This document shows positions 1-64,000 of a DNA stretch of 64,000 nt, one piece after another. Both the position numbers and the translations under genes were made by a program. The stretch lies in assembly GCA_937922085.1 (NCBI GenBank), contig CAKZVD010000007.1, positions 1 to 64,000 of the forward strand, read 5' to 3'. The notes under the pieces are model-generated. The model searched no databases. It saw only the letters and a program-made list of their open reading frames with translations, and was not told the DNA's origin. Origin of the DNA: an uncultured Tenacibaculum sp. (GTDB lineage Bacteria; Bacteroidota; Bacteroidia; Flavobacteriales; Flavobacteriaceae). How positions within the stretch are numbered: the stretch's first letter is position 1; every line of letters starts with the position of its first letter.

Positions 1-73
1 TCTCAATCATGTGCTTTAAAATAAAGAGTTTTAAGCAACTGGAAATTTGGTGTTTTTAATTTATAGCATAAAA

Positions 74-99
74 AAATAAGCCCTTAAAAAGGCTTATTT
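74..99. terminator. Hairpin terminator for an off-window gene
   Basis: A perfect 9-bp stem (AAATAAGCC at 74-82, GGCTTATTT at 91-99) has an 8-nt loop. On the minus strand it runs into a T7 tract (the A-run at 70-76); on the plus strand the T-rich stretch follows only some 12 nt later. It probably ends a gene lying left of the window. It lies directly before the next plus-strand gene, which leaves that gene little room for a promoter. Confidence 0.6.
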
Positions 100-128
100 G
101 AAGTTGTGTGTTTTAGTTTTTTTGACTT

Positions 129-1178
129 GTGCAACGGTTACTATTGTTAGCACACACATACGCTAATTCTCAAAAAATTGATTCTTTAATATTTTCAAAA
201 CTTTATAAAGAATTATCACAAAAAAATCCTTCTCTAATTTTAAGTAAAAAAGATATTGAAGACGGATTCTTTAAAAAAAACAACTGTATCTATGAAAAAG
301 GTTCTGATTACATGTATATCTGTGTTAAAAATTACTGGAATAAAAATTGGTTTACAGATTTCAACAATGATAATATTGATGACATTATAATAAAGACAAC
401 AGAATCTATAATTCCAAATCAAAAAAACACCTTCAACCTTTTAATTCTAAACAAAAACTTTAACATTCTCAACACTTATTCTCTTTATAGTGGTGGATTA
501 CATGGAAGTGGTAATGGTTCTTTACGTATTGACAGTCTGAAAAACGGACATATACACACAACACTCCTCAATAACGAGTTGCACGAAGACATTAATGAAA
601 GAGATTATAAGCCACTTAATTTAGAGTTTTTCATAAACACTAAAAAACTCCAAGAAAAACATTATTCAAAATGCAAGCTTTATAAAGTCAATAAGAATAT
701 TTTCAAAAAAACAGAATATCTTACAGAATCATTTTCCTTTGATGAATATTACAACGAAAAGAAAACAGAGACTTTAACTATTAAAAAAGGGATCTATTAT
801 AAAGCTCATTTTTCTGGCTGCGATGAAATAGAGTTGTCTTTTAATTTCTCTAATAAAAAAAGAAAACGAGAAACAATTAGCAAATTAAAAGTTAAAAAAG
901 AGTGGTTAAAACACATTTCTTTTCTATCTAAAAACACTAAACATAAACATATCTTTTCAGAACTTGAATCAAAAATAAAAGAAAATCAAATTGATTCAGA
1001 CTCATACATGAAGTATAATCGATATCATATGATTGTTACTCTTAAAAACAAGCAAAAGATTTATCTTGATTTTTCATTTTCGAAACATTTTGAAAACGAT
1101 ATTACAATCAGAATTACATCTCAGAAAAACGATGATTTATCTTATTGGAATATTATGACTAAAAAACTAAACAAATAA
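129..1178 (+). CDS. Hypothetical secreted protein, possibly 5'-truncated
   Basis: I do not recognise a family. The only in-frame start is GTG at 129, giving a 349-residue protein whose first 15 residues (VQRLLLLAHTYANSQ) resemble the end of a signal peptide. Residues around 75-90 contain an acidic DFNNDNIDD stretch like the Ca-binding turns of FG-GAP/EF-hand-type repeats, followed by alternating hydrophobic strands, so an all-beta secreted fold is plausible. The start is only 29 nt after a terminator-type hairpin, and a better signal peptide is readable in another frame from TTG at 98; see findings. Function unknown. Confidence 0.6.
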   Translation: MQRLLLLAHTYANSQKIDSLIFSKLYKELSQKNPSLILSKKDIEDGFFKKNNCIYEKGSDYMYICVKNYWNKNWFTDFNNDNIDDIIIKTTESIIPNQKNTFNLLILNKNFNILNTYSLYSGGLHGSGNGSLRIDSLKNGHIHTTLLNNELHEDINERDYKPLNLEFFINTKKLQEKHYSKCKLYKVNKNIFKKTEYLTESFSFDEYYNEKKTETLTIKKGIYYKAHFSGCDEIELSFNFSNKKRKRETISKLKVKKEWLKHISFLSKNTKHKHIFSELESKIKENQIDSDSYMKYNRYHMIVTLKNKQKIYLDFSFSKHFENDITIRITSQKNDDLSYWNIMTKKLNK

Positions 1179-1213
1179 AGTTCATATTCTATCTAAATTA
1201 CACCTTTATATTA

Positions 1214-1244
1214 TTGTACAGAAAACGCTTTTATAATACCTTTG
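1214..1244 (+). promoter_or_regulatory. Promoter of thrS operon
   Basis: Bacteroidetes-type promoter: TTG at 1214-1216, a 20-nt spacer, then TACCTTTG at 1237-1244, matching the TAnnTTTG -7 box. Transcription would begin near 1250 and give a leader of about 45 nt before the ATG at 1297. Confidence 0.65.
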
Positions 1245-1296
1245 TTATCTGGAAGAATTCCCACTTGTAAGGAAATTCAATAACATACACATTATA

Positions 1297-3249
1297 ATGA
1301 TTAAAATTACATTGCCTGACGGAAGCGTCAAAGAATTTGAAGTAAATAGCACTCCAATAGATGTTGCTAAAAGTATTAGTGAAGGTTTAGCTAGAAAAAT
1401 TATTTCTGCTAACTTTAATGGTTCCACTGTAGAAACAAGCACTCCATTAACAATAGATGGTACGCTAACTCTTTTCACTTTTGACACCCCTGAAGGTAAA
1501 AAAGCTTTTTGGCATTCTTCTGCACATGTTTTGGCTCAGGCTATATTAGACTTTTATCCCAATGCGAAACTAACTATTGGACCAGCTATTGATAATGGTT
1601 TTTACTATGATGTAGATTTTGGTGATGATACTATTTCTGAAAAAGATTTTTCTAATATTGAAAAGAAGTTTTTAGAGAGAGCTCGTGAAAAAGCAGAATT
1701 TAAAATGAGATCTGTTTCTAAGGCAGAAGCTTTAGAATACTATAAAGGAAGAAACAATCAATATAAAGTTGAATTAATTGAGGGGTTAGTTGATGGTGAC
1801 ATCACATTTTGTGACCATAGTAACTTCACTGATTTATGTAGAGGAGGACATATTCCAAATACCGGTATTATAAAAGCTATTAAGATTATGAACGTTGCTG
1901 GAGCTTATTGGCGTGGTGACGAAAAAAACAATCAATTAACTCGTATATATGGAATTTCTTTTCCTAAACAAAAAATGCTTACTGAGTACTTAGAGTTATT
2001 AGAAGAAGCTAAGAAAAGAGATCATAGAAAATTAGGTAAAGAATTAGAATTATTTACTTTCTCACAAAAAGTTGGTCAGGGTTTACCTTTATGGTTACCT
2101 AAAGGTGCTGCTTTAAGAGAAAGATTAGAAAGTTTTTTAAAAGTAGCACAAAAGAAAGCTGGTTACGAAATGGTAATGACTCCACATATTGGCCAAAAAG
2201 AACTTTATGTTACTTCTGGTCATTATGAAAAATATGGAGAGGATAGTTTTCAATCTATAAAGACTCCTAAAATGGATGAGGAGTTTTTATTAAAACCAAT
2301 GAATTGCCCTCATCATTGTGAAATATACAATTACAAACCTTACTCTTACAAAGATCTTCCAAAACGTTTTGCTGAATTTGGTACCGTATATAGGTATGAA
2401 CAAAGTGGAGAACTACATGGATTAACTCGTGTTAGAGGATTTACACAAGATGATGCTCATATTTTTTGTACCCCAGAACAATTAGATTCTGAGTTTAAAA
2501 ATGTAATAGATTTAGTCCTATATGTATTTAGATCATTAGGTTTTGAAAACTTTACAGCTCAAGTTTCTGTGAGAGATTTAGAAAACCCATCTAAATATAT
2601 TGGTTCTGTTGATAATTGGGAAAAAGCAGAGCAAGCAATTATAAATGCAGCGAAAGATAAAGGTTTAGATTTTGTAGTAGAATCTGGTGAAGCTGCTTTT
2701 TATGGACCTAAATTAGACTTCATGGTTAAAGATGCTTTAGGTAGAAGTTGGCAACTTGGAACAATTCAAGTGGATTATAATCTTCCTGAACGTTTTGATT
2801 TAAATTATAAAGGTAGTGATAATGAATTGCACCGTCCGGTAATGATTCATCGTGCTCCTTTTGGTTCATTAGAACGATTTATTGCTATTTTATTAGAGCA
2901 TACTGGTGGTAATTTCCCTCTATGGCTAACTCCAGAGCAGGTTATTATACTGCCTATCAGTGAGAAATATGAAAAATATACAGAAAAAGTTTCAAATCTG
3001 TTAGAAAATTCCGAAATTCGCGCCCTCGTAGATCACCGAAATGAAAAAACTGGTCGTAAGATTAGAGATGCAGAAGTAAACAAGATTCCTTTTATGATTA
3101 TTGTTGGTGAGAAAGAGGAACAGGATGGCACGGTATCTGTTAGAAAACATGGAGAAGGTGATATTGGAACCTTTACTATTGAAGATTTTATCCTGTTAAT
3201 ACAAAAAGAAGTTAATAAAACATTAGTTACATTTAACACCAATAATTAG
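1297..3249 (+). CDS. thrS: Threonyl-tRNA synthetase
   Basis: Class II aminoacyl-tRNA synthetase that charges tRNA-Thr in the cytoplasm. At 650 residues it is full length. Order of domains: TGS (about 1-60), the editing/SAD domain (about 65-225, with HSSAHVL), the catalytic core (about 240-530) and the C-terminal anticodon-binding domain (about 540-645). MNCPHH at 335-340 holds the first zinc-ligand Cys (Cys337); downstream His residues in TQDDAHIFC and MIHRAPFGS complete the site. It heads the conserved thrS-infC-rpmI-rplT group and has its own promoter just upstream. Confidence 0.97.
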
Positions 3250-3278
3250 TCGTAATAATAATCTAAAAAATATAAGTC

Positions 3279-3842
3279 ATAGCAATTAGAAGAAAAGGTG
3301 GTCGTAGGAGACCCGTAAGAATAATAAAAGAAGATCAACATAGAATTAATGATAAAATTAAATATGTTGATGAAGTTCGTCTGGTAGGCGACAACCTAGA
3401 AGTTGGTGTATACCCTTTAGCTAAAGCTAAAGATATTGCACGAGAATTAGAATTAGATTTAGTAGAAATTTCTCCTAAAGCTGTTCCTCCTGTTTGTAAA
3501 GTAATTGACTACAAGAAGTTCTTGTATGAGCAAAAGAAACGAGAGAAAGCTTTAAAATCGAAAGCTACTAAGGTAATTGTAAAAGAGATTCGTTTTGGTC
3601 CTCAAACAGATGAACATGATTATGAATTTAAAAAGAAACATGCTATTAAATTTTTGCAAGATGGTGCAAAATTAAAAGCATATGTGTTTTTTAAAGGACG
3701 ATCTATTGTCTTTAAAGAGCAAGGTCAAATTTTACTATTGAAATTAGCTCAAGAGTTAGAAGACTATGGTAAGGTTGAACAAATGCCAAAATTAGAAGGT
3801 AAACGTATGATTATGTTTATTGCTCCTAAAAAAACAAAATAA
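3279..3842 (+). CDS. infC: Translation initiation factor IF-3 (non-ATG start)
   Basis: IF-3 binds the 30S subunit, keeps it apart from 50S and proofreads initiator tRNA and start codon. The full two-domain protein is readable in one frame, including the N-domain motif [18 protein letters not shown] and the C-domain from about residue 85. The frame is closed by TAA at 3273-3275 and has no ATG, GTG or TTG until 3522, which would delete the whole N-domain. The start must therefore be a rare codon: ATA at 3279 (reading [12 protein letters not shown], 187 residues) or ATT at 3285. IF-3 genes elsewhere, including E. coli (AUU), use such starts for autoregulation. It lies 29 nt after thrS. Confidence 0.93.
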
Positions 3843-3898
3843 CATTCTTGTAAAAAAGAATTAAGATAATATAAGCAAGATAAAAACGATAGCAGAAG

Positions 3899-4096
3899 AT
3901 GCCTAAAATGAAAACCAAATCTAGCGCCAAAAAACGTTTCAAGTTAACTGGCTCTGGAAAGATTAAAAGAAAGCATGCGTTTAAAAGTCACATTTTAACA
4001 AAAAAGTCTAAAAAACGTAAGCTTGCATTAACTCACTCAGCATTAGTACATAAAGCTGATGAGGCAAACATTAAGCAACAATTATTATTAAAATAA
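3899..4096 (+). CDS. rpmI: 50S ribosomal protein L35
   Basis: A 65-residue, strongly basic ribosomal protein beginning [20 protein letters not shown], the standard L35 N-terminus, with the KRKHAFKSH segment following. It assembles into the large subunit. It sits between infC (56 nt upstream) and rplT (114 nt downstream) in the usual order, and is probably cotranscribed with both. Confidence 0.97.
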
Positions 4097-4210
4097 TTAG
4101 TTAGCTAGGTAATTATTATTAACCATGGAGTTAGGCTTTAAAGAATTATCTATTAATTCTCTTTAAACAGAATTAAAAAAGTAATCGCCTACTACAAAAA
4201 CATTTAAATT

Positions 4211-4555
4211 ATGCCAAGATCAGTAAATTCAGTTGCTTCAAGAAATAGAAGAAAAAAAATATTGAAGCAAGCAAAAGGTTACTTTGGACGTAGAAAAAAC
4301 GTTTATACAGTAGCTAAAAATGCAGTCGAAAAAGGAATGGTTTACGCCTACCGCGACCGTAAAAACAAGAAAAGAAACTTCCGTTCATTATGGATTCAAC
4401 GTATTAACGCTGGAGCTCGTCAGTTCGGAATGTCTTACTCACAGTTTATAGGTAAAGTAAAAGCTAATAATATTGAGTTAAACCGTAAGGTTTTAGCTGA
4501 TTTAGCGATGAACAATCCTGAAGCTTTTAAGGCAATTGTAGATAAAGTAAAATAA
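4211..4555 (+). CDS. rplT: 50S ribosomal protein L20
   Basis: At 114 residues this is the full length of L20, an early-assembly 23S rRNA-binding protein. It begins [20 protein letters not shown] and carries the basic helix and [21 protein letters not shown] typical of the family. It is the last gene of thrS-infC-rpmI-rplT and is followed directly by a strong terminator. In other bacteria L20 represses its own operon by binding the mRNA; the 114-nt rpmI-rplT gap could hold such a site, but I saw no convincing mimic of the rRNA. Confidence 0.97.
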
Positions 4556-4577
4556 GTTTAATAACCTTGCTTATACT

Positions 4578-4609
4578 AAAAACCCAAACTTTATCGTTTG
4601 GGTTTTTTT
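4578..4609 (+). terminator. Terminator after rplT
   Basis: The stem pairs AAAAACCCAAAC (4578-4589) with GTTTGGGTTTTT, has a 6-nt loop and is followed directly by a T-tract. It closes the thrS-infC-rpmI-rplT transcript. Confidence 0.85.
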
Positions 4610-4632
4610 AAACCACTTGAAATTACATTTAA

Positions 4633-5229
4633 ATGAAAACTATCTATTTTTTATTACTCACCCTATTTTCAATTTCAATTTCTGCTCAAACAAAGCTATC
4701 GAAGAAAGAATTAGATAATCTTCCTAATACTTTAAAAAATCAATTTATAAAAACTTATGGAAAGGCTAAACGTTGGCATGAGTATAAAATGATTACTAAA
4801 GCAGATTTTCAATCTTTACAGAAAAACGCTTTAGATAGTATTTCTTCTTTAAAAAAAGATATTACTGTTCGTCAAGAAAAGATGAATGAGCAAAGTCAAA
4901 ATATTAGTAGTTTGAATAAGAAAATGGAAGAACTAACTAATGAACTACAAAACTCTTTAGGTAAAGAAAATCAAATTAGTTTTTTAGGAATTAACATTAA
5001 TAAAACTTCTTACAATTTAATTTTATGGTCAGCTATTGGTGTTTTATTACTAGGAATGATCTTTTTTATATTTAGACACAAAAACAGTAATATATTAACT
5101 AAGCAAGCTAAAAAAGATTTAGATGAAATTGAACAAGAATTTGAATCTCATAGAAAAAAAGCAATAGAAAAAGAACAAAAATTAAGAAGACAACTTCAAG
5201 ATGAAATAAATAAACAAAGAGGTATATAA
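4633..5229 (+). CDS. Secreted/membrane coiled-coil protein
   Basis: A 198-residue protein with a signal peptide (residues 1-19, ending SISISAQ), a charged helical region likely to form a coiled coil (about 65-110), one membrane helix (about 127-148, NLILWSAIGVLLLGMIFFIF) and a second very charged coiled coil to the C-terminus (about 155-198). The first part would be periplasmic and the C-terminal helix cytoplasmic. From memory, similar flavobacterial proteins are often labelled tRNA (guanine-N1)-methyltransferase; nothing here resembles a methyltransferase, so that name should not be carried over. A structural role is possible but unproven. Confidence 0.75.
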   Translation: MKTIYFLLLTLFSISISAQTKLSKKELDNLPNTLKNQFIKTYGKAKRWHEYKMITKADFQSLQKNALDSISSLKKDITVRQEKMNEQSQNISSLNKKMEELTNELQNSLGKENQISFLGININKTSYNLILWSAIGVLLLGMIFFIFRHKNSNILTKQAKKDLDEIEQEFESHRKKAIEKEQKLRRQLQDEINKQRGI

Positions 5230-5241
5230 TTTATATCACTC

Positions 5242-5288
5242 AATATAAACCCCGAATAATATTTAAAATGTTATTCGGGGTTTATATT
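5242..5288. terminator. Bidirectional terminator between convergent genes
   Basis: A perfect 18-bp stem (AATATAAACCCCGAATAA at 5242-5259, its complement at 5271-5288) has an 11-nt loop. It lies between the plus-strand coiled-coil gene and the minus-strand gene ending at 5289, overlaps neither, and would serve both. Confidence 0.85.
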
Positions 5289-5963
5289 TTATAGTGCTTT
5301 ATATAATTTATCTAAAACTTCTTCTCTTCCTCTTAACTTTAATATTTCTTTCTCTTCTTTTTCCTTTATTACATGGTCATAAAATCCAAAATTGAAACTC
5401 AAATAACTTATAGATAGATCAACTTCATTTTCTATATAAATAAAATTATGATTATTATCTTCAATAGATAGAGATTTATTCTTCAATATAATTTTTGAGC
5501 TCTTTAAATATTTTTCCCTTATCATATCTAATAACACTTTTTTATGTTCTAAATTTCTAAAAATGTATTTAAAAAAAACTAATTGATCATTAAAAAAATG
5601 CATTTCTAAAATAAATTTATATTGAGAAATTTTTATTTCAGATAATAAAATTTTCAATCCTTTTAATTGTTTTACAATTCTAAAAGAACCATTAAACCTT
5701 TCTTTAATATTATTTAAACTATTACCAAAAGATAAATTTTGTGTGAAACTAATTTTAACATTAGTATTTGTTTTTTCATCAGATAACTTTATTGAATTAA
5801 AAACCTTGTAGTATATACTAAAATCAATGTATTTCTTTAATACATGTCTATAGTATGGTGTATAATATCTTCTTGATTTAATGAGACGGGCATATGTATA
5901 TCGGATAAATTGCATATTTTTCTTTATAATAACTTTTATCCCCCGCGATAATATTATATTCAT
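5289..5963 (-). CDS. Hypothetical protein
   Basis: A 224-residue, Lys/Ile/Phe-rich protein with no signal peptide and no family I recognise. The first 45 residues are basic with several Tyr and Arg (YARLIKSRRYYTPYYRH); the remainder alternates short strands and charged helices and ends in KEKEEKEILKLRGREEVLD. Translation could start at Met1 or Met17 (MQFIRYTYARL). It is isolated, convergent with the gene to its left and divergent from secDF. It is more AT-rich than its neighbours and may be a lineage-specific gene. Confidence 0.55.
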   Translation of the reverse strand: MNIILSRGIKVIIKKNMQFIRYTYARLIKSRRYYTPYYRHVLKKYIDFSIYYKVFNSIKLSDEKTNTNVKISFTQNLSFGNSLNNIKERFNGSFRIVKQLKGLKILLSEIKISQYKFILEMHFFNDQLVFFKYIFRNLEHKKVLLDMIREKYLKSSKIILKNKSLSIEDNNHNFIYIENEVDLSISYLSFNFGFYDHVIKEKEEKEILKLRGREEVLDKLYKAL

Positions 5964-6202
5964 AAATATAAAAAAATTAAATCATAAATGCAATATGTAT
6001 TAATTTAAAACAAAAATAGCTTTATCCTTAAATAATATTTTTTGGAAAATATATACTTGTTTTGATTTAAAGTTTTAATCATAATTATTCCTTTTACTAT
6101 AAAAAAAGCCATTACTTTTTAAAAATAATTCTAAAAACATGAAACTATTTTCACTCAATCAGCAAAAGAACATCTTTTTACTGTCAGAAAAGCAATAAAA
6201 AA
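5964..6202. other. Intergenic region between hypothetical gene and secDF
   Basis: About 300 nt of very AT-rich DNA separate the divergent genes. The right end holds the secDF promoter. The rest shows only short non-conserved reading frames (one of 19 codons from about 6139) and no repeat or stable hairpin that I could find. Confidence 0.5.
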
Positions 6203-6233
6203 TTGGGTTTTCTTTTTTCTTATACTATATTTG
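6203..6233 (+). promoter_or_regulatory. Promoter of secDF
   Basis: TTG at 6203-6205, a 20-nt spacer and TATATTTG at 6226-6233 match the Bacteroidetes TTG/TAnnTTTG consensus. The predicted leader before the ATG at 6271 is about 30 nt. Confidence 0.7.
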
Positions 6234-6270
6234 CACGTTTTTAAAAAGAAGTCAATCTAAATCATTTAAA

Positions 6271-9267
6271 ATGCAAAACAAAGGTCTCATTAGATTATTT
6301 GCAATCCTTTTCGGATTAGTAAGTTTATACCAATTATCATTTACATTTTTTGCTAATAAAGTAGAAGATGAAGCTAAAACTTATGCGCAAGATAACGCTG
6401 AGAAAAAAGACGATGGTAGAGAAATAGCAAGATTAGAGAAAAAATATACAGATAGCATCGCTAATAAAAATGTAGTTGCAGGTTATACTTACAATGACAT
6501 AAGAGACAAAGAAATGAATCTTGGTCTTGATTTAAAAGGTGGTATTAATGCTGTTTTACAAGTATCTGTTAGAGATATTTTAATTGGATTATCTAACGAT
6601 TCAAAAAATAAAGCATTTACAAATGCTTTAGCAAATGCTGATAAAGCTCAGGCAGATTCACAGGATGATTATATTGACTTATTCTATGCTGAGTTTGAAA
6701 AAGAAAGTAAAGGAAGTGTAAAACTTAGTGACCCAACCATTTTTGGTAATAAATTGCTTCGTGATAAAATTGACTTTAATAAAACAAATAATGAAGTAAA
6801 ACCTATTTTACAGGAAGAGATTAATGTTTCTATAAATACTGCTTTTGATGTTTTAAGAAGTCGTATTGATAAATTCGGTGTTGTACAACCAAACATTCAA
6901 AGAATTGGTACTTCTGGTAGAATTCAAGTTGAGTTACCTGGTGCTAAAGATATAGAGCGTGTAAAGAAATTATTAGTAAGTACTGCTAAGTTACAATTTT
7001 GGGAAGTATATTCAAATACTGAAGTTCTTCAATACTTATCTATAGCGAACTCAAAATCTATAGAAATTTTAAAGCAATCTTCTGAAAAAGACAATGTAAT
7101 TTCAGAAAAAGATTCAACTAAAACGGATATTGATGATTTATTAAATTCAGATGCTGATTCTACGTCAGTTGCGAATTCTAAAATGTTATTCAACTTTTTA
7201 ATTCCTAATCAACAACAATTAAGTTCTACAATAGGTTTTGCAAAAGTTCAAGATACTGCTCAAGTAAATAAACTATTAAAGAACAAACAAATAACTTCTT
7301 TAATTCCTAACAATTTAAGACATGTTAAGTTTTTATGGGATTACAAACCTTTTACTCCAAGATCTAATGACAAAGAAGATGAAGAAGTAAATACTGATGA
7401 AACTCAAAACCTTGTTAGCTTATATGCAATAAAATCTAACAGAAATGGAGAAGCAAATATAGAAGGTGATGTTATAGCTGATGCTTCACAACAATTTGAC
7501 CAAACAGGAAAGCCTGAAGTTAGTATGACTATGAACACTAGAGGTACTAAACTTTGGAGTTCCCTTACTGGAAAGAACATCAACAAATTTGTTGCTATTG
7601 TTTTAGATGACTATGTGTATTCTGCTCCAATAATTAAAGGTAAATTAGGAAGTACTTCATCTATATCTGGTGGTTCTATGACTGTTGAAGAAGCGCAAGA
7701 TATTTCTACGGTATTAAAAGCGGGTAAATTACCAGCTCCTGCTAGAATTATTGAATCAGAAATTGTTGGTCCTTCTTTAGGTAAAGAAGCTATTAACGCG
7801 AGTATGTGGTCATTCGGATTGGCTATTTTATTAGTCTTAGTTTGGATGGTTTTATACTATGGTAAAGCTGGTTTATATGCAAACATTGCTTTATTAGTAA
7901 ACATTTTATTCATTTTTGGTGCTTTAGCATCCTTTAGTGCTGTTTTAACATTACCTGGTATTGCCGGTATTATACTAACCATTGGTATGTCGGTAGATGC
8001 GAACGTTATTATCTTTGAAAGAATTAAAGAAGCTCTTAACTCAGGAAAAGGTTTAGGAGTAGCTGCTGATGAAGGATTTAGTATTAAAGGTGCCTTATCT
8101 GCAATTATAGATGCAAACATTACTACCTTATTAACAGGTGTTATATTATATGTTTTTGGTACTGGACCAATTAAAGGTTTTGCTTTAACATTAATGGTAG
8201 GTATTTTAACTTCTTTATTTACTGCAATTTTTATTACACAATTACTTGTAGATAATGCTGTTGCTAAAGGAACAAACCTTACTTTTAATACTAATGTATC
8301 TAAAAATTGGTTTAAGAATATCAATATCCAGTTTTTAAAGAAGCGTAAGATTGCTTATGTTGTTTCTGGTACTCTTATTTTAATTGGTTTAATCTCAATT
8401 TTTACTATTGGATTAAAACAAGGTGTTGATTTTAAAGGGGGACGTTCGTATACTGTTCGTTTTGACAAATCAATGAACGCAAATGAGGTAGCTTCCTCTT
8501 TAAAAGAAAAGTTTGGAAATGCTCCTGAAGTAAAAACATATGGTGCAAATAATCAATTAAAAATAACTACTGTATATAAAATTGAAGAGAAAACTAAGGA
8601 AGTAGATGAATTAGTACAAAAAGCATTATATGATGGTTTAAAACCTTACTTCACAAATTTAACTTACGAAAACTTTAAACCTGGTTTTGAAAAAATAGGA
8701 AACGCTCAAGGAATTATGAGTGCACGTAAAGTAGACCCTACTATTGCGGATGATATTAAAAATGACGCTTTATTAGCTGTTATTGGATCATTAATCGTTG
8801 TATTCTTATATATCTTATTACGTTTTAGAAAAATTTCTTTCTCTATTGGTGCTGTTGCTGCAGTTTTCCATGATGTATTAATTGTATTAGGTATCTTTTC
8901 TTTATTATACAAATTCATGCCTTTTGACATGGAAATAGGTCAATCATTCATTGCTGCAATTTTAACAGTGGTTGGTTACTCATTAAATGATACCGTGGTA
9001 ATATTTGATAGAATTAGAGAATATGCTGCCAATAGTAAAACTTTTACAGGAGAATTAGTAGATAAAGCTTTAAGTAGTACTTTAGGTAGAACTATTAATA
9101 CTTCATTAACTACTATGTTAGTTATGTTAGCTATCTTCTTCTTTGGAGGTGATAGTATTAGAGGGTTTATGTTTGGTTTAATAATTGGTGTATTAGTAGG
9201 TACGTACTCATCTTTATTTGTAGCTACTCCAGTTATGTTTGATGCAACTAAAAATAAAGAAGAATAA
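6271..9267 (+). CDS. secDF: SecDF protein translocase subunit (fused SecD-SecF)
   Basis: A 998-residue RND-type membrane protein that uses the proton gradient to help pull secreted proteins through SecYEG. The N-terminal SecD half has one membrane helix (about 7-27), a large periplasmic P1 domain carrying DLKGGINAVL and RSRIDKFGVVQPNIQ, and five helices from about residue 510 (with IILTIGMSVDANVIIFERI). The SecF half begins near 690 with its own first helix, VDFKGGRSYTVRF, and the SLNDTVVIFDRIRE membrane motif near 910. The D1/D4 signatures of both halves are intact. It is a single-gene transcript with its own promoter and terminator. Fused SecDF is normal in this phylum. Confidence 0.96.
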   Translation: MQNKGLIRLFAILFGLVSLYQLSFTFFANKVEDEAKTYAQDNAEKKDDGREIARLEKKYTDSIANKNVVAGYTYNDIRDKEMNLGLDLKGGINAVLQVSVRDILIGLSNDSKNKAFTNALANADKAQADSQDDYIDLFYAEFEKESKGSVKLSDPTIFGNKLLRDKIDFNKTNNEVKPILQEEINVSINTAFDVLRSRIDKFGVVQPNIQRIGTSGRIQVELPGAKDIERVKKLLVSTAKLQFWEVYSNTEVLQYLSIANSKSIEILKQSSEKDNVISEKDSTKTDIDDLLNSDADSTSVANSKMLFNFLIPNQQQLSSTIGFAKVQDTAQVNKLLKNKQITSLIPNNLRHVKFLWDYKPFTPRSNDKEDEEVNTDETQNLVSLYAIKSNRNGEANIEGDVIADASQQFDQTGKPEVSMTMNTRGTKLWSSLTGKNINKFVAIVLDDYVYSAPIIKGKLGSTSSISGGSMTVEEAQDISTVLKAGKLPAPARIIESEIVGPSLGKEAINASMWSFGLAILLVLVWMVLYYGKAGLYANIALLVNILFIFGALASFSAVLTLPGIAGIILTIGMSVDANVIIFERIKEALNSGKGLGVAADEGFSIKGALSAIIDANITTLLTGVILYVFGTGPIKGFALTLMVGILTSLFTAIFITQLLVDNAVAKGTNLTFNTNVSKNWFKNINIQFLKKRKIAYVVSGTLILIGLISIFTIGLKQGVDFKGGRSYTVRFDKSMNANEVASSLKEKFGNAPEVKTYGANNQLKITTVYKIEEKTKEVDELVQKALYDGLKPYFTNLTYENFKPGFEKIGNAQGIMSARKVDPTIADDIKNDALLAVIGSLIVVFLYILLRFRKISFSIGAVAAVFHDVLIVLGIFSLLYKFMPFDMEIGQSFIAAILTVVGYSLNDTVVIFDRIREYAANSKTFTGELVDKALSSTLGRTINTSLTTMLVMLAIFFFGGDSIRGFMFGLIIGVLVGTYSSLFVATPVMFDATKNKEE

Positions 9268-9288
9268 ATTAGAAAATATTTATAAATT

Positions 9289-9319
9289 AAACCGTTTTGT
9301 TTTTCAAGACGGTTTTTTT
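9289..9319 (+). terminator. Terminator after secDF
   Basis: The stem AAACCGTTTTG (9289-9299) pairs with CAAGACGGTTT (9305-9315) with one wobble pair, followed by a T7 tract. Confidence 0.8.
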
Positions 9320-9343
9320 ATTTAATGATTATATTTACAAGAT

Positions 9344-10462
9344 ATGATGATAAAAAAACTAAACGACTTATATTTTAAAGAGTTAATAAGCAGTGAAGAA
9401 ATTTCACAAATTGTGAAATCTCTTGCCCATCAAGTAAAAAATGATTTACCCAAAGGGGAAGTTCCTTTATTTATAGGTATTTTAAATGGTTGTTTTGTTT
9501 TTGCTTCTGATTTTATTCGTGAATTTAATAGTGACTGCGAAATTTCTTTTGTTAAACTAGCTTCTTATGAAGGTACGACATCCTCAGAAAACGTAAAAAA
9601 ACTGATCGGAATTAATCAAGATCTTTCAGGTAGAACGATCATAATTCTAGAAGATATTATAGATACTGGTACAACGCTACAAGAGATCTATGAAATATTT
9701 AGAAATAAAAATATAAAAGAACTAAAAATAGTTACACTCTTTTTTAAACCAGATGTATATAGAAAAGAGTTACATATTAATTATATTGGAAAAAATGTCG
9801 CAGATAAGTTTATTGTTGGTTATGGTTTAGACTATAATGAACTTGGTAGAAATTTACCTGCTGTATATCAATTAACAACACAACCCAAAATGAAAAATAT
9901 AGTATTATTTGGCCCTCCTGGAGCTGGAAAAGGAACTCAAGCAACTCTTTTGAAAGAGAAATATGATTTGATACACATATCTACAGGTGATGTTTTTAGG
10001 TTTAATATTAAAAATGAAACAGAACTTGGTGTATTAGCTAAGACATATATTGATGCTGGTGATTTAGTACCTGATGAAGTTACTATTAACATGTTAAAGG
10101 CTGAAGTAAATAAAACTCCAAATGCTAACGGTTTTATTTTTGATGGTTTTCCTCGTACAGAATCTCAAGCTAAAGCTTTAGATGCATTTTTAGCTGAAAA
10201 AAATGAACGCATTAATGGAATGGTTGCTTTAGAAGTATCTGAAGATTTATTAGTTGGACGAATTATAGAAAGAGGAAAAACTAGTGGTCGTTCTGATGAT
10301 ACTGATGAAGAAAAAATACGTAATCGTTTTAACGAATACAATACTAAAACTGCCGTTTTAAAAGATTATTACGATGCTCAAGGAACTTATTATGGTGTAA
10401 ATGGTGTAGGCGCTATTGAAGACATTACAGATAGGTTATCTAAAGTATTTGATAAATTATAA
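9344..10462 (+). CDS. adk: HPRT-adenylate kinase fusion
   Basis: Two nucleotide-metabolism enzymes in one 372-residue chain. Residues 1-182 are a hypoxanthine(-guanine) phosphoribosyltransferase with the PRPP-binding loop EDIIDTGT at 103-110, converting hypoxanthine/guanine plus PRPP to IMP/GMP. Residues 183-372 are adenylate kinase (ATP + AMP to 2 ADP) with P-loop GPPGAGKGT at 190-198, the AMP-site FDGFPRT and a short LID (IIERGKTSGRSDD). Met183 is the normal first residue of free Adk and follows an A-rich stretch, so a separate kinase could also be made from ATG at 9890. From memory, the same fusion occurs in some Flavobacteriaceae. ATG at 9344 is followed by a second ATG at 9347; either may be used. 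Confidence 0.93.
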   Translation: MMIKKLNDLYFKELISSEEISQIVKSLAHQVKNDLPKGEVPLFIGILNGCFVFASDFIREFNSDCEISFVKLASYEGTTSSENVKKLIGINQDLSGRTIIILEDIIDTGTTLQEIYEIFRNKNIKELKIVTLFFKPDVYRKELHINYIGKNVADKFIVGYGLDYNELGRNLPAVYQLTTQPKMKNIVLFGPPGAGKGTQATLLKEKYDLIHISTGDVFRFNIKNETELGVLAKTYIDAGDLVPDEVTINMLKAEVNKTPNANGFIFDGFPRTESQAKALDAFLAEKNERINGMVALEVSEDLLVGRIIERGKTSGRSDDTDEEKIRNRFNEYNTKTAVLKDYYDAQGTYYGVNGVGAIEDITDRLSKVFDKL

Positions 10463-10534
10463 ACTTTCTTAATTGAAAGACTTAAAAGATTTAAAAATTA
10501 AATAACATTTTTTGAATCGTAAAATTATGAAGGA

Positions 10535-11524
10535 ATGACTGAAGGAAATTTTGTTGATTATATAAAAATTTATGCTTCTTCTGGTAAAGGAGGTCGTGGT
10601 TCTGTCCATTTACATCGTGAAAAATTTATTTCTAAAGGTGGTCCAGATGGTGGTGACGGAGGAAGAGGCGGACATGTTATTTTACGTGGTGATAAAAACA
10701 TGTGGACTCTTTTCCATTTGAAATTTCAACGCCATTTTAAAGCAGATCATGGTGGAGATGGTGGTTCTAGTAGAAGTACTGGAAAAGATGGTGCAGATGT
10801 TATTATACCTGTTCCTTTAGGTACTATTATTAGAGATGCTGATACTGATGAGATTTTACATGAAATTACAGCAGAGAATAAAGATTTAATTTTACTAGAT
10901 GGTGGAAGCGGTGGACGTGGAAACTGGCATTTTAAATCATCTACAAATCAAACTCCTAGATATGCCCAGCCTGGTATAGATGGTAAAGAAGCTTGGTTTC
11001 GAATAGAGTTAAAATTATTAGCAGATGTTGGTTTAGTTGGATTTCCTAATGCTGGAAAATCTACTTTGTTATCTGTATTAACTGCTGCTAAACCTAAAAT
11101 TGCCGATTATGCTTTTACTACATTAAAGCCTAATTTAGGAATTGTAGAATACAGAAACCATAGAAGTTTTGTTATGGCTGATATTCCGGGAATCATTGAA
11201 GGTGCCGCTGAAGGAAAAGGATTAGGTCATTACTTTTTACGCCATATAGAACGAAATTCTTTATTACTATTTTTAATTCCTGCAGATAGTGACGATATTC
11301 AAAAAGAATATGAAATTCTATTAAATGAACTTCGAAAACACAATCCTGAACTTTTAGATAAACAACGTTTACTAGCTATCTCTAAATCTGATATGCTAGA
11401 TGATGAATTAAAAGATGAAATAGCTAAAGAGTTACCAAAAGGAATAAAAACCTTATTTATCTCTTCTGTTGCCCAATTAGGCTTAATGGAATTAAAAGAT
11501 GAACTTTGGGGTCTTTTAAATTAA
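10535..11524 (+). CDS. obgE: GTPase Obg
   Basis: A ribosome-associated GTPase needed for late 50S assembly. At 329 residues it has the Gly-rich Obg fold (1-160, [15 protein letters not shown] and repeated GGDGG turns) and a GTPase domain with P-loop GFPNAGKST at 169-177, switch [11 protein letters not shown] and the specificity motif SKSD near 288. There is no C-terminal OCT domain, usual for short Obg proteins of this group. It lies 72 nt after the HPRT-Adk fusion, making a cotranscript likely, and ends 2 nt before a small secreted-protein gene. Confidence 0.96.
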
Positions 11525-11526
11525 AA

Positions 11527-12020
11527 ATGAAGAATTTTATACTTCTAATATTACTACTTGTATCATTTTCTATTTTTACTCAAGAGAATGATACAAGTAT
11601 TAAAAAAAAGCTTGATAGTTTAAGTAAAAAACATATTAACTATTTGTGTAATGGTGCTATTGTAAAATATTTAAACACATATTCTAGAAAATATACAGAT
11701 TTAGGTGGTGGACCAAATGGTGATGGAACTGTTGATTTTAAAATTTGGCATAAAAAACTAGCTCAATTTATTACTTCTAAAAGTTTAATGATATTAAAGG
11801 AAAATCTATTGAAGATATTTTAATTCTAGAAAAACAACAAATATTAAACTATACTGAAATTATTGAAGAAAGAGGGAATGTTGATCGATTCTCTTTTAAA
11901 CTTAAAAAAGGAGATTACTTTATTTCTTATCCTCCTAAAAAAAACTCTCCAATGTTTGATGGTTGGTTTGCTTTTTTCCGATTAGAAAACAATGAATGGA
12001 AAATTATTGCTGGAGATTAA
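11527..12020 (+). pseudogene. Frameshifted small secreted protein
   Basis: Reading starts at ATG 11527 with a clear signal peptide (MKNFILLILLLVSFSIFTQ) and runs in frame to about 11785, where it would stop at 11823. From the same point the -1 frame stays open to TAA at 12018-12020 and reads as coherent protein (FNDIKGKSIEDILILEKQQ onward, ending with the W/F-rich FDGWFAFFRLENNEWKIIAGD). One extra T in AAAAGTTTAATG (11779-11790) would rejoin the halves into about 164 residues. The C-terminal part looks like a small NTF2/lipocalin-type beta domain, not identified. It may be a real mutation or a base missed in sequencing. Confidence 0.7.
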
Positions 12021-12047
12021 AAACTTATTAAGTTTAATAATTTCATA

Positions 12048-12563
12048 TTATAAAACTCGCTTTACTTTTACAAAAGCATCTTTCCAATAAGATTCATTTA
12101 AAGAAGATGTTGTTACTCCTTTTGATGTACTTGAATGTATAAATTTGATTTCATTATTCTTTAGAGAAACAACCATACCTACATGATTAATCTTTCCTTT
12201 TAATCTATCAATATCAAAGAAAATTAGATCTCCTAATTTTATTTCATCAATATCAATTTTTTCTCCCACTGAGCTCATTGCACTAGAAGTACGTGGTAAT
12301 TGCACTCCTATTTTCTTAAATGAAGTAAAAAGTAATCCGGAACAATCCATTCCGTTTTTATCCTTTCCTCCAAATTTATAATTAACTCCGTTATATGATT
12401 GAGCAATTGAAATTACTTTAGAAACTTTATTATTTTCTATACTTCTATTTTCAACTGTAGTTGTTCTTGTAGTATTTCCTTCTTTAATATTCCTTTCCTT
12501 ATTCGCAAACCTATATGCAAACATTAAAAGTAAAATAACCAGTATAAAACCTACTCTTCTCAT
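12048..12563 (-). CDS. NlpC/P60 cysteine peptidase, membrane-anchored
   Basis: A cell-wall gamma-glutamyl-diamino-acid endopeptidase family member acting on peptidoglycan stem peptides. I chose the ATG at 12563 (MRRVGFILVILLLMF, 171 residues), 1 nt after the stop of the upstream paralogue; a longer start at 12590 would overlap it. One N-terminal membrane helix (4-18) is followed by the catalytic domain with DCSGL (nucleophile Cys) and NHVGMVV (His). It ends in FVKVKRVL, nearly the same as its neighbour, so the two are a tandem duplication. It is the last gene of the surE-lpxB operon. Confidence 0.9.
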   Translation of the reverse strand: MRRVGFILVILLLMFAYRFANKERNIKEGNTTRTTTVENRSIENNKVSKVISIAQSYNGVNYKFGGKDKNGMDCSGLLFTSFKKIGVQLPRTSSAMSSVGEKIDIDEIKLGDLIFFDIDRLKGKINHVGMVVSLKNNEIKFIHSSTSKGVTTSSLNESYWKDAFVKVKRVL

Positions 12564-12564
12564 A

Positions 12565-13101
12565 TTATAAAACTCTTTTCGCTTTAGCAAAAGCTTTTTT
12601 ATAATACTTTTGAGACATGCTATTTACTGTTACTCCTCTTTTGGTTGATGCATGTATAAAATAAATTTGTCCGTTTTTTACTGAAGTTACTAAACCTACA
12701 TGACTAATTCTATTTGGTTTTCTTCTATTTGTAGTAAAAAAAATCAAATCCCCTTTGCGTGCATTCTTTAAAGATATCGTTTTTCCTTTCGTAGACATAT
12801 TATAAGAAGTTCTAGGTAATGAAACACCATTTTTAACAAAAGCTGTCATTATTAACCCTGAACAATCCATTCCTTTTCTAGAAGTTCCTCCATATTTATA
12901 TTTAGTTCCTTCATAGGTAAAAGCAGTCTTAATAATTTTATCTGCTACTGATTTAGATACACCTCTATTTACTCTTCTTGGGGTTCTTTTTTTAACGGCT
13001 ATTTTTTTTCTTGGGTATCTTTTTCTACTCGTTGTTTTAGATGATGAACAACTATAAAACAAAGAAAAAAGTAGAACTAATGAAAGTATTTTTTTTATCA
13101 T
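12565..13101 (-). CDS. NlpC/P60 cysteine peptidase lipoprotein
   Basis: A 178-residue lipoprotein (lipobox LFYSC, Cys at about 18) with a very basic linker (KTTSRKRYPRKKIAVKKRTPRR) that could bind acidic polymers, and a C-terminal NlpC/P60 domain with DCSGL and SHVGLV. Predicted to hydrolyse peptidoglycan stem peptides at the envelope. It starts 10 nt after lpxB and is followed at once by its membrane-anchored paralogue; the two differ mainly in the anchor. Confidence 0.92.
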   Translation of the reverse strand: MIKKILSLVLLFSLFYSCSSSKTTSRKRYPRKKIAVKKRTPRRVNRGVSKSVADKIIKTAFTYEGTKYKYGGTSRKGMDCSGLIMTAFVKNGVSLPRTSYNMSTKGKTISLKNARKGDLIFFTTNRRKPNRISHVGLVTSVKNGQIYFIHASTKRGVTVNSMSQKYYKKAFAKAKRVL

Positions 13102-13111
13102 GTACTTTAAT

Positions 13112-14221
13112 TTATGCTAAACCATTTACAATTAATTTAGCGGTTTTATTTGAGGCACCTTTTCCTCCTAGGGAATTTTCAAGATCAAAATAATCTAAAA
13201 ACAATTTTTCTTTATTTTCTTTTAACAACAATGCTTGCAATTCTTGTTCCAAATTTTGTTCCGTAAAATCATTCTGAATTAATTCGGTTACTACTTCTTT
13301 ATCCATTATTAAATTTACTAAAGAAATATATTTTAAGGTTATTATTCTTTTCGCTATTTGATAAGACAACCAACTTCCTTTATAACAAACAACTTGAGGC
13401 ACTTTAAACAATGCTGTTTCTAAAGTAGCTGTTCCAGAAGTAACCAGAGCTATAGATGAGATACTTAATAAATCGTATGTTTTATTATTTATGTAAGGTA
13501 CTTTTTTAGCTTTCAAAAATTCGTTATAAAATTCTTTTGATTGACTAGGTGCTCCTGCAACTACAAATTGATAATTTGGGAATTTATCTACCATTTTTAA
13601 CATGGTTGACAACATTTTTTTTATCTCTTGTTTTCTACTTCCAGGTAATAATGCTATAATTTCTTTATCTCCTAAATTGTATTCTTTTCTAAACGCTTTC
13701 TCTTCTATTTGCTTTCTTCCTGCAATTCCATCAATTAAAGGATGACCTACAAATTCTACATTATAACCATACTTATCATAAAACGCTTTTTCAAAAGGTA
13801 ATATAACAAACATTTTATCGATGTCTCTTTTTATTGCTTCTACTCTACTCGCTCTACTTGCCCATACTTGTGGAGATATATAATAATTTGTTTTATAACC
13901 TTCTAATTTTGCCCACTTAGCAATTCTAAGATTAAAACCAGAATTATCTATAAATACAATTACATCTGGTTTAAATTTATGAATATCATTTTTACAAAAT
14001 TTAATAAACCCAAAAATTTTACGGAGATTAAGAAGTACTTCTACAAATCCCATAAAAGCTCTTTCTTTATAGTGACTTACTATTGTTCCTCCTACTGCTT
14101 GCATTAAATCACCTCCCCAAAAACGAATTTCGGCATTGGTATCTTCTTTAATGATTTCTTTCATCAAATTTGATCCATGTAAATCTCCAGAAGCCTCTCC
14201 TGCAATAATATAATACTTCAT
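13112..14221 (-). CDS. lpxB: Lipid-A-disaccharide synthase
   Basis: A GT19 glycosyltransferase that joins lipid X to UDP-2,3-diacylglucosamine to make the lipid A disaccharide, a cytoplasmic membrane-surface step of LPS synthesis. At 369 residues it is full length and carries IIAGEASGDLHGSNLM at the N-terminus, FIDNSGFNLR, YYISPQVWASR, the VGHPL motif and the LLPGSRKQEI nucleotide-sugar motif. Its ATG overlaps the stop of the upstream membrane-protein gene by one base (TAATG), indicating translational coupling. Confidence 0.96.
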   Translation of the reverse strand: MKYYIIAGEASGDLHGSNLMKEIIKEDTNAEIRFWGGDLMQAVGGTIVSHYKERAFMGFVEVLLNLRKIFGFIKFCKNDIHKFKPDVIVFIDNSGFNLRIAKWAKLEGYKTNYYISPQVWASRASRVEAIKRDIDKMFVILPFEKAFYDKYGYNVEFVGHPLIDGIAGRKQIEEKAFRKEYNLGDKEIIALLPGSRKQEIKKMLSTMLKMVDKFPNYQFVVAGAPSQSKEFYNEFLKAKKVPYINNKTYDLLSISSIALVTSGTATLETALFKVPQVVCYKGSWLSYQIAKRIITLKYISLVNLIMDKEVVTELIQNDFTEQNLEQELQALLLKENKEKLFLDYFDLENSLGGKGASNKTAKLIVNGLA

Positions 14222-14514
14222 TATCTAACAAAAAACTTTAATATAAATGTAATTACTGCTGTAACTATAGTTGCTATTAAAACACCTTTAGCTCTATATT
14301 CTTGATTCTTTTTTAGAAAAACAAAAAAAACAAATAAGTTTGGTAAAGCTGCTAAAGCAACTACTGCTCCCATTACTCCTCCTTGTCTTAACATCTCTAT
14401 TGTTTCATAAAAACCAAAACGAGATACATATTGTATGTATATAAAAAGCCCGCAAAGTGTAGCAAATATTGAAACCAAAAAGCCTATTAACATTTCTTTT
14501 TTTACAGATCCCAT
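14221..14514 (-). CDS. Small membrane protein between surE and lpxB
   Basis: A 97-residue protein with three predicted membrane helices (about 8-28, 45-67, 74-95). It overlaps surE by 13 nt and lpxB by 1 nt, so it is translated as part of the operon. No catalytic motif is visible. Its fixed place beside lpxB suggests an envelope role, but that is inference only. Confidence 0.75.
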   Translation of the reverse strand: MGSVKKEMLIGFLVSIFATLCGLFIYIQYVSRFGFYETIEMLRQGGVMGAVVALAALPNLFVFFVFLKKNQEYRAKGVLIATIVTAVITFILKFFVR

Positions 14515-15272
14515 GAATGTAATTTTTGAATTGCATGATGTGCAGTCATATCAAATTGAACAGGAACTACTGAAATATATCCATTTTCTAATGCCCAAAT
14601 ATCAGTGTCTTGTCCTTTGTCATTATTTACAAATTCACCAGAAAGCCAATAATATTCTTTTCCTGTAGGGCTTTTACGTTTATCAAAATCTTCTTTCCAG
14701 TATCCGTTTGCTTGTCTACAAACTCTAACTCCTTTTATATCTTTTGTTTTAAGCTTTGGTATATTCACATTTAAAACAACCCCATCTGGCAATCCATTCA
14801 ATAATACATTCAGTACTATTTTTTTTACAAATTCTTTTGCCGATCTAAAATCAGCATGCCAACTGTAATCTAATAATGAAAAACCTATTGCAGGAATACC
14901 TTCTATACCTGCTTCTACAGCAGCACTCATTGTTCCTGAATAAATTACACTTATTGAAGAATTAGCACCATGGTTAATACCCGACACACATAAATCTGGC
15001 TTTCTATTTAATATTTCATTCTTTGCCATTTTTACACAATCTGCAGGCGTACCAGAACAACTGTATTCTATTTGCGGACCTTCATCGATTGATATAGGAT
15101 TACAATGTAATACGTTGTTTACAGTAATTGCATGTCCCATTCCACTTTGAGGGCTATCTGGAGCTACTACAATTACTTCTCCTATTTCATTCATAATTTC
15201 TATCAACATACGAAGACCTGGAGCTGTAATACCATCATCATTAGTGACTAAAATTAAAGGTTTTTCTTGCAT
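14502..15272 (-). CDS. surE: 5'-nucleotidase SurE
   Basis: A metal-dependent survival-protein phosphatase that removes phosphate from nucleoside monophosphates. I chose the ATG at 15272 (MQEKPLILVTNDDGITAPG, 256 residues, normal family length); the longer frame to 15314 adds an unlikely N-terminus and overlaps the promoter element. The metal site NDDG lies near residue 10, with SGTPADCVKM and SGINHGAN following. It is the first gene of a five-gene minus-strand operon. Confidence 0.95.
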   Translation of the reverse strand: MQEKPLILVTNDDGITAPGLRMLIEIMNEIGEVIVVAPDSPQSGMGHAITVNNVLHCNPISIDEGPQIEYSCSGTPADCVKMAKNEILNRKPDLCVSGINHGANSSISVIYSGTMSAAVEAGIEGIPAIGFSLLDYSWHADFRSAKEFVKKIVLNVLLNGLPDGVVLNVNIPKLKTKDIKGVRVCRQANGYWKEDFDKRKSPTGKEYYWLSGEFVNNDKGQDTDIWALENGYISVVPVQFDMTAHHAIQKLHSWDL

Positions 15273-15293
15273 AATTTCTCTCTTTATTAAAAA

Positions 15294-15301
15294 CAAATAT
15301 A
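15294..15301 (-). promoter_or_regulatory. Likely -7 element of the surE operon
   Basis: Read on the minus strand, TATATTTG matches the TAnnTTTG consensus, 22 nt before the chosen surE ATG. No TTG is seen at the usual 17-23-nt spacing, so only the -7 box is supported. Confidence 0.45.
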
Positions 15302-15544
15302 CATTAAAAAACAACTGCCTTTTTTAACATTTTGTAAAGATAATAGCCTGAATTTTATATGTAAACTTGTAATGGTCTAAATTACAGTTAAGGTATAATT
15401 AGAATTATTAAAGTCGTATTACTTTTATGTTTGATTTTTATACTCCTAATTTAACATAAAAAGATCGTGTTAGTAAAACTGGCATTATTTTAGTAGTTTA
15501 GCAAGAACACTGTAAATTTTATTCATTTTAACGACTGAAGATAT

Positions 15545-17662
15545 ATGAAGATGAAATTAATTATCACATTACTAACTTTTTTAATTCTTAGTAACACTGT
15601 ACAAGCATCATCAACACTAAAAGATGATCCTGAAAAAGACAAATTAATAATATACGTGTTAAAAAACATACTTACACGTGGTCATTATGTTCAAAAAGAT
15701 TTAAATGACAATTTTTCCGAACATGTTTACAATGAATTTATTAATAGTTTAGATCCTAGTAAACGTTATTTTACTCAAGAAGATTTAAAAGAGTTTTCTC
15801 AATTTAAATATGAAATAGATAATCAATTAAGAAACTCTAAAATTGATTTTTATAAATTAGTTTATGGTCGATTTTTAGAAAAAATAAAAGCGGCAAAACT
15901 TACTTATAAAACACTATTACAAGAGCCTTTTAGCTACGATAAAAAAGAACAAATTGATATTGATTATGAAAAAGTTCCGTTTGCTAAAAACGAGAACGAG
16001 TTAATTAATTTTTGGCGTAAACAATTAAAATTACAAATTGTAAGCAGAGTTCAAGAAGCTGAAGAACAACAAAAAGAGAAGCTAAAAAAAGATAAAAAAA
16101 CAAAGATAAAATCTTTTACTACACTAGAATCTGAAGCAAGAAAAGAGGTTTTAAAAAACATGGAAAACCTTTATGTAAGAATAGAAGAACTTGAAAATTC
16201 TGATTGGTATTCTACTTTTTTAAACAGTGTAGTTAGTGGTTTTGATCCTCATACAACTTACATGTCTCCGAGAATTAAATCGAGATTTGATCAAGACATG
16301 TCTGGTAAATTAGAAGGTATTGGTGCTCGATTACAGAAAGAAGGAATTTATACTAAAATAGTTGAATTAATTTCTGGTGGACCTGCATGGAAACAAGGTG
16401 ATTTAGAACCTGGAGATATTATTTTAAAAGTAGCACAAGGTGATGAAGAACCTTTGGAAATTGTTGGTATGCGATTAGATGATGCTATTACTTTTATAAA
16501 AGGAAAGAAAGGAACTGAAGTTCGTTTAACAGTTAAGAAAAAACTAGATGGTTCTACGAAAGTAATTCCTATTACTAGAGATATTGTTGAATTAGAAGAA
16601 ACTTTTGTTAAATCTAGTGTTGTAGAGAAAAACGGCAAGAAGTACGGTGTTATTAATCTTCCTAAATTTTATATTGATTTTCAAGATGTTAAAAAGCGTA
16701 ATGCTGCAAGTGACATGAAGCTTGAAATAGAACGTTTAAAGAAAGAAAATGTAGAGGGATTAATTGTAGATTTACGTAATAACGGTGGTGGTTCTTTAAA
16801 AACGGTTATTGATATAGGTGGTTTGTTTATAGATCAAGGGCCTATTGTACAAGTTAAATATAGAGGAGAACCTGCTATTATTAAAAATGATACTGATTCA
16901 AAAACGCATTGGTCTGGTCCGTTAGTAGTAATGGTTAACGAAATGTCTGCTTCTGCATCAGAAATTTTTGCTGCTGCAATGCAAGATTATGGAAGAGGCG
17001 TAATTATTGGTGGTAAACAAACTTATGGTAAAGGAACCGTACAGAATGTATTGCCTTTAAATTATTATGTAAAAAAATATCCAGATGATTTAGGTGCTTT
17101 AAAAATGACAATTCAAAAATTCTATAGAATTAATGGAGGGTCTACTCAAATTGAAGGTGTTTATTCTGATATAGCTATGCCAGGTCGTTTTAGTTATATG
17201 GAATTTGGTGAGCGTGATTTAGATGGTGCATTACCATGGGACAAAGTAAAACAAGCGAAATACAGTAAAACAAATTCGTATCAAAATTTTAACGAGGTTG
17301 TTAGTAATAGTAAAAACAGAATTAATAAAGATCAAAAATTCATTTCTATTAATGAGTATGCTAAATGGTTAAAACAAAACCAGGATGACAATACATATTC
17401 TTTAAATTACAATACTTATAAAGAAGAAACTGAAGAAAGACAGAATGAAGGGAAAAAATTTAAGGATATTTTCAAATTTAAATCTAATTTAAAATTTGTT
17501 GCACCTAAATATGAATTGTCTTTATTTAAACAAGATACTACTTTAAAAGATAAACGTGTAGCTTGGCATAAAAGCTTAAAAAAAGATATTTATTTGAATG
17601 AAGCTTTAAATGTATTGAGTGAATTAAAAATGAAGAAAAACTACGAGCTAGTAAAAAAATAA
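15545..17662 (+). CDS. Tail-specific (C-terminal processing) protease
   Basis: A periplasmic S41 serine protease of the Tsp/Prc type that degrades or trims proteins from unstructured C-termini. The 705-residue chain has a signal peptide (1-21), an N-terminal helical domain (about 40-230), a PDZ domain (about 235-330, GIGARLQKEGIYTKIVEL), the protease core with SASASEIFAAAMQDYGRG near 465-485 and the catalytic Lys in YGKGTVQ about 25 residues on, and a C-terminal helical domain. All expected catalytic motifs are present. Start may be Met1 or Met3. It is monocistronic, divergent from the surE operon. Confidence 0.93.
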   Translation: MKMKLIITLLTFLILSNTVQASSTLKDDPEKDKLIIYVLKNILTRGHYVQKDLNDNFSEHVYNEFINSLDPSKRYFTQEDLKEFSQFKYEIDNQLRNSKIDFYKLVYGRFLEKIKAAKLTYKTLLQEPFSYDKKEQIDIDYEKVPFAKNENELINFWRKQLKLQIVSRVQEAEEQQKEKLKKDKKTKIKSFTTLESEARKEVLKNMENLYVRIEELENSDWYSTFLNSVVSGFDPHTTYMSPRIKSRFDQDMSGKLEGIGARLQKEGIYTKIVELISGGPAWKQGDLEPGDIILKVAQGDEEPLEIVGMRLDDAITFIKGKKGTEVRLTVKKKLDGSTKVIPITRDIVELEETFVKSSVVEKNGKKYGVINLPKFYIDFQDVKKRNAASDMKLEIERLKKENVEGLIVDLRNNGGGSLKTVIDIGGLFIDQGPIVQVKYRGEPAIIKNDTDSKTHWSGPLVVMVNEMSASASEIFAAAMQDYGRGVIIGGKQTYGKGTVQNVLPLNYYVKKYPDDLGALKMTIQKFYRINGGSTQIEGVYSDIAMPGRFSYMEFGERDLDGALPWDKVKQAKYSKTNSYQNFNEVVSNSKNRINKDQKFISINEYAKWLKQNQDDNTYSLNYNTYKEETEERQNEGKKFKDIFKFKSNLKFVAPKYELSLFKQDTTLKDKRVAWHKSLKKDIYLNEALNVLSELKMKKNYELVKK

Positions 17663-17685
17663 AGTAGTTCCTTAACAAACAATAA

Positions 17686-17719
17686 AAAAGGTGGTGTAAA
17701 TAATTTTACACCACCTTTT
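17686..17719. terminator. Bidirectional terminator
   Basis: AAAAGGTGGTGTAAA pairs perfectly with TTTACACCACCTTTT around a short loop, between the convergent protease and DUF5648 genes. There are A- and T-rich flanks on both sides. Confidence 0.85.
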
Positions 17720-17752
17720 CTTATTTAATAAATAATATATTTTTTCAAAAAA

Positions 17753-18385
17753 TCATCTGTGTACCCAACCTGTTACACCTTCATAAATATAACCTGCATT
17801 AATACCTTCTTGATAATTTGTTGTAAATAAATGATCGGTATTAGATGCTCCATAAAAACGATATAATTTTACACGTCCACTACCACCAGAAGTATGAATA
17901 TATGAAGACTCATTTAATATTAAAATTCTTCTACGTGGATCTTCTCGTTCGTATAAATTATACTCACTAACATTTCTCCATCTTTGTCTTAACAAAGTAT
18001 TTCTCTCTCCAACATTCGTTGTTAATAGAAAATCTCTATTTCCTGGACTTAACAAAAAGAATAATTGAGTAGTTCCTGATGGAGGTGTTGCTGTTACCGC
18101 TTTATTATATATCCCCAATTTAAAAGGTACACCTTCTCTACTCCCTACATTTGCTCCTACTCTAGATACTCTATAGGTATGCAAACTATTACCGCCACCT
18201 TGGAAATAACGGCTAACACCTGATAAAAAAGGTGCTCTAGCACTTAATTCTGGAGAAACTTCTTCTTTTACTTTTACTGTAGTTTCTTCGTTTAATAACG
18301 TTTCTTCTTGTTCACAAGAAGTAAACATTCCCACCACTGATAGCGCAATGGCCAAAGTGGTGATTTTCAAATTTTGTTTTTTCAT
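17753..18385 (-). CDS. DUF5648-type lipoprotein
   Basis: A 210-residue lipoprotein (signal peptide to Cys27 in GMFTSCEQ). The mature part starts with an acidic linker (EETTVKVKEEVSPE), then a domain with the repeat signature YRFYGASNTDHLFTTN, plus a second weaker copy (LFFLLSPGNRDFLLTTN), as in the DUF5648 beta-trefoil-like family seen in secreted or surface proteins. A carbohydrate- or protein-binding role at the surface is the usual guess; the ligand is not known. It is monocistronic, between the protease and a TPR gene. Confidence 0.8.
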   Translation of the reverse strand: MKKQNLKITTLAIALSVVGMFTSCEQEETLLNEETTVKVKEEVSPELSARAPFLSGVSRYFQGGGNSLHTYRVSRVGANVGSREGVPFKLGIYNKAVTATPPSGTTQLFFLLSPGNRDFLLTTNVGERNTLLRQRWRNVSEYNLYEREDPRRRILILNESSYIHTSGGSGRVKLYRFYGASNTDHLFTTNYQEGINAGYIYEGVTGWVHR

Positions 18386-18555
18386 TTATAAGAGGTTTTT
18401 TAATTAGTAACTAAAGTTAATCTAATTCCTCTCTTTAAAAAAATATATAGTGATTTTCAACATATTATCTAAAATAAATATTTAATTGTTGAATATTTCT
18501 GTAAAATGTAATTTTGATAATGGGATTATTGTAAATAAAATTCAGCCTTTAAAAA

Positions 18556-19110
18556 CTAATTTAAGTAAGTTTCTATTTTTTTCATCTCAATTACAATCCA
18601 ATGATTATTCGGTAAACAACTAATTAACTCAGATGGAACTACTCGATCGATTTCTGGAAGTTTTTTATACCAACCTAAAACTTCTTCAAAATATTGCTCT
18701 CCTAATTTCTTCTTTCCTAACTTATAATAACAATACCCTATTTGTTCAATTAGTTTAGTATATCTCCAAACTCTAAATTCTTTTAGTTTTTCTCTGTCTA
18801 CTTTATTATAGTTTTCTAATGCTAACTCTAATTGATTCAAATCATGATAACAATGTGCCAAATATAATTGAGGCAATACATTTGATTTATCTAATTCAAT
18901 TGCTTTTTTAAAATTTAAAATAGATTCTTCTATATGAATTTCCCATTCATCAGATTCTAAATCAATAAGTCCTCGTAAATGATAACAATTAGAATCTTTT
19001 TCTGAATATTCATCTAACATTCGTTTAATTTCAGAGCGTAAAACAATTTCTTTTGCTTTATTATTCTCTAAAATTAATTCTTCATATTTTTTAAATATTT
19101 TCTTTTTCAA
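18556..19110 (-). CDS. TPR-repeat protein
   Basis: A 184-residue soluble protein without a signal peptide. Two clear TPR-type units are visible: about 67-100 (FKKAIELDKSNVLPQLYLAHCYHDL) and about 122-150 (YCYYKLGKKKLGEQYFEEVLGWY). Probably a cytoplasmic protein-protein adaptor. It lies 36 nt after the DUF2797 gene on the same strand and is likely cotranscribed with it. Confidence 0.75.
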   Translation of the reverse strand: MKKKIFKKYEELILENNKAKEIVLRSEIKRMLDEYSEKDSNCYHLRGLIDLESDEWEIHIEESILNFKKAIELDKSNVLPQLYLAHCYHDLNQLELALENYNKVDREKLKEFRVWRYTKLIEQIGYCYYKLGKKKLGEQYFEEVLGWYKKLPEIDRVVPSELISCLPNNHWIVIEMKKIETYLN

Positions 19111-19146
19111 ACTCTATTATTAAAATATTAGAAGAATAACTAATCA

Positions 19147-19944
19147 TTAAGAAACCAACTCTATTTTAACCACTAAACCTTCATTAGCACGAACATTAAA
19201 AACCCTTTCATCTTCAAAAATAAAATATTGTCCTTTTACTCCTACTAATTTCCCTGTATAGCTTCCTTCTTTTTTTATATTTAAGCTCTTTGGTTTTTCT
19301 GGATATTTATTCACAGGAAAATTAATGTTTGTTTCTTCTTTATTCTCTAAAAAATATTCTTTAGCTTCCTCTGGGATAAAAGGTTCTAAACGTTCTTTCC
19401 ACTCAATCAAACTTTCATCTACAATATCATTTTTAAGCATTTTACGCCAATTTGTTTTATCGGCTACATGTTCTTTTAAGGCAACTTCAGTAATTCCTGC
19501 TAAATATCTATTTGGTACTTCAACAATTTCAATTGCTTCATGTGCTCCTTGATCTATCCAACGTGTAGGTACTTGACTTTTCCTTGTAACTCCCACTTTT
19601 ATATTACTAGAGTTCGCTAAATACACAATATGAGGTTGTAATTGTACTTTCTTTTCATATTCTAAATCACGATCTTCTTCCCCTAAATGCGCTTTACTTA
19701 ATTCAGGTCGCATAATCCAATCTCCAGCATTAGGTGTTTCAAAAAAGCATGATTTACAAAACCCTTGACGATAAATTTCTTTCTCTAAACCGCAACACAA
19801 ACATTCATACGTTATAAAACTTAATGATATTTTCTTGTTAAGTAACTGATTTACATTAATAAAATCAGTCTTCATATCTAAATAATATTGAATAGTATCT
19901 AAATATTCTGTATTCATTTTTTTTAAAACGCCCGTGTATTGCAT
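19147..19944 (-). CDS. DUF2797 zinc-binding protein
   Basis: A 265-residue cytoplasmic protein. A zinc-finger-type cluster (Cys48-x2-Cys51 and Cys63-x2-Cys66) precedes HIVYLANSSNIKVGVTRKSQVPTRWIDQG, which resembles the start of a GIY-YIG nuclease fold and is typical of DUF2797. Biochemical function unknown; nucleic-acid binding is a reasonable guess. Divergent from the GH3 gene, with a TAAGTTTG -7-type element on the minus strand at 19975-19982. Confidence 0.85.
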   Translation of the reverse strand: MQYTGVLKKMNTEYLDTIQYYLDMKTDFINVNQLLNKKISLSFITYECLCCGLEKEIYRQGFCKSCFFETPNAGDWIMRPELSKAHLGEEDRDLEYEKKVQLQPHIVYLANSSNIKVGVTRKSQVPTRWIDQGAHEAIEIVEVPNRYLAGITEVALKEHVADKTNWRKMLKNDIVDESLIEWKERLEPFIPEEAKEYFLENKEETNINFPVNKYPEKPKSLNIKKEGSYTGKLVGVKGQYFIFEDERVFNVRANEGLVVKIELVS

Positions 19945-19999
19945 GTTGTAAAATTTACTATTTTTAGCCTAGTACAAACTTACAAATTCGAGGTTAAAA

Positions 20000-21514
20000 A
20001 TGCCATTTCAGTTTATAAATTCTATTATCTCTTGGTTTTTAAAAAAAAGGAAGCATCAAATTGAACTATTTTTAAAGTATCCTACTGATGTTCAAGAAGA
20101 ATTATTATTAAAATTAATTTCCTTAGCTAAAAATACCGAGTTTGGAAAGGAACAAAAATTTTCTAAAATTAAAAAGTATAAAGATTTCAGAAAAAAAGTT
20201 TCTATTCAGAAATACGAAACGATAGAACCATTAATAGAACGCTGTAGAAAAGGAGAGCAAAATTTATTTTGGCCTTCTAAAATTAAATGGTTTGCTAAAT
20301 CTAGTGGAACCACCAATGCAAAAAGCAAATTTATTCCTGTTAGTGATGAGGCTTTAGAAGATTGTCATTTTAAAGCTGGTAAAGACATGTTGTGTTTATA
20401 CATTAACAACAATGAAGACGCAAAATTATTTACAGGAAAAGGTTTACGATTAGGTGGCAGTTCTGCTATTTATGAAGATAATGACACTTACTTTGGCGAT
20501 TTATCTGCTATTATTATTGAAAACATGCCTTTTTGGGCAGAATATAGTTCTGCTCCTAAACAAGAAGTAGCCCTTATGGAAGAATGGGAAACTAAAATGG
20601 AGGCTATTATAGACGAAACTATTCATGAAAACATTACTAGTTTAGTTGGTGTTCCTTCTTGGATGTTGGTTCTTTTAAATCGGGTTTTAGATAAAACTGG
20701 AAAAGATAATATTCTTGAAGTTTGGCCTAATTTAGAAGTTTATTTTCATGGAGGCGTTAACTTTAACCCGTACAGAGAACAATACCAAAAACTAATTCCT
20801 AAAAAAGATTTTAAATATTATGAAACTTATAATGCTTCTGAAGGTTTTTTTGCCATTCAAGACAGAAACAATTCAGATGAACTATTATTAATGTTAGATT
20901 ATGGAATCTTTTATGAGTTTATACCCATGTCTGAATATGAAGGTGAAAATTCAAAAGCAATTCCGCTTTCAAAAGTAAAAAAGAACACTAATTACGCAGT
21001 AGTAATTACTACAAATGGTGGTTTATGGCGTTATTTAATTGGTGATACTGTAAAATTTACCTCTACAAAACCGTATCGAGTTAAAATTACTGGTCGTACC
21101 AAACACCATATTAATGTTTTTGGTGAAGAATTAATTATTGAAAACGCTGAAGAAGCTTTAAAATCAGCTTGTGAAAAAACAAATGCGAGTGTTAAAGATT
21201 ATACCGTAGCTCCTATTTTTATGAATGGAAAAGAAAATGGTGCTCATGAATGGATTATTGAATTTGAAAATAAACCTGAAAGTTTATCTTTTTTTACAGA
21301 GATTTTAGACAATGCTTTAAAAAATTGTAATTCAGATTATGAAGCTAAGCGATATAATAACATGACTTTATCGATGCCTAAAATTAATGAGGCTCGTGAA
21401 GGGTTATTTTATGATTGGTTAAAACAGAAAGGAAAACTAGGGGGACAACATAAAATTCCTAGGCTATCTAACAAAAGAACGTTTATAGAAGAATTAAATA
21501 AACTTAAAAACTAA
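20000..21514 (+). CDS. GH3 family acyl-adenylating enzyme
   Basis: A 504-residue cytoplasmic enzyme of the GH3/auxin-responsive promoter family, related to acyl-acid amido synthetases of the ANL superfamily. Motif 1 is the phosphate loop SSGTTNAKSK at 101-110; motif 2 is YYETYNASEGFF near 275; motif 3 is YLIGDTVKF near 350. It probably activates a carboxylic acid as an acyl-AMP and couples it to an amine. The bacterial substrate is not known. Its stop overlaps the start of the Crp-family gene (TAATG). Confidence 0.9.
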   Translation: MPFQFINSIISWFLKKRKHQIELFLKYPTDVQEELLLKLISLAKNTEFGKEQKFSKIKKYKDFRKKVSIQKYETIEPLIERCRKGEQNLFWPSKIKWFAKSSGTTNAKSKFIPVSDEALEDCHFKAGKDMLCLYINNNEDAKLFTGKGLRLGGSSAIYEDNDTYFGDLSAIIIENMPFWAEYSSAPKQEVALMEEWETKMEAIIDETIHENITSLVGVPSWMLVLLNRVLDKTGKDNILEVWPNLEVYFHGGVNFNPYREQYQKLIPKKDFKYYETYNASEGFFAIQDRNNSDELLLMLDYGIFYEFIPMSEYEGENSKAIPLSKVKKNTNYAVVITTNGGLWRYLIGDTVKFTSTKPYRVKITGRTKHHINVFGEELIIENAEEALKSACEKTNASVKDYTVAPIFMNGKENGAHEWIIEFENKPESLSFFTEILDNALKNCNSDYEAKRYNNMTLSMPKINEAREGLFYDWLKQKGKLGGQHKIPRLSNKRTFIEELNKLKN

Positions 21515-22074
21515 TGGAGTCTTTCTTTTTACAAAATGCAAGCTTATTATTAGAAAATGAAGAAATTTCTAGTGCTTTACAGGAGATAGCAATTCATAAA
21601 TCTTATAAAAAAGGAGAAATTATTCATTCTTCAAATACTGTTTGTAAACATTTTTATCTTTTATTTAGTGGTGCTGCTAGGGTTTTTTATTATAAAGACG
21701 GAAAAGATATAAGCGTTCATATTGCTCAAGAACAAGAAAGCTTAACGGCAGTTGATAGTTTTATACAGCGAAAAAAAAGCAAATACAGTATTGAAGCTTT
21801 AGAAGACATAGAGTGTATTGCTATTTCTAGAAGTGATATTGAAGAATTATCTTCAAAAAGTCATGATTTTGAGCATTTTGGAAGGTTATTTCTTGAACAA
21901 ATTTATATAGATTTAGCCGAAAGATTAGATAGTTTGTTATTACATACTTCCTTAGAACGTTATGAAAACTTACTTCAAAAAAAACCTGAGTTATTTCAAC
22001 GTGTACCTGCCAAACATTTGGCTTCTTTTTTAGGTATGAGTCCTGAGAATTTTAGTCGAATTAGAGGTAAATGA
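21514..22074 (+). CDS. Crp/Fnr-family transcription regulator
   Basis: A 186-residue protein with a cyclic-nucleotide-binding beta-roll (about 12-125, FYLLFSGAARVFYYKDG) and a C-terminal helix-turn-helix (AKHLASFLGMSPENFSRIRGK). The strict cAMP-contacting residues of E. coli Crp are not obvious, so the ligand is unclear. One-base coupling to the GH3 gene upstream and a 4-base ATGA overlap with the lipoprotein gene downstream make a three-gene operon, suggesting it may control its own operon. Confidence 0.88.
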   Translation: MESFFLQNASLLLENEEISSALQEIAIHKSYKKGEIIHSSNTVCKHFYLLFSGAARVFYYKDGKDISVHIAQEQESLTAVDSFIQRKKSKYSIEALEDIECIAISRSDIEELSSKSHDFEHFGRLFLEQIYIDLAERLDSLLLHTSLERYENLLQKKPELFQRVPAKHLASFLGMSPENFSRIRGK

Positions 22075-22406
22075 TTATTCTAACAAACAACATATTAAAA
22101 TCAATTTTAATTTTATTACTATGTTTTACAGCTTGTACAAACAAAATTAAATTAGAAAAATTTGATTCTCAAAAGTGGAAAAAAGGAACACAAATTGAAC
22201 GAGGAAACATGGCTACTCATTTAGTTAAAAGTAAAGTTTTACTAGAAAAGAATAAAACTACTATTTTAAATTTGTTAGGTTCTCCTACAGATAGTACTGA
22301 AACAAACTTTCATTATCTAGTTGATTTTGGTTACATGACTCCTTTTCATCTGGACATAAATTTTAATATAAATAACGAAGTTGATAATGTAACTTTAACT
22401 GATTAA
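22071..22406 (+). CDS. Small lipoprotein
   Basis: A 111-residue protein with signal peptide and lipobox (LLLCFTAC, lipid Cys about 22). The mature part includes KSKVLLEKNKTTILNLLGSPTD, a spacing of hydrophobics and Gly-x-Pro like BamE/SmpA-type small lipoproteins; this similarity is weak. It overlaps the upstream regulator gene by 4 nt and is cotranslated with it. Confidence 0.7.
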   Translation: MIILTNNILKSILILLLCFTACTNKIKLEKFDSQKWKKGTQIERGNMATHLVKSKVLLEKNKTTILNLLGSPTDSTETNFHYLVDFGYMTPFHLDINFNINNEVDNVTLTD

Positions 22407-22642
22407 TTTTTTTTCTATCCTACTTCCTTCTTATAAAAACTTCTTTAGTTCCTATCAACATACTTCCTTTTCGAAACATTGTTTATTAATAACTTTGAGT
22501 ATATTTAACAAAGAACTTTAATCATAAGAAAACGAACTATTTATCTCCCACTTATTTTTTTGACTATAAAAGCCATGAAATTCAACAGCTTATTTCAGAA
22601 TTTAAAAAAGATTCATTTTCTAAAAAAGAACAAACTATAGGT

Positions 22643-23167
22643 TTGTATTTAAAAGTTCGTGATTCTTGGAGATACGATCCTTATAACTTAAGTCTTTCAA
22701 AAGAAAACTATAAAGCCAGTAATATTGCTAAAAAATCGAGAGGTCATTGCATAGAAAAGTCTATTTTATTAATTACTTGTTTACGTGCTCTAGAAATTCC
22801 TGCTAGACTTCATTTAGGTAAAGTTAAAAATCATATTGGTGTAGAAAGGTTAACAGAAAAATTCGGTACTAATGAGTTAACTCCACATGGAATGGTTAAT
22901 GTTTATTTAAATAACAAATGGCTTAAATTATCACCTGCTTTTAATAAATCGCTATGTAGGATGTGCAATGTTGCTCCATTAGAGTTTGATGGTGAAACCA
23001 ATTCTTTTTTGCAAAAATTTAATGATGACGGGAATCTTTTTATGGAATACTTAGATGATTATGGGCATTTTAATGATGTTCCTTTAGAATTTATGATTCG
23101 TAATGTAAAAGAACATTATCCTCATATTTTTGATACTGAAGAAAACACCACAGAGTTTAAATTGTAA
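22643..23167 (+). CDS. Transglutaminase-like protein, start codon unclear
   Basis: The protein carries a transglutaminase core: catalytic Cys in SRGHCIEKSILLITCLRAL, His in NHIGVERL or TPHGMVNVY, and Asp-containing strands after it. The only standard start in frame is TTG at 22643, but the frame is open back to 22499 and reads as natural N-terminal sequence (NYLSPTYFFDYKSHEIQQL) from about 22535. No ATG, GTG or TTG lies there; AAG at 22526 or ACG at 22532 sits where the start is expected. A -7-like TAACTTTG at 22490-22497 fits a short leader ending near 22526. The true product is therefore about 213 residues, or the gene has lost its start codon. Confidence 0.75.
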   Translation: MYLKVRDSWRYDPYNLSLSKENYKASNIAKKSRGHCIEKSILLITCLRALEIPARLHLGKVKNHIGVERLTEKFGTNELTPHGMVNVYLNNKWLKLSPAFNKSLCRMCNVAPLEFDGETNSFLQKFNDDGNLFMEYLDDYGHFNDVPLEFMIRNVKEHYPHIFDTEENTTEFKL

Positions 23168-23371
23168 GAATATTTTTTAATAATTACTTAATTTCATTCA
23201 TAGTATAAACCAATTAAACTTTCATTCGTTTTTATAGATAAATAAGAAAAAATTATAATCATTTATTTTAAATACACTACGAATAACAGAAGATTATTAA
23301 CGAAAAAACGTTCTTAGCTTACTATACCTTTAAATCTCTGTAACTTAGTCTTCATAATATTTTATATTATA

Positions 23372-25441
23372 ATGATGACTAAAAAAATATTTGTTCTATT
23401 TATCTTTCTTGTTACTTTTCGTATTATAAATGCTCAAGTATATGTAGTTAAAGATACTTCTGTTTATTATTATGATAAAATAATTAAAGATGCAGATGCT
23501 AATTCTTTTGATATTATAAATCATACAAATTTAGCCTATGCTAAAGATAAAAAACATGTATATCATAAAGGAGTAAAAACTGAATATGATGCCACAACTT
23601 TTGAGATACATGAAAAGCATTGGAGAAATAAAACCTATTTTTCTGATAAAAATGATGTTTATATTTATGACTACTATACAAAATCATACTTCCCCATTGG
23701 TAGTACCTCTCCAAAATCTTTTAGAAAATATAATGACAAAATTAATATAGATGATGAATCTATATATTGGGAAAACATAAGAATTACTGATTCTCATTCT
23801 GAAACATTAAAAATTATTTCCTATGAGTTCTTTTGTGATAAAAACAATGTGTATTACAAAGATTTTAAGCTGCCTTTAGATATAAATAGCTTAAAAATAT
23901 TTAAATCTGAAAATAAAAGCATCGATTTTATTGGAGACGACACAAAAATATATAGCGATGCAGGATATGTTCATTTAATGAATACTTCTCGTTTTAAATA
24001 TATTAATTACAATTATGTTAAAGATGATAAGAAAGTATTTTACAGAGATAAACTTCTAAGAGCTGATGCTATAACATTTCATGTTCCTAATTCTAAAATG
24101 AATCATTATGCTAAGGATAAATATCATGATTTTTACTTAGGCAATGTTTTTCCTAATAGAGTACCTAAAAAACATTTAGTTAATGATAATGCATTTAAAA
24201 GTTACTTCGATTGGATAAGCTCTCAATTAAAAAAAGCTTTCTCTAAGAATTTAACTGCTATAAAAATAGAAAAAGAACCTATTCATTCCTTAAAGGAATT
24301 GTATACATTTTCTGCATCTAATCATACTAAAATTAGAAAAGGAAAACATATTTATGTAAATGAAAAGCCACAACCTTTTATTGATGCTAGTACTTTTATA
24401 ATTTATAATAATGACTATGCAAAAGATAAAAGACAGGTATATCTAATTTATGAATATGATGATCATGTAACTTTTAATCCTATTAAAGATGTTGATCCTA
24501 ATTCTTTTTCAATCATTAAAGAGAATGATAAATATACTTCTTATTGTAGGGATGCTAAAAACGTATTTCTTGATTTTGATAAAATAGAAGGTGCAGACCC
24601 TATTTCTTTTAGGGTTTTAAATGATAATTTTGGGTATGATAAAAATGCTGTTTTTTATCGAAAAAAAATGATTTCTAATTTAAACCCTATTCCTGATAAT
24701 TCTATCAAAAAAATAGACAACAATTATTATCGTTATGGAAATCAAATTTTATTTATCAATACTTATAACAATGATGTTATAGTAGTTAAACACCCTAATA
24801 AAAACAACTTTAAAGTTATTAATCATTATTATGCTTTAAACGGAAATACACTTCTATATCAAGGAGAAATCATTGGTGCTTTAACAGAAAATGAGTCTAT
24901 TTTAACTGAAAGAAACCACCTTTTAAAAACTTCTAATAATAAAACATACAAATATGGTCGTTTAATAAACATAAAGGATAAATCTCGACTTCGAAAATAT
25001 GGTAACACCAAATATTTAACAGACGGAGTTCAATTATTTACCACTAACACTAAGCAAATACCAATAGCCCCTATTAGTAATGTATACAATGGTAATGGTT
25101 ACAGGTCATATATTACTTTTAAAAATGGAAAAGCGTTGTATGATAATTATTTATTTGACATAGACCTTCTTTCTTTTGAAGAATTTAAAAATTCCGATTT
25201 CGCTAAAGATAAAAACTATGTCTATTTTAAAGGTAAAACCACTAAATATGATCCCAAAACTTTTCACGTTTTTTCTCGTGATTTTATTTCAGATAAAAAT
25301 GGTGTTTATTACAAAGATGCTCTTATTAAAGAAGCAGATGTAGCCTCTTTTAATCAATTCTATTATTATGGTTTTGATAAAAACAACTTTTATTTCAATG
25401 GTAAAATCATCCCTAGATTTAAAATCAATTTAAAAAAATAA
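23372..25441 (+). CDS. DKNYY-repeat secreted protein
   Basis: A 689-residue protein with signal peptide (to about residue 22, RIINAQ) and many copies of a repeat built on [YF]xxDKxxVYYKG, e.g. YAKDKKHVYHKG, FFCDKNNVYYKD, FAKDKNYVYFKG and FISDKNGVYYKD, as in the DKNYY domain. These repeats predict a beta-rich surface or periplasmic protein; function is unknown. It ends 1 nt before a second DKNYY gene, an evident paralogue and operon partner. Confidence 0.85.
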   Translation: MMTKKIFVLFIFLVTFRIINAQVYVVKDTSVYYYDKIIKDADANSFDIINHTNLAYAKDKKHVYHKGVKTEYDATTFEIHEKHWRNKTYFSDKNDVYIYDYYTKSYFPIGSTSPKSFRKYNDKINIDDESIYWENIRITDSHSETLKIISYEFFCDKNNVYYKDFKLPLDINSLKIFKSENKSIDFIGDDTKIYSDAGYVHLMNTSRFKYINYNYVKDDKKVFYRDKLLRADAITFHVPNSKMNHYAKDKYHDFYLGNVFPNRVPKKHLVNDNAFKSYFDWISSQLKKAFSKNLTAIKIEKEPIHSLKELYTFSASNHTKIRKGKHIYVNEKPQPFIDASTFIIYNNDYAKDKRQVYLIYEYDDHVTFNPIKDVDPNSFSIIKENDKYTSYCRDAKNVFLDFDKIEGADPISFRVLNDNFGYDKNAVFYRKKMISNLNPIPDNSIKKIDNNYYRYGNQILFINTYNNDVIVVKHPNKNNFKVINHYYALNGNTLLYQGEIIGALTENESILTERNHLLKTSNNKTYKYGRLINIKDKSRLRKYGNTKYLTDGVQLFTTNTKQIPIAPISNVYNGNGYRSYITFKNGKALYDNYLFDIDLLSFEEFKNSDFAKDKNYVYFKGKTTKYDPKTFHVFSRDFISDKNGVYYKDALIKEADVASFNQFYYYGFDKNNFYFNGKIIPRFKINLKK

Positions 25442-25442
25442 C

Positions 25443-26708
25443 ATGATGAAAAATATACTTTTATTAACTCTTCTTTTCAATTATTTTTTCTCTTTTTCTC
25501 AGGTTAGCGAAACTAAACAAGCATATAACCAATGTAAGTTCTTAGAAAAACCTAATTATATTATAAATAAAAACAGTGTATACTTTGAAAAATGTGCTAT
25601 CCATAGAAAAGTAAATACAAATGTTAGTTCTTTTAAAATAGTGGGTCAAGGATTAGCTTATGATGATAAAAACATCTTCTTTAATGGTATGAAATTAAAC
25701 GTTACTCCTAATAAACCAATCATTATTCACGATCAATATAGAATGAATTCTACTGTTTATTGGAAAAACAATAATTTTATATACAAGAACACCTTAAAAA
25801 TAAACAAAATAGATTCTTCTTCTTATAAACGTATTTCTTATAGTAGTTATAGTAAAGACAAACATCATGTATACTATTTAGGTAAAACAGTAAAAGGAAC
25901 AGATCCTAAAACTTTTGTAAGCGAAATCACTTATGGTTTTGATAAAAATTTCGTTTATCATAAAAATAAAAGAATTCGTAAAAATGGTTTTCTAAAACCT
26001 ATTAACGGGTATTTTTTTAAAGATAGCACAACAGTGTACAAAAGAAAAGATAGTTATAGTGAAAAACTAGAACCAGTCCTTAATTTAAAAATAGAAAATT
26101 GTAAATCTATAACCGGAACTAAGTACGCTGTTATTAATGATACACTTTACTATTTAAGTAGAAAAACTAAAACTACTAATTTAAACGTAGAAAAAATTAA
26201 GGTTTTAGATGATGAATTAATTACTTACGAAAACACCTTGTTTTACAAGGGTGTTACTACTACACAAAAATTAGACATAAGTTCTTTAAAAATTCATGAA
26301 AGAGGTTCAGAGTATCAAAAAACAGTTACTGATAAAAATGGTATTTATAATATTAGAGTTACTCCTTATAATAATGAGTTTTTTATTGAAAATATAGATA
26401 CTCTACCTAAACCCTTAAAACATTTATCACCTCTATTAGAGAATACAACACAAATTTCTTTTTCTAAAGAAAACATATTAAACAACAACTATTCTATAGA
26501 TAAGAAAACTCTTTTTACTGATAAAGGGATTACGAATTTTGATGATTTAGAAGTCGTTTCTGTACTTAAAGGATATAGACCAGGCTGTAGTCAAGATCAC
26601 ACACCTGGAAGTAATTATTATATTCTGAAAAATGTAAAAGGATATTGGGAGTTAAAATTAAGTGCTAAGAATGTTTTAACATTTATTGGTGAAATGTATC
26701 AGTTTTAA
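25443..26708 (+). CDS. DKNYY-repeat secreted protein, paralogue
   Basis: A 421-residue secreted protein (signal peptide about 1-19, FFSFSQ) with fewer but clear DKNYY-type repeats: LAYDDKNIFFNG, YSKDKHHVYYLG, YGFDKNFVYHKN. The C-terminal third departs from the repeat and includes a CSQDHTPGSNYY turn. It directly follows the 689-residue paralogue and ends 20 nt from the convergent SMI1 gene. Confidence 0.82.
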   Translation: MMKNILLLTLLFNYFFSFSQVSETKQAYNQCKFLEKPNYIINKNSVYFEKCAIHRKVNTNVSSFKIVGQGLAYDDKNIFFNGMKLNVTPNKPIIIHDQYRMNSTVYWKNNNFIYKNTLKINKIDSSSYKRISYSSYSKDKHHVYYLGKTVKGTDPKTFVSEITYGFDKNFVYHKNKRIRKNGFLKPINGYFFKDSTTVYKRKDSYSEKLEPVLNLKIENCKSITGTKYAVINDTLYYLSRKTKTTNLNVEKIKVLDDELITYENTLFYKGVTTTQKLDISSLKIHERGSEYQKTVTDKNGIYNIRVTPYNNEFFIENIDTLPKPLKHLSPLLENTTQISFSKENILNNNYSIDKKTLFTDKGITNFDDLEVVSVLKGYRPGCSQDHTPGSNYYILKNVKGYWELKLSAKNVLTFIGEMYQF

Positions 26709-26728
26709 ATAAATCATATTATTCAGTT

Positions 26729-27451
26729 TCATCCAAGGCCTAATTGATAATTTTCGTCTAATTCTGTAATAACTTCTCCTTTAGATTTTACTAAAATATT
26801 TAACCATTCTGTAAAGTTCTCTACCTTATAAAAAAGTTTTTTGTGCTTTGAACTATAATAAGCTAAACCCCATTCATTATTTTCTTTTTCTTCCTCTGTT
26901 AACCATACCCAAGCACCACCATTAGAATCTTCTGTCATTAAACATAAAAGAGAATCTACTTGTATTTGCATGTGATCAACAAGTTCAATTGTAGTATTTA
27001 AACTTTTCCGATAATCCTTTAAAAAACTATAATTTTTAATATGATCTATACTATTCATATATACCCATGCTCCTCTATCTCCAAAGTATTTTAGAAATAT
27101 TTTATAAGATGTAGGCAAAAGAAAACCTAACTTATCTTCAATCTCTTTTATTTCTTGATCACTTAATACTTCTTCTATTTCAATATGATGATTTGAATCT
27201 TCAAGTAACTCTATAATAATAGTAGAAACAGGATACTTACTACACTGATAATCTTTGAGTTTCTGAATATTATATGATTTCCTTTTCTCTAATTTTTCTT
27301 GTAATATTCTTTCTCTCCTTTCTCTTTCTAATACGAATTGCTTCCGACGCATTTCATTTTTTATATCCCTCGACTCTTGCTGATTTTTATGATGTAAATA
27401 GGCAATACCTAATGAAACAAAACCAACAATGCCATATAATATTAAACTCAT
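26729..27451 (-). CDS. SMI1/KNR4 (SUKH) family protein, membrane-anchored
   Basis: A 240-residue protein with one N-terminal membrane helix (about 2-18), an Arg/Lys/Glu-rich helix (25-65) and a C-terminal SUKH/SMI1 domain (about 90-215: LSDQEIKEIEDKLGFLLPTSYKIFLKYFG, then SNGGAWVWLTEEE). SUKH proteins are commonly immunity proteins for contact-dependent or other polymorphic toxins, and some have housekeeping roles. No toxin is visible nearby. Confidence 0.85.
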   Translation of the reverse strand: MSLILYGIVGFVSLGIAYLHHKNQQESRDIKNEMRRKQFVLERERRERILQEKLEKRKSYNIQKLKDYQCSKYPVSTIIIELLEDSNHHIEIEEVLSDQEIKEIEDKLGFLLPTSYKIFLKYFGDRGAWVYMNSIDHIKNYSFLKDYRKSLNTTIELVDHMQIQVDSLLCLMTEDSNGGAWVWLTEEEKENNEWGLAYYSSKHKKLFYKVENFTEWLNILVKSKGEVITELDENYQLGLG

Positions 27452-27513
27452 CCTATAAAGTTATACCATTTTACCCTTGAAAACAATAGCCTAATTTTTA
27501 TTTTAAATTTCCT

Positions 27514-28638
27514 TTATTGATACTCTCTTTTTACAACTGTTTCCACATACTTCCAATCACTATCTTTAAAAAGTTTTAATTTATAAGTTCCTTTCCCTTC
27601 TTTAAACTTTTGATTCATGTTTACAATTATCGTATCTTTTTTAGCTTCGATATTCGAAATTTTCTCAAATAGTACTTCATCATTCATAAAAACTTTTTCC
27701 CCTTTATTCTTTTCTCCTGAATTAGGTTGATGTTTTAAAAAGCTATACTCTTTATGCTCTTTTATAAGCACATCTCTATAGTCATTATTACAAAACGTAA
27801 ACCCATTATCATCTTCAGCCTTTACAGCATAGTTTTTTGCAATAAGAAGTCCTACTTCTTTAGTATTCAATGTAACTTTTTTACTCTCTAATACAGATAA
27901 TATTTTTTCTCCTGAAAGAATAAATTTCTCTCTTCCATAAATAACCTCTACATAATTAGTCCATTTACAATAATCTTGCCCTTTTTGTTTTGGCCTTCTA
28001 TGTATTGTTTTTTTAGTAATATATAACTCTCCTATTTTATCTACTGTTAACTGACTTACTTTCTTCAGTTTTTTATCATAAATAGTATGCGTACCTGATA
28101 AAATGAGTCCTCTTTGAGATATCTTTTCAAATACCACTGGTAATTTAGTAATTAAACTTTGACGGTCTACATCTTGCTTTTCTCCTAAAAAGCCATCAAA
28201 AACAAAAACAACAGTATCTGAATACTCCCCTTTTTTAACAGCTACCCATTTACCAATAATCTCTTCTCCTTTATCTGTAATTGCTAACTCTATATCTGTA
28301 ACTCCAACAACTTCTAATTTAGTTCCGTAAGAAAATTTACGTTGCTTTTTACCGTTTGGAGAATCTCTATATAAAAGTCCGTTTTCTGCGGTAACATATT
28401 TTGAATAATTTGCTTCTGTTATTGTATATCCCTCTGCTTTTTTTTGTAGAGTTTCAATTATGCTACCAGTATCAATCTCTTCGGGTTCATTATTTTTAAG
28501 ACGAACTCTTGTTTGTTTTGTGCTAGTAATTGGAGTTACTATTTCTTTTACATCTTTTTTCTTTTCACTATTAGCATCACATCCTATTAAAAAACAGGTT
28601 AATAAAGTGAAAAATATTATTTGTCTATATGTTTTCAT
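27514..28638 (-). CDS. SH3-type lipoprotein (paralogue B)
   Basis: A 374-residue lipoprotein (lipobox LLTCFLIGC, Cys about 20). Residues about 75-150 form a bacterial-SH3-like unit (YVTAENGLLYRDSPNGKKQ, then GKWVAVK). The remaining 220 residues match the C-terminal half of the next gene closely in order and motifs (VFVFDGFLG, GTHTIYDKKLKKVSQL, CKWTNYVEV, DWKYVETVVKREYQ). The pair arose by duplication. Function unknown; a sensor or cell-wall-binding role is possible. Confidence 0.78.
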   Translation of the reverse strand: MKTYRQIIFFTLLTCFLIGCDANSEKKKDVKEIVTPITSTKQTRVRLKNNEPEEIDTGSIIETLQKKAEGYTITEANYSKYVTAENGLLYRDSPNGKKQRKFSYGTKLEVVGVTDIELAITDKGEEIIGKWVAVKKGEYSDTVVFVFDGFLGEKQDVDRQSLITKLPVVFEKISQRGLILSGTHTIYDKKLKKVSQLTVDKIGELYITKKTIHRRPKQKGQDYCKWTNYVEVIYGREKFILSGEKILSVLESKKVTLNTKEVGLLIAKNYAVKAEDDNGFTFCNNDYRDVLIKEHKEYSFLKHQPNSGEKNKGEKVFMNDEVLFEKISNIEAKKDTIIVNMNQKFKEGKGTYKLKLFKDSDWKYVETVVKREYQ

Positions 28639-28662
28639 TCTTCTTATTTCTTTAATCTTTAC

Positions 28663-30144
28663 TTATTGATATGTTCTTTTTATATCCGTTTCAATATACT
28701 TCCAACCATCTTGTTTAAAAACTTTTAATGTGTATGAACCAATTCCTTCTTGAAAACTTTGATCCATTTTTATATTAATTGTATCGTTTACTACATTAAT
28801 TTTTAAAAACCTTTCAGACATTCCTTCATCATGTACAAAGATTTTTTTACCTAAATCTTTCTCTTCCTTATTTGGTAAATGATGTATATGAGAAAAATGA
28901 TTTTTTGATTTAATATACACTTCACTATAATCATCACAACCTGTTAACTCCACTTCATCACCGGCTTTAACAGTATAATTTTCTGCTTGTATTAGGTATA
29001 CTTCCTCTCCATTAATTAATCTTATTTTTAAATTGGCTGAAAAATTTAACATGTTACTACCAAACACAATCAGTTCTTCTCCTTTAAAACTTATTGTAAC
29101 AAAATTTGCCCAATTACAATATGTTTCATTTTCCTTTAAGGGACGTTTGTTTTTTGTTTTTTTAAGAATAACCACCTCTGTCATTTCTTCAATTTCAATA
29201 CTCGATATTTTTTGTAACTTTTCATTAAAAACAGGATGAGTACCTGGTAAAACAGCTCCTTTTTCATATGTACTTTGAAAATTAACTGGTGATTTTGCTA
29301 TCAGAATTCGATAATTCACTTCATGTTCTTTACCTAAAAAACCATCAAATACAAAAGCAGTGTTTTTAAGGTTTTTATCTATCAATACTTCTACCCACTC
29401 CCCTTTTAATTTCTTTCCTTCCTCATAAATGATCTTCTTTATTCCTGTTGTTCCTACAATATGTAATTGTTTTCCATAGCTAAATTTACCTTTTGCATTC
29501 CCGTTTGGCGCATCTCTGTATATAAGTCCATTTTCTGCAAGTACATATTTATACGCTTCGTGTTCATTTAAATCATAATTACTCTCACTAACAAATATTC
29601 CATATGAAATCTTTTCTTTTTCTATACTTACATTTCCTTCCGTTATTTTAGATTCATCTATAATACCTAAAGAATTGGTTTCCATTTCTTCTGTAAACAC
29701 AATATGTTTATTCCATGTTACATTTTCATTAGAAATACGTTCGTCTGGATATATATATTTATAAGAGCTATGAGTATCTTTTAATACCATTTCTTTTCCT
29801 TCATTCTTATAATATAGCATTCCGGTTTCTTTAAACGAATTGTCTTTTTCATTTAAAAAACTTATAAAAACAACCGCATCTAATAATCCGTCTTTATTTA
29901 AATCTACTATAGCTATCCTTTTACTTTTAATAACAACCTGCTTTAAAGACAATGATGTTGATGTAAATTTTTTCTTAATATCTTTCTTAATTACTTTTTC
30001 TATAGCTTCTTTATCTTTTAAATCCTTTTTATTTTTTTTAGCTATTTTATTTTTTACAGTTACTTTATTCTCTTTTTCATGAACACATCCTATAAAAAGA
30101 GATATTAGTAAAAAAAGAACATTCAATTTTATTATTTTTCTCAT
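28663..30144 (-). CDS. SH3-type lipoprotein (paralogue A, longer)
   Basis: A 493-residue lipoprotein (lipobox LLISLFIGC, Cys about 20). The N-terminal part, absent from its paralogue, has a Lys-rich linker and DLNKDGLLDAVVFISF, resembling an FG-GAP/Ca-binding turn. Then follow the SH3-like unit (YVLAENGLIYRDAPNGNAK) and the conserved C-terminal half ending DGWKYIETDIKRTYQ. It lies 24 nt upstream of paralogue B and 19 nt downstream of the TPR gene, so all three and the gene above may share one transcript. Confidence 0.78.
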   Translation of the reverse strand: MRKIIKLNVLFLLISLFIGCVHEKENKVTVKNKIAKKNKKDLKDKEAIEKVIKKDIKKKFTSTSLSLKQVVIKSKRIAIVDLNKDGLLDAVVFISFLNEKDNSFKETGMLYYKNEGKEMVLKDTHSSYKYIYPDERISNENVTWNKHIVFTEEMETNSLGIIDESKITEGNVSIEKEKISYGIFVSESNYDLNEHEAYKYVLAENGLIYRDAPNGNAKGKFSYGKQLHIVGTTGIKKIIYEEGKKLKGEWVEVLIDKNLKNTAFVFDGFLGKEHEVNYRILIAKSPVNFQSTYEKGAVLPGTHPVFNEKLQKISSIEIEEMTEVVILKKTKNKRPLKENETYCNWANFVTISFKGEELIVFGSNMLNFSANLKIRLINGEEVYLIQAENYTVKAGDEVELTGCDDYSEVYIKSKNHFSHIHHLPNKEEKDLGKKIFVHDEGMSERFLKINVVNDTINIKMDQSFQEGIGSYTLKVFKQDGWKYIETDIKRTYQ

Positions 30145-30163
30145 AATAACTACTTTTTAATAA

Positions 30164-32461
30164 TTAATCTTCTGAACTTGGTTTAAAATAATGATGAAAT
30201 GCACATCCTCCTATTTCGGCATATTCATTCATCTCTTCAAGTTTTTTATTTGTTTCATTTCCTTTTTTAAATAAAGAATAATTAAAATCTCGCATATCAA
30301 TATTTATCTTTTCTAGGTACTCACATTTAAATATCATTTGTAGACATAATACCTTAAAATCATCATGTGTTGCATTTTCTAATGCCAAATTATAGTATTT
30401 TTTTGCTAGCATTGCTCTCATAAATTCAGCTTCATCTTCTGGATATGGTTCTGTATCATAACCAGACATTCCAAATCTACGCATCATCCAAGCATTTCCA
30501 TAATGTGTCATGTTGTAATAGCAATTTCCTATTAAAAAATAATAATAATCTTTATTTTTAACTGTTTTTACTTTTTCTAAATACTCAATTAATTTTGCAG
30601 TTACGGTTTTCTTATTCAATTTAAAATTTTCTTTTTCTTCAATAAATCGATGTGTGTAGTTTAATTTATAAAAAGGATTTTGAAAATCTCTTTTACCTTT
30701 ATCGTCTACTTTTCCCCATAAATAAGCTGTTTTATCCCAATACGTATCTTCTAGTTTATTAAAATAAGTAAGTGCTTTATTTAATTGATTTCTTCTTATA
30801 TACATAGTTCCCACTAAATCGTATAGTTTTGGAATATCATTTTTTATATAGCTATACTTCCAAAGAGAAAAAGTATCTGTTTTAGTACTATTCTCTTGAA
30901 TATTAGTTATTATTTTTTCAACTTCTTCTAAAGAATACATTACATTAATGTATTCGAAATAATTACTAAAATAATCTCGGTAAGAGTATGTTTTGTTTTT
31001 CTTAGATTTCCAAGAGACTCCTGTACCAGCATAATCCTCTCCTCTTTTTATTGTTAAACCTGCATAAATTAAGGCTGCATCTACTTTATTCCCTCCATAC
31101 TCTAATAATCTTCCCAAAGCAAAAACAAATTTTTTATCCTCTTGATTTTTTAAAATAACTTGTTCTATTTCATTCGTTATTCTTTTTTCTTCATTTGTTT
31201 GTAAAGCAATTGTACATAATGCTTTGGTTCTTTCTATTTGATTATAGATTTTTAAATCTTTGGTAACCTTTTTTTCTAAAGAGACAATTTCTTTTAACGC
31301 TCCTTTATAATTGGCAGTTAAATATTGTAATTGGATTTTTAATACTCGCCAAACTTTTTTATCCTTAATAGCTGGTGGCAATGTTTCTAAAAAAGTAAAT
31401 ACCTTTTTAGCATACATTCTATCTTTTTGTATTCTATTTTGAATTACTTTGTATGAAAAAACATCGTCATATTCTTCCTCTTTTGTAGTTTCACTTAATG
31501 CCGGATTGTATAATGAAAAGTAAGGAGTTAATATCCAATCTTCCAGTTTATTTATTTCTCGTAATACTAAAAAAGGTAAAACTTTATTCTCTACATCTAA
31601 CTCTGCTACTTTTTGTATGTACTTTAATGCTTTTGCATATTCTTTTATTCCTTTTACTACATAAATATTTGCTTTTTCTTCGTTGTTTTTAGCATGCTTT
31701 AAAATTTCATTTTTATTTATTTTAAAATCAAAATCTCTAAAAACAGCAAAACGTTTTTCTGCTGAATTAGCTATTACTTGTGCTGCATAATAACTTCGTA
31801 AAGCATTGTCATTTTCTGCTTTAGCTCTAAAATATAAACTCCAATAGTAAATAACGTCTTTAACATCATTTGCTATGTGCCTATTAAACAAATTAATTAC
31901 TAAGTTCTTATCTTTATTATAATGTGCTAACCGAATTACTATAAAGGCATACCTCCTTTTTAAAGATTCATTTTTTATTTCTTTAATTTTCTGTTTTGCT
32001 TTTTGTATAACTTCACCACGTTTTTTGATCTCTTGTGATTCAGATTTCTCCCAAGGATCTTCATATTCCCTATTAAAAGGTTCACAACTCTTTGCAAACT
32101 TTAAATATTCTATAGTTTCAGCATCTTTTCTTTCATATAAATACTGAATCATTTTATTATTTGAAGCTTCATTAAATTTATAAAACGGAATCGTATATAT
32201 TGCTTCTTCAATAGCTTTTTTAGGCACCTTTTTATTACAAAACTGAAACCACAAAGCTATGTTCTTTTCAGTTTCTAAGATATTTCCACCATAAAAGGAA
32301 TGTACTGAATAATCAAAATTTGAGAATTCAAATAAACCTAATTCCTTAGAATGGGTAAAACAAAAACGAATTTCATCTCCATTAGGGTAAAAACCACATG
32401 CCCCTATTTTTGAAAATAAACTACTCCCTAATAAGAGTATACAAATTAGTAATTTCTTCAT
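30164..32461 (-). CDS. Large TPR-like secreted protein
   Basis: A 765-residue protein with signal peptide (1-21) and a mature N-terminus CGFYPNGDEIRFCF. The rest is almost wholly helical, with TPR/SEL-type pairs (e.g. near 580-620: VGTMYIRRNQLNKALTYFNKL, and DYYYFLIGNCYYNMTHYGNAW). I do not recognise a named family. Its start codon lies 41 nt inside the upstream gene, so the two are translationally linked and likely act together. Confidence 0.75.
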   Translation of the reverse strand: MKKLLICILLLGSSLFSKIGACGFYPNGDEIRFCFTHSKELGLFEFSNFDYSVHSFYGGNILETEKNIALWFQFCNKKVPKKAIEEAIYTIPFYKFNEASNNKMIQYLYERKDAETIEYLKFAKSCEPFNREYEDPWEKSESQEIKKRGEVIQKAKQKIKEIKNESLKRRYAFIVIRLAHYNKDKNLVINLFNRHIANDVKDVIYYWSLYFRAKAENDNALRSYYAAQVIANSAEKRFAVFRDFDFKINKNEILKHAKNNEEKANIYVVKGIKEYAKALKYIQKVAELDVENKVLPFLVLREINKLEDWILTPYFSLYNPALSETTKEEEYDDVFSYKVIQNRIQKDRMYAKKVFTFLETLPPAIKDKKVWRVLKIQLQYLTANYKGALKEIVSLEKKVTKDLKIYNQIERTKALCTIALQTNEEKRITNEIEQVILKNQEDKKFVFALGRLLEYGGNKVDAALIYAGLTIKRGEDYAGTGVSWKSKKNKTYSYRDYFSNYFEYINVMYSLEEVEKIITNIQENSTKTDTFSLWKYSYIKNDIPKLYDLVGTMYIRRNQLNKALTYFNKLEDTYWDKTAYLWGKVDDKGKRDFQNPFYKLNYTHRFIEEKENFKLNKKTVTAKLIEYLEKVKTVKNKDYYYFLIGNCYYNMTHYGNAWMMRRFGMSGYDTEPYPEDEAEFMRAMLAKKYYNLALENATHDDFKVLCLQMIFKCEYLEKINIDMRDFNYSLFKKGNETNKKLEEMNEYAEIGGCAFHHYFKPSSED

Positions 32462-33473
32462 TTGAAAGGTGTTTTAGTTGTTCTTGATCTAAGTGAAAAA
32501 ATGAAAAAGTTATTTCTTTATCTAAATAAACATTTTCCTTTATTATTTCAATTGCTTTTTTAATAGTTTCTAATGTAATTTCATCGTATTTAATTTTATC
32601 TCCTATTCTTAAATACGTGTCTGCTGCTGTAGTATCTTTAGTTACCTCTAACCATAATGGTTTTATTGGTTTAGTTACTTTTTTAATTTCATTAAAATCT
32701 TTATAAATCACTTTTGTAAATTCATTATTTTGAAAAACTTGCATCCAAGAATACAGTGGCAAAGCAACATCTAAGTGTTTTGGATATTTTTCTCCTTTAA
32801 TTAAATACTTCTTCAGTTCTTCAATATCTAATATGGAATTCTTCTCTTTATTTGTTGATGGATTAATTAAGTTATAACACATTAACATTGCTTTATCTAC
32901 TGGTGGCACCCCCATTTTTTCTGGGTATTTATAAGGATATAAACGAAGCGTACAACTAATTTCCTTTTTAGATGATTCCTTTATTTTTTCTAAAAAATAA
33001 AAATAATTATCTTTCGTACTCAATGTCCAATCGCAATCTATTTGTATTTCATTAATAACTTTCCTTTTTCTAAAATTTTCCTTTTTCTTCTTTTCTACCA
33101 AATAATGAATATTTTCTGCTAATTCATCTAATTCTTTTTTACTACTTTTTTTAAAAACTTCATTTCTTATATAAACACAGGGTACTATATTTGTCTGAGG
33201 GTTTTTAGAAGGGTTATAAGGTCCTTTTATTCTTATCTTGTTTTTAGAAACAGGAATATTACCTTGTATTTCATCATTCGCTATTTCAAAAAACTTAACA
33301 TATAGTTTTTCTACTGAAGATTTTTTTATAATTGTTTTTTCTTCTTTTTTTAGAGTCCAATTTTTAGTTTTCCAATAATAAAAAGCAGTTGTTACTTTTT
33401 CTACTTTTGACAACTCTTTTTTACAAGACACAAAAACAATAAAAACACATATGCAAAAAAATAGTTTTTTCAT
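32421..33473 (-). CDS. Putative TIM-barrel lipoprotein (DUF3142/GH18-like)
   Basis: A 350-residue lipoprotein (lipobox FIVFVSC, Cys about 17). Motifs NEIQIDCDWTLSTKDNYFYFL, CTLRLYPYKYPEKMG, MLMCYNL and DVALPLYSWMQVF follow the strand order of glycosidase-type TIM barrels (as in DUF3142 or GH18-like proteins), with the acidic pair D-C-D where catalytic acids often sit. The family call is from pattern memory and is not firm. It overlaps the TPR partner gene by 41 nt. Confidence 0.6.
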   Translation of the reverse strand: MKKLFFCICVFIVFVSCKKELSKVEKVTTAFYYWKTKNWTLKKEEKTIIKKSSVEKLYVKFFEIANDEIQGNIPVSKNKIRIKGPYNPSKNPQTNIVPCVYIRNEVFKKSSKKELDELAENIHYLVEKKKKENFRKRKVINEIQIDCDWTLSTKDNYFYFLEKIKESSKKEISCTLRLYPYKYPEKMGVPPVDKAMLMCYNLINPSTNKEKNSILDIEELKKYLIKGEKYPKHLDVALPLYSWMQVFQNNEFTKVIYKDFNEIKKVTKPIKPLWLEVTKDTTAADTYLRIGDKIKYDEITLETIKKAIEIIKENVYLDKEITFSFFHLDQEQLKHLSNEEITNLYTLIRE

Positions 33474-33627
33474 TTCTTAGTTTTCTTGTTGTAAAATTAT
33501 GTTTTATTTCTGTATAACAACCCTCCCTTTTATTATTCGTTCTATATCTATTAATAATTGTTCCCTTTTAAATAGAAAACGTATTTCTGATTCTATGTAA
33601 AATAAATTATAACTCAATCATCTATAT

Positions 33628-33667
33628 AAAGAGACTTGTTAAAACAGTTGTTTTAACAAGTCTCTTT
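33628..33667 (-). terminator. Hairpin terminator of the ABC-2 operon
   Basis: A perfect 19-bp inverted repeat (33628-33646 and 33649-33667, starting AAAGAGACTTGTT) is separated by only 2 nt. It lies just after the stop of the ABC permease gene on the minus strand. The tight centre means the inner pairs must open to form a loop. Confidence 0.7.
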
Positions 33668-33686
33668 TCTTTATTAATTTAAGTTT

Positions 33687-34472
33687 TTATGTAATGTTTT
33701 TTCTCTTAATATCTAAATACCCAAGTATAGAGAATCCTGAAAAATATAATAAGCTATATATTGACACTCTTGGAAACCAAAGCAAATTTTCCATATCCTT
33801 ATCTATAGGAAATAAACTTAGCATATTATATCCATAAGGAAAATAAAGTGATTCCTCTGATCTATAAATAATCAATCCTGTAACAATTAAAATCATTCCT
33901 ATTCCTAAAGGAATTATAAAGTTTCTCATTCTAAAACTCAACCAAAATTGCAATCCTACAATTCCTAAGGTGGCTATAAAAGATCTAAAAAGTAACTTTA
34001 TACTTTCTGAAAAATTTGGAGTAAAAGAAAAAAAGTTTAATTCTTCATGCATTAAACCAACACTATAACCAACTATGAGAATAAAAAACAGGAACAAAAT
34101 ATAAGCTGTTATAATAGTTAATAACACAACCGTTAATTTTCCAAAATAAATACTCCATTTAGGTACTGGTAATGCAAACAAATGTTTTATTCCTAATGAT
34201 TTATGCTCTATTTGAACTATTAAACTTGTTATTAATACAATAAAAAAAGGAACTAAAAGAGGTGCTGCAGCGCGTATTTGCTCTACCATAAATTTATCCC
34301 AAGGGTTAACTCCTTCTACAGGAATAAGGCTTTTATATTTTAAAGAATAGTATAAAAAATAAATTAAAGGAATAAAGAGCCCACTAATAATTGTTAACCA
34401 AAAAGCGAAGGTTCTTTTCAGTTTTATTAATTCATTTTTAGTGCTTGATATATAATATTTTAAAGCTATCAT
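33687..34472 (-). CDS. ABC-2 type transporter permease
   Basis: A 261-residue integral membrane protein with six predicted helices (first at about 20-45). A central EHKSLGIKHLFALPVPKWSIYFGKL stretch, where ABC-2 permeases have their cytoplasmic coupling helix, is visible. It ends at a hairpin terminator and starts 5 nt after the ATPase gene; together they form a two-component exporter. Substrate unknown; such pairs often give resistance to peptides or lantibiotics. Confidence 0.88.
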   Translation of the reverse strand: MIALKYYISSTKNELIKLKRTFAFWLTIISGLFIPLIYFLYYSLKYKSLIPVEGVNPWDKFMVEQIRAAAPLLVPFFIVLITSLIVQIEHKSLGIKHLFALPVPKWSIYFGKLTVVLLTIITAYILFLFFILIVGYSVGLMHEELNFFSFTPNFSESIKLLFRSFIATLGIVGLQFWLSFRMRNFIIPLGIGMILIVTGLIIYRSEESLYFPYGYNMLSLFPIDKDMENLLWFPRVSIYSLLYFSGFSILGYLDIKRKNIT

Positions 34473-34477
34473 GTTTA

Positions 34478-35395
34478 TTAATTTTCAGTTAGTGATAAAA
34501 AAAGTTCTTCTAAATTATTTTTAATAAATATTTGATAAACATTTACGTTTTCTGATCTTAAAAGGTCTATTAAAAAAGTAATCTCTTCTTTACTTCCTAC
34601 TTCTAACTGTAAAAAACTATCTTCTAATACTGTATTTTTTTTATTAATCTTCTCCAATGATGCTATCGTTTTTTTTACAGAATCTACTTCTAACTCAACA
34701 ATCATATTTTTACTTTTCGATTGTTTCAACGATTTTACTGTATCTTGATATAACATTTTACCATCTCTTATAATACCTACATGAGTACATACTTTCTCTA
34801 TTTCATTTAATAAGTGACTCGATATAAAAATGGTAGTTCCATATTTTTCATTCAACTCTTTTATTAATGTTCTCATTTCTATAATTCCCTTAGGATCTAA
34901 CCCATTTGTTGGTTCATCTAAAATGAGTAATTCAGGATTACTTAATAGAGAAATAGCTAGCCCTAAACGTTGTTTCATTCCTAAAGAATATGCTTTTACT
35001 TTTTTCTCTTTCGCTTGTGTTAATTTTACAATCTCTAAAACTTCCTCTATTCTTTCTGAAGCGATATTTTGACGATAATTCACTGCTATTTTTAAATTTT
35101 CAAGCGCATTTAAATGTCCATATAAAGAAGGGTTTTCTATTAAAGCTCCTACTTTACTTAAACTTTTAATTCTAGTATTTGCATTAAATATTTCTCCGAA
35201 AAGAGTTACATTTCCAGACTGTTTCTTTAAAAGATTTAATATTAAACGAATAGTGGTGCTTTTTCCTGATCCATTCGGACCTAAAAAACCGTAAATACTT
35301 CCCTTAGGAACTTTTAACTCTAAATTCTCTATATCTTTTCTTTCTTTTGTGTAAGAAAAGTTGAGATTTTCTGTTTCTATTATTAATTGACTCAT
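34478..35395 (-). CDS. ABC transporter ATP-binding protein
   Basis: A 305-residue ATPase of the DRA/BcrA-like group. Walker A GPNGSGKST near 39-47, signature SLGMKQRLGLA near 142, Walker B LLILDEPTNGLDP near 160, and H-loop FISSHLLNEIE near 197. The C-terminal 80 residues are the usual accessory domain. It drives the permease encoded 5 nt downstream. Confidence 0.94.
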   Translation of the reverse strand: MSQLIIETENLNFSYTKERKDIENLELKVPKGSIYGFLGPNGSGKSTTIRLILNLLKKQSGNVTLFGEIFNANTRIKSLSKVGALIENPSLYGHLNALENLKIAVNYRQNIASERIEEVLEIVKLTQAKEKKVKAYSLGMKQRLGLAISLLSNPELLILDEPTNGLDPKGIIEMRTLIKELNEKYGTTIFISSHLLNEIEKVCTHVGIIRDGKMLYQDTVKSLKQSKSKNMIVELEVDSVKKTIASLEKINKKNTVLEDSFLQLEVGSKEEITFLIDLLRSENVNVYQIFIKNNLEELFLSLTEN

Positions 35396-35553
35396 GTTTG
35401 GTTTTATTGGTTTACTTATTAAATAAACGAATCAGTAAATGAATTGTAACAAAGCGCTCTTTTCCATTATTTATACTTTTAAAAGCGTTCTTGATAATTA
35501 TCAATCTTTAAGAAAAAGAGCTGTTGTAACTTTGAATTATTAAATTGATAACT

Positions 35554-36087
35554 ATGACAGTTTCTGAAAAATTAAATGAATTTTACATCCATAATAACCT
35601 TGATAAAAATGGAGGAGAAGACAATCCTTTTTTTTATCTAAAGTTTCGCTTTTTTTCATTGAAATTACCGAATTCTGATTTTAGAAAAAAAGCAGTTTAT
35701 ATACATGATATACAACATATTCTTTTTGATTGTGATATTACCTGGAAAGGTGAAGGTTTTATTGCTGGCTGGGAAATTGCTACTAAAATGTGGAAACATT
35801 TCCCTCTTGGTATTATGAGTTTATGGGCTATGGGATTCAGCTTCTTTAACTATCCTAAAGAAGTACTTCGTGGTTATAAAATGGGTTTAAAATATAAAGG
35901 AATTATAGACACTCTTATTACTAAAGAAAAAATACTTTCTATGCCTGTTAATGAAGTTAATAATTTAATTTTAAAAGATGTTCCTTCTAAATTTAATTTG
36001 CTTTATTATTCTTTTTGGGTATTAATTTCTGCTTTCGTTTTTTTAGCTCCAGTTTTATTAATCGTTATAATTTGGTTTTTAATATAA
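35554..36087 (+). CDS. Coq4-like membrane protein
   Basis: A 177-residue protein; I chose ATG at 35554 over the TTG at 35545. Residues 51-67 read HDIQHILFDCDITWKGE, which fits the HDxxHx11E metal/lipid-binding signature of the Coq4 family exactly (His51, Asp52, His55, Glu67). Amphipathic helices follow (FIAGWEIATKMW, GIMSLWAMGFSFF) and there is a C-terminal membrane helix (about 152-176). Coq4 organises or modifies ubiquinone precursors; this lineage uses menaquinone, so the bacterial role must differ or involve another isoprenoid lipid. A -7-type TAACTTTG lies at 35527-35534. Confidence 0.65.
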   Translation: MTVSEKLNEFYIHNNLDKNGGEDNPFFYLKFRFFSLKLPNSDFRKKAVYIHDIQHILFDCDITWKGEGFIAGWEIATKMWKHFPLGIMSLWAMGFSFFNYPKEVLRGYKMGLKYKGIIDTLITKEKILSMPVNEVNNLILKDVPSKFNLLYYSFWVLISAFVFLAPVLLIVIIWFLI

Positions 36088-36251
36088 GATAGATAGTTAT
36101 AAATCTGTATAATTAATTTATTTTAAAACCTTAACATTTTATTAGTTATCTGTTAAACGATTAAATTCAAGACAGATATTTTTTTAGGTTATTAATTAAA
36201 TATTGACTGTGTTCAATTAGATCTAATTAGGTTAAAATGAAAAGAAAAAAG

Positions 36252-36277
36252 ATAGGGCATTAGTTATTTGTCCCTAT
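36252..36277 (-). terminator. Weak terminator between convergent genes
   Basis: ATAGGG (36252-36257) pairs with CCCTAT (36272-36277); on the minus strand the hairpin is followed by CTTTTTTCTTTT. It would end the 403-residue membrane-protein gene transcribed leftward. Confidence 0.4.
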
Positions 36278-36297
36278 AAAATAATATTATGAATATA

Positions 36298-37509
36298 TTA
36301 ATCAAAAATTCGTTTAGATTCATATGAATAATAATTTTTATTTATTAAAAAAACATGTTTGTTTTTTTCAGAATCTTCAAAATGCAATTCAAATTTAAAA
36401 TCCTTTTCTAAATTTACATTAGTTGCTTCTAATTCAAATTTTGCATTTCTGTTATAATCTTGCGAATTAAGAACAAAACCATTTACAGGCATTGGTAATT
36501 CATTACTCCACTTAGCATCTCCTGAAACATTAATTATTTTTTTTAAAACTGCTTTTTTGTTTAAATTTTTAAAACTAAACAAAAGAGTATCTGCATTACT
36601 ATATGTTAAATCTTCATATTTAGATAAGAAAGGTCCATTAATATATGACATATCTTCGATAAGATAAAACACCCCTTCCTTTTTAATACTATCTTGATAA
36701 CTATAAATATTTTCTCGTATTTGAATATCTTTAAAAATAGTTTTTTTAAGTTTATCTATAGTTAATGTTATGGTGTCCTTCTTAGCATCTTTTATATAAC
36801 TTTCTTCTAAAAGTCGTGGTACTAAATCATATCCTGGCGCTCTAAACTTAATCAGTTTTACTTCTGATCCTTTTATTTCTGAAACCTTCAAATAGTTATG
36901 AAAACTACTATTTGAGTTTTTACTTAAATAAGTTGCTGTTATATAATGGTGAGTAGATAAATTATTAAGATGGTAGGTCATTTCTTCAACCCATTTTAGA
37001 TGATTTTCTATTTTATTTTTTTCATATTCTTGCATGCCTCTTTTATTCTCATAATAGTTATCTATTTTTAAGAACACTTTATATACAGCAAAAATTAAAC
37101 TGATTAGTGCTATTAAAAAATAAATCATTAATTTATCAGTATTCTCTTTTTCTTCTAATGTAGCTGTTGTTATTTTCTCTTTTAATTTATTTCTGATAAC
37201 AAGATAATAAACTAAGTAAGTAATAATTAATATTATTTCAAAGAATAAAAAATCAGGTGTATGGTTAATCAGATAATATAAAAATCCTGTGAAATATAAA
37301 AAACTGATTAAATAAGAATATTTTAAATATGATCTATTCTTTATTGCATTAGTTATTCCTATTATAAAACAAATATTTGCTAGAATTATTAAAAGTCCAG
37401 GAAAATCATCTCGTGCTTTAAAAAAAGATAAAACTTTAATCGATAATATTATAGTAATATTTATTAATGTAACAATTTTTAAAATGTCATTTTTCTTTTC
37501 TTCCTTCAT
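36298..37509 (-). CDS. Membrane protein of unknown function
   Basis: A 403-residue protein with five predicted membrane helices in its first 150 residues (about 12-30, 36-54, 62-80, 86-106, 126-147) and then a soluble, beta-rich C-terminal part of 250 residues that should face the periplasm. I recognise no domain. Monocistronic, convergent with the Coq4-like gene. Confidence 0.7.
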   Translation of the reverse strand: MKEEKKNDILKIVTLINITIILSIKVLSFFKARDDFPGLLIILANICFIIGITNAIKNRSYLKYSYLISFLYFTGFLYYLINHTPDFLFFEIILIITYLVYYLVIRNKLKEKITTATLEEKENTDKLMIYFLIALISLIFAVYKVFLKIDNYYENKRGMQEYEKNKIENHLKWVEEMTYHLNNLSTHHYITATYLSKNSNSSFHNYLKVSEIKGSEVKLIKFRAPGYDLVPRLLEESYIKDAKKDTITLTIDKLKKTIFKDIQIRENIYSYQDSIKKEGVFYLIEDMSYINGPFLSKYEDLTYSNADTLLFSFKNLNKKAVLKKIINVSGDAKWSNELPMPVNGFVLNSQDYNRNAKFELEATNVNLEKDFKFELHFEDSEKNKHVFLINKNYYSYESKRIFD

Positions 37510-37770
37510 CTTTTTTAATTATTATCCTTATTAAAATTAAGCAATTATATTATTCAAACGATTTATCTGTTTCTTTTAAAAAACTTACCATAGCTAATTG
37601 TAGTTAGTAACTATAATATTTTTATTTTTTATGTTAAGGAAACAGAAAATTACATCTTCTAATTTTTAAAATTTAAAAGTAATATAAAAAAACACCTCCT
37701 TTAAACTTTAGTTTATTTATGCATGAATTGTGTTAATATTTGTATTGTTTAAACTAAAAAAATGAGTGTT

Positions 37771-38241
37771 TTAATTTTTGGTTACTATTTTAACAGGCAA
37801 TTTATATTGTGTAGTAACTTTAATTCCTCTTTTAGTTGCTGGACGTAGTTGAGATATATTTTCAACAACCTTTTGTAATATAGAATCGATGGTTGGTAAT
37901 GAATTTTCTACTAAATCTGAAGATTCTATATTTTTAATCTTCATTTTACCTTCTTTATCTATTATTAAAACAATTACTATTGTTTCTTCTAATGACTTTT
38001 TTGAAGAAATGGGTTGATCCATTAGTGCTTTGGTAAATTTTTGACGCATGTTTGCTCTAAAACAAGCTGTTCTATCAGCATCTAACAATTGTTCACATTC
38101 TTCAAATGCTGGCGACTCGTCAACTACAGATAAATCTAGACTATCTTTCGATATTAATTCTTTATTTTTTTCGTCAGATAACTGTTTACACGAAGTGAAA
38201 ACAGTTATTAAAACAAAAAAGAATATTCCTTTATATATCAC
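37771..38241 (-). CDS. TonB-C-like lipoprotein
   Basis: A 156-residue lipoprotein (lipobox ITVFTSC, Cys about 18). The mature part starts with the VDExPAFExCE..CF motif common before TonB C-terminal domains in Bacteroidetes and ends with a TonB-C-type fold (VIVLIIDKEGKMKIKNI, QLRPATKRGIKVTTQYKLPVKI). It lacks a membrane-spanning TonB N-terminus, so it cannot act as a normal energy transducer. The same domain forms the tail of the BlaR1-type protein at 40.6 kb. Confidence 0.75.
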   Translation of the reverse strand: MIYKGIFFFVLITVFTSCKQLSDEKNKELISKDSLDLSVVDESPAFEECEQLLDADRTACFRANMRQKFTKALMDQPISSKKSLEETIVIVLIIDKEGKMKIKNIESSDLVENSLPTIDSILQKVVENISQLRPATKRGIKVTTQYKLPVKIVTKN

Positions 38242-38279
38242 TTTACTAGATTTTTAAAGTGAAAGTATGAAAAAAAGAT

Positions 38280-39527
38280 TTATTTTAAGGTTTCTCCTTC
38301 TAAGAAGTACTCTTTTTTTATAGTCTTTATTCTATTTTTAGCAAAGACATCTAATTCTTTATTTTTTCCTTCAAAGGCGTCTATATATCTGACATATAAA
38401 TCGTACCCAATTTTTTTCTCTTTATAATAATTATCAGAAATTTTTGCTAATTCAAATAAAGCTACATAGTTCTTTTTATTTTCTTTTAAGGCCAATTTAT
38501 ATTGTTCTATAACCCGTTTAGGCAACTTCATTTCTTTGTATACTTTAGCCAACCCCATAAATTCATTATCTCTTGGTTCTCTTCCTGCATAGGTTCCCAT
38601 AAAATAATTAAACATCGCCTTATCTATTTTCTTTTGCTTAAAATAAAGATTTCCTAAATAACTATAACTTTTAAAATCTTCTCTATCTATATAAGTAGCT
38701 CTTAAAAAATATTTAATTGCATTTTCATTCTCCTTTAAATGATAATATGCTTTTCCTAACATCTTATTTACATAATGTTGCTTCGGAACTAAAGAATCTA
38801 ACCTTTTCAATAATGATACACTCTCAGTATATTTTTTTTGTCTATATAAATCATTAATCTTTAGCTTATTCAAATTAATATGATTTTTATTTAACTGCAA
38901 TCCTTTGTTTATAAATATTCTTGCAGAATCTTTATCTTTCAATTTTGTATAAGCTCTAGCTAATTTTTCTATCGCATTAAAATGTGTGTCATCTATATTA
39001 TAAACCTCTAAAAAATTATCTATCCGTTTATATCTTTTCTTTAACAATGTATTTGTTAAACCTAATTGATAATAATAATTCGCATTGCTCTTATCTTTCT
39101 CTATTAATTCTTGAAAAGCAAGCTTTGCTTTTTTACCCTTTTTACTTTGTAGGTATAGTTTTCCTAAAAAATATTTCACTAACAAATTATTAACATCTTT
39201 TTTAGAAATTTCTTCAAATAAAATTATTGCTTCCGATATCTTCCTTTCTTTTCTTAACGATTTCCCTAATTTAATTTTAGTTGCATAATGATCTTCAAAA
39301 CTTAAAGCTTTCTTATAAAATTCAGATGCTTTTTTAGTATTATCTATAGCTTCATAAATAGCTGCTATTTTTAAATTACTTTTAAATGTAGGCGTTATTT
39401 TATTTAGTGTATTCAAAGCTATTTTATAACGTCCTCTTTCTAATAAACTATCTATCGTTTTAAAACTTTGTGCATTTGTTTTTAGTACTAAAAAAAACAA
39501 AACAATTATTATTTTCTCTTTTTTCAT
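38280..39527 (-). CDS. TPR-repeat secreted protein
   Basis: A 415-residue protein; I chose the ATG at 39527 (MKKEKIIIVLFFLVLKTNAQ), which gives a clean signal peptide, over the frame start at 39560. About ten TPR units follow through to residue 380, with regular ...A..fY..AL.. pairs. Probably a periplasmic scaffold. It lies 17 nt after the gene at 39545-40429 and is likely cotranscribed. Confidence 0.82.
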   Translation of the reverse strand: MKKEKIIIVLFFLVLKTNAQSFKTIDSLLERGRYKIALNTLNKITPTFKSNLKIAAIYEAIDNTKKASEFYKKALSFEDHYATKIKLGKSLRKERKISEAIILFEEISKKDVNNLLVKYFLGKLYLQSKKGKKAKLAFQELIEKDKSNANYYYQLGLTNTLLKKRYKRIDNFLEVYNIDDTHFNAIEKLARAYTKLKDKDSARIFINKGLQLNKNHINLNKLKINDLYRQKKYTESVSLLKRLDSLVPKQHYVNKMLGKAYYHLKENENAIKYFLRATYIDREDFKSYSYLGNLYFKQKKIDKAMFNYFMGTYAGREPRDNEFMGLAKVYKEMKLPKRVIEQYKLALKENKKNYVALFELAKISDNYYKEKKIGYDLYVRYIDAFEGKNKELDVFAKNRIKTIKKEYFLEGETLK

Positions 39528-39544
39528 TCTAATCTTTATTTTTC

Positions 39545-40429
39545 TTATTTCATTAACCAATTAACAATATTGAGCAATAATTTGTAATTTTCTTTTGCTT
39601 CTTCTGAATTCATTCCTACTTTAAATCTATCTCTTCCAGCTAACTGAGCTGTAAACATTGCAGCTTCTCCAAAAACAGCAATTTTCCCTTTTTTAAATTT
39701 CATAACAGCACCTTGCGATAAATTTTTAGCAGAAAAACGTTTTGTTTTTTCTGAAAATCGCCACATCGTATCTGGTAAGTAAACAACTAATTTTTCATTT
39801 GTTTTTAAAATTGAAGTCGCTTTATTGGGTATTTTAAAAGCCTGACCTGTGAATGTCTTTATTTTTTCAATTTTCCCTTCTTCAACATTTTCTGTTATTT
39901 CATGTACTCCTAATGTTTTTTCTTTTTTAGTAAAATCAAAAATTCCTCTTCTATTTTCATCTAATAAAAAACTATCGTAAAAAGTAAACCCAAATACTTT
40001 TCCCAATTTTTCACTTGCTCCTGCAAAAGGCATGTGATCTGCTATTAAGAATAAAGAACCTCCTTTTTTAACCCATTCTTTTATAGCTTTTATTTCCTTA
40101 TCTGTAAAAGCACTCTTTGTAGGTACCACAAATGGAGGTCTACTATTTTCTGCTAAAGCATTTGAAATTACCAACGCGGTTATTCCTTTTAAATTAGCTT
40201 GAGTAAATTTTTTAGCATTCGATTTTACTTTATACCCTGCTTGTTTTAAAACTTTTGCAAAAGGTGAAAATCGATTGTCAATTCTATGAAAATTATTATG
40301 TGCATGATCTACATAAATAGTTCCAGTATATTTTTCTTTAATTTTAGGTGTATATAACGTATCTGGTACTTGCTGAGAAAATACCAAGTGAATAAAAAGG
40401 CTAAATAAAAGAGTTGTAAATAATTTCAT
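39545..40429 (-). CDS. Secreted DUF4350-like protein
   Basis: A 294-residue secreted protein (signal peptide 1-18, HLVFSQ). The central GITALVISNALAEN and IKEWVKKGGSLFLIADHMPFAGA segments match the DUF4350 / class I glutamine-amidotransferase-like fold, and FKKGKIAVFGEAAMFTAQ forms a later strand. No catalytic Cys is visible in the usual nucleophile-elbow position, so a binding rather than enzymatic role is likely. Confidence 0.72.
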   Translation of the reverse strand: MKLFTTLLFSLFIHLVFSQQVPDTLYTPKIKEKYTGTIYVDHAHNNFHRIDNRFSPFAKVLKQAGYKVKSNAKKFTQANLKGITALVISNALAENSRPPFVVPTKSAFTDKEIKAIKEWVKKGGSLFLIADHMPFAGASEKLGKVFGFTFYDSFLLDENRRGIFDFTKKEKTLGVHEITENVEEGKIEKIKTFTGQAFKIPNKATSILKTNEKLVVYLPDTMWRFSEKTKRFSAKNLSQGAVMKFKKGKIAVFGEAAMFTAQLAGRDRFKVGMNSEEAKENYKLLLNIVNWLMK

Positions 40430-40560
40430 TTTTTTGAATGTTAAAGATTACAATATTTAGTGATTTTACTGATAATTACAATCTACACATCTACAAAAGT
40501 CTAAGTGTTAACTTCGACTTTTGCTGTTAGCATATTCAATATATAATCAGCATATTTTTT

Positions 40561-41967
40561 CTATTTTACTTCAAAAGATATTGGTAAAGTATATCCTACT
40601 TTTACCGCTTTCCCTTTATCTTCTCCTGGTTGTAACTTTGGCATTTTTTTAAGCATTCTTAATGCTTCCTCTTTCAACTTTGGATGAGGAGCTCTAGCTT
40701 TTGTTTCAATTAAATTTCCGTTTTCATCTATTTTAAATTGCACATAAATTCTTTTCTTACCTGGCTCTAACCCTAAACTATTTGCTAAATTGGTATTAAA
40801 ATTATTCTTTACAAAATCTCGCATATTTTTATTAAATGCATCTTTTCCTTCTCCTTTATTTATAAATGCAGGAACTTTATCTACAGCTGAAAATGGCATG
40901 TTACCATCTTGTAAAGATGCTTTATATTTTCTCCTAAGTAATTCTTTTAGAAATTCGTCTTTTTCTTCTTCAGAAATATGATCTTTTTTTATTTTTTCTT
41001 TTATTTTATTTAATAATTCTTTAGAAATTGGTGATACTGGAGGTGGAAGTAAATCTTCTTTATTTTTATCTGTTTCAATAGATGATTTCGTTTCTTTTTT
41101 AACTTCTTCTTGTATTTCATTATTAGAACATGCCGTATAGAAAAGCATACTTGCTAACATCGGTATTAATAATAAATACTTTAATTGTTGCACTTTTTTT
41201 GATTGTTTTTTAGTCATCATAATAATTCGTTTTTTAATTAATGAATGTTTATAAAACTGATTAATAAATGAAATATGCTCTACCTGAAAAATTTCAGATA
41301 ATAAATTGTTGATGTAGTTGGTTTTCTCGGTTGACTTACTAACCGTTTCGTCAGAAATAAATTCATGTACTAAAGCTATTCTGTTTTGATATAAATATAA
41401 CATTGGATTAAACCACATCACTATTTTTAAAAACTCAAAAACTAATAAATCAATAGTATGCCTTTGTTTGCTATGCACTAACTCATGTTCAATTATTTTA
41501 GATTTTTTCTCTTCTGGAATTTCTTTTCCTATAAAAATATAATTGAAGAATGAAAAAGCTCTCGAATTTTTAGGCAACAAAATTAATTTATAACCTTCCT
41601 TAGATATCTTTTCATGATTCGAAATTAATTTTATGATTTTAGTTAATTTTATTATAAAAACTATTAAAAACAATAAACTTCCTATTCCAAAAAGAACATC
41701 CATATAATTTATAGATTGATACCATGAAGCTTTTTCTATAATTGTTTGTGGTGATAAAATAATTTCTGGTAGCAAAATGGCATATTCTTGAGGAATTGCT
41801 TTCTGTAATGTTGGAATTTTAAGTAATGGTAAAACAAAAGATAAAACAGCCGTTGCCAATAAATAAAATCGGTTTTTTGTAAAAAAAGTTTCCTTACCTA
41901 AAAAGAAATCATAGACTGCTAAAAACAAAACTTGAAAGAATATTACTTGTATAATATATGTTAGCAT
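40561..41967 (-). CDS. BlaR1/MecR1-type M56 metallopeptidase with TonB-C tail
   Basis: A 468-residue membrane protein. Four helices (about 4-20, 33-50, 88-108 and about 262-278) surround a zinc protease site HELVH at 161-165, as in BlaR1/MecR1 sensors that trigger cleavage of BlaI-type repressors. Unlike BlaR1 there is no penicillin-binding sensor domain; the periplasmic part ends in a VDKVPAF motif and a TonB C-terminal-type domain (about 380-468). The signal it senses is unknown. It lies 5 nt after the BlaI-type gene. Confidence 0.88.
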   Translation of the reverse strand: MLTYIIQVIFFQVLFLAVYDFFLGKETFFTKNRFYLLATAVLSFVLPLLKIPTLQKAIPQEYAILLPEIILSPQTIIEKASWYQSINYMDVLFGIGSLLFLIVFIIKLTKIIKLISNHEKISKEGYKLILLPKNSRAFSFFNYIFIGKEIPEEKKSKIIEHELVHSKQRHTIDLLVFEFLKIVMWFNPMLYLYQNRIALVHEFISDETVSKSTEKTNYINNLLSEIFQVEHISFINQFYKHSLIKKRIIMMTKKQSKKVQQLKYLLLIPMLASMLFYTACSNNEIQEEVKKETKSSIETDKNKEDLLPPPVSPISKELLNKIKEKIKKDHISEEEKDEFLKELLRRKYKASLQDGNMPFSAVDKVPAFINKGEGKDAFNKNMRDFVKNNFNTNLANSLGLEPGKKRIYVQFKIDENGNLIETKARAPHPKLKEEALRMLKKMPKLQPGEDKGKAVKVGYTLPISFEVK

Positions 41968-41972
41968 AACAG

Positions 41973-42341
41973 TTATTTTTTATTTTTTTTATTCACTTCT
42001 TTCAAAATACTTTCTAACTCATTGATATCCATTTTGTTTTCCTTCATAAAAAAAGACACCATACTTTTAAATGAACCTTCAAAATATCCGTTCATTAGTT
42101 TATGTAAACTTTGATTGCTATACGCTTTTTTTTCAATGATAGGAAAATAAACATACCCTCTACCTTTAGGATTGTGGCCAACAAATTCTTTTGTTTCTAA
42201 AATTCTAATAATAGTTGAAACTGTATTATAAGCTGGCTTTGGTTGCGGAAGTTTCTCTATTACTTCTTTAACAGAGGCTTCATTTAATTGCCATAATACT
42301 TGCATTATTTGCTCTTCTGCTTTTGTTAGTTGTTTACCCAT
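41973..42341 (-). CDS. BlaI/MecI/CopY-family repressor
   Basis: A 122-residue winged-helix repressor. MGKQLTKAEEQIMQVLWQLNEASVKEVIE and PKPAYNTVSTIIRILETKEFVGHNPKGRGYVYFP are the family's DNA-binding half; the C-terminal half mediates dimerisation and holds the cleavage region. It should bind the palindrome 34 nt upstream and be inactivated by the M56 partner encoded directly downstream. Confidence 0.94.
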   Translation of the reverse strand: MGKQLTKAEEQIMQVLWQLNEASVKEVIEKLPQPKPAYNTVSTIIRILETKEFVGHNPKGRGYVYFPIIEKKAYSNQSLHKLMNGYFEGSFKSMVSFFMKENKMDINELESILKEVNKKNKK

Positions 42342-42374
42342 TTTCTATTATTTTTAAATTACTCACCTTTACAA

Positions 42375-42416
42375 ATATAACTAAAAAATTAGTTTAAACT
42401 AATTTTTTAGTTATAT
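42375..42416 (-). promoter_or_regulatory. Operator/promoter of the blaI-blaR1 pair
   Basis: A perfect 42-bp palindrome (half-site ATATAACTAAAAAATTAGTTT, given in two arms meeting at 42395/42396). One end overlaps a -7 box read on the minus strand as TATATTTG (42372-42379). A dimeric repressor bound here would block RNA polymerase. No other copy was noticed in the window. Confidence 0.75.
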
Positions 42417-42546
42417 AAATAACATTAAAAGAATTTAACCGTCATATGCAAACTGTAAATAAAGAGCTATTACTTCTACATTTAACAGAAAAATCCCCAT
42501 AAATTATCTCAACTGGCAGAACAAAAACTTTAACTATCTCAAAAAC

Positions 42547-42573
42547 TGTATTTTGCACATTACATGCAAAATA
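42547..42573 (+). promoter_or_regulatory. Inverted repeat upstream of peptide genes
   Basis: GTATTTTGCA (42547-42556) and TGCAAAATAC (42564-42573) form a perfect 10-bp inverted repeat with a 7-nt spacer, about 50 nt before the first peptide ATG. The size and spacing suit a dimeric regulator. It could instead be an mRNA hairpin if transcription starts further upstream. Confidence 0.45.
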
Positions 42574-42623
42574 CTTACATTAGTCATAGGAATATTCCTA
42601 CATTATTAAATAATAAAAAAAAT

Positions 42624-42866
42624 ATGAGATTAAAAGAGTTTAGAAAGCTATCTAAAAAAGAATTGTTAGAGATTAAAGCAGGTCATAATTGTTTAAGGCA
42701 TGCAGATGAAGGCGGAGGAGGTGGCGGAGGAGCCGCTACTTGTACTGCAACATGTTTACCCCACAATGGAGCAGAATATACTGTTACTTGTAGTGGAACT
42801 GCATGTACTGCCACAGATTACGATGGCTGTGAGTCTGAAAATGAATCTAAAGCTTGTAGAACATAA
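42624..42866 (+). CDS. Cys-rich secreted peptide precursor 1
   Basis: An 80-residue precursor from ATG 42624 (the longer frame from 42564 overlaps the inverted repeat). The leader MRLKEFRKLSKKELLEIKAG resembles double-Gly-type leaders of bacteriocin and RiPP-like peptides of Bacteroidetes, with AG in place of GG. The core begins HNCLRHADE, then seven Gly, and has seven Cys in all, including CTATDYDGC. Export by a C39-peptidase ABC transporter is expected from the leader, but none is in the window. Product activity unknown; antimicrobial or signalling peptide is the inference. Paralogue follows 13 nt downstream. Confidence 0.7.
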   Translation: MRLKEFRKLSKKELLEIKAGHNCLRHADEGGGGGGGAATCTATCLPHNGAEYTVTCSGTACTATDYDGCESENESKACRT

Positions 42867-42879
42867 TAAAATTGAAACT

Positions 42880-43128
42880 ATGAAATTTTTAAACAAAATA
42901 GAAAGCATCCTTTTAACCAAGCAGGAAATGAAAAATATTTTCGCTGGTCATAATTGTATAAGGCACGCAGATGAAGGTGGCGGAGGAGGAAGTCCATCTG
43001 CATCTGTAACTGCATATTGTGGTGGGCATTCTGTAACTTGTAAAGGCACTTTTAATTGTACTGCCACCGATTACGAAGGTTGTTCATGTGATGATGGCAA
43101 AGACGAAAAAACTTGTATCGTATTATAA
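42880..43128 (+). CDS. Cys-rich secreted peptide precursor 2
   Basis: An 82-residue precursor from ATG 42880. Leader ends LTKQEMKNIFAG; core begins HNCIRHADE and five Gly, and carries seven Cys with CTATDYEGC. It shares with precursor 1 the cleavage-type AG, the HNC[LI]RHADE-Gly start and the CTATDY[DE]GC block, while the region between differs. It ends 1 nt before a strong terminator. The long frame starting at 42700 in this reading frame runs through precursor 1 and is not the real start. Confidence 0.7.
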   Translation: MKFLNKIESILLTKQEMKNIFAGHNCIRHADEGGGGGSPSASVTAYCGGHSVTCKGTFNCTATDYEGCSCDDGKDEKTCIVL

Positions 43129-43129
43129 T

Positions 43130-43163
43130 AATAAGCGGTTGTATAAAAACAACCGCTTATTTT
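43130..43163 (+). terminator. Terminator after the peptide genes
   Basis: AATAAGCGGTTG (43130-43141) pairs with CAACCGCTTATT (43150-43161) over an 8-nt loop and leads into a short T-run. The thioredoxin gene starts 14 nt later, so part of the transcript may read through into it. Confidence 0.75.
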
Positions 43164-43176
43164 AAAAAACAATTCT

Positions 43177-44505
43177 ATGAAATATTTTATACCTTTTTTA
43201 ATTTTAATACTAACATTTTTTATCAGCTGTAAAATAGAAAATGAACAAAAAGAAACTACGCAAATTATAATTGATTTAGATTTACAAAAAAATAATGGGG
43301 AGTTTATTAATCCTATTAGTCCTTTTGCTCATCTTAGGAAAGAACTTTATAAAGACTTTAAAGGAGTACCTAAGTTAGATAGTATTTCTATACAAATGCA
43401 TCGTACATATAGTTTAAGAGATTTAAAAAAAAAATTAGCTGATAAAGTTATTGATTCTACTTCTTTTAAAAACTTTATTTATGGCGTTTATGCAGTAACA
43501 GGATTTGAAAATGGGAAACAGTTTTTAATTGTTGATGTTAATAATAACAAAGATTTTAATGATGATGTTAAACAAATATTTAGTAATAAACTTCATGAAT
43601 CTCCAACAGATTATAAAGCAAGAGATTCTATTTTTAAGGTTTTTAAAATAAAAACAAACACCTATCACAAAGGTGAAATAATAGAAAAACATAGTTATAT
43701 TAGACCTTTTCCTTATAAGGATTTCTATACTTATAAAAACCCCACTAAAGAGATTATAAGAGAAAACAATTTTCAACTTGCTAGTCAATACAATCAACAT
43801 TATTCTGGAGAGTTTCAAAATAATTACAAAGTAGCTATACAAAATTTTAACAAAAGAACAACAATTCTTTTTGCTAAAAAAAATGAAACCTTTAAACCTA
43901 AAACTAGAGGTGTTTATTATACTAAATATGCTGTAAATGATACTGTAAAATTAGAAACAGCATCTTTTAAAATAGATAGTTTAGATCCAATTAAAAATAA
44001 GCTTTTTTTAAGTAAAATAGATGATTCATTAGTTAAATTTGGCTACAGACCAAATGATAAAATAAAAGATTTTGGTTTCTATGATATAAAAAAGAATAGA
44101 AATAAAATATCAACTATCTTAAAAAACAAAGAATACATCTTATTAGATTTTTGGGGTACGTGGTGCGAACCTTGTAAAAAACTTACTCCCGACTTATTAG
44201 AAATTAATGAAAAAATTCCTTCTGTACAAGTAATAGGAATTGCCTATGATTTTAATGAAAAAGCAGTAAACGAATATATCAAAAAAAACAAACTCAATTG
44301 GGTGAATATTTTTGAAAAAAGAGTCTACAAGGATAGCCTACTTCATAAAAAAATAGTAAACCAATTAAATGTTATAAATTATCCTACATTTTTCCTTATC
44401 AATAAAAAAAGAAAAATTGTATACAGAGGTTACGGAAAAAGTTCTTTAGATTCTATTAAGAAAATATTAAATTTTAAATCTATTATTGCAAATTCAAATT
44501 CCTGA
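43177..44505 (+). CDS. TlpA-type thioredoxin-like lipoprotein
   Basis: A 442-residue lipoprotein (lipobox TFFISC, Cys19). Residues about 20-300 are an unrecognised beta-rich domain with a Ca-binding-like VDVNNNKDFNDD turn; residues about 305-442 are a thioredoxin fold with the redox motif WCEPC (Cys330, Cys333) and the cis-Pro strand YPTFFLI. It should exchange disulfides in the periplasm. Its position directly after two Cys-rich peptide genes suggests it may form or reduce their disulfides, but such proteins are common and this link is inference. Confidence 0.88.
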   Translation: MKYFIPFLILILTFFISCKIENEQKETTQIIIDLDLQKNNGEFINPISPFAHLRKELYKDFKGVPKLDSISIQMHRTYSLRDLKKKLADKVIDSTSFKNFIYGVYAVTGFENGKQFLIVDVNNNKDFNDDVKQIFSNKLHESPTDYKARDSIFKVFKIKTNTYHKGEIIEKHSYIRPFPYKDFYTYKNPTKEIIRENNFQLASQYNQHYSGEFQNNYKVAIQNFNKRTTILFAKKNETFKPKTRGVYYTKYAVNDTVKLETASFKIDSLDPIKNKLFLSKIDDSLVKFGYRPNDKIKDFGFYDIKKNRNKISTILKNKEYILLDFWGTWCEPCKKLTPDLLEINEKIPSVQVIGIAYDFNEKAVNEYIKKNKLNWVNIFEKRVYKDSLLHKKIVNQLNVINYPTFFLINKKRKIVYRGYGKSSLDSIKKILNFKSIIANSNS

Positions 44506-44598
44506 CTGAGTAACTTAGTTATATTTCTAAAAATAATTATATCTGTACTATTATTAAGCTACAGCTAAGTTCTTTATTCATTTAAAACTGTTGTAAAT

Positions 44599-44699
44599 AA
44601 AAAAAAGCAACCCATTTCGGGAAGCTTTCCATTGGTTAACAAAACCTTTGGCAATTTCTTGCCAACAACACAACTAAACGCTGTTTAAAATTAAACAGC
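44599..44699 (-). ncRNA. Candidate small RNA, divergent from lysS
   Basis: Read on the minus strand, a promoter at 44703-44732 is followed at once by four hairpins: GCTGTTTAA/TTAAACAGC (44680-44699), TTGGCAA/TTGCCAA (44648-44665), GGTT/AACC (44634-44646), and a terminal AAGC..CCC/GGG..GCTT stem (about 44605-44626) that runs into eight T. No reading frame of note is present. The size is about 95-100 nt. It may belong to a known flavobacterial family such as Flavo-1; I cannot test that here. Confidence 0.6.
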
Positions 44700-44702
44700 C
44701 GA

Positions 44703-44732
44703 CAAATATACAAGCTTTTTTTTAATATACAA
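44703..44732 (-). promoter_or_regulatory. Promoter of the candidate small RNA
   Basis: On the minus strand TTG (44730-44732), a 19-nt spacer, then TATATTTG (44703-44710): a full match to the Bacteroidetes consensus, pointing away from lysS and not toward any gene. Confidence 0.65.
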
Positions 44733-44774
44733 CATAAAATAATTTTATTTTCTAAAATCCTAATCAAAAGTTGA

Positions 44775-44805
44775 TTGTTTAATTATTCAATTGATTGTAT
44801 CTTTG
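44775..44805 (+). promoter_or_regulatory. Promoter of lysS
   Basis: TTG at 44775-44777, a 20-nt spacer and TATCTTTG at 44798-44805. The predicted leader before the ATG at 44840 is about 30 nt and has no Shine-Dalgarno site. The match also shows that the longer frame starting at 44795 cannot be the real start. Confidence 0.75.
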
Positions 44806-44839
44806 CGCCTTTAATTTCAATTATCTAAAAAGAACATCA

Positions 44840-46537
44840 ATGCAATTATCAGAACAAGAAATTGTACGTAGAGAAAAACTTACCAAGTTACGTGAATTGG
44901 GTATTAATCCATATCCAGCAGATTTATTCCCTCTAGACAGTAATTCTAAAGACATTAAAGAAAACTTTAAAGAAGGGAAAAAAGTTGTTATTGCTGGTAG
45001 ATTAATGTCGAAGAAGATACAAGGAAAAGCTTCTTTTGCAAAATTGCAAGATGGTGAAGGACGAATTCAAATATACTTTAATAGGGATGAAATTTGCCCT
45101 GGAGAAGATAAAATGAAATACAATGAACTCTTTAAAAAACTACTCGATCTTGGAGATTTTATAGGTATTGAAGGAGAGTTATTTACTACACAAGTAGGTG
45201 AGAAAACTGTAATGGTAAAAGACTTTAAGTTATTAAGTAAGGCTTTAAAACCATTACCGTTACCAAAAATAGATGGAGAGGGAAATGTATTTGATGCTTT
45301 TACAGATCCTGAAATGCGTTACCGTCAACGTTACGCAGATTTAGTTGTAAACCCGCATGTTAAAGAAGTTTTTGTAAAACGTACTAAACTATTTACAGCA
45401 ATGCGTCAGTTTTTTAATGATGCTGGTTATTTTGAAGTAGAAACTCCAATATTACAACCTATTGCTGGTGGTGCCTCTGCAAGACCATTTATTACACATC
45501 ATAATTCATTAGACATTCCTTTGTATATGAGAATTGCAAATGAGTTGTATTTAAAACGTTTAATCGTTGGTGGTTTTGATGGTGTATATGAGTTTTCTAA
45601 AAATTTCCGTAATGAAGGAATGGACAGAACTCATAATCCAGAATTTACAGCAATGGAAATTTATGTAGCTTATAAAGACTACAACTGGATGATGGAATTT
45701 ACTGAAAAATTATTAGAGCATTGTGCTTTAGCAGTAAACGGAACAACAGAAGCTACTTTTGGAGAACATCATATAGATTTTAAAGCTCCGTATGCTCGTG
45801 TTACTATGGCAGATTCTATAAAACACTTTACTGGTTTTGATATTGTTGGAAAAACAGAAGAAGAGTTATTTGATGCTGCAAAAGGTATGGGGATTGCTGT
45901 TGACAAAACCATGGGGAAAGGAAAATTAATTGATGAAATGTTTGGTGAAAAATGTGAAGGAAATTACATTCAACCAACTTTTATTACTGACTATCCTAAA
46001 GAAATGTCTCCTTTATGTAAAGAACATAGAGATAATCCTGAATTAACTGAACGTTTTGAATTAATGGTTTGTGGTAAAGAAATTGCTAATGCATATTCAG
46101 AATTAAATGACCCAATAGATCAACGTGAGCGTTTTGAGGCACAATTAAAGTTAGCTGCTAGAGGTGATGATGAAGCTAGTGAATTTATAGATCACGATTT
46201 TTTACGTGCATTAGAATATGGTATGCCTCCTACTTCTGGTTTAGGTATTGGTATGGATCGTTTAATTATGTATTTAACAAACAATCCTTCTATACAAGAA
46301 GTCTTATTTTTTCCTCAAATGAGACCAGAAAAGAAAGCACCATCTGTTACTTTAAATGAGGATGAAAAGGCATTATTAGCTTTAATTGAAAAAGCAGAAA
46401 AGATTGATTTAAATGAATTAAAATCCCAATCTGGTTTAAGTAATAAAAAATGGGATAAAACTATTAAAGGTTTAACGAAAAACAACCTTGCAAAGGTTAA
46501 TAAAACTGATGAAGGTTTATTTGTAGAAATAGCCTAA
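44840..46537 (+). CDS. lysS: Lysyl-tRNA synthetase (class II)
   Basis: Charges tRNA-Lys. I chose ATG 44840 (MQLSEQEIVRREKL, 565 residues) because the promoter -7 box lies over the alternative TTG. OB-fold anticodon-binding domain about 55-170, class II catalytic core about 180-500 with NFRNEGMDRTHNPEFTAMEIY and the motif 3 GLGIGMDRL. About 60 extra C-terminal residues (EDEKALLALIEKAEKIDLNELKSQSG) form a helical, winged-helix-like appendage, absent from E. coli LysS, which to my memory is common in this phylum. Confidence 0.97.
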   Translation: MQLSEQEIVRREKLTKLRELGINPYPADLFPLDSNSKDIKENFKEGKKVVIAGRLMSKKIQGKASFAKLQDGEGRIQIYFNRDEICPGEDKMKYNELFKKLLDLGDFIGIEGELFTTQVGEKTVMVKDFKLLSKALKPLPLPKIDGEGNVFDAFTDPEMRYRQRYADLVVNPHVKEVFVKRTKLFTAMRQFFNDAGYFEVETPILQPIAGGASARPFITHHNSLDIPLYMRIANELYLKRLIVGGFDGVYEFSKNFRNEGMDRTHNPEFTAMEIYVAYKDYNWMMEFTEKLLEHCALAVNGTTEATFGEHHIDFKAPYARVTMADSIKHFTGFDIVGKTEEELFDAAKGMGIAVDKTMGKGKLIDEMFGEKCEGNYIQPTFITDYPKEMSPLCKEHRDNPELTERFELMVCGKEIANAYSELNDPIDQRERFEAQLKLAARGDDEASEFIDHDFLRALEYGMPPTSGLGIGMDRLIMYLTNNPSIQEVLFFPQMRPEKKAPSVTLNEDEKALLALIEKAEKIDLNELKSQSGLSNKKWDKTIKGLTKNNLAKVNKTDEGLFVEIA

Positions 46538-46550
46538 ACTATTCCTTATT

Positions 46551-46585
46551 AAAAAAGCAATTCCTTAATTAAGAATTGCTTTTTT
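46551..46585 (+). terminator. Terminator after lysS
   Basis: AAAAAAGCAATTC pairs with GAATTGCTTTTTT over a short loop and ends in a T-tract, 13 nt after the lysS stop. Confidence 0.82.
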
Positions 46586-46743
46586 AATTTTAATGATTTC
46601 TGAAATTTAATAGATAAACCTGTAAAAACATCTAGAACAGAACTAATTTTCTTAAAACTATACTTTGTTCTAAATTTGGTTTTTATATTTATTTTGAAAT
46701 TTTTTCATTCTTTTGTTTTGTAATTTATTTAATTTTTTATCCT

Positions 46744-47829
46744 TTAAAAACCAAAAACTTTTCTAGAAATCACTAATTTTTCATTTAATAAAGGAAATAA
46801 TAAATTTATCGTTTTCTCATCTTCAATTTTATTTTTTTTAAAAATTTCAAGTATATACTGTATTTCTTGTGTTCTTTTTTCTTTTTCAATTTGCAAAATC
46901 AAATTCCTATAAAAAGAAATAGGACCTTTATAAAGGGTGTTTTTTATAGAAGCGTATATAATATTTCTTTTTTCTTTATTCTCTACTTTTAAAAGAGAGG
47001 TTATTGCTTTATAATATTTTTGTTCTTCTGGTACATCTTCTAAAAAAGAAACTACTTTTTTAAAAATATTTCTTTTTTTTACAAGTGTTTCCTTTATTAT
47101 TTCCTCTACAATTTCATCTCTGTATTCCTTTCTTATAGTTAATTGCTCTATAACAAACTCGTTATACTCTTGTTCTTCTTTTTTGAAAAAACCAATTAAG
47201 CCTGATAGTTCTATTCTTTTCGCTGTAATTTCTCTAATTCTTTTACTTATGTTACCATTTGCCCAATGCCATAATGTAAAACAAGTCCAAGCTGCTCCTT
47301 TCACAATTTCTTCTTCATCAATTACAATTGTTGCTCCAGAAATAGCATCTACCTCATCATCTTTATCTACTCCTTCAATTTCATTTAAATTAACTCCTTT
47401 AAGTTTAGATTCTTTTCTTAATAAAATTTCATCTAACTTCTTATAATCTTCATTTGTAAAATGTGCTCCTTCTGTTTTTTCTAAAAAATCATTTTCATTT
47501 AATTTATAATGAGTAAAATTTCCTATTTCATTCCAAAATAGTAATACTGGTACTATCTTACAAACATGAGTTTTACAAATAACAGAGCCTATTTCTGTAA
47601 AAAAAAAAATATTTTCCTCATTTTTAATAAGTACATGATCAAAAGTTCTTCCTAAATTTATAGATGGATGATTAATTTTTACTTTAAACTCTTCTAATTT
47701 CTTTTCTTTTTGAAACTGATTGTTTTGAGCAAATGAGCATAAATTAAAAAAAAGCAACATATAATATAATTGCTTTTTTTTATTAAAAATATGGGTATAA
47801 ATTATTTCATTAATTTTTCTATGATTCAT
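46744..47829 (-). CDS. Putative flavinylated FMN-binding electron-transfer protein
   Basis: A 361-residue exported protein from ATG 47829 (signal peptide ending CSFAQ near residue 35). Two features stand out: Cys85-x4-Cys90 in VICKTHVCKIVPVLLFW, and DAISGAT at 161-167, which fits the D[GA]xSGAT motif where ApbE attaches FMN to Thr in NqrC/RnfG-type domains; WTCFTLWHWANG follows. The C-terminal 150 residues are helical, HEAT-like. It probably passes electrons at the outer face of the membrane. The start overlaps the upstream oxidoreductase frame by 11 nt, so the two form an operon and likely a redox pair. Confidence 0.65.
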   Translation of the reverse strand: MNHRKINEIIYTHIFNKKKQLYYMLLFFNLCSFAQNNQFQKEKKLEEFKVKINHPSINLGRTFDHVLIKNEENIFFFTEIGSVICKTHVCKIVPVLLFWNEIGNFTHYKLNENDFLEKTEGAHFTNEDYKKLDEILLRKESKLKGVNLNEIEGVDKDDEVDAISGATIVIDEEEIVKGAAWTCFTLWHWANGNISKRIREITAKRIELSGLIGFFKKEEQEYNEFVIEQLTIRKEYRDEIVEEIIKETLVKKRNIFKKVVSFLEDVPEEQKYYKAITSLLKVENKEKRNIIYASIKNTLYKGPISFYRNLILQIEKEKRTQEIQYILEIFKKNKIEDEKTINLLFPLLNEKLVISRKVFGF

Positions 47830-49750
47830 AACAACGAATTTCGTGTAACCGTATATTTTTAGAACCATAAGTATCTTTTAAAGATAATTTTATTGCTGTT
47901 GTTTTTACTTTATTAAAATTAAATTTAATTAAACGTTTTTCGTTATTAATTAACTCTCCTAACTTAACCCATACACCTTTTACTCTTCCATAAAGCTCTA
48001 ACGATTTTAACAACTCAGGTGGCACCGTATTAGAAAATTTATCATCATTTTTAGAATCTTTTCGCAACATAATATTTCGTCTTACATTAGTATCACATTT
48101 AATCTCTACTTTAGAAATTTCAACAACTTCCTCCCACTCCATTTGTACTTCAGCCTTTAAACCATCCGATTGCCAATGATTAATTATTTTTCCTTCATCT
48201 CTAGCCATTCCGTTATTTAACAGTTTCGCATCTCCTGAAGTTGTAGATGAAGCGAAAATTTCAATTGCTTTTTTGGCTAAATCATTATTATCTTTTGAAG
48301 GTCTATTAGGAATGTATGCATCATCACGTAATAATTGTTCTTGCTATTCTTCTAAATGTTTTTCATATATTTTTCTAGGTGTTGTTTTATATTTAGTACA
48401 AAGCGCTGCTGCTGTTCCTACAGCTTGCCCCATAGTTGCACATGTTCCCATTAAACGTGTTGATGATAAAGCAATGTGTGTAACACTCACATTTCTTCCT
48501 GCCATTAATAAATTTTCAATATTCTTCGAATACAAACAGCGATAAGGAATTTGATACACTTTTTCGAATCTTTCATGAAAATAACTTGGTGGTTCACTAG
48601 GATTTTCTATTCCTCCAGGGTTATGCTCATCTAAAGACCATCCTCCATATCCTACAGTATCTTTAAAGTTTTTATATCCCAACATATCTGGTTCAGATAA
48701 AATGTAATCTCCAATAAACCTTCTTGATTCTCTTTTTCCTGGTAAAGAACACACCCAATCTAAGGCATAGTTTTCTGTATTAGGTATTAACCCTGAATTT
48801 TTAATATGATCCCAAACACCATATCCATAACCCATTAATTTTGCTTTATTATCTTCAAAATCTCCAATAATATCACCTTCACTTCCTATTTCTACCCACC
48901 AAACACCTTCTGTAAAATATTTAAGCTTCCTTCTTTTACTAGCATTTTTATAATCATATGGTATAGTAAAATGTGGTGCTTTATAAGGCATTGGTTTGCC
49001 CATATCTTTACAGCTTAACAAAATAGTTGACCCCATCTGCCATCCATCTGGTTTATCTGGCGCATATTTTTCTCCAAATTCTTCTTTACCTTCTCGTCCT
49101 GTTCTATAAATAGCTCCTGCTGTAGCAGCCATTAAACCATCTCCTGAAGAATCTATAAAAGTTTTTGCTTTTATCGTAAATTCTTTTTCTGTTGTTAATT
49201 GCCAACACCTTACAGATTTTATTTTGTTTTTTTCTACTTTAGATTCAATTGCTGTAGTATTTAACATTACTGTTAAATTCGGCTCTTGTAAAACATAACC
49301 ATACAACATATGGTCCCAAACGGTATATGATTCTTGTGGATTATAAAAACGATTATGTAATAAAATTTCTTCTACAATTCCTGTTTCTCTTTCTGGAGTT
49401 CCATCTTTCAAATGTGTTACACCATGTAATATTACTCGAACTTCACTTGATGCATTCCCTCCTAACATAGGTCTATCTTGTACTAAAACAGTTTTGGCTC
49501 CATTTCTAGCTGCAGAAACTGCTGCGCAAACACCAGCTATCCCACCACCAATGACTGCCACATCATATTTCTTTGTTACTTTTCTTTTTGGAATTTCTTT
49601 TTTTCCTGTACCCAAATGATACCAATCATCATTTTCTCGATTCCCTATTCCTTCACAATCATCTCTTCCTGTTATTGCTAAAGACACTGGTATAATACTT
49701 GCTGCAACTACACCCTTTACTCCTTTTTCAAAAAAATCTCTTCTTTTCAT
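47819..49750 (-). pseudogene. FAD-dependent oxidoreductase interrupted by an amber codon
   Basis: From ATG 49750 the protein begins with a Tat-type signal (MKRRDFFEKGVKGVVAAS) and an FAD-binding Rossmann motif (VAVIGGGIAGVCAA) typical of the FAD_oxidored (PF12831) family, with LGGNASSEVR and the C-terminal LMAGRNVSVTH...GTCATMGQAVGTAAALC block. A TAG at 48344-48346 follows KHLEE. The same frame stays open beyond it (QEQLLRDDAYIPNRPSKDNN onward) to TAA/TGA at 47819, adding about 175 residues that resemble an F5/8C-like beta domain. The full protein would be 643 residues. Either a nonsense mutation, a base error, or readthrough. Substrate unknown, probably a polysaccharide fragment. Confidence 0.75.
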
Positions 49751-49773
49751 GAGTTTCTTTTTTATTTAAATAA

Positions 49774-51429
49774 TTACCTTTTTATTAAACTTGCTTCCCA
49801 TCCTTTATCAAATTGTATTTGTAATTTCTTAACTAAGAGTGGCTTTTCTGAAGCGATATTTTTGGTTTCTGTAGGGTCATTGTAATGATCGTAAAGCTCT
49901 ATGAATATTGGATCCAATTCTGGCTTTTCTATATTTTTCCAAAAAATAACTCTATACTGTTGCGTACGCATTGCATACCCCATTAGTTTATTTTCAAACA
50001 TTTCTCTATTCCAAACATCTTTTTGTTGAGTTATAATACGGTTTTCTACTTTTTTAAGTAATGGTCCAAAATAAGTTTCACGCATAGCAGGTCTTAAAGG
50101 GTATGCTCCCCATTCTCTTAAAGCAGGATTTGGAAATTGACTAAAAGCTGCTTTTTTCCATGTTTGCTTAGGTTTTTTTAATAACGGTTTAAAACTATGC
50201 CCTTCTGTATGTTCTGGTATTTTTAAACCTGTTAATTCACAAAGTGTAGGATATATATCTACTAACTCTACCAAAGCATCTGTTTTTACCCCTCTATTTT
50301 CCTTTGGCATATTTGGTGTCCAAATCATCATTGGTACACGAGTAGCAATTTCATAATTAGTTGCTTTTCCCCATATTCCCATGTCTCCTAAATGCCAACC
50401 ATGATCACTCCAAACAATGATTATTGTATTCTCCCTTTGCCCAGTTTCTTCTAAAGCTGCAATCATTTTACCCAATTGAGCATCTACATAACTTACACAA
50501 GCTAAATACGCATGTTTTAATGTTTTTGCCAATTCAGGACTAATATCACCTTCTTTGGGTATAAAGTCACGTGTTCTTAATTCAAAAGAAGGATGCAATC
50601 CCATTTCAGCTCCATTTTCAGGACCTTTATTTTGTGTAGTTAAAGTAATTTTATCCTTGTCATATAAATCCCAATATTTTTTAGGTGCAACCCAGTTTAA
50701 ATGAGGTTTATCAAAACCTAAACCTAAAAAAAAAGGTTTGTCTCCTTTATTTTCTTTCAAAATATCTTTCAATGTTTCAATAGCTAACTCAGTATTATAA
50801 CCATCTGAATAAGTATAATCTGGAACATTAGCTGATTCATAGGCTGGCCCCATAGCCAAACCAAAACGTGCTACTTTACCATACTTATCGAACATCTCTT
50901 TACGTTTCTCTTTACGTCGTTTAATATTTTCTGCTAAAGCAAAACCCACTGGTTTTTTAATTCCTCGTGTTTCTAATTTATTCACCGATGGTTTACGATT
51001 CCATGATAATTCATCGTCTTTATCTCCATGGTGAAATATTTTTCCACTATATACTGCTTCATAACCATTATTCTTAAAGTGTTGAGGTAAGGTTAAAATA
51101 TCTGGATTAAGTTCTCTAATTTTAACATAGTTATGATATATACCATTGGTTTCTGGCCTTGTTCCTGTTAATAAACTTGCTCTTGATGGGCCACATATAG
51201 CTTGTTGGCAATATGCTTTATTAAACAAAAGACCTTCTGATGCTAATTTATCTAAATTAGGGCTTATTGCTATTTCTGATCCATAACATCCTAACTCTGG
51301 TCGTAAATCATCTATAGCTATAAACAAAACATTAGGTTTAGGTTGCTTAGTTTTCTTTATGATTTCTTTTATAGGAGCTTTACAAGAAAATAATAATATT
51401 GATAAAAAAATATAACTAACTTTTTTCAC
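49774..51429 (-). CDS. Formylglycine-dependent sulfatase lipoprotein
   Basis: A 551-residue lipoprotein (lipobox ILLFSC, Cys16). Asp40/Asp41 in FIAIDDLRPELGC bind calcium; Cys79 in the CGPSR motif (ICGPSRASLLTG) is converted to formylglycine by a maturing enzyme; HGWHLGDMGIWGK and SGKIFHHGD supply further site residues. The fold and motifs are those of the iduronate-2-sulfatase-like group, members of which remove sulfate from carrageenans and other algal polysaccharides. It lies 23 nt upstream of the oxidoreductase gene, as the first gene of a three-gene transcript. Confidence 0.92.
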   Translation of the reverse strand: MKKVSYIFLSILLFSCKAPIKEIIKKTKQPKPNVLFIAIDDLRPELGCYGSEIAISPNLDKLASEGLLFNKAYCQQAICGPSRASLLTGTRPETNGIYHNYVKIRELNPDILTLPQHFKNNGYEAVYSGKIFHHGDKDDELSWNRKPSVNKLETRGIKKPVGFALAENIKRRKEKRKEMFDKYGKVARFGLAMGPAYESANVPDYTYSDGYNTELAIETLKDILKENKGDKPFFLGLGFDKPHLNWVAPKKYWDLYDKDKITLTTQNKGPENGAEMGLHPSFELRTRDFIPKEGDISPELAKTLKHAYLACVSYVDAQLGKMIAALEETGQRENTIIIVWSDHGWHLGDMGIWGKATNYEIATRVPMMIWTPNMPKENRGVKTDALVELVDIYPTLCELTGLKIPEHTEGHSFKPLLKKPKQTWKKAAFSQFPNPALREWGAYPLRPAMRETYFGPLLKKVENRIITQQKDVWNREMFENKLMGYAMRTQQYRVIFWKNIEKPELDPIFIELYDHYNDPTETKNIASEKPLLVKKLQIQFDKGWEASLIKR

Positions 51430-51609
51430 TTTAATGTTTTAGTTGATTTAAAAGAATACTTGAAATTATAAAACTTTTAAATAATACTGTCTATTTTTAG
51501 CAATTAACATTATTACAAAAACTTAACATGATTATTTATTTTCATTAAAATAACTTAATTTTACAAAATTCTATTCATCATTAAAATAGAAATAAAACAT
51601 TAGTAAAGA

Positions 51610-53187
51610 ATGATTTACCCATCAATAAATACCATAAAAAAATATTTAATTATACTTAACATCTATTTTTTTAACACATTACATTCTCAACAATTTTCTA
51701 ATGTTTTTTTTTCAAGAAAACAAATTCAAAAAATCTTACAATCAAGTAAAAAAAACTTATAATGAAGCTCTAAAAAATAAAGACACAATACATATAATTA
51801 AAAACTTACTAGCAATGGGTGTGTACCAACGAACACATTTAAATTATGGAAATGCTTTTAATCATACTGGAAATGCTCTTTTTTTAGCAGAACAATTTAA
51901 AGACACTTTATTAATAGCAAAAGCTCTTGATGAAAATGGAGTACTCAACTACCTATATAAACAAGATGAGTTAGCAGGTGCTAGTTTTAAAAAAGCACAT
52001 TTATTATATAAAAAAGCTTATAAAAAAAGAGGCTTAAGACAGAAGAGTTATACCAATCCTATTATAATTTAGTTTTATATTATCAACGAACTTCAAATCA
52101 AAAATTATTAAAGAAATATATTGACAGCTCTTACCAAATAGCTAAAAACAGTAAAAGAGCAACTATTTTAAATAGCTATCTTAATGAAAAAAGAGCTACC
52201 CTTCTAAAATTAAATAAAAAAAACAACGAAGCTATTGAATTATTAAAACAATCTATTGTAAACTTTGAATCTCTCGATACTTCAGAAGTAGATAATAGTT
52301 TTCTTATAATTTTATATGCTTCGATTGGTGATTTATATAGAATTGAAGGTGATTTTAATAATGCTCGTATTTATTTTGAAAAATCTATTATGACTAAAGA
52401 TGTTTATGGAGAACATACTTTTTACAAAGCATATGTACATTCTCGTTATGCCTACGTACTTCATAAAATGGGAAAATATGAAAATGCTTATAAAAATATA
52501 ATATCTTCTCAAAAGATTAATAACACTTACCTAAATCCAAGAAATGAAAATAATCAAGATTTTTTAATTATAAAAAACCAATATAGAAACTTAATAAACA
52601 AACAAAACAAATTACTAAACTCACAAAAACTTAAACTAGTAGAAAAAACACAAAAAATACTTTATTTTAGAATTTTCTTTTTTATTGTTTTATTCTTTTT
52701 AATTTTAATTGGTTTATTAGCTTGGTATAAAATGAAATCTTTAAAACACAAAGAACAACAAGATATTTCAAAACAAATAATTGATTTTAAAAACAAAGAA
52801 CTAACATCTAATACTCTTCGGCTAATTGAAAAAGAAGGCATTATAAAAACTCTTAGTGATCATGTTCGAAAACATCAAATTGATACTACTTCAAAAACAT
52901 TACTTAAATCTATTGAAAAACGTTCAAAAAGTTTATGGGATGATTTTAATAATCGCTTTACAGAACAAAACACAGGTTTTTATGAACGTTTACAAAAAAA
53001 AGCACCAAATTTAAGTTCTTCTGATTTAAAAATATGCGCTCTTATTAAATTAAATTTTTCAGGTAAAGAAATGGCTTACTTATTAGGTATTTCTCTAGGA
53101 AGTGTACATGTTGCTCGTCATAGATTAAGAAAAAAAATGAACTTAGAAAGAGAGATAAACCTAACTACTTTTATTACTTCTATTTAA
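51610..53187 (+). pseudogene. TPR-transmembrane-HTH regulator with two frameshifts
   Basis: The complete gene reads from ATG 51610 (signal peptide, ...NTLHSQQFSN) through TPR units, one membrane helix (ILYFRIFFFIVLFFLILIGLLAW) and a C-terminal LuxR-type helix-turn-helix (SGKEMAYLLGISLGSVHVARHRLRKK). It is interrupted twice: at a T9 run (51704-51712), where eight T would keep the frame, and at an A7 run (52022-52028), where eight A would. The first and last parts are in the same frame and the middle part in another. Such proteins regulate genes near them, here probably the sulfatase and GH82 genes. Mutation, phase-variable repeats or base-count errors are all possible. Confidence 0.75.
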
Positions 53188-53787
53188 CTTTTTTTATCTA
53201 TAATATTATTCTAGACCTTTCTATTATTGCTTTTTATACAATCGATGTATACTTATTTCATTACTACTATCTCGTATAAAAGAACATTAAAAAGTTAGCT
53301 TTCTTTTTAGTACTTAAAAAGCAATTTATTTCCTAAAAAGAACACTATTTACACTCTCCTATTTCTCTTAAAATAAAATTTCTCTTAAGAGTTTTATCTA
53401 TGCATTCTAAAGGTGTTTTTTCTTTCATACTTGTTTATTTCAAGATTACTTTATTTACTCATCTTTCATAATTAAGCTTCTATTATTTAACATTCATATA
53501 CCACTTATATCTGTATTCATCATCTTAAGTTTTTCATTACCCTTATTACCTACCCCCTTTCTACACTAATACAAAATCGATCTATTGTTTACAGTATTAT
53601 TAAATAAAATCATAAAAAAATAAAATATAACTAAAATAATAGCAAAATAATAACAAAAAGATAAAATAGAATAAACATGAGGTAATATTAAACCATTCAA
53701 AGCCAATTACATGCTTTTATTTTGCTGACTAATAATCTTTTAAGGTTTTAAAAACCTATTAACCTAAATATTTAAAACATCAGTAAA
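53188..53787. other. 600-nt gap before the GH82 gene
   Basis: Very AT-rich DNA with repeated AAAATAA-type motifs at 53605-53680. A 27-codon minus-strand frame (53345-53428) and a short palindrome CTCTTAAGAG (53393-53402) are the only structures seen. No promoter matching the consensus was found, although the promoter and control sites of the downstream gene should be here. Confidence 0.5.
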
Positions 53788-55329
53788 ATGAAAAAAAGAC
53801 AAATTATTGTATTAAAAAATGTGTATTTAACATTCCTAACCGCTCTTATAATCAGTTGTTCTTCTAATGTTGAAGAAGTAATAGAGGGTGAAGAAAATTT
53901 GAAATTTAAAACTAATTTACAAGCTAAAATAAACTCAAATACATCAAGGTTTTACACAGCTCCTGAAAGCTTTGAAATAACAGAAAATTTAAATTTTAAT
54001 AATCAAAAAAATGATGATAGTCAGGAACTACAATCTGCTATAAATAATTTAAGTGACAATTTAGATGCTAATACTTATGGTAAAATTATTATTCCAAATG
54101 GAGAATATTATTTTGCCGACATCATAATGAAATCAAATATTACAGTAGAAGTTGAAGAGGGAACTGTTATACATGCTGGAGTTAGCCAAAGATTTAATCA
54201 AGTAATTTTTGGATTCGGAGATAGAACTGGAGCTATACAAAATTCTGCTTTAATAGGACTTGGATCTGGATTTACGATTGATTTAAGAGAAAATAACAAA
54301 AACAGAAACATGATTGTGTGTGCTGTAAGAGATGTAGAAAATTTTATGATATCTAATTTTTCTATTGAAGATAAGATTAGTGTATTTGCTTCAATTTTAG
54401 TGGATATAACTGATGTGAATGGTCCAAACTGGCCAAAAGGTGGAGTTATTCAAAAAATTGATCAAAAATTAGCACACAGAGGATATGGCTTAATTCAAGC
54501 TTATGCAGCCGATAAAGTGTTATTTAAAGATTTATCTTGTGATGGAGGGGTAACATTAAGAATAGAAACAGATAACAGATTAATGAAAGACCTGAATAAA
54601 AATAAAAACGTTCCAAATATAGGTGGCGTTAGAAACGTTTTTGCCGATAACATTAGTAATAGAAATGGTTTGGCTGCGCTTATGCTATCTCCTCATTTTA
54701 TGAAAAATGGAAGAGTAATGGCAGATAATATTAGTTCTGTTAACAGCTCTTTTACGGTTAGAATTGAAAGAGGGTTTGTTGAAATTTTTGCAGCAGACAA
54801 TACCATTACAGGTGATGATCATAAAGCAGCCATCGAAAACACTTATGGTACTGGTTCAGTTGCAGACATATACAAAAGAGGTGGAGGAATATTTGTAGCA
54901 AGACTAAAACCTGAGTTTGCTGAAGCTGCATTTGATGAAGCTGGATTTAAAGCAGGTACTTTTTCTTCTAATAGTAGAATTACAAATATTAGTACAACCT
55001 ATGGTAATACTGGTCACATGAATTTTAATCACAGATTATACATGCCATGTGAGGAAAGAAATACTGTGTATTGTAGATATAAAATAGGAAAAGATGCAAT
55101 ATTTCATGGTCCTACATTAGCTGCTGTTTTTGATAATACAATAGAAGGAAACGGACCAGAAAGCACAGGAAGTTATAATATTAATTTAAATGTTGATGAA
55201 TCTGCTTTAAAATCATTTCCAATAGGAATTCCAACAACAGTTATTATTAACAATGCTACTACAGAAATAAGAGGTAGAAAAGATTGTAAAGTACAATTTA
55301 AAGATTGTCCTATTCCTTCTTTCCAGTAA
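53788..55329 (+). CDS. Putative iota-carrageenase (GH82-type beta-helix lipoprotein)
   Basis: A 513-residue lipoprotein (lipobox ALIISC, Cys about 24) with a parallel beta-helix built of repeated G-x-I/V strands. GIIIPNGEYYFADIIMKSN and GFGDRTGAIQNSALIGLG are the early turns. Gln237, Glu260 and Asp262 (in LRIETDN) have the same spacing as the Gln222, Glu245 and Asp247 of the Alteromonas GH82 iota-carrageenase (known from memory of the published structure): 23 residues between Gln and Glu, 2 between Glu and Asp. This family cleaves beta-1,4 links in sulfated iota-carrageenan. The sulfatase nearby supports the call. The His of the family is about seven residues further on than in the reference. 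Confidence 0.7.
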   Translation: MKKRQIIVLKNVYLTFLTALIISCSSNVEEVIEGEENLKFKTNLQAKINSNTSRFYTAPESFEITENLNFNNQKNDDSQELQSAINNLSDNLDANTYGKIIIPNGEYYFADIIMKSNITVEVEEGTVIHAGVSQRFNQVIFGFGDRTGAIQNSALIGLGSGFTIDLRENNKNRNMIVCAVRDVENFMISNFSIEDKISVFASILVDITDVNGPNWPKGGVIQKIDQKLAHRGYGLIQAYAADKVLFKDLSCDGGVTLRIETDNRLMKDLNKNKNVPNIGGVRNVFADNISNRNGLAALMLSPHFMKNGRVMADNISSVNSSFTVRIERGFVEIFAADNTITGDDHKAAIENTYGTGSVADIYKRGGGIFVARLKPEFAEAAFDEAGFKAGTFSSNSRITNISTTYGNTGHMNFNHRLYMPCEERNTVYCRYKIGKDAIFHGPTLAAVFDNTIEGNGPESTGSYNINLNVDESALKSFPIGIPTTVIINNATTEIRGRKDCKVQFKDCPIPSFQ

Positions 55330-55345
55330 ATAATTAAATAATTTT

Positions 55346-55379
55346 AAAAAAATCGGTAAGTTTACACTTATCGATTTTT
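55346..55379 (+). terminator. Terminator after the GH82 gene
   Basis: AAAAATCGGTAAGT pairs with ACTTATCGATTTTT (one wobble pair) around a TTAC loop, 19 nt after the stop. Confidence 0.75.
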
Positions 55380-55602
55380 AGTTTTATTAACACCTTGAAA
55401 AGGCAGTTATGCTTTTTTGGGAATAAAAATAAAAACTATTAGGATTTTATAAAGCCTGTATAATTATTTATTGAAAATAAAAGAGTTCAGAAAAACTGAA
55501 AAGTAGTATTCTTCAAAACAAAAATAACTTAGAATTAACATTACTCATCACATCATTTATAGGCATATAAAAAAGGTTTAAAAATTATTCAAACTTTATT
55601 TT

Positions 55603-56781
55603 TTATTTATACCCATCAATTGTCCATTTAAAAGAATCTTCATTTAATGGTAATGTAGAGATATCTATTTTTGTTGCTTCTATATTTAAAAGACTTCCAA
55701 AAAAGTCTCCTTCTATATAAAAAACACCGTCTTTATTTTTAAACGATAATATTGAAGTCCTATCATTATTCGTTAATAATAATGTTTCTTCATTTAATTC
55801 CATTTTAAAACTATATAGTTGATCTTTTTTATCTTGAATAATAAAATAAGGATCTGAATGAATAAAAAATCGTTTATACACTTCATTATTCTTAATTTCA
55901 TATGCTCCATAAAACAATGGTTTTACAATAGTATCTCCATTAAAACTATTCGTTGTTACATACGGATATAACCCTTCTAGTAGTATTACTGAAATTAAAA
56001 CTGACTTAATTACAACATGTTTAAATCTATATTTTTTTGAAATTGGAAATGATATTGGATTAATCTTGGTTATTTCTTGTTTGACAAAAAATAAATACAA
56101 CGTTTTAATATTAGGATAACTCACTAACAAAAAAAGAAGCAATAAAAATAAACTTTGAATTTTCACATTAATATCAAAAGAAAAATTCACCAAAACAATA
56201 TTTAAACACACTCCTATTCCTAAAAAACAAGCTAGTACTCGAGTTCTTTTAAACCATAACAAAACTGCTGTCGTTATCTCTATTAAACCAGTAATTGTGT
56301 TATATAATTTAGAACTTCCAATAGATGTCCAGTATAAAAAATCTTTTGTTAAATATCCTACAGGCGTATATAATGTATTAGGATGTGCATCATAAAATTG
56401 ATACTTAAATAGTTTACTAAATCCATAAATTGAAAATTGTAAAGACAGATAATAACAAATTATTACTGCAAAAAAAACAGTAAATTCTTTACTAAAAATC
56501 GTTCTCTTTCTTTCAAAAAAAAGCCATAGAAAAGAAACCGCTATCGATATTATAAAAACAATAATTATATTAATATACAAGCCACTAGAATCTGAATAAA
56601 AATCTAACGTATATTCTTTATTATTGTTCAAGAATATTGGAGCAATTATTTTTACAACTCTTTCGAAAAAAGCAGTTAAAAAATTTATTTTTAATACATT
56701 ATATTTAAAAGGTAAACTTAAAATAAAAAATATACTAAAAACAACAAATATTCTATTTCTCAGTTTTTTAAATAATAGCAA
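55603..56781 (-). CDS. DoxX-like membrane protein
   Basis: A 392-residue integral membrane protein with about seven helices in the first 270 residues. IYGFSKLFKYQFYDAHPN and LYNTITGLIEITTAVLLWFKRTRVLACFLGIG match the order of the DoxX/HTTM-type membrane core; the last 100 residues are soluble. No redox cofactor motif is seen. It is divergent from the small secreted gene at 56.8 kb. Confidence 0.7.
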   Translation of the reverse strand: MLLFKKLRNRIFVVFSIFFILSLPFKYNVLKINFLTAFFERVVKIIAPIFLNNNKEYTLDFYSDSSGLYINIIIVFIISIAVSFLWLFFERKRTIFSKEFTVFFAVIICYYLSLQFSIYGFSKLFKYQFYDAHPNTLYTPVGYLTKDFLYWTSIGSSKLYNTITGLIEITTAVLLWFKRTRVLACFLGIGVCLNIVLVNFSFDINVKIQSLFLLLLFLLVSYPNIKTLYLFFVKQEITKINPISFPISKKYRFKHVVIKSVLISVILLEGLYPYVTTNSFNGDTIVKPLFYGAYEIKNNEVYKRFFIHSDPYFIIQDKKDQLYSFKMELNEETLLLTNNDRTSILSFKNKDGVFYIEGDFFGSLLNIEATKIDISTLPLNEDSFKWTIDGYK

Positions 56782-56813
56782 TAAATCTATTTTTAATTTT
56801 TAAAGATAAAACA

Positions 56814-57209
56814 ATGAAACATATATTATCTATATTCTTCTTTTTTTTAGTTCATGTTAGTTTTACTCAAACTAAATTAATCAATCATAAAAGTCATAGT
56901 GGTACTAACAAAACATTTAGCCCACATAAGGTCAATGGAAATTTCGGATTACCTGATTATTTATTTGTAGAAGTATTACTTGAAAATAAAAAATCTAACT
57001 ATATTCTTACTCGAAAAAAAACATATACTTCAAGAATTTTAATATATACTTTAGAAAAGAAAACTAAAGGCGAAAAAAAACCTTATCCTTTTGAAAATAC
57101 GATTGCTAGTGTAAACATTAGTAAAGAAAACCAAGATGAAGAATTTATAATATCTATTGAAAAACTATTAATTAAAAAATTAAAAGCATTGAGAAAAACT
57201 GAAAAATAA
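56814..57209 (+). CDS. Small secreted hypothetical protein
   Basis: A 131-residue protein with signal peptide (1-19, VHVSFTQ). The mature part is basic with a central strand-rich segment (NYILTRKKTYTSRILIYTLEK). No family recognised. It begins 32 nt from the start of the divergent DoxX-like gene. Confidence 0.6.
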   Translation: MKHILSIFFFFLVHVSFTQTKLINHKSHSGTNKTFSPHKVNGNFGLPDYLFVEVLLENKKSNYILTRKKTYTSRILIYTLEKKTKGEKKPYPFENTIASVNISKENQDEEFIISIEKLLIKKLKALRKTEK

Positions 57210-57364
57210 GATCTCTTAACTGTAAATTATTATGCTTATTTAAAACAAGATTATTCTTATCATTAGAAAACAACTATTTCACTCAACAAGAATAGTCTTT
57301 CACTCATTTACCCTTTTTTATTAAAGTTAAAAACTTAATTTTGATAGCATCAAATTTTATTAAA

Positions 57365-58939
57365 ATGAAAGCAGTATTTTTTTTTATCTTATTAAGCATC
57401 AATATTTTTTCACAGCAACAAGTAACTTCAAAAATTAACGATGTCGTTGTTTTTAAAAGAAATGCTCAAATAACTAGAAACGCTTCTTTTAATACTATTT
57501 CTGGTACTCAAGAAATTATTCTTACAGGTATTTCTACACAAATACAACCTTCTAGTTTACAAATACAATTTGACGATCCTAATGCTATTTTATTATCTGC
57601 GAAATACGAGAAGAATCATTTATTACCTAAAGTAACTAATAAAAAAACAGCTGCTCTAGAAAAAAAACTAGCAAATTTAGAAGATAATCTTGAGTCGTTT
57701 AGTGATCAGAAAAACAGTTTAAAAGGAGTTGAAAGTATTCTTAATAAAAATCAAGATTTAGGAGGAGCTAATTCTAGTTTTACACCTCAACAAGTTATCT
57801 TATTAAGTGACCTTTATCAAAAGAAATTTTTAGAAACAAAAAAGGCTTTAAGAATTTTAGATAAAAAAATGACTCCAATAGAAGAAGATATTGAGAAGAT
57901 AGAAAAACAATTAAAAGAAATTAATGCTAAAAGCAAAAGACCTAGCGGTAATATTATACTTAGAATATCTTCAAAACAAACAAAACCTATTCGTATAAAG
58001 TGTAAATACATTGTTAATAATGCGGGTTGGTATCCTACTTACGACATTAGATCTGAAGGAACTTCTAAAAATGTAAACCTTAATTATAAAGCAAATGTAT
58101 ATCAAAACACAGGGATAGATTGGGAAAACATTTCGGTAATGATTTCTACAGGAAACCCATCTCGAAATAACAACAGACCTATTTTAACTCCTTTGTATGC
58201 AAGAATTCAACAAACAAACAGGTTAAATAGTCGATTAAAAAATGAATCAGATGAGATTTTAGAAGAAGTTGTCTCTACATCTAATATGGCTCTTGAAAAA
58301 AGCAGTGATTTTAGAGAGTTATCTACCGTTTCAGAAAATCAATTAAGTATTAATTTTAATGTTACTAACAAACAAACTATTTATAGTGATGGAAAGGAAA
58401 ATGTTATGGGGTTAAAATCTTATGAGTTAAAAACTGAATATACATACCATAGTGTGCCTAAACTTAATAAAAGTGTGTTTTTATTAGCCAAAATAAGTGA
58501 TTGGAGTAATTATAATTTAATTGCCGGTAAAGCAAATATATTTTTTGAAGGTGGTTTTGTAGGTACATCATATATAAACCCTGCTGTTACTTCAGATTCT
58601 TTATTAATTTCTATGGGAGTTGATAATGCTATTGTTATTGAAAGAACTCCTATAAAAAATTACACCTCTTCTAAATTTATTGAAAAAAACAAAAAAGAAA
58701 CTATTGGTTATGAATTTATTATAAAGAATAAAAAATCTGTTCCTATAAACATTGAAATATTAGATCAAATTCCTGTTTCAAACAATAAAGGAATTCAAGT
58801 TGTTCTTGAAGAAAAAGGAACTGCTGAATATTCAGAAAATATAGGAAAGTTACTTTGGAACATGAATATTTTAGCTAGACAAACTAAAAAAGAGAAATTT
58901 ATTTACTCTGTTAAATATCCTAAAAAAAGATATTGTTAA
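57365..58939 (+). CDS. DUF4139 (MuiA-type) secreted protein
   Basis: A 524-residue secreted protein from ATG 57365 (signal peptide, ...SINIFSQQ). N-terminal DUF4140-like strands (VTSKINDVVVFKRNAQITR), a coiled coil of about 90 residues (near 90-195) and a C-terminal DUF4139 beta domain with GWYPTYDIRSEG and YKANVYQNTGIDWENI. It matches the mucoidy-inhibitor MuiA family; function not established. I prefer 57365 over 57341 because the signal peptide starts there. Confidence 0.85.
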   Translation: MKAVFFFILLSINIFSQQQVTSKINDVVVFKRNAQITRNASFNTISGTQEIILTGISTQIQPSSLQIQFDDPNAILLSAKYEKNHLLPKVTNKKTAALEKKLANLEDNLESFSDQKNSLKGVESILNKNQDLGGANSSFTPQQVILLSDLYQKKFLETKKALRILDKKMTPIEEDIEKIEKQLKEINAKSKRPSGNIILRISSKQTKPIRIKCKYIVNNAGWYPTYDIRSEGTSKNVNLNYKANVYQNTGIDWENISVMISTGNPSRNNNRPILTPLYARIQQTNRLNSRLKNESDEILEEVVSTSNMALEKSSDFRELSTVSENQLSINFNVTNKQTIYSDGKENVMGLKSYELKTEYTYHSVPKLNKSVFLLAKISDWSNYNLIAGKANIFFEGGFVGTSYINPAVTSDSLLISMGVDNAIVIERTPIKNYTSSKFIEKNKKETIGYEFIIKNKKSVPINIEILDQIPVSNNKGIQVVLEEKGTAEYSENIGKLLWNMNILARQTKKEKFIYSVKYPKKRYC

Positions 58940-59046
58940 TGGTATTAAATAATAATTGTTCTTTAAAAACCAATCAACAAATTATTAATTTTTATAAAGG
59001 CTAGTAAATAATACATCTTAAAGATTCATTAATAGAAAACTAATTT

Positions 59047-59108
59047 TCAAATCAAGCGCAATCGATTTTTTTTAGAATATAAATGAATCTCTATTACGCT
59101 TGATTTGA
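59047..59108. repeat. Spaced inverted repeat
   Basis: TCAAATCAAGCG (59047-59058) and CGCTTGATTTGA (59097-59108) are a perfect 12-bp inverted repeat around a 38-nt AT-rich centre which itself can pair partly. It lies between two plus-strand genes. It could be a terminator with a long loop, a small RNA hairpin, or a MITE-like remnant; no second copy was found. Confidence 0.5.
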
Positions 59109-59154
59109 CATAAGTGAATTTTATTTAATTCTTTTTTCATAATTTTAACCTGTT

Positions 59155-61182
59155 ATGAAAAAGTTAGTGAGGTATTTACCAACTCATTTCTTGCTATGTT
59201 TAATAGCAGGAATTTGTATTGAATTTTATTTGAATTTTTGGATATTTAGTTTTAATAAACTACTATTACTCTTAAGTATTAGTATTATTCTATTAATCCT
59301 ATTTCATCATTATAAAAAGAAATTACTTTTTATAATGACAACTTCTTTCTCTTTTATTATAATTGGCATTTCTTGTATCTATCTCAATAACAGCAAAAAT
59401 ACTTCAAATTATTTTGAAAAATTCAATAAAAACGATGCAACTATCACTCTTTTAATTAACAAAAAACTAAAAGCAAACAACTATTACTCAAAATACATTG
59501 CTACAGTTTCTCAAGTAAATTCAAATATTACAAAAGGAGAAATTCTCTTGAATATAAAAAAAGATTCCTTTAGTACTACTCTAAATATTGGTTCTCAAAT
59601 TCTCGTAAAATCAAATCTTAAGGAAATAAAACCTCCTTTAAATCCACATCAATTTAACTATAAAAACTATTTAAAAAAGCAAGGAATAACATATCAAACC
59701 TTTATCAATAATCGTGAATATCGAGTTTTAAAAAGCAAAAAGCATTCTGTAAAAATATTCTTCTCCAATATTAAAAAACAAATACAACAATCTATATCTA
59801 AAAAAGGCTTTTCAAAAAATGAACTAGCAGTTATCAATGCTTTATTACTTGGAGACAAGCAACAAATATCAAATGAATTAAGAGATCGTTACGCGAAAGC
59901 TGGAGCCATACATATTTTAGCTATTTCTGGGTTACACATAGGGATTCTATTTTTGATTCTTTCTAGTCTATTAACTCCTTTAAAACATATTAAAAACGGA
60001 TTATTAATAAAAACAATATTAGTGATCTCTTTGTTATGGTTATTTGCTATGCTAACAGGTTTTTCTGCTTCTGTAACAAGAGCTGTTACTATGTTTTCTT
60101 TTATTTCTCTGGGTCGTCTTTTTAAGAGAGATACACCTGTTGAATACTCTTTAATAGCATCGATGTTTCTTTTACTAATCATCTCTCCTTTATTTCTTTT
60201 TGACATCGGTTTTCAGCTAAGTTATTTCGCTGTATTTTCCATTGTATGGTTACAACCTCTACTCTATAATATTTGGAATCCGAAAACAATATTGACTCGA
60301 AAAATTTGGCAACTTAGCACAGTATCAATAGCAGCTCAAATAGGAGTTCTACCTATTAGTTTATACTACTTTCATCAATTTCCTAGTTTATTTTTAATCT
60401 CTAATTTAATTATTATTCCTTTTTTAGGGATTATTTTATCTATCGGTTTTATCATAGTAATTTTAACTACTATAAATTATGTACCCAATTTTTTAGTTGC
60501 TATTTACAGTTTTATCATTCGACAAATGAATACTATTATTGATTGGATTTCTAATCAAGAAACTTTTTTATTTTCTGAAATTTCAATGTCTTTATTACAA
60601 ATGATCGCTTGGTATTTATGCATAATCGCATTTACTACATTGAGTCTCAAAAAAACGATTACTAAATTCATACTCTTTCTATCTTGTATTTTAATATTTC
60701 AAACTGTTTATTTTATAGAAAAATATAATCGAGATACGAAAAACGAATTTATTCTTTTTCATAAAAATAAACATTCAGTAGTAGGAAATAGAATTGGTAG
60801 AAATACAGAAATAATAAGCGATTTAGATACTACGCTACTTAAACAAGAAAAATTCTTAAACTCATATAAAACAAATAAGAACACTCTTTTTCAATATAAA
60901 AAAGAGTCTAATTCAGTTTTAAAAATTAACACTAATTACTTATTGTTTATAGATAGTTTGGGTGTATATCCTAAAAAACATTTAGAAAACCTCATTGTAG
61001 TTTTAGAATACTCTCCTAAAATTAATTTAATTCGATTAATCAAAACTATAAAACCTAAAAAAATAATTGCTAATGGCACTAACTATAGAACTTATGTTAA
61101 TCGATGGAAAATAACTTGTAAAAAGCAAAAAACACCATTTCACTTTACAGGTGAGAATGGTGCTTATATTTTGAGATATTAA
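59155..61182 (+). CDS. comEC: ComEC/Rec2-type DNA uptake channel
   Basis: A 675-residue inner-membrane protein expected to move single-stranded DNA into the cytoplasm during natural transformation. Helices at the N-terminus (about 10-80), an OB-like periplasmic segment (DUF4131, about 95-185), then the competence domain (about 210-490) with GDKQQISNELRDRYAKAGAIHILAISGLHIG and FDIGFQLSYFAVFSIVWLQPLL. The C-terminal 170 residues are short and I see no metallo-beta-lactamase site (HxHxDH), as in other short flavobacterial versions. Confidence 0.9.
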   Translation: MKKLVRYLPTHFLLCLIAGICIEFYLNFWIFSFNKLLLLLSISIILLILFHHYKKKLLFIMTTSFSFIIIGISCIYLNNSKNTSNYFEKFNKNDATITLLINKKLKANNYYSKYIATVSQVNSNITKGEILLNIKKDSFSTTLNIGSQILVKSNLKEIKPPLNPHQFNYKNYLKKQGITYQTFINNREYRVLKSKKHSVKIFFSNIKKQIQQSISKKGFSKNELAVINALLLGDKQQISNELRDRYAKAGAIHILAISGLHIGILFLILSSLLTPLKHIKNGLLIKTILVISLLWLFAMLTGFSASVTRAVTMFSFISLGRLFKRDTPVEYSLIASMFLLLIISPLFLFDIGFQLSYFAVFSIVWLQPLLYNIWNPKTILTRKIWQLSTVSIAAQIGVLPISLYYFHQFPSLFLISNLIIIPFLGIILSIGFIIVILTTINYVPNFLVAIYSFIIRQMNTIIDWISNQETFLFSEISMSLLQMIAWYLCIIAFTTLSLKKTITKFILFLSCILIFQTVYFIEKYNRDTKNEFILFHKNKHSVVGNRIGRNTEIISDLDTTLLKQEKFLNSYKTNKNTLFQYKKESNSVLKINTNYLLFIDSLGVYPKKHLENLIVVLEYSPKINLIRLIKTIKPKKIIANGTNYRTYVNRWKITCKKQKTPFHFTGENGAYILRY

Positions 61183-61189
61183 TTTTGTT

Positions 61190-61705
61190 TTATAAAGAAC
61201 TTTTAAAGTCTTTTTCAAAGTTAGGCCAAGGCGTACTTTTATATGCTTCTCCTGCGAAATAAGCTAATATTTTTTCAAATCGCTCTTCTTTTAAATAACC
61301 TGGTACTACTTGAATCATTTGTTGTTCTGCGTTAAAAAAGGCTGTAGAAGGATAACTCATTTTACCTTTCATTATAGCAGCAGCTAATTCATGATATTTA
61401 CTTCTACCCTGTTGAACAAACTTAAATGTTTTTCCTTGGTATGTAATATCTTTCTTTCCTTCACCATCCATTTTTACTGCATAGTAATTGTTATTAATAT
61501 ATTTAACAAGTACTTCATTTTTGTAAGTAGTTGCATCCATTCTTTTACACCAACCACACCAATCTGTATATAAATCTACTAAAATAGGTTTTGGGTTTGC
61601 TTTATTTAGCGCTAAGGCTTCCTCAAAAGAGATCCAATTTACTTCTTGTGCTTTCGTTACTATAGCTGTCAACATAAAAACAGCAACTAAAAAAATATTT
61701 CTCAT
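61190..61705 (-). CDS. Secreted thioredoxin-family protein
   Basis: A 171-residue periplasmic thioredoxin (signal peptide 1-19, AIVTKAQ). Redox motif WCGWC in DLYTDWCGWCKRMDATTY, then MSYPSTAFF with cis-Pro. It resembles the DUF255/thioredoxin_7 group. Probably reduces or shuffles disulfides in envelope proteins. A -7 box (TAAATTTG on the minus strand, 61731-61738) precedes it. Convergent with comEC, ending 8 nt away. Confidence 0.88.
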   Translation of the reverse strand: MRNIFLVAVFMLTAIVTKAQEVNWISFEEALALNKANPKPILVDLYTDWCGWCKRMDATTYKNEVLVKYINNNYYAVKMDGEGKKDITYQGKTFKFVQQGRSKYHELAAAIMKGKMSYPSTAFFNAEQQMIQVVPGYLKEERFEKILAYFAGEAYKSTPWPNFEKDFKSSL

Positions 61706-61739
61706 AATATGTAAGTCTCAATAAGTATTCCAAATTTAC

Positions 61740-61771
61740 AAAAAAACCTATCAAATTTTGCTTGATAGGTT
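61740..61771 (-). terminator. Terminator after the POT transporter
   Basis: AACCTATCAA (61745-61754) and TTGATAGGTT (61762-61771) form a 10-bp stem; on the minus strand it runs into seven T (A-run at 61740-61746). It ends the transcript of the two POT genes before the thioredoxin gene. Confidence 0.75.
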
Positions 61772-61797
61772 AATTTATTATATATAACAGTGTTAAT

Positions 61798-63384
61798 TTA
61801 CTTAACTCCGTGCATTAATTTTTTAACTATTGGTGTTAGAGCCATTAGAATTAAACCAGCAATAATCGGTACAACAGTAAAAATAAGGAAGAATGTTGTC
61901 ATGTCATATTGAGCTGTAATTTTATCAATCATACCTCCCATAGAACCGGCTGCTTTATTCCCCATACCTATAGCAATATACCATAATCCGTACATTAATC
62001 CTATTTTAGCTGCAGGCACTAGTTTACTTACGTAAGATAAACCTACTGGCGATAATGCTAATTCTCCTAGCGTATGTAATAAATACGCTAAAATTAACCA
62101 TATTATACTTACAGAAGCTGTTTTAGCTCCCTGAGGAATATCCATTGATCCATATGCAAGAATACCAAAACCTAATCCTAACAAAATTAAACCTAATCCA
62201 AATTTAACTGTAGCTGAAGGGTTGTATTTACTTTCCCATAATTTAGAAAATAATGGTGCAAAAGTAATTATGTAAAAAGAATTTAAAATAGAAAACCAAG
62301 ATGCTGGTACTTCAGTTTTTACATCACTAAACTGATTCTTTAACATCCAAATAACTATACCCCAAATAATAACAAAACTTGTTCCTAAAAATAAATTTGA
62401 AAGTGCATATTTTTTAAAAGTAATATTAAATAACTTATACAAAACATACGTTATTATTAACAAAGGTATTACTGTTAGTAAAGTATTTGCTATTCTAAAC
62501 AAGTTTGCTGCATTTCCTTCTAAAACTCTATTTGTATAATCACTTGCAAATATTGTCATTGACCCACCTGCTTGTTCAAATGCTGCCCAAAAAAAGATTG
62601 TAAAGAAAGCTAAAATTCCAACAACAATATATCTATCAGATTGTACTTTTGGAGAGACTTCTACATTTTTAATTTCTTCTCCTTTATTTCCTACATTTTC
62701 AATAGCATCATCATACGCTACAGTTTTTGAAGGAGATAAACCTACCTTACCAAATATACCTTGAGCCAACCAAAATTGTAATGCTCCAAAAAACATAAAA
62801 ATACCAGCCAATCCAAAACCAAAATGCCAACCATAAGTTTCTCCTAAATATCCACATAATAAAATACCTAAGAAAGCTCCTGCATTTACACCCATGTAAT
62901 AAATTGTAAAAGCGCCATCTTTTTTCTCTTGAGCATTTACATAAATCCCATTAATTATTGAAGTCATGTTTGGCTTAAAAAGACCATTTCCAGCTACCAA
63001 AAGTCCAATACCTGCATACAATCCCCAAGGTGTATCAAAAGCCATCGCTGCATGACCTAATGCCATTATTATTGCTCCTAATGCAACTGCATTTCTATAC
63101 CCCATAAATTTATCAGCCAAAAACCCTCCTAAAATCGGAGAAAAATAAACTAACATTGTATAAGTACCATACAAACCAAGAGCATTCTCTCTTGTCCATC
63201 CCCAACCAGGGTTATCTCCTGTTATAGCAGATGTTAAAAATAAAACCAAAATAGCTCGCATTCCATAGTATGAAAAACGCTCCCACATTTCGGTAAAAAA
63301 TAAAACAAATAGCCCAGATGGATGCCCCATCATCAATTTCCTATTCAAATCTGAACCTGCAAACCTAATGCCTGTTGTATTCAT
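61798..63384 (-). CDS. POT/PTR2 family peptide transporter
   Basis: A 528-residue proton-coupled oligopeptide transporter with 12-14 membrane helices. The POT motif TEMWERFSYYGMRAILVLFL is near residue 32, with the second signature (GGFLADKFMGYRNAVALG) near 85 and the GELALSPVGLSYVSKLVP motif near 440. It imports di- and tripeptides. It starts 22 nt after the partial paralogue at the window end. Confidence 0.93.
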   Translation of the reverse strand: MNTTGIRFAGSDLNRKLMMGHPSGLFVLFFTEMWERFSYYGMRAILVLFLTSAITGDNPGWGWTRENALGLYGTYTMLVYFSPILGGFLADKFMGYRNAVALGAIIMALGHAAMAFDTPWGLYAGIGLLVAGNGLFKPNMTSIINGIYVNAQEKKDGAFTIYYMGVNAGAFLGILLCGYLGETYGWHFGFGLAGIFMFFGALQFWLAQGIFGKVGLSPSKTVAYDDAIENVGNKGEEIKNVEVSPKVQSDRYIVVGILAFFTIFFWAAFEQAGGSMTIFASDYTNRVLEGNAANLFRIANTLLTVIPLLIITYVLYKLFNITFKKYALSNLFLGTSFVIIWGIVIWMLKNQFSDVKTEVPASWFSILNSFYIITFAPLFSKLWESKYNPSATVKFGLGLILLGLGFGILAYGSMDIPQGAKTASVSIIWLILAYLLHTLGELALSPVGLSYVSKLVPAAKIGLMYGLWYIAIGMGNKAAGSMGGMIDKITAQYDMTTFFLIFTVVPIIAGLILMALTPIVKKLMHGVK

Positions 63385-63406
63385 ATATTATATTTTTAGT
63401 TATTGG

Positions 63407-64000
63407 TTAATTATCTGCTAATTCAAAACCTTCAGCCTCTTCGTTTTTTAAATCTCTTTCTTTCTCTTCAGCTCCGTGCGTTAACCTTTTTAAAGGTTTT
63501 AAAATTAAAATAAACAAACCTCCAATTACCACTGTAAATATTAAAATTCCAGAAAAAATAGTTAATTCTCCAAAATCAGATGCAGATTCTCCTATTATTC
63601 CTGCCACTTTATTACCTAAACCAGTAGCGGCAAAATAAACTCCCATCATTAAAGATGCGTATTTTACAGGTGCCAATTTTGTTATAAATGATAATGCCAC
63701 CGGAGAAATACACAGTTCCCCAATTGTGTGGAAAAAATATGCTAATACTAACCAAATCATGCTAGATGATCCCGATTTTTCGAATTCCATAGCTGCAAAA
63801 ACCATAAATAGGAATCCAAACCCCATTATAATAATACCTAATGCCATTTTAAACAAAGAAGACGCTTCTTTACCTTTTAACTTTCTCTTTGCCCAAAAAC
63901 CAGCTATCACGGTTGCAAACAAAATAATGAATCCAGCATTTAAACTCTGAAACATAACTGTTGGTACTTGCCAACCAAAAAGATTTCTATCTGTATTAGA
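63407..64000 (-). CDS. POT family peptide transporter, partial
   Basis: The C-terminal 197 residues of a second POT transporter, open to the window edge with no start inside it (the frame continues past Met at 63955 into ...DRNLFGWQVPTVM). It carries the family's GELCISPVALSFITKLAP motif and ends in an acidic tail (EEKERDLKNEEAEGFE). A tandem paralogue of the gene that follows. Confidence 0.9.
   Translation of the reverse strand, partial: SNTDRNLFGWQVPTVMFQSLNAGFIILFATVIAGFWAKRKLKGKEASSLFKMALGIIIMGFGFLFMVFAAMEFEKSGSSSMIWLVLAYFFHTIGELCISPVALSFITKLAPVKYASLMMGVYFAATGLGNKVAGIIGESASDFGELTIFSGILIFTVVIGGLFILILKPLKRLTHGAEEKERDLKNEEAEGFELADN

Follow-up and report, generated by a model that had tools for sequence, protein, structure and literature searches.

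Paralogous Cys-rich peptide genes with double-glycine-type leaders beside a thioredoxin-fold lipoprotein gene in an uncultured Tenacibaculum sp.

Two small Cys-rich precursor genes next to the gene of a thiol-disulfide protein raise the question of whether peptides and neighbour belong to one export and folding system and, if so, what the peptides do. The locus lies in a stretch of 64,000 nucleotides from an uncultured Tenacibaculum sp. (hereafter the window). A sequence-only reading of it had proposed two paralogous precursors, of no class that it recognised, that are exported and disulfide-bonded or otherwise modified. Both translations were confirmed as adjacent small genes on the + strand: pepA (42624..42866) encodes an 80-aa precursor whose leader (residues 1-20, 42624..42683) ends in IKAG and whose predicted mature part begins with HNC, and pepB (42880..43128) encodes an 82-aa precursor whose leader (residues 1-23) ends in IFAG. 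The leader stretches that had been picked out (KKELLEIKAG in PepA, KQEMKNIFAG in PepB) are present, as are HNC[LI]RHADE followed by seven Gly in PepA and five in PepB, a CTATDY[DE]GC block in both precursors and seven Cys apiece. Searching the own genome with PepA returned PepB over residues 8-73 at an E-value of 2.8e-17 and 61% identity, so their likeness is not a matter of chance and the proposed paralogy holds.

Both leaders carry Leu at -12, Glu at -8, Leu (PepA) or Met (PepB) at -7, Ile at -4, Ala at -2 and Gly at -1. A hydrophobic residue at -12, a mostly acidic or polar one at -8, a hydrophobic one at -4 and [GA]G at -2/-1 make up the double-glycine pattern, and by their sequence we assign both leaders to this type, as in class II bacteriocins. 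The precursors share 39 of 74 aligned residues, 13 of them with differing codons. Over just 15 codons, and with its Gly run aligned arbitrarily, the HNC/poly-Gly block gives a dN of 0.075 and a dS of 0.99; for the leader the same comparison gives 0.63 and 1.19. The former values point to constraint rather than only to recent copying, and the block common to PepA and PepB thus seems to be held by selection, not by very recent copying, small as the sample is.

The core was then sought elsewhere. PepA as a single query matched itself and one other protein (P0002, 85% identical), a five-sequence profile (A2) matched eight proteins and a nine-sequence profile (A3) retrieved 22 from the database at E <=0.01, among them both peptides of the window itself (P0001 and P0004). 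Of the 22, 19 have GG/AG leaders and three (P0015, P0017 and P0019) have, by eye, a Sec-type signal ahead of the core, which suggests that the core works outside the cytoplasm. Leader conservation across the family, whose absence would have counted against the exported-peptide proposal, is present: the double-glycine pattern at -12, -4 and -1 is seen in 18 of the 19 GG/AG members listed, or in all 19 if P0016 is cut after GGG, and position -8 is Lys in two of them. Nor does the core appear as an internal domain of larger proteins among the 22 matches, which are 65-107 aa long in a search that admits 0.55-1.75 times the query length.

An alignment of 19 sequences, with both window peptides read from the DNA and P0017, P0019 and P0021 excluded, has 11 invariant columns, five of them Cys. 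The sixth core Cys distinguishes two types of copy. A-type cores read C[TS]AxC..VTCxGxxCTATDYxGC...C; in B-type copies the first of these Cys is absent and CSC stands in its place. PepA and PepB, P0002 and P0003, and P0007 and P0008 each comprise one A-type and one B-type copy, and the latter two pairs are probably neighbouring genes, judging by a shared 62,526-nt longest contig for P0002/P0003 and a shared 2,024 nt for P0007/P0008. The HNC and poly-Gly start is shared by PepA and PepB as proposed, but it does not serve as a family hallmark: P0007 and P0008 have neither element and the P0007 leader ends in GG, which makes HNC and poly-Gly local features. Further members are P0005 and P0006 from an uncultured Tenacibaculum, identical to the peptides of genome G546 in the same genus as the window genome, and P0020 from Pedobacter polaris, labelled Bacteriocin in UniRef.

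The core-bearing family is rare among the genomes searched. At E 0.01, none of the 397 family genomes except its own had a match to PepA; in 166 genus genomes it matched 15 at E up to 1, all except its own at 0.04 or weaker. The A3 profile found 22 of the genus genomes at E 0.05; only the two own peptides and the two of G546 lay below 1e-20, the next match (G433) stood at 5.1e-5, and many of the remaining matches reflect leader-side likeness to other GG peptides. At class level, a further profile (A5) matched five of 395 genomes, the own genome included. PepA alone had no match against GTDB r220 contigs or plasmids, and a scan of GTDB r220 for CTATDYVG gave six pattern stretches, none of them confirmed. 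The weak genus matches of PepA (loci L003-L016) were discarded as relatives, being mostly inside long open frames; one of these loci, L008, contains a Sec-type Cys-rich protein. The structure model of PepA is weak (pLDDT 66) and had no fold match at E 0.001, and we treated as noise the PDB sequence matches to the peptide profile, which had unrelated names and E-values no better than 0.013.

The failure to recognise the core as a described class agrees with the scans against family models: for the family members, no Pfam or NCBIfam match reaches its cut-off wherever a cut-off was shown. The NCBIfam scan covered the members other than P0015, P0018, P0019 and P0021, and the Pfam scan those other than P0010-P0014, P0016, P0018, P0019, P0021 and P0022; no precomputed Pfam domain is listed for any of the 22. 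The nearest likeness is to the NCBIfam bacteriocin-type leader models (TIGR03949; TIGR01847, bacteriocin_sig; NF047798; TIGR04149, GG_sam_targ_CFB), which share the double-glycine leader and have weak leader-region matches in several relatives. With their leader stretches, P0005, P0006 and P0022 approach these models but stay below cut-off, with P0022 at 22.2 bits against NF047798 (leader_Chryseo, cut-off 23.5) and P0006 at 19.2 bits against TIGR03949 (lactobin A/cerein 7B, cut-off 21.5); PepA, PepB, P0002, P0003, P0007 and P0008 are unmatched by the four models at E 1, and, as a further difference, no radical SAM enzyme was recognised by eye near pepA and pepB. P0006, one of nine members scanned with Pfam Bacteriocin_IIc (PF10439), was the only one to match at E 1, at 16.9 bits against a gathering cut-off of 27.1. 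A match of one of nine members to the Sublancin family (TIGR04196; 18.1 bits, cut-off 40) was attributed to composition, and a likeness to NVEALA proteins was considered and dropped, as the Pfam scans show no such match. PADLOC had no match for the three window proteins and Rfam none within the window. In literature titles and abstract openings, a coverage that leaves subscription papers outside, no such Cys core is named.

Directly downstream, as the sequence-only reading had stated, lies a gene for a 442-aa TlpA-type lipoprotein (43177..44505, + strand) with a lipobox Cys and WCEPC. It comprises a domain without family assignment (residues about 27-285) and a ResA/TlpA-type thioredoxin domain (about 289-440). 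An AlphaFold2 model from 12 sequences has a mean pLDDT of 81; residues 289-440 match ResA/TlpA-type structures, the structure matches cover mainly 284-440, and the profile match to ResA (4nmu) has an E-value of 5.2e-23. The model thus makes it a ResA/TlpA-fold thiol-disulfide protein, having the thioredoxin fold and a CxxC motif. All 12 aligned sequences (the window and 11 relatives) have WCxPC and the lipid Cys; a further copy at locus L031, which has no ATG start and was left out of that alignment, reads WCKPC. What sets the protein apart from ResA/TlpA oxidoreductases is its N-terminal domain of ~260 residues without a Pfam match at cut-off and its peptide-gene neighbourhood. Relatives at E 1e-20 occur in seven of 166 genus genomes (eight matches) and in six of 397 family genomes, own included in both counts; against phages there was no match.

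Is the pairing of peptide and lipoprotein more than an accident of this locus? Around 12 lipoprotein relatives besides the window we searched, within 1 kb, for ORFs in which a GG-type leader precedes three or more Cys. Such ORFs, five in all, are present at four of the 12 loci (two at L030, one each at L031, L036 and L081); the other eight loci, which include those of the two best-scoring relatives (L078 in G311 and L079 in G308), have none. Farther off in the same loci there are two in 145.5 kb, both in the L081 (G314) cluster, and loci L003-L016 have none in 43.8 kb. Since the pattern was devised after examples had been seen, these rates are descriptive. Counted by gene order, one or more peptide genes followed by a same-strand thioredoxin-family gene form 15 junctions in nine loci of eight genomes: three each at L071 and L081, two each at L088 and L090, and one each at the window, L030, L031, L036 and L089. 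The L031 junction and one each at L071 and L081 were added by hand to the scripted count. At L030 a decayed peptide ORF sits between peptide and thioredoxin-family gene, and one ORF each at L071 and L081 has a start that runs into the peptide gene and was probably set too far upstream.

The loci were not neutrally chosen: L030, L031, L036 and L081 came via the lipoprotein, and L071 (earlier L048) was taken after its thioredoxin neighbour had been seen, while L088-L090 were found via the peptide profile alone. Among 25 loci of weaker profile matches, read by eye over ~3 kb each, only L048 (= L071) has a thioredoxin neighbour; L030 holds one further peptide without one. For the arrays L066, L068 and L072, 12, 14 and 5 peptides are listed, and no thioredoxin-motif gene comes after any of them. 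In the genus, GG peptides mostly stand apart from thioredoxin genes; the thioredoxin partner recurs but is not obligatory. The GG-peptide arrays of Tenacibaculum (own contig C74, G546 C13, G540 C2) resemble the window unit in genus, GG leaders, Cys-containing cores and HlyD, with a C39 transporter gene in G546 and G540. They differ in a leader that mostly reads MKK.ILNLGK.L.K.EQK.INGG, in having mostly four or six Cys and in having no thioredoxin-motif gene after the peptides listed.

The check for C39 co-occurrence gave a positive answer in other Bacteroidota, in which relatives of the core or the lipoprotein lie in clusters with C39 exporters. These co-oriented clusters combine peptide-then-thioredoxin units with a C39-VKOR-thioredoxin fusion, a C39 ABC exporter and HlyD, the last confirmed by scan in L066 only and elsewhere named by resemblance. 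In G314, from another genus of the family, a lipoprotein relative lies inside a complete export cluster: a C39-VKOR-thioredoxin fusion, a peptide, a 507-aa thioredoxin protein, a peptide, the 452-aa lipoprotein relative, a transporter frame starting inside a C39-like stretch (709 aa, named by eye), an HlyD-like gene, a third peptide and a 549-aa thioredoxin protein, all co-oriented. Four class-level matches of the peptide profile lie outside the own genome. Three (G834, G896 and G797) fall in clusters with a C39-VKOR-thioredoxin fusion, a thioredoxin-family gene directly downstream, a C39 ABC protein (a Pfam match) and an HlyD-like gene; the weakest (G671) has no such cluster. The VKOR part of the G896 fusion was detected and its thioredoxin-family neighbour has CSPC; in G896 and G797, glycosyltransferase-like genes are interspersed (by eye). 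VKOR occurs in six of seven genomes with related units, G417 being without it. In the titles and abstract openings covered, subscription papers lying outside, no study connects VKOR of Bacteroidota with C39 or with double-glycine peptides.

An exporter in the same cluster, found in G314, G834, G896 and G797, is not seen in the window: in the list of its ORFs (first 75 residues of ORFs >=90 aa, read by eye rather than by profile), neither a C39 exporter nor a modification enzyme was recognised. The own genome (3.67 Mb, 67.75% complete, 123 contigs) does have C39 matches on contigs C24, C18 and C17, namely a 718-aa C39 ABC protein (C18), a 784-aa frame (C17) and a lone domain. The 718-aa protein is the C39 ABC exporter expected in a genome with double-glycine peptides; C18 begins with a thioredoxin-like gene followed by this C39 ABC gene. 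The rSAM-like/C39 cluster on C17 has its own precursors. VKOR was not found in the 67.75% complete genome, which may reflect a gap, as C74, with its GG-peptide array and HlyD, ends where the syntenic G546 C13 runs on to C39 ABC and VKOR. The window holds an orphan peptide-thioredoxin unit, with C39 exporters elsewhere in an incomplete genome.

A 13-bp hairpin (43130..43161, + strand; dG -17.9, z -8.4, 0 of 200 shuffles as stable) separates pepB from the lipoprotein gene. It could be a terminator, an attenuator or an mRNA-end structure; its short T run is only partly outside the stem, and a consensus scan does not list it. Out of the 15 known junctions four were folded, and each has a hairpin between peptide and lipoprotein gene: z is -8.4 for the window, -5.2 for L030, -3.3 for L081 and -4.0 for L031, and the T run is weak in the first two. 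Such hairpins would suit a high expression of the peptides and a lower one of the lipoprotein. Upstream, a perfect 42-nt palindrome (42375..42416) between pepA and a divergent BlaI-like gene (41973-42341), which is followed by an M56/BlaR1-like gene (40561-41967; both named by eye), may be an operator, and then rather one for the BlaI-like gene than for pepA.

The closest tested counterparts are the bacteroidetocins (Coyne et al. 2019, PMC6671954), class II bacteriocins of Bacteroidota that comprise Cys peptides with GG leaders from Bacteroides. They share with PepA and PepB a GG-type leader, a Cys-containing mature peptide, a neighbouring thiol oxidoreductase and a C39-type exporter in the system, but their leaders are 15-16 aa with four Cys per peptide, compared with 20 and 23 aa and seven Cys here, and their exporter is adjacent whereas that of the window is not (PMC6671954). 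The comparison is one of described features. An adjacent thiol oxidoreductase gene is present here too, but its product is a lipoprotein with a large extra domain. In the same source, deletion of the bacteroidetocin thiol oxidoreductase attenuates the toxin, its expression gives no protection, and no immunity protein is reported for the clusters (PMC6671954). C39 transporters are also described as common in Bacteroidales RiPP clusters (PMC10352776).

We consider it reasonably likely that PepA and PepB are exported, leader-cleaved, disulfide-bonded, bacteriocin-like peptides and that the lipoprotein acts on their disulfides as a maturation factor. Both precursors would be cut after A-G by a C39-domain ABC exporter whose gene lies elsewhere in the genome, and which would export, in trans, mature peptides starting with HNC. 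Outside, the conserved Cys core would form disulfide bonds as it folds, HNC...poly-Gly would make up a flexible tail at the N-terminus, and the lipoprotein, at the cell envelope, would isomerise peptide disulfides or reduce wrong pairs. By analogy with the bacteroidetocins, the peptides would most likely act extracellularly on related bacteria. Of the original proposal that the peptides are exported and disulfide-bonded or modified, export and probable disulfide bonding stand, on the leaders and the C39 clusters. Modification fares worse: an unmodified class II-like peptide is likelier because no modification enzyme was recognised by eye in the window ORF list, and we dropped the modification-enzyme reading.

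The role of the lipoprotein could also be the reverse, as a peptide-specific neutraliser that protects the producer by reducing the disulfides of the neighbouring peptide at its envelope. ResA is a reductase with the active site CEPC, and the lipoprotein has the same one. Moreover, a single C39-VKOR-thioredoxin-type fusion stands against several peptide-plus-thioredoxin units (three in G314, three in G470, two in G834 and two in G797; one in G896), as for cognate partners, and having several thioredoxin proteins for each VKOR fusion points to a role specific to the peptide. We nevertheless regard this as rather unlikely, and less likely than maturation, because the bacteroidetocin thiol oxidoreductase was needed for full activity and gave a sensitive strain no protection (PMC6671954); eight of 12 lipoprotein relatives also occur without peptides. 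An extended form is unlikely: a modular toxin-partner system of Bacteroidota in which each disulfide-rich exported peptide has its own thioredoxin-fold lipoprotein that would specifically reduce it at the producer surface (immunity by disulfide reduction), with the same core moved between C39 (double-glycine) and Sec routes. Those eight relatives, which include the two best-scoring, and the hairpin after pepB would also suit a general ResA/TlpA protein that is an unrelated neighbour, leaving only the peptides of interest. This is very doubtful given peptide-then-thioredoxin junctions in nine loci of eight genomes, three of the loci found via the peptide profile alone.

What the peptides do can likewise be read otherwise. 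Quorum-signalling peptides, too, use GG leaders and C39 exporters (PMC6363468), and a protein that is LuxR-like at its C-terminus by eye is encoded ~8 kb away (52390-53187). That PepA and PepB are signals (pheromones) rather than antibacterial agents is still improbable: no histidine kinase or receptor was recognised by eye beside the genes, and the predicted mature peptides, at ~60 aa, are large, known pheromones being smaller. The core behind Sec-type signals in three proteins (by eye) and the Cys-rich composition would also agree with secreted structural, metal-binding or redox-buffer domains that are neither weapons nor signals. A/B pairing and clustering with C39 exporters would better fit bacteriocin-like sets, and this use of the core, too, seems improbable to us.

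Taken together, pepA and pepB are a real and probably functional pair of an uncatalogued family of Cys-rich exported peptides, covered over cut-off by none of the Pfam or NCBIfam models scanned, and a recurrent peptide-plus-thioredoxin unit is described in Bacteroidota export clusters. The finding of one core behind two unrelated export signals offers a handle on the domain's own role. How Gram-negative Bacteroidota fold disulfide-rich bacteriocin-like peptides, and protect themselves from them, seems poorly known, and the repeated pairing of peptide and thioredoxin makes this question testable.

A perfect 42-nt palindrome (window 42375–42416) occupies part of the intergenic DNA that separates pepA, the first of the two paralogous Cys-rich precursor genes, from the BlaI-like gene, and a 14-nt palindrome, TAGGAATATTCCTA, lies immediately 5' of pepA (window 42587–42600); both are possible operators. 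In G546, another genome of the same genus, a third peptide copy (locus L030, 8722–8832) has an LKG-ending leader and an early stop and sits with a peptide gene on one side and a lipoprotein gene on the other. This copy is a case of paralogue decay. Among the 22 database matches of the peptide-family profile, P0015, P0017 and P0019 carry Sec-type signal peptides, as judged by eye, ahead of the same cysteine core.

C39 loci lie elsewhere in the own genome. On contig C17 (L029, 6062–10438), a C39-containing frame, a protein that looks radical-SAM-like by eye and two Cys/Gly-rich GG-leader precursors form a separate, RiPP-like cluster. Contig C24 encodes a lone C39 peptidase domain of 168 aa (L067, 3469–3975), which lacks the ABC part and has a hydrophobic stretch at its N-terminus, with a GG peptide approximately 2.5 kb away. 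The trio at the start of contig C18 (L028, 133–3051), comprising a thioredoxin-like gene, a 61-aa hydrophobic ORF and a C39 ABC gene, resembles the gene set of the bacteroidetocins, class II bacteriocins of Bacteroidota, and a precursor gene may be located past the edge of the contig.

At an end of contig C74 (L066, 10927–16360), an HlyD gene is surrounded by an array of roughly twelve genes for Cys-rich peptides with GG leaders. The syntenic G546 locus (L068) holds more peptide genes, together with a C39 ABC and VKOR fusion. These arrays represent a large and hitherto unstudied peptide arsenal of the genus.
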